Below are positions 1-39,808 of a DNA stretch of 39,808 bases, piece after piece. The stretch's first letter is position 1, and every line of letters starts with the position of its first letter. The notes under the pieces were generated by a model. The model saw only the letters and a list, made by a program, of their open reading frames with translations, searched no databases and had not been told where the DNA came from. A program made the translations under genes and the position numbers. Source of the DNA: Cryobacterium sp. (lineage in GTDB: Bacteria > Actinomycetota > Actinomycetes > Actinomycetales > Microbacteriaceae); NCBI GenBank assembly GCA_025465015.1, contig JAODMM010000199.1, positions 1 through 39,808 of the forward strand, written 5' to 3'.

Positions 1-173
1 GTGCCGACCACCGAGGTCGCCCCGTCGCCGAAGCCTCCGCCGGCGACGAAATCAGTAGCGTGCCTGCTGGTGGAGGAGCAGCCTCCGGGGCAAAGCCCTC
101 CACCCTGCTCTGGCTGTGAATTCCCGGCGGCATGTCCTCAATTCGCGTCAAAATCAGGCGTTTTCTTTGTTTG

Positions 174-197
174 GTGGTGAGGAGTGGAGTAAAGTGG
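174..197 (+). promoter_or_regulatory. Putative MraZ-box operator: three GTGG repeats at exact 10-bp spacing upstream of mraZ
   Basis: gtggtgagga|gtggagtaaa|gtggagcaac; GTGG at 174, 184 and 194. MraZ is known to bind short direct repeats upstream of its own operon in other bacteria. Confidence 0.7.
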
Positions 198-234
198 AGC
201 AACACCTGACCAGGCCGGATGAGAAGGGGTGATG

Positions 235-666
235 ATGTTCCTCGGGACCTACGCCCCCAAGCTCGACGAGAAAGGGCGCATCATCCTGCCGGCGAAGTTC
301 AGGGATGAACTGGCGACGGGGGTGGTCATGACGCGGGGACAGGAACACTGCATCTACGTCTTCAGCACCCGAGAGTTCGAACAACTGCACGAGAAGATCC
401 GCCAGGCTCCCGTCACCAGTAAGCAAGCCCGCGACTCCCTGCGGGTCTTCCTCTCCGGAGCATCCGCAGAAGCGCCCGACAAGCAGAACAGGGTCACCAT
501 CCCGGCGAACCTTCGCGCGTACGCCGGCCTCGACCGGGACCTGACCGTCATCGGTGCGGGCAGTCGCGTGGAGATCTGGGACAGCGAGGCCTGGGACAAC
601 TACCTCAGCGAGCAGGAAGCATCGTTCGCAGCAACCACCGAGGAGGTGATTCCGGGACTCTTCTAG
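235..666 (+). CDS. mraZ: Transcriptional regulator MraZ
   Basis: ORF 229..666 begins GTG ATG ATG; SD-like GAGAAGGGG at 221-229 favours the ATG at 232 or 235. [26 protein letters not shown] and a second [13 protein letters not shown] repeat are typical of MraZ; first gene of dcw cluster. Confidence 0.95.
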
Positions 667-765
667 TCCTTGGCGCCTGACTCCCAGCCGTTCACTTCCC
701 TGACACACTTCCCCGGTGCCAGGCAAGAATGGATGGGGATCAGGACTCACGGGCTCCCCGGCACT

Positions 766-1719
766 ATGGCAATGAACGATATCCACACCCCCGTACTGCT
801 CGAACGCGCGATCGAGCTTCTCGCTCCGGCTCTCGACAAACCCGGAGCGGTCCTGGTCGACGCGACACTGGGCATGGCCGGGCACGCCGAGGCTTTCCTC
901 GCGCGCTTCCCCGGGCTCACTCTCGTAGGCCTTGACAGGGACCTCGAGGCTCTTGCCATCGCGCAAGAACGACTTGCCCCGTTCTCCGACCGCATCCACC
1001 TCGTCCACACCGTCTACGACGGCATCGGCGACGCCCTCGACCGGCTGGGGATCCCCGAGGTTGCGGGCGTCCTATTTGACCTGGGCGTCTCCTCGCTGCA
1101 ACTTGACCGTGTGGAACGCGGCTTCTCCTACTCCAAAGACGCTCCCCTCGACATGCGGATGGACAACACGTCCGACCTCACCGCCGAGCAGATCCTCGCC
1201 GAGTACAGCGAGCACGAGCTCAAGCGCATCTTCCAGGAATACGGCGAGGAGAAGCTCGCTGCCCGTTATGCCCAGGCAATCGTGGCGGCCAGACAGACCA
1301 CTCCTTTCGTGCGCTCGGCGCAGCTTGTCGACGTGATCACTGCCGTCACGCCGGTCGTTGTCCAGCGTGCCGGGCACCCGGCGAAGAGAGTGTTCCAGGC
1401 GTTGCGCATCGAGGTGAACCAAGAACTCGCCGTCCTCGAGCGCGCGGTTCCGGCCGCGCTCGACGCTGTGGCCGTGGGGGGGCGCATCGTCGTGATGGCG
1501 TACCAGTCGCTTGAGGACAGGATCGTGAAAAGGCTGCTCGCGGCTGCGTCCAGTTCGTCGGCCCCTGCCGGGCTCCCGGTCGAACTTCCCGAACACAAGC
1601 CGCTGTTCAAGCTGTTGATCCGCGGTGCCGAGTTAGCCAGCGACGAGGAAAAGGCACGGAACCCGCGGGCGACACCCGTACGTCTCCGGGCTGCAGAAAG
1701 ATTGAGGAGGGCAGCATGA
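766..1719 (+). CDS. rsmH: 16S rRNA (cytosine(1402)-N(4))-methyltransferase RsmH (MraW)
   Basis: ORF 670..1719; likely start ATG 766 or 772 ([17 protein letters not shown]); [26 protein letters not shown] and [14 protein letters not shown] motifs. Confidence 0.95.
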
Positions 1720-2348
1720 GCGACAACCTCGCCCGGGTCGCGGGATCGGATTTCGGTGGGTTGGATGCCGCGAGCCAGCACGACCGCGAGAGGCGACACA
1801 TCGAGATCGTCGCATCGCCAGGCCTGCGCCGCGCCCGACCACGCGTTTTCTATGCGTTGACCGCACTCGCGGGCATGGGGGCGATCGTTGTAGCCCAGCT
1901 GCTGCTGAGCGTCGGAATCTCCCAAGGAGCCTATGAGCTCTCGAGCCTGCAGGATGAGCGGGTAGAACTTGGTCGCACCGCGGACAGCGTGAGCCAAGAC
2001 GTCGTTCGGGTCTCCTCCCCGCAGAGTCTGGCCGCCAACGCGGAGGCCCTTGGGATGGTCAGTAATTCGAACCCCGTCTACCTGCGGCTCTCCGACGGCG
2101 CTGTCCTGGGGGCACCCGTGTCCGCGTCAGGACCTGCCGGTAAGACGGCCGCACTCGTGCCCAATGCGCTCCTGACGGGGATGCCGCTGGTCACCGAACT
2201 TCCCCCGCCGGCCGCAACCCCTGCCAGTACGCCGGGCACCGGCGTGGCCGGCGCTCAACCCGCGACGGCTTCGGTAGTTTCTCCGGTAGCGTCGGCGCCC
2301 GTCGCGGCACCCGTACACAGCGGATTGCCGTCACCGACGACGCGCTGA
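1716..2348 (+). CDS. FtsL-like septum formation protein (single TM, extracytoplasmic coiled region, Pro/Ala-rich tail)
   Basis: ATGA overlap with rsmH; one TM segment ([23 protein letters not shown]) followed by coiled stretch; position between rsmH and ftsI. Confidence 0.7.
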
Positions 2349-2382
2349 GCAAGGCGGCCGCAGCCGCAGTGAGGATGATCAG

Positions 2383-4161
2383 GTGGCGAGCACCAGAACA
2401 ACACACCGGCGCCGGGTCGTCGTCACCGTCATGGTCCTATTCGCGATCATCGCCGTGTTCGTCGTCAAACTGGTCGACATCCAGGTCGTCCGAGCCGAGA
2501 CTCTGAACGCCGACGCACTGGGGAACCGCTCCGTAGAAGACGAGATCTACGGGTCTCGCGGAGATATCCTGGCCTCCGACGGGACCGTCCTGGCTGGGAC
2601 TGTGATGCGTTACAACATCACGATGTCGCCCAAGCGGGCGGTGAAATTCACGCGCACAACCGATTCCGGCACCGAGAGTGTGAGTGTGGCTCAGGCCGCC
2701 GCCGAAATCGGCGGGCACACTGGCCAGACGCCCGAAGCCATCCTCGCCATCATCGCCTCCGCCCTGGCAGACAATCCTGACTCCGACTTCGCCTACGTGG
2801 CGAAGCAGGTCGACGTGGACGTGTTTCGCGCCGTTCAGGCGCTCGACATCCCCTGGATCTATTTCAAGAAGACTCCGAGCCGGGTCTATCCCAATGGCGC
2901 CGTAGCCGGGAACCTTGTCGGCTTCGTCTCCTCGGAGGGGGAGGCACAGGCGGGCCTCGAGCTTGACCAGGACGCTTGCGTGGCAAGCGCCAACGGCATG
3001 CGCACCTACGAGCGGGGTGGCGACGGCGTGCCGATCCCCGGTAGTTCCGTCACGATCAGCGAGGCCACCGACGGTGGCGACGTCATCACCACCATCGACC
3101 CCGATCTGCAATGGTTCGTACAGCAGGTCCTTGCCGAACAGGCTCAGGCCACGGGCGCGGCCTGGGGCACCGTGGTGGTGCAGGAGGCGAAGACCGGAAG
3201 GCTCCTCGCCGTCGCGGATTATCCCTCGGTCGACCCGAATAACGTCAACGGCACCGAGAACGCCGACGACCGTGGCTCCCGGGCGTTCACCGCCTCGTTC
3301 GAGCCAGGGTCGACGTTCAAGGCGCTCACCGCGGCCGCCGTCATTGACGCCGGGCTGGCCACACCGGGCAGCAAGATCGTTGCCCCTTTCCGCTACCTGC
3401 CCGAGAACGGAGCCAACATCAACGACAGTTCCGGGCACGGTGATGAGAACCTCACCCTCACCGGAGTTCTGATCGAATCGTCGAACACGGGAATGTCGAA
3501 GTTCGGTGAGATGCTCGACGACCGGCAGCGCTACGACTACATGACCAAGTTCGGCGTGGGCACGGCGACGGAGGCGGCCTTCCCGTCGGAAGACACCGGC
3601 ATCCTCCACCCATGGGAGGAATGGGACAACCAGACCCAGTACGCCACGATGTTCGGACAAGGCCTCACCACCACGGCGCTCCAGGTGGCCAGCATCTACC
3701 AGGCCATCGGCAACCAAGGCGTGCGGATGCCGGTGCAACTCGTCGCGGGATGCCGCCAGGCTGACGGGACTATTGTGAACCAGCCGTCTGCCGAGGGAAC
3801 CCAGGTCGTCAACGCGGACGCCGCACGGTCGACCGCGCAGATGCTCGAAATGGTCTACCAGCAGGGCTGGCTGGCCGATACGTGGAAGATTCCCGGCTAC
3901 CGCGTGGCCGCGAAGACGGGCACGGCACAGATGCCCGACGGCAACGGCGGTTACTCACGCGGCTATCTCGTGTCCGTGTCGGGGTTCGCTCCGGCGGACG
4001 ACGCGCAGTTCGTCGTTTCGGTGAGTCTCGCAGATCCTGTTAAAATGAATTCATCTGCCGCTTCGGCTCCGGTCTTCCAGAAGGTCATGAGCCAAGTGTT
4101 GAAGAAGTACCGGGCGGTCCCATCGGGTGCACCAGCGCCTGCCCTCCCTGCAACCTGGTAA
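2383..4161 (+). CDS. ftsI: Peptidoglycan D,D-transpeptidase FtsI (PBP3-type)
   Basis: N-terminal TM, PBP dimerisation region, transpeptidase motifs STFK, SSN and KTGTAQ; dcw position. Confidence 0.95.
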   Translation: MASTRTTHRRRVVVTVMVLFAIIAVFVVKLVDIQVVRAETLNADALGNRSVEDEIYGSRGDILASDGTVLAGTVMRYNITMSPKRAVKFTRTTDSGTESVSVAQAAAEIGGHTGQTPEAILAIIASALADNPDSDFAYVAKQVDVDVFRAVQALDIPWIYFKKTPSRVYPNGAVAGNLVGFVSSEGEAQAGLELDQDACVASANGMRTYERGGDGVPIPGSSVTISEATDGGDVITTIDPDLQWFVQQVLAEQAQATGAAWGTVVVQEAKTGRLLAVADYPSVDPNNVNGTENADDRGSRAFTASFEPGSTFKALTAAAVIDAGLATPGSKIVAPFRYLPENGANINDSSGHGDENLTLTGVLIESSNTGMSKFGEMLDDRQRYDYMTKFGVGTATEAAFPSEDTGILHPWEEWDNQTQYATMFGQGLTTTALQVASIYQAIGNQGVRMPVQLVAGCRQADGTIVNQPSAEGTQVVNADAARSTAQMLEMVYQQGWLADTWKIPGYRVAAKTGTAQMPDGNGGYSRGYLVSVSGFAPADDAQFVVSVSLADPVKMNSSAASAPVFQKVMSQVLKKYRAVPSGAPAPALPATW

Positions 4162-4173
4162 GAAAGCGAGCCC

Positions 4174-5721
4174 GTGACCGATTTGGTGCCTTCGGCTCTT
4201 CGTCCCCAGCATCCGGTCCCGCGGTCGTTGTCGGGGCTTGTCGACGAATTCGACATCGACGTACGAGGGGAGATCGACGGCATCGAAGTCACCGGCGTGA
4301 GCCTCAGCTCCCGAAACGTGCAGCCCGGTGATCTCTACGTCGGCGTGCCCGGGCGCAACAGCCACGGCGCGGCCTTCGCCGACGCCGCTGCAGCCGCGGG
4401 CGCCGTCGCTGTGCTCACCGACGTGGAGGGCGCAAAGCTGGCGCAGGCTCGCGGACTGCCAGTGCTGGTCACGCCTGACGCGCGCGCGGCCCTAGGCGCT
4501 GTCGCCGCGTGGATCTACCGCACCGACGAAAATCCCGCCACGCTCTTCGCCGTGACCGGGACGAACGGCAAGACCAGCGTCGTGTACATCCTCTACGCAA
4601 TCCTCACGCAGCTCGGCGTGGTGTCCGGCCTCACCTCCACGGCGGAGCGCCGCATCGGAGACGTCGCGGTGACCAGTTCCCTCACCACCCCCGAGGCCAG
4701 TGAACTTCACGCCCTGCTCGCCCGAATGCGGGAAGCCGAGGTTCGTGCCGTCGGCATCGAGGTGTCGGCGCAGGCGCTCACACGCCATCGGGTCGACGGC
4801 TTGGTCTTCGACATCGCCGGTTTCACCAACCAGAGCCACGATCATCTCGACGACTACGCATCGATGGAGGAGTACTTCCACGCCAAGCTCGAGCTGTTCC
4901 AGCCCGACCGGTCGCGGCGGGGAGTGGTTACCGTCGACTCGGACTGGGGCCGTCGCATCGTCGACGAGTGCCGCATCCCGGTCACGACGCTGACCACTCA
5001 TCCCGACATCGAGGCCGCCTGGCGAATGAGCGTGGTGGATGAGACGGCGCTGTACACCGAGTTCGTGCTTGAGGGTCCGGACAACCGGACATTGCAGACG
5101 CGGGTTCCGCTTCTGGGCTGGTACATGGCCGCGAACGCTGCCCTCGCCATCGTCATGCTGGTCGAATCGGGATACGACCTGGATGCCATCGCACACTCAC
5201 TCGACCGTGACGGCGGCATCCGCGCCTACATCCCCGGCCGCGCGGAGCGGATCTCGGGTGAGCGCGGCCCACTGGTGTACATCGACTACGGTCACAGTCC
5301 GGACGCGTTCCTCAATACCCTCGGTGCCCTGCGGAAATTCACCGATGGTCGCATCTTCATGGTTTTCGGCGCCGATGGCGACCGCGACACGACTAAGCGT
5401 GCAGACATGGGCGCCATTGCCGCTCGGGGTGCCGATGTCCTCGTGGTCACCGACTTCCACCCCCGGTTCGAAGACCCCGCAGCCATCCGGGCAACGCTGC
5501 TGGCTGCGGCCCGTGACGCTGTTCCCGACGGTGAGTTCTATGAGGTTCCTGACCCGCGCGCCGCGTTCCGTCAGGCGCTGTCGCTGGCTGAGGAGGGTGA
5601 CGTGATCCTCTATGCAGGGCCCGGACATGAGGATTACCACGAGGTAGCCGGAGTGAAGGTGCCGTATTCGGCTCTTGAGGATTCCCGGCAGGCCCTCCGC
5701 GAAGCGGGGTGGCTGTCATGA
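4174..5721 (+). CDS. murE: UDP-N-acetylmuramoyl-tripeptide synthetase MurE
   Basis: Mur ligase ATP-binding motif [10 protein letters not shown]; dcw position; GTG start. Confidence 0.93.
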   Translation: MTDLVPSALRPQHPVPRSLSGLVDEFDIDVRGEIDGIEVTGVSLSSRNVQPGDLYVGVPGRNSHGAAFADAAAAAGAVAVLTDVEGAKLAQARGLPVLVTPDARAALGAVAAWIYRTDENPATLFAVTGTNGKTSVVYILYAILTQLGVVSGLTSTAERRIGDVAVTSSLTTPEASELHALLARMREAEVRAVGIEVSAQALTRHRVDGLVFDIAGFTNQSHDHLDDYASMEEYFHAKLELFQPDRSRRGVVTVDSDWGRRIVDECRIPVTTLTTHPDIEAAWRMSVVDETALYTEFVLEGPDNRTLQTRVPLLGWYMAANAALAIVMLVESGYDLDAIAHSLDRDGGIRAYIPGRAERISGERGPLVYIDYGHSPDAFLNTLGALRKFTDGRIFMVFGADGDRDTTKRADMGAIAARGADVLVVTDFHPRFEDPAAIRATLLAAARDAVPDGEFYEVPDPRAAFRQALSLAEEGDVILYAGPGHEDYHEVAGVKVPYSALEDSRQALREAGWLS

Positions 5722-7130
5722 TCGCCTTAACCCTTTCTGAGATTTCCGCGGCGACCGGGGGAGTGCTGGAGCTGTCCGGGTCAGGGCTCACGCCGGATTC
5801 AGTGGTGAACGGGTCGGTGCACACCGACTCCCGCGAGGTCGGCCCGGGTGCCATCTTCGTGGCCAAGCCCGGCGAGTCGACCGACGGGCACCTGTTCGCC
5901 CCAGCGGCAGCCGGGCAGGGTGCATCCCTGCTGATCGTGGAGCACCGGCTCGATCTCCCGGTCGCCCAGATCGTCGTAGCCAATGCCGTCGTGGCGCTCG
6001 GCGACCTCGCCACGTTCGTGGTGGCGAGAGTCAGGGCGCTGGGCCGGATGAGAATCGTCGGCGTGACCGGCTCCAATGGCAAGACGACGACCAAGAACCT
6101 GCTGCGGTCAGTGCTTGAGTCTGTCGGGCCGACTGTGGCCTCCCGAGCCTCATTCAACAATGAAGTGGGAGCACCCCTGACCATGCTCGAGGTCACCGAA
6201 GACACCCGGTTCCTCGTCGCGGAGATGGGCGCAAGCGCTGTGGGCGAGATTGCGCGGCTCGTGCGCATGGCGCGGCCGGACGTCGGCATCGTGCTTAAGG
6301 TGGGCCTCGCTCACGCCGGCGAGTTCGGCGGAATCGAGGCGACGCTGCGCGCTAAGACCGAAATGGTGACAGACCTCCTGCCCACGGATGTCGCCGTGCT
6401 GAACGCCGACGACCCACGGGTGGCCGGGATGGCCGAGCAGACCCAGGCCAGCATCGTCTGGTTCGGGCTCAGCGGGACGACCGGTGTGCGAGCAACGGAC
6501 GTCTCCGCAGGCGCCGACGGTACACGATTCATCCTTCACCTTTCCGGCGGCGAGAGCCGGTCTGTCGCCTTCCGGGTGCTCGGTGAGCACCACGTCATGA
6601 ACGCCCTCGCAGCAGCAGCAGCAGCAGAGGTGCTGGGGGTGGACATCGACACCATCGTCACCGCGCTCGAATCCGTGCAGCGGGCAGAACGCTGGCGGAT
6701 GGAGATCATGGGCGGCCGGGACGGAATCACCGTCATCAATGACGCCTACAACGCCAGCCCGGACTCCATGACAGCGGCACTTCGAACCCTCGCTCAGATC
6801 AAGGCTCCCGGCTCCCGCACGATCGCGGTGCTGGGAGAGATGAGTGAACTCGGTGAGCTCTCCGGCGAGGAGCACGACCGCATAGGGCTCCTCGCGGTGC
6901 GACTGAACATCTCCCAACTCGTCGTCGTCGGCCCGGCCGCTCGTCGGATGCACATCAGCACGATCAACGAGGGATCGTGGGACGGGGAATCGCTGTACGT
7001 GGACACTTCTGACGAGGCATTCGAGCTGTTGAAGTCCCGGGTGTTACCGGGCGACACGGTCCTCGTGAAGTCGTCGAACTCCGCCGGCTTGCGCTTCCTC
7101 GGCGACAGACTGGGAGAATTGTTCTCGTGA
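5718..7130 (+). CDS. murF: UDP-N-acetylmuramoyl-tripeptide--D-alanyl-D-alanine ligase MurF
   Basis: ATGA overlap with murE (ORF track start 5709); [15 protein letters not shown] and [13 protein letters not shown] motifs. Confidence 0.94.
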
Positions 7131-8218
7131 GAGCCCTGCTGATTTCCGGTGCGATGTCGCTCGCCTTCACCCTGTTCCTGACCCCGGTCTTCATCCGTCT
7201 GTTCAAGAGGCTCGGATGGGGACAGTTCATCCGCGACGACGGACCGAAGAGTCACCACGCCAAACGCGGCACCGCCACCATGGGCGGGATCATCATTATC
7301 CTGGGCGTCTTGATCAGTTATTTCACGGCCATGATGATCGAGCAGGAACCGATACCGGCCTCGCCGTTGCTGGTTCTCTTCATGATGGTCGGCCTCGGCC
7401 TCGTCGGTTTCATCGACGATTTCCTCAAGACCCGCAACCAGCGCAGCCTCGGGCTCGGCGGTTGGGCGAAAGTGACCGGCCAGGTCATCGTCGCGGGAGT
7501 GTTCGGGTATCTCTCCCTCCAGTTCCCCGACCGGAACGGGCTGACACCGGCCTCCACCCGCATTTCATTCGTGCGCGACCTGCCGCTGGACTTCATGAAG
7601 CTCGGCACCACCGTGGGGATCGTGCTGTTCATTATCTGGATCTGCGCAATCGTCACGGCCACCTCCAACGGTGTCAACGTCGCCGATGGGCTGGACGGAC
7701 TCGCCACCGGAGCCTCGATCCTGGCGATCGGGTCCTTCGTCGTGATCGGTTTCTGGCAGTCGAACCAGGCGAGGTTCGGGGGGGCGGATGCCAGCGATCT
7801 CTACAAGTCGTACGAGGTGCGTGATCCCCTTGATCTCGCCGTCGTAGCGGCCGCGATCTCCGGCGCACTGATCGGTTTCCTCTGGTGGAACACCAGCCCG
7901 GCGAAGATCTTCCTCGGCGACACCGGATCCCTGGGGATCGGTGGTGCCCTCGCCGCACTTGCGATCCTCAGCCGCACTGAGCTGCTGTTGGTGCTGATCG
8001 GCGGGCTGTTCGTGATCGAAGCCGGATCGGTTATCGTGCAGCGGGCGTACTTCAAGATCACCCGGGGCAAACGCATCTTCCTGATGAGTCCCATCCACCA
8101 TCATTTCGAGCTCAAAGGCTGGGCCGAGGTGACCGTGGTGGTGCGATTCTGGATCATCGGCGGCCTGCTCGTCGCCGCCGGGGTCGGGGCGTTCTACCTC
8201 GAATGGCTCTCGCGCTGA
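7127..8218 (+). CDS. mraY: Phospho-N-acetylmuramoyl-pentapeptide-transferase MraY
   Basis: GTGA overlap with murF; polytopic; [39 protein letters not shown]. Confidence 0.96.
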
Positions 8219-9747
8219 TGTCCGGTGAAGCTGCCGCCCGGCTCGATTTGTTGACTAGCTGGCACTCGGACTGGACGGGTCTCCGCGTTGCGGTACTCGG
8301 CCTCGGGGTTACAGGGTTCGCCGCCGCCGACACGCTCGCCGAACTCGGTGCCGACGTGCTGGTCGTCGCCGGGACAGCGCCTGACGAACGGGCCCGGTTG
8401 CTGGAAGTCATCGGTGCGCGGCTCGTCCAGTCCGAGCTCACCGGACCGCCGGACGAGCTAGTCGCCCACGATCCTGACCTGGTGATCGTGTCGCCGGGCT
8501 TCCACCCCGACCACCCCTTGCTCACCTGGGCCAGCGGGCGGCGCATCCCGGTGTGGGGCGACATCGAGCTCGCCTGGCGTCTCCGCGACAAGGTCGGCGC
8601 ACCGGCTGAGTGGATCCTCGTCACCGGAACCAACGGCAAGACGACGACCGTGCAACTTACTGCTGCCATGCTCGCCGCCGGCGGCATCCGAGTTGCACCC
8701 TGCGGCAATATCGGCATTCCCGTGCTGGACGCGATCCGCGACCCGCAGGGCTGGGACGTCCTGGTCGTCGAACTCTCCAGCTACCAACTTCACCACCTTC
8801 CCCGTACCGGGCCTGGCGCCCTGGTGCCCTGGTCGAGCGTGTGCCTCAACGTTGCTGACGATCACCTCGACTGGCACGGTTCCGCGGAGGCGTACCGGGA
8901 GGCGAAGGCGACGGTCTACGCGAACACCAAGGTGGCCTGCGTCTACAACAAGGCGGATGCCGTCACCGAGCGCATGGTGCAGGAGGCCGACGTGCAAGAG
9001 GGGGCCCGCGCGATCGGATTCGGGTTCGGTGTCCCCGGCCCGAGCGACTTCGGCATCGTCGAGGGGATCCTCTGTGACCGGGCGTTCCTCGAGGAGCGCT
9101 ACGACTCGGCGATCGAACTCACCACCGTGGAGGCGCTGGCCCTGGTCGGCCTTGCCGCCCCGCACGTCGTAGCCAATACCCTCGCGGCAAGCGCCCTGGC
9201 TCGGTCGTACGGTGTTGCGCCGGCAGACATCCGGTCGGCGCTTGAGCTGTTCCAGCTCGATTCCCATCGCATCGAAGTCGTCGCTGCCGCAGCCGGCATC
9301 CGCTGGGTGAACGACTCGAAAGCGACGAACCCGCATGCCGCGGATGCCTCCTTGAGGGCGTTCGACTCCGTCGTCTGGCTGGTTGGTGGCCTTCTCAAGG
9401 GCGTGGACATCGATGACCTGGTGAAGAGCCACGCAAGCCACCTTCGAGCGGCGGTCATCATCGGGGTCGACCGGGTCGCCCTGAGGAACGCATTCCGGCG
9501 ACACGCCCCCGAGCTGCAGGTGTTCGAGATCGATGCGGTTGAGACTGAAGAGGTAATGCGGAACGCGGTCAGACAGGCCGCCGGCGTTGCCGAGGCGGGC
9601 GACGTGGTTCTGCTTGCCCCGGCGGCAGCATCGATGGACCAGTTCGCCGACTACGCCGAGCGCGGCAGGCAATTCGCCGAAGCCGTTCGTGACTTTCTGG
9701 GAGGTGAGGCGGATGACGACCACTCCGCCTCGCATCCGGGCGCCTAA
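8203..9747 (+). CDS. murD: UDP-N-acetylmuramoylalanine--D-glutamate ligase MurD
   Basis: [33 protein letters not shown] motifs. Confidence 0.95.
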
Positions 9748-11011
9748 GCAGCACCCGGGCGACACGAAACCGGTGCCGCCCGGGCAGTCCCAAGCTCCGA
9801 GGCGGTCCGCCGCATCGGGTACGACCGCTCCGGGTTCTCCGGCGGTGTCGGCAGCGGCATCCGTACGTATTCATCTCGGCCGGCTGTTCCGGGCAGAGAC
9901 CGGCAACTACTTCCTGCTCCTTGGAACCACACTGTTCCTTGTGGTCTTCGGCCTAGTCATGGTGCTCTCATCGTCGGCCGTCGATTCTTATTTGGAGAAC
10001 GCCGGGTTTTTCGGCGGCATCCTCCGGCAGGGCGTATTCGCCCTCGTCGGCATCCCGCTCATGCTCGTCGTCAGCCGCTTACCGTTGGCATTCTGGAGAC
10101 GCGTCGCGTGGCCTGCGCTCATCACCTCCTGCCTCCTGCAATGCCTGGTCGTCTTCACGCCGCTCGGCGTCGAGGTCGCCGGCAACAGGAACTGGCTCTC
10201 GCTCGGTGGTTTCCAGTTGCAACCGTCGGAACTGATCAAAGTCGCCTTGGTGATTTGGTTGGGCATGATCCTCTCGCTCAAGCAGGACCGTCTCGATGAC
10301 TGGCGGCACATGCTGATCCCCGTCTTCGGGGTCGGCGGGGGAGCGGTCTTTCTGGTCCTGATCGGCGGTGACCTCGGAACGGTCATGATCATGGCCGGCA
10401 TCCTCTTCGGCGCCTTGTTCTTCGTCGGGGTCAGGTTGCGCATGCTCGGTATCCCCCTGCTCGCAGGCGCGGCAGTTGCCGCAGTTGTGGCGCTATCAAG
10501 CCCCAACCGGATGACCCGGATCCTGAGCTTCCTCGGAACCGGCTGCGACGAGCAAACCGGAGCGATCTCCGCTGCCTGCTGGCAGCCCCTCCACGGCACC
10601 TGGGCGCTGGCCAACGGCGGTGTCTTCGGCGTCGGGCTCGGCAACTCGACCGCGAAATGGTCCTGGCTTCCCGCAGCCGATAACGACTACATCTTCGCCA
10701 TCATCGGCGAAGAGCTGGGACTCGTCGGTGCAATCGTCGTGCTCGGCATGTTCATCCTGCTGGCGTTCGCGTTCATCCGCATCATGCGCTCAGCCCTCAA
10801 CGTTCACGCGAGGGTTACGACCGCTGCGGTCATGGTGTGGATCATCGGGCAGGCCCTGGTGAACATCGGTGTCGTTCTCGGTGTCTTCCCGGTGCTCGGT
10901 GTGCCGCTCCCGCTCATCTCGGCGGGGGGAACAGCGCTCATGACAACGCTCATCGCCATCGGGGTCGTGCTTTCGTTCACCCGCAACGTTCACGAGGTGG
11001 AGAAGAAGTGA
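9713..11011 (+). CDS. ftsW: Lipid II polymerase / SEDS protein FtsW
   Basis: ORF 9587..11011, likely start ATG 9713 overlapping murD 3' end; SEDS motifs GNRNWLSLGGFQLQPSELIKVA, DNDYIFAIIGEELGLVG. Confidence 0.95.
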   Translation: MTTTPPRIRAPKQHPGDTKPVPPGQSQAPRRSAASGTTAPGSPAVSAAASVRIHLGRLFRAETGNYFLLLGTTLFLVVFGLVMVLSSSAVDSYLENAGFFGGILRQGVFALVGIPLMLVVSRLPLAFWRRVAWPALITSCLLQCLVVFTPLGVEVAGNRNWLSLGGFQLQPSELIKVALVIWLGMILSLKQDRLDDWRHMLIPVFGVGGGAVFLVLIGGDLGTVMIMAGILFGALFFVGVRLRMLGIPLLAGAAVAAVVALSSPNRMTRILSFLGTGCDEQTGAISAACWQPLHGTWALANGGVFGVGLGNSTAKWSWLPAADNDYIFAIIGEELGLVGAIVVLGMFILLAFAFIRIMRSALNVHARVTTAAVMVWIIGQALVNIGVVLGVFPVLGVPLPLISAGGTALMTTLIAIGVVLSFTRNVHEVEKK

Positions 11012-12075
11012 CGACTTATCTGCTGGCCGGCGGGGGTACTGCAGGCCATGTCAATCCGCTGCTCGCTGTGGCTGACCACCTTCGCCGAGAGGACCCCGAA
11101 GCATCGGTGCTCGTGCTCGGAACCAGTGAAGGCCTGGAATCCCGGCTCGTTCCCGCCCGCGGTTACGAGCTCGTTGTCATCCCGAGGATCCCGTTTCCTC
11201 GTCGACTAAACCGGAACGCTGTCACCTTCCTGCCGCAGTTGCGCGCCGCAATCGCCGCAGTGGCCGCACTGATCAGGTTGCGGCAGGTGGACGTCGTGGT
11301 CGGTTTCGGCGGATACGTCTCCACCCCCGCCTACCTGGCAGCCCGTCGCGCCGGCGTCCCGATCGTGATCCACGAGGCGAACGCGAAGCCGGGCCTCGCG
11401 AACAAGCTCGGCGCCCGGTACACCCGGCACGTGGGCGTAGCCTTCCACGGCACCCCTATCCCGCACGGGCAATACGTCGGGATGCCGTTGCGGTCCGAGA
11501 TCGAACTCCTCGATCGGGCGGTTGCGCGGCCCGAGGCGCTCGAATTCTTCGGACTTGCCTCCGACCGGCCGGTCCTCCTGGTCACCGGAGGCTCCCTCGG
11601 GGCGCGGCGCCTCAACAGCACGATCGTCGCCTCCGCGCCTGTGCTCCTGGCAGCGGGCTGGCAGGTGCTCCACATCACCGGCGAGAAGTCAGAGGTGATC
11701 GACCCGGGTCTTGAGCACTACCGGATGATCGCATACTGCGACCGGATGGACCTTGCCCTCGCCGCTGCCGATTTCGCCGTCGCCCGGGCGGGAGCGGCAA
11801 CGGTGAGCGAGTTCAGCGCGCTCGGCCTTCCCGCCGTCTACGTGCCGTACCCGGTGGGCAACGGTGAGCAACGTTTCAATGCGGCCGAGGTGGTGACCGC
11901 AGGCGGGGGAATGCTCGTCGACGACGCCGCGTTCCTGCCGGAATGGGTCTCCCATGAACTTGTTCCCGTGCTCGGCGACGACGCTCGCCTGGTTTCGATG
12001 GCGCAGGCCGCGGCATCCGTCGGAGTCGCCGACGGCGCTGCGCGGATGGTACGGCTGATCCAGCGCGCGCTGTAG
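11008..12075 (+). CDS. murG: UDP-N-acetylglucosamine--lipid I transferase MurG
   Basis: GTGA overlap with fts[47 protein letters not shown] motifs. Confidence 0.95.
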
Positions 12076-12154
12076 CCAATCACTGCAAACGCCGCTGTCG
12101 CCGCGTAACGTTGTCTCCGCACCGCATCAGAACCACACGAAGGAAGAACCAGCT

Positions 12155-13552
12155 GTGATCAAACCCGACCTCACCCTCACCGTTCCGGACGAGCTGGGCG
12201 CCGTGCACTTCGTGGGCATCGGTGGCTCCGGAATGAGCGGGATCGCACGCCTGTTCATGGATGCGGGGCACGCGGTCACCGGTTCCGACGTTCGCGAGTC
12301 GTCGAACGTTCTCGCCCTTCGCGAGCGGGGTGCCACGATCGCGATCGGTCACGACGCGGCGAACCTGGGCGAGCCGGACGCCGTCGTGGTAACCGGTGCA
12401 TTGTGGCAGGACAACCCGGAATACGTGCTGGCCCGTGAGCGCGGCATCCCGGTGCTCCACAGGGCGCAGGCACTCGCCTGGCTCGTCCGCGACCAGAGGC
12501 TGGTCTCGGTCGCCGGTGCTCACGGCAAGACGACGTCCACCGGCATGATCATCACGGGGCTGCTCGGGCTCGGACGGGATCCGAGCTTCGTGAACGGCGG
12601 CGTGATCGAGTCGCTCGGTGTCAGCTCCGCCAGCGGGACCGAGAATCTCTTCGTGGTCGAAGCGGACGAATCAGACGGTTCGTTCCTGCTGTACAAGACT
12701 TCCGTCGCGCTGATCACGAATGTCGACCCCGATCACCTCGACCACTACGGTTCACTCGACGCTTTCCAGGACGCATTCGTCGAGTTCGCGCAGAACGCGA
12801 GCGAATTCGTCGTCATCTCCAGCGACGACCCAGGGGCCGTCGCAGTCACGCGCAGGCTCACGGACAAGCGTGTGATCACCTTCGGCGAGGATGCGACCGC
12901 CGACGTCCGCGTGCACGGTGTCATCACCGACGGCCCGGTGAGCTTCTCGGTGAGCTTCGAGGGGGTCGACTACTCGGCCACTCTCAAAATCCCGGGTCGG
13001 CACAACGCGATCAATGCTGCAGGTGCGTTCGCCGTCCTGGCCGGCCTCGGAATGCCTCCAGCGGACTCTCTGGAGGCGATTTCGACATTCGGCGGAACGG
13101 AGCGCCGCTTCGAACTTCACGGCACCGTGGGCGGCGTCAGCGTGTACGACGACTACGCGCACCACCCCACCGAGGTTGCGGCGGCACTGTCGGCGGCTCG
13201 CACGGTGGTGGGGGAGGGGCGCATCATCGCTGTTCACCAGCCGCATCTGTACAGTCGCACCAAACTTTTCGCTCGCGAATTCGCGGAGACCCTTGAGAAG
13301 TACGCCGACCAGACGATCGTGCTCGGGGTCTATGGCGCGAGGGAAGACCCGGAACCCGGCGTCACAGGCGCTCTGGTCTCCGATCGGTTTGTTGATCCCT
13401 CACACGTGGCCTATGTTCCGGACTGGCAGGAAGCGGCCGATTACCTGGGATCCATCGCGCGTGATGGCGATTTCGTGGTCACTCTCGGCTGCGGGGACGT
13501 GTACCGCATCGTTCCTCAGCTGCTGGAGTCACTCGCCAAGGCGCGCGGATGA
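12155..13552 (+). CDS. murC: UDP-N-acetylmuramate--L-alanine ligase MurC
   Basis: [39 protein letters not shown] motifs; GTG start preceded by GAAGGAAG. Confidence 0.96.
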
Positions 13553-13626
13553 CTCCCGGCCTGGTTTCTCCCAAGCCCGGCATGGACAACCCGCGGGGCC
13601 AAGATAAGCCGGACCTTCGGGCATGA
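13549..13626 (+). CDS. Candidate 25-codon micro-ORF ([25 protein letters not shown]) joined by ATGA overlaps to murC and ftsQ
   Basis: ATG 13549 overlaps murC TGA (13550-13552); its TGA (13624-13626) overlaps ftsQ ATG (13623). No homology known to me; could be only a coupling device. Confidence 0.35.
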
Positions 13627-14765
13627 AGCGGCCCCAGGGCTTTGACCGGTCGCCTGGCGTACCGCCCGTACCGCCCGTACCGCCGATTGGAGGCGGGACG
13701 AGCGCAACGCCAAGCCGTCGAGGAACGGTCGCACCGCTCGCGGACGCAGCGACCGAGCCCATCACGGTGATCACCGTGACTCCGGACATCGCACCGGTAG
13801 CGTCGTTTCTGCCCGCCGCCGGACAGGGGGAAGGCGACCGAAAGAGCGTGGCGAAGGACGCGGCGAAGACGAATCCGAAGTTCTCTGGGAAGGAGCGCCG
13901 CGATACCTCCGGCGTGACTCCGTCGAAGGCTGCCAGCGACGAGGAAGCGGACGGGACGCTCTCGGCGACTGGTGCGGCCATGGCGAGCAGACCGCTCACC
14001 CCGCGCACGGCACGCAAGCAATTCCGGGCCGCTCGACGTGCCCGCAAGCAGTACGAGCGCGATGAGGTTCGACGCTTCACCTGGCGGGCGCGTCGGCGAC
14101 GGATGGCGTGGCTTACATCGGGTGGCGTGCTTGTCGCCCTCATCCTCTTCGTCGTCATCGGCGCCTACTCACCGCTCATGGCGCTTCGCACCATCGAGGT
14201 CGTTGGTTCCGAGCGGGTCTCTGCGGCTGAGATACAGTCAGCTCTCGCCGACCAGGTTGGAACCCCGTTGCCACTGGTCGATTTCGATGCAGTTAAAGCC
14301 GAACTCGCCACCTTCCCCCTCATCGCCAGCTATGTGACCGAGAGCCGGCCCCCGGGCACCCTTGTCATCCGGGTGGTCGAGCGCGTGCCGGTGGGGCTGG
14401 ACGCGTCCGCAACCGGGTTCGACCTCGACGACGCGGCCGGTGTGGTCATCTCACGAAGTGGCGAGCGGGTACCTGGATACCCGGTCATGGACGCGAAGAG
14501 TGGAACGGACAGTACGGGTTTCCGAGCGGCAGCCGAAGTCATCGACGCGCTGCCGGAGAACATCCGAAGTCAGCTGGACACGGCCACCGCCACGACTCGC
14601 GACGACGTCACGTTGGGCCTGGTGGGCGGGGCCCGCGTTGTCTGGGGCAGCGCCGAGAGGTCAGAGTACAAGGCTGTCGTCCTGGGCGCCCTCCTGGTGG
14701 GGCATCCGGCGGGCACGGTCGGGGAGTATGACGTCTCGTCGCCCGACAGCGCGGTCATCCGCTGA
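13623..14765 (+). CDS. ftsQ: Cell division protein FtsQ
   Basis: Long N-terminal cytoplasmic region, one TM, POTRA-like IEVVGSERVSAAEIQSAL, VVERVPVGL; position between murC and ftsZ. Confidence 0.9.
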   Translation: MKRPQGFDRSPGVPPVPPVPPIGGGTSATPSRRGTVAPLADAATEPITVITVTPDIAPVASFLPAAGQGEGDRKSVAKDAAKTNPKFSGKERRDTSGVTPSKAASDEEADGTLSATGAAMASRPLTPRTARKQFRAARRARKQYERDEVRRFTWRARRRRMAWLTSGGVLVALILFVVIGAYSPLMALRTIEVVGSERVSAAEIQSALADQVGTPLPLVDFDAVKAELATFPLIASYVTESRPPGTLVIRVVERVPVGLDASATGFDLDDAAGVVISRSGERVPGYPVMDAKSGTDSTGFRAAAEVIDALPENIRSQLDTATATTRDDVTLGLVGGARVVWGSAERSEYKAVVLGALLVGHPAGTVGEYDVSSPDSAVIR

Positions 14766-14783
14766 TATTCCCGCCCGTTCTTC

Positions 14784-14818
14784 GCGACACGCGGGTCGGC
14801 GTCCCCGAGACGTGTCGC
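14784..14818 (+). promoter_or_regulatory. Strong stem-loop in ftsQ-ftsZ gap (GCGACACG-CGGG ... CCCG-AGA-CGTGTCGC)
   Basis: 8-bp perfect inverted repeat 14784-14791/14811-14818 plus inner CGGG/CCCG 14792-14795/14804-14807; no T-tract follows. Confidence 0.65.
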
Positions 14819-14859
14819 ATCGCCCATACCTTCGGAATCAGGAATTGCATACTCAGCAT

Positions 14860-14890
14860 AACTTTAAGCCTCCAGTTGAGGTTTAGGGTT
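14860..14890 (+). promoter_or_regulatory. ftsZ 5' leader hairpin (13-bp stem with 3 G-U, 5-nt loop)
   Basis: AACTTTAAGCCTC-CAGTT-GAGGTTTAGGGTT; ends 6 nt before GGAGG SD (14897-14901). Confidence 0.7.
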
Positions 14891-14907
14891 CCACCCGGAG
14901 GCCGGAC

Positions 14908-16095
14908 GTGTCAACAAATCAGAACTACCTAGCCGTCATCAAGGTTGTCGGAATCGGCGGGGGCGGCGTCAACGCCGTGAACCGCATGATCGAGCTCGGT
15001 CTGCGTGGAGTCGAGTTCATTGCAATCAACACGGATGCTCAGGCACTGTTGATGAGCGACGCTGACGTCAAGCTCGACGTCGGCCGCGATCTCACCCGCG
15101 GCCTTGGCGCTGGCGCCGATCCCGAAGTGGGCCGTCGTGCCGCTGAGGATCACGCCGAGGAGATCGAAGAAGCCCTGGCTGGGGCCGACATGGTCTTCGT
15201 CACCGCCGGCGAAGGCGGCGGCACGGGTACCGGCGGTGCTCCCGTCGTGGCTCGCATCGCGAAATCGATCGGTGCCCTCACCATCGGTGTCGTCACGAAA
15301 CCGTTCGGCTTCGAGGGCAAGCGCCGACAGGCGCAGGCCGAGACCGGCGTCGCCACCTTGAAGAACGAGGTCGACACCCTCATCGTCGTCCCGAACGACC
15401 GTCTGCTGGAGATCAGCGACCGCGGCATCAGCATGCTGGAGGCATTCTCCACCGCCGACCAGGTCCTCCTCGCTGGTGTGCAGGGCATCACCGACCTCAT
15501 CACAACGCCCGGGCTGATCAACCTCGACTTCGCCGACGTCAAGTCCGTCATGCAGGGGGCCGGATCGGCGCTCATGGGTATCGGTTCCTCTCGCGGCGCC
15601 GACCGAGCCATCAAGGCCGCTGAACTTGCCGTCGCCTCCCCGCTTCTCGAGGCGTCGATCGACGGCGCTCATGGCGTGCTGCTGTCGATCCAGGGTGGCT
15701 CCAACCTCGGTATCTTCGAGATCAACGACGCAGCCCGCCTGGTGCAGGAAGCCGTGCACCCCGAAGCGAACATCATTTTCGGTGCCGTCATCGACGACAC
15801 CCTCGGCGACGAGGTTCGGGTCACTGTCATCGCCGCCGGATTCGATGGGGGAGAACCGGGCGCCAAGCCTGCCGAGGTGCGCCGCTCCGACCTGGTGGCG
15901 GCCGGGATCGCGGCCGGTGCCAGCTCTGCCGCCGTCGGTTTCGGGGCGGAAGCCTCCGAACCGCGGTCGTATGCTGCGGCTGAAGCCACGGACACCTCGG
16001 TCTGGCAGCACGCCGACGCGGGCGCCGCGATCGTCGCCGACCCTGCGTTCGAGGATGAGTCTGACGACCTCGACATTCCCGATTTCCTGAAGTAA
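14908..16095 (+). CDS. ftsZ: Cell division GTPase FtsZ
   Basis: [30 protein letters not shown] tubulin signature, C-terminal [17 protein letters not shown] then GTG start. Confidence 0.98.
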
Positions 16096-16148
16096 CCCGT
16101 AACTTCGCGCACCGCTTTGCCACACATCTCGGCCGAGGGAATATCGTC

Positions 16149-16841
16149 ATGAGTCTGCCGACTCCCGGTTCGCCGTCCCTCTCCGAGAGGCTCGACGCTG
16201 TGCGTGAGCGGGTGGCGGAGGCGGCGACGACAGCAGGGCGAGTGGGCGACGACATCACGATCATTGTGGTGACGAAGTTCCACCCGGCCTCGCTGATTCG
16301 GGAACTCGCTGCCCTTGGCGTGCACGACATCGGCGAGAACCGTCACCAGGAGGCCCAGGCGAAGGCTGCAGAACTGGCGGACGTCGAGCTGAATTGGCAT
16401 TTTGTCGGGCAGGTGCAAGGTAAGAAGGCCCGGCAGGTGCGCTCGTATGCGAACGTCATTCATTCGGTCGACCGTCCCGCTCTGGTGGATGCGCTCGTGT
16501 CCACCGAACATGAGGTCGCTTGTTTCCTGCAGGTCAACCTGACCGACGACACGGGCCGGGGAGGCGTGGATCCCGCCGGCGTCGAGCCTCTCGCCGAGCG
16601 GGTCCTCGCTGCCCCCGGTCTTCGGCTCCTCGGTTTGATGGCCGTGGCGCCCCTCGGAGCGGAGGCAAGGCGGTCCTTCGCCCAGGTTCGCGAGCTCGGC
16701 GAGCGAGTGAGGATGCTCGCCCCGGAAGCGACCTCACTCTCGATGGGGATGTCGCAAGACTTCCCCGACGCGATCGCCGAAGGGGCGACACACCTAAGAA
16801 TTGGCACCGCAATCACCGGGAATCGCCCGGCTGAGCGTTAA
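16149..16841 (+). CDS. YggS/YlmE-type pyridoxal-phosphate homeostasis protein
   Basis: [64 protein letters not shown]. Confidence 0.92.
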
Positions 16842-16878
16842 TCTCGTCAAGAGAAGTATCACCGACACGGAGGTGGAG

Positions 16879-17385
16879 ATGTCCAACCCGCTCAAGAAAA
16901 CCATGGTCTACCTGGGTCTGGCAGACGAAGAGCTGGAATATGAGTCGCCTGCTGCCCAGCTCGCGCCCGTTTCCGCGGTTCCCAGTGCTGTCGGCCAGGG
17001 TTCCGGCTCGCAGGGAGGGTCAACCCACAGCGCGGCCGGTCGCGCGCCTGTGACCCCGCTGCACAAGACCTCCACCCCCAAGAATGCGGCGGCTTCGGAC
17101 ATGAATGAGATCCTCACGGTTCACCCGCGGCACTACCGCGACGCACAGGTCATTGCTGAATCCTTCCGGGATGGTGTTCCGGTCATCATCAATCTGTCTC
17201 AAATGAGCGACGGGGATGCTCGTCGCCTGATCGACTTCGCTAGCGGCCTCTCGCAGGGACTGTACGGCAAGATCGAGCGGGTGACGGCCAAGGTGTTCCT
17301 GCTCTCGCCGTCGCACGTGGTCGTGTCGGGCGAGAACTCCTCGGAGGACTCCGACGTCGAGACGTCGTTCTTCGCGCAGTCCTGA
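16879..17385 (+). CDS. sepF: Cell division protein SepF
   Basis: ORF 16801..17385; likely ATG 16879 after ggaggtggag; [56 protein letters not shown]. Confidence 0.94.
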
Positions 17386-17393
17386 CAGCCTTC

Positions 17394-17699
17394 GTGTTCC
17401 TCATCGCGCTCCTTTTCAACCTCGTGTACTTCGCGCTACTGCTGTACTTCTTCGCACTGTGGGCACGGTTCATCCTCGACCTGGTGCGCACCGTGAATCG
17501 CAGTTGGCGGCCTCGCGGGGTCGGACTCGTGCTCAGCGAGGTCGTCTACGTCGCAACGGATCCGCCGATCCGGTTCTTCCGTCGACTGCTGCCGCCGTTA
17601 CGGATCGGACCGATCGCCTTCGATTTCGGGTGGAGCCTGACAATGTTGTGCTGCATCATCGGCATGTGGATCGCCTCCGCCCTGGCGCGTCTGGCCTGA
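17394..17699 (+). CDS. YggT family membrane protein
   Basis: Two hydrophobic segments with ARFILDLVRTVNR and DPPIRFFRRLLPPLRIGPIAFDF; follows sepF. Confidence 0.88.
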   Translation: MFLIALLFNLVYFALLLYFFALWARFILDLVRTVNRSWRPRGVGLVLSEVVYVATDPPIRFFRRLLPPLRIGPIAFDFGWSLTMLCCIIGMWIASALARLA

Positions 17700-17832
17700 G
17701 CACCGGGCGATGTATTCTGAAGGCGTGACGCGGTGGGTGGAGCGTGCCGGCCGTTCGCCGGACTTTGCTAGCGTTAGTTGAACGTAAAAGAACTGTTCGC
17801 ACAATTCTCAAGCTTAAAAAGGGTGGAAAGCC

Positions 17833-18501
17833 ATGGCGCTAACTCCGGAAGATGTAGTCAACAAGCGGTTCCAGTCGACCAAGTTCCGCGAGGGATACGA
17901 CCAGGATGAGGTCGATGACTTCCTCGACGAGGTCGTCGTTGAACTGCGCCGCCTCAACCAGGAGAACGAGGAACTGCGTGCGCGCCTGACCGAGGGCGGC
18001 AACGCCGAGCCCGCCCGTGCCAAGGAGACCGCTTCCGAGACGGTCGCCACACCCAAGGTCGCAGCTGCCCCCACCCCAGCACCTGCCCCGGTCCCGGTGC
18101 CCGTGCCGGCTGCTGCCGCTCCCGCCGCCTCCGCGGTGGATGAGACCGAAGGCACCACCAACCTGCTGCAGCTTGCTCGACGCCTGCACGAAGAGCACGT
18201 CAAGGAAGGCGCTGAGAAGCGCGACGCCCTCATCGCGGAGGGACACGCCACGGCAGCGCGAGTCGTCGCCGAGGCGGAAGCCAAGCAGCGTGCCCAGATC
18301 AAGGTGCTCGACCAGGAGCGTTCCGTGCTCGAGAAGAAGATCGACGAGCTGCGGGTGTTCGAACGGGAGTACCGCCAGAAGCTGAAGAGCTACATCGAGG
18401 GGCAGCTGCGGGACCTCGATGCCGGTTCACCGGTTGGTGCGGGTGTCGGGTCAGACTCCGGCAATGCCCCGAAGTCCAGCTTCCAGGGCTTTGGCGCGTA
18501 G
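17833..18501 (+). CDS. wag31: DivIVA / Wag31 polar growth protein
   Basis: MALTPEDVVNKRFQSTKFREGYDQDEVDDFLDEVV; coiled coils separated by a Pro/Ala/Val linker. Confidence 0.94.
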   Translation: MALTPEDVVNKRFQSTKFREGYDQDEVDDFLDEVVVELRRLNQENEELRARLTEGGNAEPARAKETASETVATPKVAAAPTPAPAPVPVPVPAAAAPAASAVDETEGTTNLLQLARRLHEEHVKEGAEKRDALIAEGHATAARVVAEAEAKQRAQIKVLDQERSVLEKKIDELRVFEREYRQKLKSYIEGQLRDLDAGSPVGAGVGSDSGNAPKSSFQGFGA

Positions 18502-19087
18502 CGCCGGAGCGAAGGTCAGTCCCGGCGCACTCCTCGTCCTGGCCGTCGTTGCCCTGGGCGCTTATGCGCTGGACCAATTCAGCAAGTTCCTCGTCGTCAC
18601 CAACCTGACGGAGGGTGACGTGGTCCGGGTTCTGGACGATGTGCTGCAACTGCACTTCGTCCGGAACCCGGGCGCCGCGTTCTCCCTGGCCAGTGGGATG
18701 ACGTGGATTTTCTCCATCATCGCCACGGGCGTGGTCGCCTTCATCGTCTGGTTCGCCGGCCGCATCCGCTCCATCGCCTGGTCGCTGGTATTCGGGCTCC
18801 TGCTCGGCGGCGTCCTCGGCAACCTGACCGACCGGTTGCTCCGGGAGCCCGGATTCGGTCTCGGTCATGTCGTCGACTTCATTTCCACGCCGTGGATGAT
18901 CCCCGCGATCTACAACATCGCTGACATCTGCATCGTGTCGAGCATGATCCTGTTCATGATCCTGACGATCCGGGGCATCGGCCTGGACGGAAAGCGAACG
19001 GAGTCGCCGCGGGGGAAGAGCGCGGAGGATTCCGCTCCCGACGAGACGTCGGCAGGGGCACGGCCGGCGCGGTCAGAGTCTGCCTGA
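18464..19087 (+). CDS. lspA: Lipoprotein signal peptidase LspA
   Basis: ORF 18419..19087; likely ATG 18464. [43 protein letters not shown]. Confidence 0.93.
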
Positions 19088-19094
19088 GGTTGCA

Positions 19095-20015
19095 ATGGAA
19101 TCTCGCTCCCTTCCCCTTCCCGATGGCCTCGCTGGCGTGCGCGTTGACGCAGGTCTGGCCAAGCTCCTCGGATTCTCCCGCAGCTTTGCCGCCGAGGTGG
19201 CTGAGGCGGGCGGGGTCACGCTGGACGGTACGGTGGTCGGCAAGTCCGACCGGCTCCGCGGCGGAAGCTGGTTGGAGGTGTCTTGGCAACCCAAGGAAGA
19301 CATCGCGATCGTTCCCATCCCGGTCCCCGACCTCAGCATCGTCCACGACGATGAGAGCATCGTCGTGGTCAACAAGCCCGCCGGCGTAGCTGCGCACCCG
19401 AGCGTGGGCTGGACCGGCCCTACTGTGGTGGGCGCGCTCTCAGCCGCGGGGTACCGGATTTCGACGTCCGGTGCTGCCGAGCGGGCCGGTGTTGTGCACC
19501 GCCTCGATGCCGGCACGAGCGGGCTGATGGTCGTAGCAAAGTCCGAGGCGGCCTACACAGCCCTGAAACGAGCCTTCCACGACCGCGAAGTCGAGAAAAT
19601 TTACCATGCAGTCGTGCAGGGGCACCCTGACCCGTTGGCCGGCACCATCGACGCACCGATCGGGCGTCACCCCCGCTCTGACTGGAAGTTCGCCGTCGTC
19701 GCCGAGGGCAAAAACTCCGTTACCCACTACGAAACGCTGGAGGCTTTCCCCTCGGCCTCGCTCCTCGAAATCCATCTGGAGACGGGGCGCACGCATCAGA
19801 TTCGCGTGCACATGGCGGCTCAGCGGCATCCGTGCGTGGGCGACGCCATGTACGGCGCAGATCCCACCATCTCCGCCCGGTTGCGGCTGACCCGACAGTG
19901 GCTCCACGCGCGCCAGCTCGCTTTCTCTCATCCCGAGTCCGGTGCATGGACGACCTTCATGGCCGACTACCCGGACGACCTGTCGGACGCGCTTCGTGTC
20001 CTCCGCGGCGATTAG
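19095..20015 (+). CDS. RluD-type 23S rRNA pseudouridine synthase with S4 domain
   Basis: [18 protein letters not shown] catalytic motif; [14 protein letters not shown]-terminal S4-like region. Confidence 0.92.
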
Positions 20016-20051
20016 GCTAGGAACTCCACCACCCAGCGTTTCGGAGCAGTC

Positions 20052-23000
20052 TTGTCCCCTCAGAGTGATTCGTTCGTTCACCTTCACGTGCACAGCGAGT
20101 ACTCGATGCTCGACGGTGCCGCTCGTGTGAAGCCCCTCATCGAGGCCGCCGTGGAGCAGCGGATGCCGGCGGTCGCGGTCACCGATCACGGGAACGTCTT
20201 CGGCGCCTTCGATTTCTGGCGTACCGCGACGGATGCCGGAATCAAGCCGATCATCGGCACCGAGGCCTACATCACCCCCGGCACCCACCGTGGAGATAAG
20301 ACGCGAGTGCGCTGGGGTACCGGCGCGCAGAGCGGTGACGACGTTGGCGGCAGCGGAGCGTACACGCACATGACCCTGCTCTCCGAGAGCACGGAGGGTA
20401 TGCACAACCTGTTCCGGTTATCCTCACGGGCCTCTCTGGAGGGCTACTACTTCAAGCCCCGCATGGACAGGGAACTGCTCAGCCAGTACTCCACCGGTCT
20501 TATCGGCACGACAGGATGCGCGGGCGGTGAGGTGCAGACACGCCTTCGGCTCGGGCAGTACGAGGAGGCGAAGCAAGCGGCGGCGGAGTTCCGCGACATC
20601 TTCGGCCGCGAGAACTTCTTCTGTGAAGTCATGGATCACGGGATCGACGTAGAGCGGCGCACGATGAGCGATCTCTTGCGACTGGCCAAAGAGCTGGACC
20701 TGCCGCTCGTGGCCACCAACGATCTGCATTACACCCATGCCCACGATGCCACCGCCCACGCAGCGCTCCTCTGCGTTCAGTCCGCTTCCACACTCGACGA
20801 TCCCAACCGGTTCAAGTTCGATTCGGACGAGTTCTACTTGAAGCCCGCATCGGAGATGCGCCAGATCTTCCGCGACAATCCCGAGGCTTGCGATAACACG
20901 CTGCTCATCGCAGAGCGTTGCGAGGTGGCCTTCAACACGCAGGCCAACTACATGCCGCGGTTCCCCGTGCCCGAAGGGGAGACGGAGGAAACCTGGTTCA
21001 TCAAAGAGGTCGAGACGGGTCTCGTCGCCCGTTACCCGAACGGGATCCCCGACGATGTGCGCCGGCAGGCGAACTACGAGGTGGGAGTCATCTCCCAGAT
21101 GGGCTTCCCCGGCTACTTCCTGGTGGTCGCCGACTTCATCAACTGGTCCAGGCGTAACGGCATCCGCGTGGGGCCCGGGCGAGGTTCAGGAGCTGGGTCG
21201 ATGGCCGCGTACGTCATGGGCATCACGGATCTCGACCCGCTGCGGCACGGTCTGATCTTCGAGCGGTTCCTGAACCCCGACCGTGTTTCTATGCCCGACT
21301 TCGATGTGGACTTTGACGAGCGCCGACGCGGCGAGGTCATCCGTTACGTCACGGAGAAGTACGGCGACGAGCGGGTGGCACAGATCGTCACCTACGGCAC
21401 GATCAAGGCCAAGCAGGCGCTGAAGGATTCCTCGCGTGTGCTCGGATTCCCCTTCGGCATGGGCGACAAACTCACCAAAGCGATGCCGCCGGCGATCATG
21501 GGCAAGGACGTCCCTCTAGCGGGCATGTTCGACAAGGACCACCCGCGGTACAAGGAAGCCGGCGACTTCCGCGCTCTAATCGAGTCCGACCCCGAAGCCA
21601 GGACCGTCTTCGACACCGCCCTCGGCATCGAGAACCTGAAACGCCAGTGGGGCGTCCACGCCGCCGGGGTGATCATGTCGAGTGACCCGCTCATCGACAT
21701 CATCCCCATCATGAAGCGCGAGCAGGACGGACAGATCGTCACCCAGTTCGACTACCCGGCCTGTGAGGCGCTCGGGCTGATCAAAATGGACTTCCTGGGC
21801 CTTCGGAACCTGACGATCATCGATGACGCGCTGGATAACATCGAGGCGAACCGAGGGCACCGGCCGGTGCTCGAAGACCTGGATCTCGACGACCAACTGG
21901 CGTACGAATTGCTCGCGCGGGGCGACACCCTCGGCGTGTTCCAGCTCGACGGCGGGCCTATGCGGTCGCTGCTGCGGCTGATGAAGCCCGACAACTTCGA
22001 GGACATCTCCGCCGTGATCGCCCTCTATCGGCCGGGTCCCATGGGCGCGAACTCGCATACCAACTATGCCCTCCGCAAGACCGCGCAGCAGGAGATCACA
22101 CCGATCCACGCGGAGCTCGAGGAGCCGCTGCAGGAAATCATCGGCAACACCTACGGTCTGATCGTGTACCAGGAACAGGTCATGTCGATCGCGCAGAAGC
22201 TGGCCGGGTTCTCCCTCGGTCAGGCGGACCTTCTGCGCCGTGCCATGGGCAAGAAGAAGAAGTCAGAACTCGACAAGCAGTTCGAGGGTTTCTCGCAGGG
22301 GATGCAGGCGAACGGCTATTCGAAGGATGCGATCCAGACCATCTGGAACATCCTTCTTCCGTTCTCCGACTACGCCTTCAACAAGGCCCACTCCGCGGCA
22401 TACGGGGTCCTGTCGTACTGGACCGCATATCTGAAGGCGCACTATCCCGCCGAATACATGGCTGCGCTTCTTACGAGCGTTGGTGACGCGAGGGACAAAC
22501 TCGCAATCTACCTCAACGAGTGCCGTCGGATGGGAATCCGTGTGTTGCCGCCGGATGTCAACGAGTCGATCGGATTCTTCGCGGCCGTGGGCACCGATAT
22601 CCGTTTCGGCCTGGGAGCAGTACGAAACGTCGGCTTCAACGTGGTCGGTGCCATCCGCGCAGCCCGGGAAGAGAAGGGGAGGTTCGAGTCGTTCCACGAC
22701 TTCCTCCGGAAAGTACCTCTCCCCGTCGCGAACAAACGCACGGTGGAGTCGTTGGTCAAAGCCGGTGCCTTCGACTCGCTCGGCGCTACCCGGCGCGCCA
22801 TGGTCGAGATTCACGAGGCGGCTGTTGAATCCGCGGTGAAAATCAAACGGGACGAGGAGCACGGCAACGTCGGATTCGACTTCGCCAGTCTCTTCGATGA
22901 ACCTCAGAGCTCCGAGCGCGTTCCCGACCGCCCGGAGTGGGCGAAGAAGGAGAAGCTCGCGTTCGAACGCGACATGCTCGGGCTGTATGTGTCCGACCAT

Positions 23001-23573
23001 CCGTTGGCCGGGCTCGAGATCCCGTTGGCAAAGCACGCCAGCACCACGATCGCGGATCTGATGGCCTCGGAACAGACTCAGGACGGTGACACGGTCACGA
23101 TCGCCGGGCTCATCACCAGTGTGCAGCACCGCACCGCGAAGAACTCCGGCAACCAGTACGGCATGATCCAGGTCGAGGACTTCGGTGGGGAGATCACCGT
23201 CATGTTCATGGGCAAGGGCTATCAGGAGTTCGCTCCCGCGCTCGTGAACGACTCCGTGGTGGTGGTGCGGGGTCGCGTCAGTATGCGTGATGATGGAATG
23301 AACCTGCACGCCTACAGCCTGTTCGCCCCTGACGTCGGGCAGGCATCCGACTCGGGTCCGCTGGCGATCACCTTGGCGGAGGCACGAGCTACGACCGACA
23401 CGGTGAAGGCGTTAGGCGATGTACTGATCCGGCACGGCGGCCAGTCCGAGGTGCGGCTGAAGCTGGTGAAGGGCAACTCCGCGCGAGTGTTCGAACTGCC
23501 GTACCAGGTGACGGTCAGCGCGGACCTGTTCGGAGAGCTGAAGAGCTTGCTCGGGCCGTACTGCCTGGCCTAA
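20052..23573 (+). CDS. dnaE: DNA polymerase III subunit alpha (DnaE1-type)
   Basis: PHP domain FVHLHVHSEYSMLDG, VGPGRGSGAGSMAAYVMGI, PDFDVDFDERRRGEVIRYV, YAFNKAHSAAYG, OB fold; TTG start. Confidence 0.96.
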   Translation: MSPQSDSFVHLHVHSEYSMLDGAARVKPLIEAAVEQRMPAVAVTDHGNVFGAFDFWRTATDAGIKPIIGTEAYITPGTHRGDKTRVRWGTGAQSGDDVGGSGAYTHMTLLSESTEGMHNLFRLSSRASLEGYYFKPRMDRELLSQYSTGLIGTTGCAGGEVQTRLRLGQYEEAKQAAAEFRDIFGRENFFCEVMDHGIDVERRTMSDLLRLAKELDLPLVATNDLHYTHAHDATAHAALLCVQSASTLDDPNRFKFDSDEFYLKPASEMRQIFRDNPEACDNTLLIAERCEVAFNTQANYMPRFPVPEGETEETWFIKEVETGLVARYPNGIPDDVRRQANYEVGVISQMGFPGYFLVVADFINWSRRNGIRVGPGRGSGAGSMAAYVMGITDLDPLRHGLIFERFLNPDRVSMPDFDVDFDERRRGEVIRYVTEKYGDERVAQIVTYGTIKAKQALKDSSRVLGFPFGMGDKLTKAMPPAIMGKDVPLAGMFDKDHPRYKEAGDFRALIESDPEARTVFDTALGIENLKRQWGVHAAGVIMSSDPLIDIIPIMKREQDGQIVTQFDYPACEALGLIKMDFLGLRNLTIIDDALDNIEANRGHRPVLEDLDLDDQLAYELLARGDTLGVFQLDGGPMRSLLRLMKPDNFEDISAVIALYRPGPMGANSHTNYALRKTAQQEITPIHAELEEPLQEIIGNTYGLIVYQEQVMSIAQKLAGFSLGQADLLRRAMGKKKKSELDKQFEGFSQGMQANGYSKDAIQTIWNILLPFSDYAFNKAHSAAYGVLSYWTAYLKAHYPAEYMAALLTSVGDARDKLAIYLNECRRMGIRVLPPDVNESIGFFAAVGTDIRFGLGAVRNVGFNVVGAIRAAREEKGRFESFHDFLRKVPLPVANKRTVESLVKAGAFDSLGATRRAMVEIHEAAVESAVKIKRDEEHGNVGFDFASLFDEPQSSERVPDRPEWAKKEKLAFERDMLGLYVSDHPLAGLEIPLAKHASTTIADLMASEQTQDGDTVTIAGLITSVQHRTAKNSGNQYGMIQVEDFGGEITVMFMGKGYQEFAPALVNDSVVVVRGRVSMRDDGMNLHAYSLFAPDVGQASDSGPLAITLAEARATTDTVKALGDVLIRHGGQSEVRLKLVKGNSARVFELPYQVTVSADLFGELKSLLGPYCLA

Positions 23574-23576
23574 CCG

Positions 23577-23627
23577 GCCCCACCTGGCGATGGGGCTCCC
23601 TGGCGATGGGGCTCCCTGGCGACCGGG
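23577..23627. repeat. Tandem 16-bp repeat TGGCGATGGGGCTCCC (2 full copies + partial) forming alternative GCCCCA/TGGGGC hairpins between convergent genes
   Basis: Copies at 23585-23600 and 23601-23616, partial from 23617; GCCCCA at 23577-23582 can pair with TGGGGC at 23591-23596 or 23607-23612. Confidence 0.7.
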
Positions 23628-23636
23628 GGACTTCCG

Positions 23637-24302
23637 CTAGACCTCGCGGCCCGGCGCCCGGTAGGTGCGTTCGTGGTACAGGAGAGCCTCGTCGTCCGCC
23701 CCCATGCCCCCCTCCTCGATCTGCACCACCACAAGGGCATTGTTGTGCACAGGGACCCGCTCAACGATGCGGCCGATCATCCAGGAGGTGACGTCCTTCA
23801 GCACGGGCAGTCCGTAGGGTCCGGGTTCCCAGTGGTCGCCGTCGAAACGGTGCTCGAACGGTCCGGACAGTCGCTCCGCCACAGCGCGGTTGCGTACACC
23901 GAGGATGTGGATGACGACCCGGTCATTCTCGATGATGGCCGGCCAGGCGCTGGCAGACCGGGCCATGTTGAAGCTCGCCAACGGCGGGACCGCGGCGAGC
24001 GAGGCGAGAGAGGTGGCAGTGAATCCGACCGGCGTGCCATCCGCTCGGAGTGACGTGATTCCGGCCACTCCCGCGGCGTGCCGCCGGAAGGCATGCTTGA
24101 AGGCGGCCAGGTCGGCGGGGGCATGCGGGTCGCCGTCAACCGGCGGCAGTGCTTGTGCGACAAGGAGGTGCTGCCCCTGCGCCTTCTGGCCCGGAGCCGG
24201 CTGTTCGGGTGCCGGCTGAGCCGCCCTGGGCTGCGAGGGTGTTGCTGAGGGGCCGCTTGCCACGTTGCTCCCGGTGGCGGGGATGGCGGTGGTGTCATTC
24301 AT
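23637..24302 (-). CDS. Flavin reductase-like (FMN-binding split barrel) protein
   Basis: FKHAFRRHAAGVAGITSLRADGTPVGFTATSLASLAAVPPLASFNMARSASAWPAI; typical flavin reductase family core. Confidence 0.88.
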   Translation of the reverse strand: MNDTTAIPATGSNVASGPSATPSQPRAAQPAPEQPAPGQKAQGQHLLVAQALPPVDGDPHAPADLAAFKHAFRRHAAGVAGITSLRADGTPVGFTATSLASLAAVPPLASFNMARSASAWPAIIENDRVVIHILGVRNRAVAERLSGPFEHRFDGDHWEPGPYGLPVLKDVTSWMIGRIVERVPVHNNALVVVQIEEGGMGADDEALLYHERTYRAPGREV

Positions 24303-24408
24303 GCTTGTGCATCACACTCCTTCGTTCCCAGACTATTCCTTGACGAGCCGGGCGAACGCTGACCGGACAGGGGCGGACGTCGCACCGGCACGGCCCGGCG
24401 AGGGCGGA

Positions 24409-24414
24409 TAGGCT
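24409..24414 (+). promoter_or_regulatory. -10-like TAGGCT 9 nt before hisD ATG
   Basis: TAGGCT-ggaacggcg-ATG(24424); same geometry as nrdR. Confidence 0.5.
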
Positions 24415-24423
24415 GGAACGGCG

Positions 24424-25734
24424 ATGATCCAGACCATAGACCTGCGAGGCGGCCGCCTCAGCCCTGCCCAACTTCTTGCTGCCGTGCCCCGTGCACGAAC
24501 TGATGTCGCAGCTGCAAGCGACACCGCCGCAGACCTGATCGACGATGTGCGCGCGCGCGGCGAGGCCGCCCTGCTCGACCAGGCGGAGCGACTGGACCGC
24601 GTGCGCCCCGGCAGCGTCAGAGTGCCCGCCGGCGACATCGCCGAGGCTCTGGCCGGACTCGCCCCGGCAGTCCGAGCGGCGATCGAGGAGACCATCCGTC
24701 GGGTGCGCCTGGCCAGCGAGGCACAGGTTCCGCCGCCGGTGACCACGCTGCTCGCCGATGGTGCCCAGATCACCCAACGGTGGCAACCCGTTGACCGTGT
24801 GGGGCTGTACGTTCCTGGCGGCAAAGCGGTCTATCCCTCGAGCGTGGTCATGAACGTGGTGCCGGCGCAGGTAGCCGGTGTTCGCTCGATTGCCCTTGCA
24901 TCCCCACCGCAAGCTGAGTTCGGCGGGCGGGTGCACCCGACGATCCTTGCGGTCGCCGCGATTCTCGGCATTGATGAGATCTACGCCATGGGTGGTGCCG
25001 GAGCCATCGGCGCCTTCGCCTACGGGGTCGAAGATATCGGATTGGATCCGGTGCAACTGGTGACCGGTCCGGGCAATGTCTACGTCGCTGCGGCAAAACG
25101 GCTGGTCCGAGGTCAGACCGGTATCGACTCAGAGGCTGGACCCACCGACATTCTCGTTATCGCTGACGACTCCGCCGATCCTCTGCTGGTGGCCGCGGAC
25201 CTCGTGAGCCAGGCCGAGCACGACGAACTCGCAGCAGCAGTCCTGGTCACAGATTCCGTTGCTCTTGCCCGAGAGGTGGAGACACGCTTGCGCGCGCTGG
25301 CGTCGACGACCACCCACTCGGCAAGGGTGACCGCCGCGCTCGGTGGCACACAGTCTGCCCTCGTTCTCGTGGACGATCTTGCCGCTGCTGCCGAGTTCAG
25401 CAATGCCTTCGGTCCGGAACACCTCGAGATCCAGACCCGTGAACCGGGATCGGTGCTGGCCACGATCCAGAACGCGGGAGCGATCTTCCTCGGGCCGCAT
25501 TCGCCGGTGAGTCTCGGGGACTACGCGGCCGGATCGAACCACGTGCTTCCCACGGGGGGACAGGCGCGTTTCTCCTCCGGCCTGGGCGCCTACACCTTCC
25601 TGCGGCCGCAGCAGGTGGTGCACTACTCGCGCACCGCATTGAAAGCCGTCGCCCACCATATTGCCGCGCTCTCCGATGCGGAGGCGCTCCCTGCGCACGG
25701 CGATGCAGTCACGGCGAGGTTCCGGGCTCTCTGA
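24424..25734 (+). CDS. hisD: Histidinol dehydrogenase
   Basis: VPGGKAVYPSSVVMNVVPAQVAGV, GAGAIGAFAYG, GPGNVYVAAAKR, AGPTDILVIAD, LSQAEHD-type VSQAEHDELAAA. Confidence 0.96.
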   Translation: MIQTIDLRGGRLSPAQLLAAVPRARTDVAAASDTAADLIDDVRARGEAALLDQAERLDRVRPGSVRVPAGDIAEALAGLAPAVRAAIEETIRRVRLASEAQVPPPVTTLLADGAQITQRWQPVDRVGLYVPGGKAVYPSSVVMNVVPAQVAGVRSIALASPPQAEFGGRVHPTILAVAAILGIDEIYAMGGAGAIGAFAYGVEDIGLDPVQLVTGPGNVYVAAAKRLVRGQTGIDSEAGPTDILVIADDSADPLLVAADLVSQAEHDELAAAVLVTDSVALAREVETRLRALASTTTHSARVTAALGGTQSALVLVDDLAAAAEFSNAFGPEHLEIQTREPGSVLATIQNAGAIFLGPHSPVSLGDYAAGSNHVLPTGGQARFSSGLGAYTFLRPQQVVHYSRTALKAVAHHIAALSDAEALPAHGDAVTARFRAL

Positions 25735-25823
25735 CGGCCGCCGGGCGCACCTAGCGCTCGGTGGCGGCGGTACCCGTTGAGGGGGCACTCACCACGGACG
25801 GCATCCGCCCCCCTGCCGCACAC

Positions 25824-25829
25824 TAGGCT
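25824..25829 (+). promoter_or_regulatory. -10-like TAGGCT 9 nt before nrdR ATG
   Basis: TAGGCT-ggagccaca-ATG(25839). Confidence 0.5.
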
Positions 25830-25838
25830 GGAGCCACA

Positions 25839-26324
25839 ATGTTCTGCCCGTTCTGCCGCCACCCGGACTCGCGAGTCATTGACTCGCGCACGAGCGACGA
25901 CGGGCTTTCCATCCGTCGGCGCCGACAATGCCCCGAATGCGGGCGCCGGTTCAGCACGACCGAGACGGCGAGCCTGAACATCATCAAACGCAGTGGTGTC
26001 GTGGAGCCGTTCAGCCGCGAGAAGATCGTGGCCGGTGTGCGGAAGGCATGTCAGGGTCGTCCGGTCACCGACTCCGACCTTGCCATGCTCGCCCAGAAAG
26101 TCGAGGAGACGATTCGGCAGACGGGCGCCTCGCAGATCGACGCCAACGACATCGGCCTGGCGATCCTCCCTCCGCTGCGCGAGCTCGACGAAGTGGCCTA
26201 CCTCCGCTTCGCGAGCGTTTACCAGGCCTTCGACTCGCTGGACGACTTCGAGAGCGCCATCGGGCAGTTGCGAGCGGAACACACCAATCCCGCCGCGGGC
26301 GCGCTGGCCGAATCCGAGTTATAG
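25839..26324 (+). CDS. nrdR: Transcriptional repressor NrdR
   Basis: Zn ribbon [17 protein letters not shown]...[17 protein letters not shown] followed by ATP-cone. Confidence 0.96.
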
Positions 26325-26328
26325 GCCC

Positions 26329-27363
26329 ATGTATCCGCTGTTCTTCTCCGTTGTTCTGTCGAAAATCGATCCGGAGCGCGCGCATCACCTCGCTTTCGCT
26401 GTGATTCGGCTCCTTCCCACACTCGGTCTCGGTCGTCTCGTGCACCGCTTCACACGACCCCGCACCGATCTCGCCGTTGAGACGCTCGGATTGAGGTTCG
26501 ATTCGCCGTTCGGTCTCGCAGCCGGCTTCGACAAGGACGGCAAGGCCGTGATAGGCCTCGGACAACTCGGATTTGGTCACGTCGAAGTTGGGACGCTCAC
26601 CGCGATCCCACAGCCCGGAAACCCACGGCCGCGTCTGTTCCGGCTGATCCGTGATCGTGCAGTCATCAACCGTATGGGCTTCAACAACGCTGGCGCAGCG
26701 GCTGCGGTCACCAGGTTGAAAAGCGTACGCACGACCCAGTACCGGCCGGTGCTCGGCATCAACATCGGCAAGAGCCGGGTGGTGGACGTAGAGGATGCGA
26801 CGGCCGACTACCTCGCCAGCACCGCCCTGCTCGCGCCACTCGCTGACTACCTCGTCGTGAACGTGAGCTCTCCCAATACACCCGGCCTGCGTGGCTTGCA
26901 GGAGCTCGATCGGCTGGCTCCCCTGCTGAGCGCAGTGAAGCTCTCCGCTGGCGAGACTCCACTGCTCGTGAAGATCGCGCCCGACCTAGGCGACGAGGAG
27001 GTGACGCGCATCGCGCAGCTCACAGTCGATCTCGGCCTCGACGGGATCATCGCAACGAACACGACGCTGTCGCGGGCGGACCTGGTGACCGACGCCCGAA
27101 CTGTCGACGGGGCCGGCGCAGGGGGGCTTTCCGGCGCTCCTCTCGCCGCTCGCTCGCTCGCTGTACTGCGGATGATCCGGGCGCAGGTGCCACGGGAACT
27201 CTGTGTCATCTCAGTGGGAGGCGTCGAGACGGCTGAAGACGTGGCTGAGCGCCTCGAAGCCGGCGCGACCCTGGTGCAGGGCTACACCGCATTCCTCTAC
27301 CGGGGGCCGCTCTGGGCTCGCCAGGTGAACCGCGGACTGGACCGGCTGGTCGGCAGCCGCTGA
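26329..27363 (+). CDS. pyrD: Quinone-dependent dihydroorotate dehydrogenase
   Basis: In-frame ATG 26329 inside the longer ORF 25993..27363; GLAAGFDKDGKAV, VGTLTAIPQPGNPRPRLFRL, NRMGFNNAGA, NVSSPNTPGLRGLQ. Confidence 0.95.
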   Translation: MYPLFFSVVLSKIDPERAHHLAFAVIRLLPTLGLGRLVHRFTRPRTDLAVETLGLRFDSPFGLAAGFDKDGKAVIGLGQLGFGHVEVGTLTAIPQPGNPRPRLFRLIRDRAVINRMGFNNAGAAAAVTRLKSVRTTQYRPVLGINIGKSRVVDVEDATADYLASTALLAPLADYLVVNVSSPNTPGLRGLQELDRLAPLLSAVKLSAGETPLLVKIAPDLGDEEVTRIAQLTVDLGLDGIIATNTTLSRADLVTDARTVDGAGAGGLSGAPLAARSLAVLRMIRAQVPRELCVISVGGVETAEDVAERLEAGATLVQGYTAFLYRGPLWARQVNRGLDRLVGSR

Positions 27364-27381
27364 CCGTCGCAGATTTGTAGA

Positions 27382-27426
27382 GATCGTACGCTCCGGCCCG
27401 GTCCACCGGTGCCGGACCGTACGATC
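27382..27426. terminator. Long hairpin between convergent pyrD and App1-domain gene
   Basis: GATCGTACG-c-TCCGGC...GCCGGA-c-CGTACGATC: 9-bp + 6-bp stem with one C.C mismatch; second hairpin CCCGTCT/AGGCGGG at 27434-27455. Confidence 0.75.
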
Positions 27427-27471
27427 CGACCGTCCCGTCTGGTCGACGAGGCGGGAGCCTTGAGGGCTGCG

Positions 27472-28527
27472 CTACAGCAGGTCCTGATCGGACAGTTGGT
27501 GGAGGATGCTGGCGCCGTCCGGGCCGTACACCCACGGGGCATCAGGCGTCCCGTGCGGGGCATCCTTGGATCGCCCGCCGGCGAGCACAGCCTCACCCGG
27601 GGAGAGTTGACGGATCGCCACGGCTGCGACACTGCCGGGATGATCTTTCTGGAACGCGGTGTAGATCGCCTCGTCATGCTGGCCGTCGTCGCCGATGAGG
27701 ATCCAACGCACGTGGGGGAATTCCTCGGCGAGGCGCGTGAGGTTGGCCCGCTTGTGGTCACGACCGCTGCGGAACCAGCGGTCGTGCGTCGGTCCCCAGT
27801 CGGTGAGAAGCAGCGCCCCCGGCGGGTACAGATTGCGGGAGAGGAACCGGCTGAGTGTTGGCGCGACGTTCCAGGCGCCGGTTGAGAGATAGATGACCGG
27901 TCCCTCCGGGGAGGTGCTGGCAATTCGTTCCAGGAGTACAGCCATCCCGGGCGTCGGTACACGGGCGTGCTCATCGAGCACGAAGGTGTTCCAGGCGGCC
28001 AGCAATGGGCGCGGGAGCGCGGTCACCATCACGGTGTCATCGACGTCGGAGACGATGCCCCGGCGCGCCGTCGGCGAAACGATGAAGACTGGCGCCTCCA
28101 CCGCGACGGAGTCCTCGGTCCGGAGCTCCGCGACATGCCACCCCGGGCTGAGGGTGACCTTCACCACCGTGTCGACGACGCCGCCGCGGTCTGCGCGCAC
28201 GTGGTGTGTCTGCCCATCGATGTCGATGGTGACTGTGACGTCGTTCACCGGCACGCTCGTGAAACTGCGCCACCCGCGGATACCGGCGTAGCGCGCTCCT
28301 CGTGAGTGTTTCTCCGCCAACTCCGGTTTGGCCAGAAGAACTCGGCAGAGAATTCGAACCCACTCGGTGGACCCGTACCCGGTGTAGGGGATGACTGTCG
28401 CCCGGTACCCTCGGCGTCGGGCGAACCGTTCCCGGATCTCGTGCAGCCGGTCCTCGATCCGTGCCGCCCGATGCATGATCAGGGCAGGGGTGACCTGCGG
28501 CGTCGGTATATTCGGGCGTTTGGACAT
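27472..28527 (-). CDS. App1-family phosphatase-domain protein (DUF2183-like)
   Basis: GIVSDVDDTVMVTALPRPLLAAWNTF (DxDxT), VIYLSTGAWNVAPTL, LLLTDWGPT, RWILIGDDGQHDEAIY motifs. Confidence 0.87.
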   Translation of the reverse strand: MSKRPNIPTPQVTPALIMHRAARIEDRLHEIRERFARRRGYRATVIPYTGYGSTEWVRILCRVLLAKPELAEKHSRGARYAGIRGWRSFTSVPVNDVTVTIDIDGQTHHVRADRGGVVDTVVKVTLSPGWHVAELRTEDSVAVEAPVFIVSPTARRGIVSDVDDTVMVTALPRPLLAAWNTFVLDEHARVPTPGMAVLLERIASTSPEGPVIYLSTGAWNVAPTLSRFLSRNLYPPGALLLTDWGPTHDRWFRSGRDHKRANLTRLAEEFPHVRWILIGDDGQHDEAIYTAFQKDHPGSVAAVAIRQLSPGEAVLAGGRSKDAPHGTPDAPWVYGPDGASILHQLSDQDLL

Positions 28528-28638
28528 TTCCTCAGTCTCCCATGCCCGCTCCAGCTTCGGGCGCAGCAGCCGCAGACGGGCGTGGTCGGAAGCACTCTGG
28601 AACCACCGCTAGACTCTGAGTTTGTCTGAGGAGGAAAA

Positions 28639-29298
28639 GTGTCGCTTGGTGACTTGTTCGAAACGGAGAGTGACCCGCAGGGTCAGCTGATCCGCACCGA
28701 ACCACTGCAACAGCGCAGCGCTGAGCGCTTGACCGCGTTGCTTGACGCGGCCGCAGCCGTCGTTGATGAAGTCGGGTTCGACCGCATCACGACAGCGATG
28801 GTCGCCGAACGCGCAGGAGCGTCAATCGGCACCGTCTATCGGTACTACCCCGACCGGGTGGCCGTGCTGCAGGCCTTGCGCGAACGGGCCATCGCCCGGT
28901 TCCGAATGCGTGTCGCCGAAGAACTCACCATCTCCGAACCCGAGACCTGGTGGGATGCCGTCGATTGCGCAGTCACCGCGTTCGTCACCCTTTACCGGTC
29001 GGAGCCGGGCTTCCGGATCATGCATTTCGCCGACCGTGAACGTTCGCCCATCAACAACGAGACCGACCTCGTGTCGGGGTTCTTCGCTCGTCGCCTGGCC
29101 GGTGCGCTCGCTGAGGAGTTCGGGCTGCCCGGTGGCGTCAACCTCATCTTCCACCTGGAGGTCGCCGTCGAAATGGCCGACGCCCTTCTCTCACGCGCCT
29201 TCTACTCGGACCCCCAGGGTGACGACAGGTTCATCTCCGAGTGCCGTCGCGTCGTGCACGACTACCTCGTCGGCTACTACGGACCCAGCGCGCACTGA
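28639..29298 (+). CDS. TetR/AcrR family transcriptional regulator
   Basis: N-terminal HTH AERAGASIGTVYRYYPDRVAVLQAL; SD GAGGAGG; upstream TAGACT at 28610. Confidence 0.92.
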   Translation: MSLGDLFETESDPQGQLIRTEPLQQRSAERLTALLDAAAAVVDEVGFDRITTAMVAERAGASIGTVYRYYPDRVAVLQALRERAIARFRMRVAEELTISEPETWWDAVDCAVTAFVTLYRSEPGFRIMHFADRERSPINNETDLVSGFFARRLAGALAEEFGLPGGVNLIFHLEVAVEMADALLSRAFYSDPQGDDRFISECRRVVHDYLVGYYGPSAH

Positions 29299-29575
29299 TC
29301 CTCCGTTACTGGTCGCACTGTTCCCGGCGCGTATTGTTCCCAGCGGCACCGGCGTGAAGGCTGAGAGGTCTGCTGAATCCCGGCGGCCAAAACGGCTCGT
29401 GCGGAGATCGCACCAGCCGTCTCGCTCATGTCGGCGAGCACAGTACGGCTCGTGTGGAAGTGCAGAACGAAAAGCAATCCCCTTTGCCTGCCGCAGCGAC
29501 GATGGTTGGGTGAGTATCCGGCAGGTTGTGGCAGGATGCAAAGCCTCGACGCATGACAAGGGATGAACCACTTCT

Positions 29576-30460
29576 ATGATCGAGTTCAGGTCCGTGACGA
29601 AGCGATTCCCCGACGGCACCCTCGCCGTCGAGGACTTCAACCTCGTCATGCCGTCTCGGAAGACGACCGTGCTCGTAGGCTCCTCGGGCTCCGGCAAGAC
29701 AACGCTGTTGCGCATGATCAACCGGATGGTGGACCCGACGGGCGGTGTGGTCGAGATCGATGGCACCGACGTGGCCTCGGTGGAGCCCGTGAAGCTTCGC
29801 CGAAGCATCGGATATGTGATGCAGAATTCGGGGCTCCTACCCCACCGTAAGGTCGTGGACAACGTAGCGACCGTCCCGCTTCTCAGCCGTGTTCCCCGCA
29901 AGAAAGCCCGGGCCGACGCGTTGGCCCTGCTCGACGTCGTGGGCCTTGACCGCGCCTTGGCAAACCGATATCCAAGCCAGCTCTCCGGCGGGCAGCAGCA
30001 ACGCGTCGGTGTCGCGCGGGGCCTCGCCGTCAACCCGAACATACTGCTCATGGACGAACCGTTCGGTGCTGTCGATCCGATCGTACGCGCCGAACTGCAG
30101 CGCGAACTCATCCGGCTCCAACGTGACCTCGACAAGACCGTTGTCTTCGTCACGCACGACATCGAAGAGGCGTTCCTGCTCGCCGACCAGGTCGTCATCC
30201 TGAAACATGGCGGGCGGATAGCGCAGGTCGGAGCGCCCGCTGAGATCCTGGCACACCCGGCCGACGATTTCGTGGCGAGTTTCGTCGGCGCGGACCGCGG
30301 CCGACGCGCCCTGCACGTGGAGAACCACGGTGGCGGCGACATCCTCGTCGACAGTGAGGGGCGGCTCGCTGGCGTCCTCGCCGCGGCATCCGCAAGCGAA
30401 GCAAAGGCCGGTCCCGTTTCGGGCCCGGGTGCCTCGGCGCAGGGTCAGGATCCGCGGTGA
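29576..30460 (+). CDS. Osmoprotectant (glycine betaine/choline-type) ABC transporter ATP-binding protein, OpuCA/ProV-like, shortened C-terminal region
   Basis: Walker A GSSGSGKTTLLRMINR, LSGGQQQRVGVARGLA, LLMDEPFGAVDP; downstream two permeases and OsmF-like SBP. Confidence 0.9.
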   Translation: MIEFRSVTKRFPDGTLAVEDFNLVMPSRKTTVLVGSSGSGKTTLLRMINRMVDPTGGVVEIDGTDVASVEPVKLRRSIGYVMQNSGLLPHRKVVDNVATVPLLSRVPRKKARADALALLDVVGLDRALANRYPSQLSGGQQQRVGVARGLAVNPNILLMDEPFGAVDPIVRAELQRELIRLQRDLDKTVVFVTHDIEEAFLLADQVVILKHGGRIAQVGAPAEILAHPADDFVASFVGADRGRRALHVENHGGGDILVDSEGRLAGVLAAASASEAKAGPVSGPGASAQGQDPR

Positions 30461-31137
30461 GCTGGGTATGGTCGAACCTTGACCTCATCTGGGACCGGAC
30501 CCTCGATCATGTGGTCCTGAGCGTCCCGCCGATAGTCCTGGCCTTGCTCCTCTCTGTGCCACTTGGAGCGCTCGCCAACCGGTACCGCGTCAGCCGCGGC
30601 GTCATCCTCAGCGCCGCCGGTCTCCTCTACGCGATCCCGTCCCTGCCGCTGCTCATCGTGATTCCCGCGGTCGTCGGCACGAGCGCACGCTCTCCCGTTA
30701 CCTTGATCATCGCTCTGACGTTGTACGGGATCGCTCTCATGGTGCGCGTAGTCGCGGACGGGCTGGCCTCCGTCGATCCGGATGTGCGACAGTCGGCCAG
30801 CGCTGTGGGATCTTCCGCCTGGCAGTCCTTCTGGCACGTCGAGCTTCCACTCTCGGGCCCGGTTCTCCTCGCGGGACTGCGCGTGGTGGCCGTGAGCACG
30901 GTCAGCTTGGCCACGATCGGAGCGGTGATCGGTGTGAAAAGCCTCGGGAGCCTGTTCACGGATGGTCTCCAGCGCGGGATTCAGGCGGAGGTTCTGTCGG
31001 GAATCGTCATGACGGTGCTGCTGGCGGTCATCCTGGATGCGTTGATCGTGGCCGCAGGGCATGCACTGATGCCGTGGAGCCGGACTCCGCTCCCGGTGAG
31101 ATCACGAAACGGAGCGCCTGGGGGAGCAGAGGCATGA
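30457..31137 (+). CDS. Osmoprotectant ABC transporter permease (OpuCB/ProW-like)
   Basis: ORF starts at 30457, overlapping the ATPase stop; YAIPSLPLLIVIP, polytopic, EAA-like SAWQSFWHVELPLSGPVLLAGLR. Confidence 0.88.
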   Translation: MSWVWSNLDLIWDRTLDHVVLSVPPIVLALLLSVPLGALANRYRVSRGVILSAAGLLYAIPSLPLLIVIPAVVGTSARSPVTLIIALTLYGIALMVRVVADGLASVDPDVRQSASAVGSSAWQSFWHVELPLSGPVLLAGLRVVAVSTVSLATIGAVIGVKSLGSLFTDGLQRGIQAEVLSGIVMTVLLAVILDALIVAAGHALMPWSRTPLPVRSRNGAPGGAEA

Positions 31138-31841
31138 ACCTGTTCCTCCAGGCGCTTAACTGGGTGCTCGATCCCGCCCACTACTCCGGACCCAACGGGA
31201 TCCCGGTCCGGCTCGTCGAACACGTGGCGTTCACCGGACTGACACTCGTGATGGCCGCGGTGATCGCGATCCCGGTCGGGTTCGTCATCGGGCATACCGG
31301 ACGTGGACGGGGCGCCGCTGTTGCGCTGTCCGGCGCTCTCCGTGCGATTCCGACCCTCGGCTTGCTCACCTTGGTGGCGCTTGTGGTCGGCGTCGGGTTG
31401 GAGGCTCCGTATGTCGCCCTGACCATCCTCGCCATCCCTCCGATCCTCGCCGGCTCCTATTCGGGATTCGAAGCGATTGATCGTCGCACCATCGACGCGG
31501 CTCGGGCGATCGGGATGTCCGAAGGCCAGATCGTGCGCAAGGTCGAGCTGCCGCTTGGTCTGCCGCTTCTTCTCGGCGGGCTTCGTTCGGCGGTCCTTCA
31601 GGTGGTGGCAACGGCGACCCTGGCCGCCTACGTGGCCGACTTCGGGCTCGGGCGCTTCCTCTTCTCCGGCCTGAAGACGAACGACTATGCGCAGATGCTC
31701 GGCGGATCGATCCTGGTGATCTTGCTGGCTTTGGTGCTCGATGGAATCTTTGCGGCGGCGCAGAGGTTTGTCGTACCACGTGGCGTTTCTGCGGGGCGCT
31801 TCGAAGACACCCGTGCGCGGTCAACCCGACTGGCACGGTGA
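31134..31841 (+). CDS. Osmoprotectant ABC transporter permease, second subunit
   Basis: ORF 31074..31841; ATGA overlap gives start 31134; ALRAIPTLGLLTL, AARAIGMSEGQIVRKVELPLGLPLLLGGLR. Confidence 0.88.
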   Translation: MNLFLQALNWVLDPAHYSGPNGIPVRLVEHVAFTGLTLVMAAVIAIPVGFVIGHTGRGRGAAVALSGALRAIPTLGLLTLVALVVGVGLEAPYVALTILAIPPILAGSYSGFEAIDRRTIDAARAIGMSEGQIVRKVELPLGLPLLLGGLRSAVLQVVATATLAAYVADFGLGRFLFSGLKTNDYAQMLGGSILVILLALVLDGIFAAAQRFVVPRGVSAGRFEDTRARSTRLAR

Positions 31842-31873
31842 TGGGAATTCTCATCGACGAAGGGGAGAAGACG

Positions 31874-32812
31874 ATGTTCACAGCACGAAGAGGGCGACTG
31901 GCGCTGATCGGCGCAGTCTCGGTCGGGGCCGTCGTAGCACTGGCAGGGTGTGCGTCCGGTGACCCCCTCGACTCGGGTGGAAGCAGCTCGGGTTCTGGTT
32001 CAGGCGGGTCGGAGACACTAGTCATCGGGTCGCAGGACTACTACTCGAACGAGGTCATCGCCGAGATCTATGCCCAGGCGCTCGAAGCCAACGATTTCAC
32101 TGTCGATCGCCAGTTCCGAATCGGGCAGCGCGAGGTCTACTTGCCAGAAATCACGTCGGGCTCCATCGATGTCTTCCCCGAATACACCGGCAGCCTTCTG
32201 CAGGCGCTTGACAAGCAGGCAGCAGGTGGCACCGCCGACGAGGTCTACACCGAACTTCAGGACGCCCTTCCCGAGGGTGTGAGGGTTCTGGACAAGGCAG
32301 CTGCCGCCGACCAGAACTCGTGGACAGTGACGCAGGACTTCGCCTCGAAGTACAAGCTCACTGACATCGCGTCGCTCGCCAATGTCACCGAGCCGATCAC
32401 GGTCGGCGGCAACTCTGAGCTGGAGTCCAGGCCCTACGGCCCCACCGCCTTGAAGGAGAAGTACGGCATCGAGGTCGCCGGCTTCGTTCCCATCGAGGAC
32501 AGCGCCGGACCTCTCACGGTCAAGGCGCTGGTGGACAACACGATCCAGCTGGCCAACATCTACACCGCAGACCCGAACATCAAGTCCAATAACCTCGTGG
32601 CGCTGGACGACCCGGAAGGGCTCTTCTTCCCGGACAACATCGTTCCGGTCGTATCTGAGAAGGTGGACGAGACGGCGTCCGAGGTGCTCAACAAAGTCAA
32701 CGCTGCCTTGAGCGCGGAGGACCTCGTAGACCTGAACGCGCAGAGCTTCAACGAACAGAAGTCTGCCGAGGAGATCGCCGCAGCCTGGCTGAAGCGAGCA
32801 GCCCTCTTCTAA
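31874..32812 (+). CDS. Osmoprotectant ABC transporter substrate-binding lipoprotein (OsmF/OpuAC-like)
   Basis: ORF 31838..32812; SD AGGGGAGAAG before ATG 31874; signal peptide with lipobox ALAGC; TLVIGSQDYYSNEVIAEIYAQALEANDFTVDRQFRIGQREVYLPEITSGSIDVFPEYTGSLL. Confidence 0.9.
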   Translation: MFTARRGRLALIGAVSVGAVVALAGCASGDPLDSGGSSSGSGSGGSETLVIGSQDYYSNEVIAEIYAQALEANDFTVDRQFRIGQREVYLPEITSGSIDVFPEYTGSLLQALDKQAAGGTADEVYTELQDALPEGVRVLDKAAAADQNSWTVTQDFASKYKLTDIASLANVTEPITVGGNSELESRPYGPTALKEKYGIEVAGFVPIEDSAGPLTVKALVDNTIQLANIYTADPNIKSNNLVALDDPEGLFFPDNIVPVVSEKVDETASEVLNKVNAALSAEDLVDLNAQSFNEQKSAEEIAAAWLKRAALF

Positions 32813-32824
32813 GGGGAGTGCCCT

Positions 32825-32888
32825 GCGGGAGGTCGAGCAGGCACCTCCCGCCGCACCCGCGGGTTCGGCCGTGCCGCCTCCGCGGGTG
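32825..32888. terminator. Two consecutive hairpins between convergent SBP and DedA genes
   Basis: GCGGGAGGT/ACCTCCCGC (32825-32833/32843-32851) and CACCCGCGG/CCGCGGGTG (32854-32862/32880-32888). Confidence 0.7.
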
Positions 32889-32905
32889 CCGCCTTCCGGG
32901 TCCGT

Positions 32906-33562
32906 CTATTCCGTGGAGGACTCCTCGTGTTCCATATGCCTGGCCTCGCGGTGACCCAGCCATCTCTTCACCACGTAGGCGAGGAGGATGAACACGATGA
33001 CGGCCCCCACAAAGTAGTAGCCCGCGAAATGCAATCTGTCGGACAGTTCCCGGTATCCCCCCGCGGCCGCTGAGCCGACCGTCACATACGCCACAGCCCA
33101 GATGACGCAGGCGGGCACCGTCCATTTCATGAAGGTGCGATAGCGCATCGAACTCATCCCCACAGTCAGGGGTATGAGGGAGTGGAGCACAGGCAGGAAC
33201 CGGGACAGGAAGACAGCGATGCCGCCGCGCCTCCGCAGGTACGTCTCCGCCTTAGCCCAGTTCCTCTCGCCGATCCGCCGGCCCAGCCGGCTCGACCGGA
33301 TCCACGGCCCGAAGTAACGCCCGAGAGCGAAGCCGATGCTCTCCCCGCTCAGCGCACCTGCAACAACGGCCACTACCAGTGCGACGTACTCCACCGCGTT
33401 GGCCACAGCTGTGCTTGCCACGATCACGACTGTGTCACCCGGCACGATCAAGCCGACCAGCACAGAGGTCTCCAGAAGGATGCCCAGTCCGGCCAGCAGC
33501 GTGCGAACGACCGGGTCGACCCCGGCGACGGTGGTGAGGATCCAATCGAGGATGTCGTTCAC
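32906..33562 (-). CDS. DedA family (SNARE-associated) membrane protein
   Basis: VGLIVPGDTVVIVAS, GRYFGPWIRSSRLGRRIG, VFLSRFLPVLHSLIPLTVGMSSMRYRTFMKW; polytopic. Confidence 0.9.
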   Translation of the reverse strand: MNDILDWILTTVAGVDPVVRTLLAGLGILLETSVLVGLIVPGDTVVIVASTAVANAVEYVALVVAVVAGALSGESIGFALGRYFGPWIRSSRLGRRIGERNWAKAETYLRRRGGIAVFLSRFLPVLHSLIPLTVGMSSMRYRTFMKWTVPACVIWAVAYVTVGSAAAGGYRELSDRLHFAGYYFVGAVIVFILLAYVVKRWLGHREARHMEHEESSTE

Positions 33563-33569
33563 CCGACAC

Positions 33570-33575
33570 AGCCTA
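33570..33575 (-). promoter_or_regulatory. -10-like TAGGCT 7 nt before DedA GTG start
   Basis: Minus strand: TAGGCT-gtgtcgg-GTG. Confidence 0.45.
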
Positions 33576-33638
33576 AGGGTTGGAGCTCACTGCAGACAGG
33601 CGTCGCGGACGATTGGGCGGCCCCTGAAGTCCGGGCCG

Positions 33639-33644
33639 TAGGCT
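33639..33644 (+). promoter_or_regulatory. -10-like TAGGCT 6 nt before pabB-type GTG start
   Basis: TAGGCT-tgactg-GTG(33651). Confidence 0.5.
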
Positions 33645-33650
33645 TGACTG

Positions 33651-35159
33651 GTGGCCGCATTCCTCCGCAGCATCCCCCTGACGGATTGGTACGACCCCGC
33701 TGATGCCTTCGACCGCCTTTACGCGGGCGCACGCCACGTCTTCTGGCTCGACGCAGGACCTGGGGCGGAGACCGGCGCGAGCTATCTCGGCGCCGCTTCC
33801 GAGCGATCCCGGATGGTGAGCGCGAGCCTCAGGGCGGGCACCGTCACGGTGACGGTGCCCGAGGATCCTCGCGTTCCTGCGGCCACGGTGAAGTCGGACG
33901 TCCTCGATTTCCTTCGGGCTGAGCTGACGGATACGGATGCGGCGGTCCGGGCCGAACACTCCACCGAGCCCGGCGTGGGTCCCGGGGGCGGATTCCAGCT
34001 GGGGTGGGTGGGGTGGCTCGGGTACGAGATCGGCGCCCGCCTCCTCGGCACCGCGGCCCATCCGTCGCGGTATCCCGATGCCGCGCTGCTCGAAGCCGAC
34101 CGCATGCTCGCCTTCGACCATGCTGCACGCACGGTGACGCTGCTCGCGCGGGAGCGCCCGGGCGAGACCGACGAGGTCGACCGATGGGTAGCATCTGTTG
34201 TTCACCGACTCGCTCAGGGCGGGGGCGGTCCTACCGGCCGCACACCGGTCGATGAGGTGGGTGGACGGTCCCGTTCCGCCCCCCGTTCGGCTGTCCGGCC
34301 AGCTGAAGCGACATGGCGGCACGATGAGAGCTCTTACCGGGTGCTGATCGAGCGCTGCCAGGACGCGATCCGGAGGGGTGACGCATACCAGCTGTGCCTT
34401 ACCAACGAGATCCGAGTGGACGCGGCTCCTGATCCAGTGGAGACCTACCACGCGCTGCGCAACAGCAGCCCAAGCCATCACGGCGGCCTCCTCCGCTTCG
34501 GCGACACCGCCCTCCTTAGTGCATCACCCGAACAGTTCCTCACAATCGCACCCGGAGGAGCCATCACGACCAAGCCGATCAAGGGAACCAGGCCCCGCGA
34601 CGGCGACGCCGCCAGGGACTCTCTCCATCGGGCCGAACTCGTCGCGAGCGAGAAGGAGCGTGCCGAGAATCTGATGATCGTCGATCTCATGCGTAATGAC
34701 CTCGGCCGGATCGCGGAATTGGGCTCGGTGGCCGTCTCGGACCTCCTCGCCGTGGAGAGCTACGCACAGGTGCATCAGCTGGTGAGCACCGTGGAGGCGA
34801 AGCTGCGCCCGGGGGTCAGTGCTGTGGACGCCGTCGCGGCATGTTTTCCCGCCGGGTCGATGACGGGTGCGCCCAAGATCAGCGCCATGGGCATCCTCGA
34901 CGGTCTGGAAGCCGGCCCCCGGGGCATCTACTCGGGGGTGTTCGGATACTTCGGCCTGGACGGCGCAGCGGACCTTGCCATGGTCATCCGCAGCATCGTC
35001 CTAGACCCCGGTGGAGCATCGATCGGCACCGGTGGAGGCATCACGGCGCTTTCGGAGACCGGGGACGAAGTCGAGGAGACCCGGATCAAGGCGGCTGCGC
35101 TCCTCGCGGTTCTTGGGGTTTCCTGCGAGACGCGGCAGATGACGCCCCGCCCGGTTTAG
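33651..35159 (+). CDS. pabB: Chorismate-binding enzyme, aminodeoxychorismate synthase component I-like
   Basis: [81 protein letters not shown]. Confidence 0.85.
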
Positions 35160-35226
35160 TAACCTAGGTCTTTGGCATGCCGCGACAGGCCTGCCCGCAA
35201 AGAGCAGAGACGCTCCCATCACCTCA

Positions 35227-37836
35227 ATGAATGAGAGTCCCGTGGCACACGATCACCAGCACGCGCACGACGCGGAATCCGTCGAGCACGACGATGACGT
35301 CTACGACTTCGCTGCCATCCAGGCGAAGTGGCAGCCGGTCTGGGAGGAGCTCGCTCCGTTCCGCACCAGCGACCCCGCTGACACCCGTCCACGCAAATAT
35401 GTTCTCGACATGTTCCCCTACCCGTCGGGCGACCTGCACATGGGTCACGCCGAGGTCTACGCGCTCGGCGACGTCCTGGCGCGCTACTGGCGGCACCAGG
35501 GATTCAATGTGCTGCATCCAATCGGCTGGGACTCGTTCGGGCTGCCGGCCGAGAACGCCGCCATCAAGCGGGGGATCGATCCGCGGGGCTGGACCTACGA
35601 CAACATCGCTCAGCAGAAGAAGAGCATGAAGTTGTACGCGGCATCCTTCGACTGGGACCGTGAACTGCACACTTCCGACCCAGAATTCTACAAATGGAAC
35701 CAATGGCTGTTCCTGCAGATGTACAAGAAGGGGCTGGCCTACCGTAAGGACAGCTGGGTGAACTGGGACCCGGTGGACCAGACTGTCCTGGCCAACGAAC
35801 AGGTTCTGCCCGACGGTACATCCGACCGCAGCGGCGCTGTCGTGGTGAAGAAGAAGCTCACCCAGTGGTACTTCAAGATCACCGACTACGCTGACCGGCT
35901 GCTCGACGACCTCAACCAGCTGGAGGGCAGCTGGCCAGCCAAGGTGCTCAACATGCAGCGGAATTGGATTGGCCGCTCCATCGGGGCTGACGTCGATTTC
36001 GCCATTGAGGGCCGGGAAAAGCCCGTGTCGGTCTTCACCACGAGGCCGGACACCCTCTACGGCGCCACCTTCATGGTGGTTGCGCCTGACGCTGACCTCG
36101 CCGCCGAGCTAGTCGCCGGGTCGACACCGGAAATTCAGGAGCGTTTCCAGGAGTACCTGGTGCACGTGCAGAAGAGCACCGAGATGGAACGCCAGAGCAC
36201 CGACCGTGAGAAGACCGGTGTCTTCCTGGGTCGGTATGCGGTGAATCCCGTCAACGGTGAGCGACTGCCCATCTGGGCTGCCGACTACGTCCTCGCCGAC
36301 TATGGGCACGGCGCGGTCATGGCCGTTCCCGCGCATGATCAGCGCGACCTGGACTTCGCACGGGCCTTCGACCTCCCTGTTCGCGTCGTCGTCGACACCA
36401 ACGCACCGTTAACGGGCACCATCCCGGTGATCACGGAGGGCATGCTCGACGGCAGCGAGGAGATTCCTCCGCTCGAACCGCTCGATCCGGTCGCCACCGG
36501 GACCGCCCTCGCGGGTGAGGGCCGTCTGATCAACTCGGGCCCCCTGGACGGGCTGAGCAAGAACAGCGCCATCAAACGGATGATCGAGCTCCTCGAAGCG
36601 AACGGCACGGGCCGCGCCTCGAAGAACTACCGGCTTCGCGACTGGCTCATCTCGCGCCAACGGTACTGGGGAACACCGATCCCGATCATCCATGCGGAGG
36701 ACGGGACAGAGGTTCCCGTTCCCGAGGATCAGCTGCCGATCCTCCTGCCTTCCTCGGAGGGTCTCGACCTCAAACCCAAGGGGACGTCGCCGCTCGGCGG
36801 CGCCGCCGACTGGGTGAACGTTCCGAGCCCCATCGATGGCACACCAGCCCGGCGCGACGCCGACACGATGGACACCTTTGTCGACAGCTCCTGGTACTTC
36901 CTGCGGTTCTTGAACCCCACTGATGACACCCAGGCGTTCGACCCGAAGGAAGCGGACAAGTGGGCTCCTGTCGACCAGTACGTCGGCGGTGTTGAGCACG
37001 CGATCCTGCACCTGCTCTATGCGCGGTTCATCACCAAGGTGCTGTTCGACCTTGGACACGTCACGTTCACCGAGCCCTTCTCAGCGCTTCTGAACCAGGG
37101 CATGGTGATCCTGGACGGTGCAAAGATGTCCAAGAGCAAGGGAAACCTCGTCTACTTCACCGAGGAGGTCGAGCGTCACGGTGTCGACGCCATCAGACTC
37201 ACCATGGCCTTCGCCGGCCCGCCTGAAGACGACATCGACTGGGCCGACGTGTCGCCCGTCGGCTCCGCGAAGTTCCTCGCCCGCGCCTGGCGTGTGGCAC
37301 GGGATGTCACAAGCCCTCCTGAGGTTGAGTGGAAGACTGGAGATCCTGCGCTTCGCCGCGTCACCCACCGGTTCCTTGCGGATGCTCCCAGCTTGGTCGA
37401 AGCCTTCAAGTTCAACGTGGTCGTCGCACGACTGATGGAACTGGTCAATGCCACACGTAAGGTGATCGACAGCGGTGCGGGCGCGGCGGATGCCGCCGTG
37501 CGCGAAGCCGCCGAGGTCACTGCCATGGCCCTGAACCTCTTCGCGCCGTACACAGCGGAGGATATGTGGCAACGGCTCGGGTATGAGCCCTCCGTCGCCC
37601 TCGCCCTCTGGCGCAAGCCTGACCAGACCCTGCTGGTCGAGGAATCAGTGACAGCCGTCGTGCAGGTGGACGGCAAGGTGCGAGATCGACTGGACGTCTC
37701 GCCGAAAATTTCCGCCGAGGACCTCGAGGCTCTCGCCCGGGAGTCGCGGGCAGCGGTGCGTTCCATCGGGGACAGACAAATCGTGAACGTGATCGTGAGG
37801 GCGCCGCGCCTGGTGAGTATCGTCACGCGGGCGTAG
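35227..37836 (+). CDS. leuS: Leucyl-tRNA synthetase
   Basis: [17 protein letters not shown] (HIGH-like), [10 protein letters not shown], editing domain [28 protein letters not shown]-like [13 protein letters not shown]. Confidence 0.97.
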
Positions 37837-37933
37837 AGGGCGGATACCGCAACCGGTCCTCCACAACAGCGCTGCCCCGACGACCCCACAGCACAGGTTG
37901 GCTCGGGACCGGGGAGAGAGGCTTGGCGCTCTC

Positions 37934-37939
37934 TAGCCT
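37934..37939 (+). promoter_or_regulatory. -10-like TAGCCT 6 nt before comEA ATG
   Basis: TAGCCT-ttctgt-ATG(37946). Confidence 0.45.
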
Positions 37940-37945
37940 TTCTGT

Positions 37946-38671
37946 ATGGAGCCGGCACCCACCTCTGAGCTCGCATCGCTCGACCCTGCGGCACGGATCG
38001 GACCACGCCCTCGGCTGCGGCTGGGCATCGGCGCCGCGGTCGTTCTGCTGCTGGTGGCGATGGTGGCCGCGGTTGTCATCTCCGCTGTCGGACAGCAGTC
38101 GGGGCAACGGATCCTGGCTCCACAACCGCCTGCTGCGTCAGAGATTTCCAAGCCTGTGACCGGGCTTCCGCCCGATGGCGCACCTGCCAGAAGCGGGGGA
38201 GCGATCATCTTCATCCACGTCCTGGGAGCGGTCACGCATCCCGGGCTCTTCGAGTTGGGCGAAGGGTCACGCGTCATCGACGTGATTTCCGCGGCCGGAG
38301 GTTTAACTGACGCGGCAGATCCCGCCGGCGTCAACCTTGCACGCCCGGTCAGCGACGGCGAGCAGCTCTACATCCCGCAGCTCGGCGAGCTCCTCCCCCC
38401 GTCCGCAACGCAATCATCCGGCGGCGGATCGGGCGCAGGCGGGGCACAGGGAACAGCGGGAGGAGCCTCAGGAGCCGACCATCGGGTGAGCCTGAGTTCG
38501 GCCACTCTCGCAGAGCTCGATACCCTCCCTCGGATCGGTCTGGCCATGGCGCAGCGCATCATCGACTATCGCGACGCGAACGGTCCCTTCGGAAGCGTCG
38601 ATGACCTCCGCAATGTCACCGGCATCGGGCAGAAGACTTTCGATGCGCTGAAAGATCTCGTCACCGCGTGA
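37946..38671 (+). CDS. comEA: ComEA-like DNA-binding protein (SLBB + helix-hairpin-helix)
   Basis: IIFIHVLGAVTHPGLFELGEGSRVIDVISAAGGLT SLBB-type; C-terminal HhH LAELDTLPRIGLAMAQRIIDYRDANGPFGSVDDLRNVTGIGQKTFDALKDLV. Confidence 0.92.
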   Translation: MEPAPTSELASLDPAARIGPRPRLRLGIGAAVVLLLVAMVAAVVISAVGQQSGQRILAPQPPAASEISKPVTGLPPDGAPARSGGAIIFIHVLGAVTHPGLFELGEGSRVIDVISAAGGLTDAADPAGVNLARPVSDGEQLYIPQLGELLPPSATQSSGGGSGAGGAQGTAGGASGADHRVSLSSATLAELDTLPRIGLAMAQRIIDYRDANGPFGSVDDLRNVTGIGQKTFDALKDLVTA

Positions 38672-39808
38672 ACGTCGACCTGCGCCTGGTCGCCCCTGCC
38701 GTGTTCTGTTGGTTGGCTGCCGGGGTGCTCATCGGCGTACCCGCGGCGTCGTTCGCGACTGCTGCATTGCTCGCGGTGGGCGCCGCGTCCGCCATCGGCT
38801 TTACCCTGCTCAGTAGCCCGCCGGCGCGGAGGGCGACGGTCCTCGGCGTGGTCGCCGTGTCCCTAGCCGCAGCTGCCGTTGCGGCATCCGCTGTCGCCGT
38901 CATTGAACCCATCCGGCGGCCCGACATCGTCCACGAGGTGGCGCAGTCTCATATTCATGTCACCGCGACAGTGGTCATCGCCTCGATTCCCTCGGCGGCG
39001 CCATCCCTCGGGCCGCTGCAACGGTCGCCCATAACCGGCACGATGACCGAATTGATGCGTGGACGGGAAAGGTTCGCTGTTTCGGTTCCCGTCACGCTCT
39101 ACGGCGTCAGGACGACAGGTGAGGGCGGCACCACTCGCGCACCACTCAGGCCCGACCCGCTGCGGATAGGCGCCGAGGTCGTTGTGACGGCAACGTTGGC
39201 GCAGAACCCTCCCGAAGCGGATCCGGCAGCGCGGCTCTTCGCCACCGGCGAACTGCACCCCGGCGCAGGACCGCCGTGGTGGTCCAACTGGGCGTCGGAG
39301 GTGCGGAGCGGGTTCTCGGCGGCTGCGTCGAACCTGCCGGGAGACGGGGGAGACCTCCTGCCGGGCCTTGCTATCGGTGATCGGAGTGCGGTGAACGACC
39401 GCCTCGATGAGGCCATGAAGACGAGCTCTCTCAGCCGTCTCACCGCCGTGTCAGGTGCGAATTGCGCGATCATCATCGCCTGCGTCATGCTGCTCGGCGG
39501 TTTGGTACGGCTGCCCCGCGGCTGGCGCATCGCCGCCTCGTTGTTCGCGTTATGTGGTTTCGTTGTGCTCGTCACCCCGGAGCCGAGCGTACTGCGAGCG
39601 GCGGTGATGGCAACGATCGTGATGCTGTCACTGGCGGGCGGGCGCCCCGGCGCGGGAATTCCTGCTCTCTCGGCGACCGTTATCGTGCTTGTGGTTTCCG
39701 ACCCGTGGCTTTCTCGAAGCTTTGGGTTCGCTCTGTCCGTCCTGGCAACGGCCGGCTTGCTCGTCCTCGCCGCGCCGTTGGGCCGGGTCCTCGGAAGGTG
39801 GATGCCCG
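38668..39808 (+). CDS. comEC: ComEC/Rec2-like competence membrane protein (truncated by window end)
   Basis: GTGA overlap with comEA; open frame to window end; LPGLAIGDRSAVNDRLDEAMKTSSLSRLTAVSGANCAIIIACVML. Confidence 0.88.
   Translation, partial: MNVDLRLVAPAVFCWLAAGVLIGVPAASFATAALLAVGAASAIGFTLLSSPPARRATVLGVVAVSLAAAAVAASAVAVIEPIRRPDIVHEVAQSHIHVTATVVIASIPSAAPSLGPLQRSPITGTMTELMRGRERFAVSVPVTLYGVRTTGEGGTTRAPLRPDPLRIGAEVVVTATLAQNPPEADPAARLFATGELHPGAGPPWWSNWASEVRSGFSAAASNLPGDGGDLLPGLAIGDRSAVNDRLDEAMKTSSLSRLTAVSGANCAIIIACVMLLGGLVRLPRGWRIAASLFALCGFVVLVTPEPSVLRAAVMATIVMLSLAGGRPGAGIPALSATVIVLVVSDPWLSRSFGFALSVLATAGLLVLAAPLGRVLGRWMP

Follow-up and report, generated by a model that had tools for sequence, protein, structure and literature searches.

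The division gene ftsZ of a Cryobacterium genome is preceded by an inverted repeat that could act either as an RNA hairpin in the ftsZ leader or as a symmetric site in the DNA, and we asked which of these it is. The repeat lies between ftsQ and ftsZ in the stretch of 39,808 nt that we analyzed (the window), and its last base is 17 nt before the ftsZ start codon (Table 1). It consists of a left arm, AACTTTAAGCCTC (14860-14872), a loop, CAGTT (14873-14877), and a right arm, GAGGTTTAGGGTT (14878-14890). A sequence-only reading of the locus had described a 13-pair hairpin, with 10 Watson-Crick and 3 G-U pairs and a loop of 5 nt, that stops 6 nt short of the GGAGG of ftsZ; this description proved accurate in sequence and coordinates. 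RNA folding formed all 13 pairs, with a minimum free energy of -14.0 kcal/mol for the 31-mer. We conclude below that 14860-14890 is very probably a double-stranded DNA operator of the activator FtsR, placed in the ftsZ promoter, rather than an RNA switch; this assignment draws on comparative sequence analysis.

Table 1. Annotated features around the inverted repeat upstream of ftsZ, in window coordinates
Feature	Position	Strand	Basis
ftsQ, gene upstream of the site	13623-14765	+	POTRA_1 and FtsQ_DivIB_C domains
TACCTT, TANNNT (-10-like) box lying some 33 bp before the operator	14827-14832	+	leader column conservation
Block AGGAATTGCATACTCAGCAT, near-invariant within the genus and mostly retained by the family	14840-14859	+	leader alignment
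Imperfect 31-bp dyad, predicted FtsR operator (the hairpin of the earlier reading)	14860-14890	+	class-wide conservation upstream of ftsZ; single site in the genome
AACTTTAAGCCTCCAGTTGAGGTTT, aligned gap-free to the published 25-bp FtsR motif	14860-14884	+	comparison with PMC6683498
GAGGTT, alternative candidate -10	14878-14883	+	19-bp spacing to the -35 position
TAGGGT, candidate -10 by the operator's 3' edge	14884-14889	+	column conservation; geometry of M. tuberculosis P1 and C. glutamicum cop1 (PMC6683498)
GGAGG, Shine-Dalgarno of ftsZ	14897-14901	+	sequence
ftsZ, GTG start	14908-16095	+	Tubulin/FtsZ GTPase (6.9e-47) and FtsZ_C (8.3e-33) domains

Results

The motif, rather than the stem, exceeds chance

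First-order Markov simulations of the window gave about 1.2 stems of at least 13 pairs per strand (G-U included, loops of 3-8 nt), and the real plus strand holds one, at 14860-14890. Since random sequence of the same composition yields about one such stem, the hairpin alone is unremarkable; the 81-nt region around it folds with a weak z of -1.42. On the minus strand, a hairpin at 3067-3099 (15 pairs with G-U allowed, 3-nt loop) is longer than the stem upstream of ftsZ. No Rfam family matched at the hairpin locus; elsewhere, window positions 662-762 scored 53.1 bits with mraW RNA (RF01746), whose gathering score is 50. The sequence motif described below, allowing up to three mismatches, had an expectation of 0.00 in shuffled windows. 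Because of this expectation, together with a single occurrence in the genome and conservation throughout the class, it is the motif and not the stem that beats chance.

The repeat matches the published FtsR operator, and its genome encodes an FtsR orthologue

FtsR, known as Cg1631 in Corynebacterium glutamicum and Rv1828 in Mycobacterium tuberculosis, is a dimeric MerR-type activator of ftsZ (Kraxner 2019, PMC6683498). Its binding to the C. glutamicum ftsZ promoter was demonstrated by DNA affinity, ChAP-seq, and EMSA, and deletion of ftsR lowered ftsZ mRNA in that species (PMC6683498). The authors describe their 25-bp motif (AACtCTAAgcctAtGGTTGAGGtTt in M. tuberculosis, AACCCTAAAGTAAAGGTTGAGGGTA in C. 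glutamicum) as conserved in the ftsZ promoters of Actinobacteria that encode FtsR, at distances of 41 to 193 bp to the start codon (PMC6683498). Compared by eye, 14860-14884 is identical to the M. tuberculosis site at 21 of 25 bases, with no gaps. The two systems thus share the gene, the class of position, the motif, and an orthologous regulator adjoining a FHA/GarA-type gene. They differ in that the best symmetry at our locus is a 31-bp dyad centered at 14875, not the 25-bp register, which is offset by 3 bp from this center, a discrepancy that we count against the operator reading. The locus also departs from the published sites in its short distance to the start codon and in having CTCAGCAT where other families have the -35-like TTGACAT.

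The genome that contains the window (2.54 Mb in 271 contigs, 91.6% complete) encodes an FtsR orthologue of 232 aa with a MerR_1 domain (L003:1405-2103). The best PDB match of its C-terminal effector domain is the Rv1828 structure 5YDC (5e-14). Here, ftsR is flanked by a GarA/OdhI-like FHA gene, directly upstream, and by a second MerR gene on its downstream side. The published cluster has the same order: odhI/garA precedes ftsR and, in C. glutamicum, a bifunctional nuclease gene separates ftsR from the second merR (PMC6683498). In contrast to that arrangement, no bifunctional nuclease gene stands between ftsR and the second MerR gene here; a gene of this kind is found on another contig (G000:C190, L289) than ftsR (G000:C6, L003). 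A whole-genome scan placed the operator motif at a single site, upstream of ftsZ, and a genome-wide search for other FtsR targets with up to three mismatches to the motif returned none.

The site is conserved across most of the class and tends to be lost together with FtsR

We gathered ftsZ leaders at the levels of genus, family, order, and class and built a position matrix iteratively; several loci that were read in an unexpected orientation were left out of the analysis. Part of the scored leaders served to train the matrix, so presence of the site in these is partly circular; many scored leaders and a set added later were outside the training. Through most of the class, ftsZ is preceded by an element of 31 bp that is dyad-symmetric around base 16 (window position 14875); the consensus outside Microbacteriaceae is TTGACAT-AACTATAACCCTCAACTTGAGGGTGAGGGTT. 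The most fixed columns of the element are the mirror pairs T11/A19, T5/A25, A7/T23, and C12/G18, as expected if each of two identical subunits recognizes the same bases. The distance between the site and the ftsZ start ranges from less than 20 to more than 170 nt across leaders, indicating that the site is not tied to the Shine-Dalgarno sequence.

Presence of FtsR was determined by translated search with the FtsR of the window's genome; 30 genomes were rechecked, with all candidates scored. The site was found in 71 of 81 FtsR-positive leaders versus 7 of 34 FtsR-negative ones, a trend with exceptions. Two families, f4 and f7, and several genera of a third, f35, yielded no FtsR orthologue in the translated search, and the site was likewise absent from f4 (0/10), f7 (0/10), and the FtsR-negative members of f35 (0/7), while all seven FtsR-positive members of f35 that were tested carried it. 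Six of the seven FtsR-negative genomes with a site are drafts of 150-970 contigs, from which the ftsR gene may be missing in the assembly; the seventh (G357, 30 contigs) is an unexplained exception. The ten FtsR-positive genomes below the site threshold comprise five from family f20, three from family f3, and two with weak sites. Five of the six f20 genomes (L192-L197) had no recognizable operator upstream of ftsZ, although FtsR orthologues are present. In f3 (L183, L187-L190), the leaders hold a palindrome that is built differently, of the AACTTCAAGT...ACTTGAGG type, which may represent an FtsR operator that diverged as the FtsR proteins did.

Variation across relatives fits a DNA dyad

The sequence-only reading had taken the G-U compatibility of all three departures from a perfect palindrome as a hint that an RNA structure is kept. 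Were pairing in RNA maintained, G-U would be expected to be tolerated and A-C avoided. Across 157 distinct sites, 210 G-U cells were seen versus 222 expected from column composition, and 79 A-C cells versus 81. For the eight pairs with strong symmetry, combinations that were not Watson-Crick comprised 24 G-U, 52 A-C, and 98 others, and the symmetric columns T11/A19, T5/A25, and A7/T23 are fixed in sequence rather than varying as pairs. The argument from G-U compatibility therefore fails among relatives: departures at these pairs are mostly unpairable and G-U is not enriched, a pattern that fits a dyad in DNA and not an RNA stem under selection. Two of the three G-U pairs in the window fall at positions where the genus prefers T in the left arm and G in the right, and for the first of these, T3/G27, the preference is found in most lineages.

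Coupling between the arms was measured by re-dealing the 3' arms among sites and recording the change in mean folding energy. There was no clear coupling of the arms beyond column composition in the genus (z -1.3) or in other Microbacteriaceae (z -0.9). A larger change was seen among the remaining members of the class (z -6.3), one that a co-evolving DNA dyad or shared ancestry can explain as well as RNA can. Within the genus, one species (L005) keeps the site with two mismatched stem pairs, and several others have a weakened stem of -7 to -9 kcal/mol.

Two observations lean toward RNA. Variation in the window's genus is mostly pairable (170 Watson-Crick, 45 G-U, 4 A-C, and 2 other). In addition, folding favors the sense strand over the antisense in 130 of the 157 sites (17/17 in the genus, 33/35 in other Microbacteriaceae, and 80/105 in the rest of the class). 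Such a strand bias is not predicted for a purely symmetric DNA site unless an additional asymmetric constraint is present, such as promoter elements; a promoter element in the right arm could be its cause.

Conserved promoter-like elements lie upstream of and within the dyad

The TANNNT box occurred 69 times at -32 to -34 in 73 Microbacteriaceae leaders and 112 times at -27 to -32, about 29 bp upstream of the operator, in 115 leaders of other families. In nearly every ftsZ leader of the class, then, its spacing to the FtsR site downstream of it is almost constant, with a shift of 4-5 bp in Microbacteriaceae. This box may be the -10 of an upstream ftsZ promoter with a start near 14839, in which case transcripts from that promoter would contain the hairpin. 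In the position adjoining the operator, other families have TTGACAT, a -35 consensus, and Microbacteriaceae have a degenerate hexamer within the block at 14840-14859. A simple scan found no sigma-70 consensus promoter.

The M. tuberculosis FtsR site is cited in PMC6683498 as lying between the -35 and -10 of P1, with P1 at -43. In most of the other families that we aligned, TTGACA abuts the operator, and a conserved nAnnnT follows 19 bp on, inside the site, or 25 bp on, at its 3' edge. Classical MerR-family promoters hold their dyad between -35 and -10 elements separated by a 19-20 bp spacer. The FtsR sites may resemble these in that the dyad would overlap a promoter and in the 19 bp between TTGACA and the internal nAnnnT of other families; they differ in that the FtsR dyad is longer and is centered downstream of the middle of the spacer, and FtsR has no known inducer.

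Discussion

The sequence-only reading had put RNA control first and had also named a protein-bound leader and overlap with a promoter. Of these, the evidence supports overlap with a promoter, in the form of a predicted FtsR operator in the DNA, and control of translation or mRNA stability by RNA is unsupported as the main function. By analogy with relatives, in which binding of FtsR and activation of ftsZ were demonstrated by others (PMC6683498), an FtsR dimer would sit on the operator with each subunit reading one arm, and bound FtsR would activate initiation at the promoter that overlaps it. FtsR-driven transcripts would then start just 3' of the operator and so be free of the hairpin. That FtsR binds this site in this species, that it activates rather than represses, and which -35 and -10 are used are presumed from these parallels.

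We weighed several other explanations against the FtsR operator. A cis-acting hairpin in the ftsZ leader, controlling translation or mRNA stability and kept for its RNA structure, would account for a stem in which every pair forms, for the pairable variation in the genus, and for the folding bias toward the sense strand, and the conserved upstream TANNNT box could yield transcripts that bear it. We nevertheless regard it as very unlikely, and reject it as the main selected feature on the G-U and arm-coupling tests: G-U is not above column expectation, departures at symmetric pairs are mostly unpairable, and the arms show no clear coupling in genus or family. The weakened stems of same-genus species, the variable distance to the start codon, the loss of the site where FtsR is lost, and the lack of an Rfam family at the locus argue in the same direction. 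An intrinsic terminator or a chance inverted repeat has next to no probability. Stems of this size do arise about once per window and strand; however, the site has no T-tract and received no terminator call, and class-wide conservation of the sequence already refutes both.

The 31 bp might also serve twice, as an FtsR operator in the DNA and as a functional hairpin beside the Shine-Dalgarno in transcripts that read through or start at the upstream promoter. Conservation of the upstream -10-like box, the strand bias in folding, and the placement of the hairpin 6 nt from GGAGG in this genus speak for such dual use. Against it, the folding bias amounts to a fixed column preference (T3 versus G27) that also holds for sites at a long distance from the start codon, and there is no sign of RNA-specific selection; we consider dual use unlikely. 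A more elaborate form, in which a promoter about 20 nt upstream supplies an RNA hairpin that lowers FtsZ translation, and FtsR switches between this hairpin-bearing leader and a short hairpin-free one, seems to us quite improbable.

As an FtsR operator, 14860-14890 is almost certainly an ordinary example of a known regulatory site, located here for the first time. Our literature search found no description of an FtsR operator of ftsZ for this genus, and the details that are new are the 31-bp dyad, the conserved upstream -10-like box, and the close approach of the site to the start codon. The assignment disposes of a misleading RNA-switch hypothesis and brings the ftsZ of the window into the FtsR regulon, and it suggests that a 31-bp dyad describes the operator better. 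Most of the class conserves a -10-like box ahead of the operator, which makes it worth asking at which ftsZ promoter FtsR acts, and the at least three groups in which regulator and site are jointly missing offer natural tests of the FtsR regulon.
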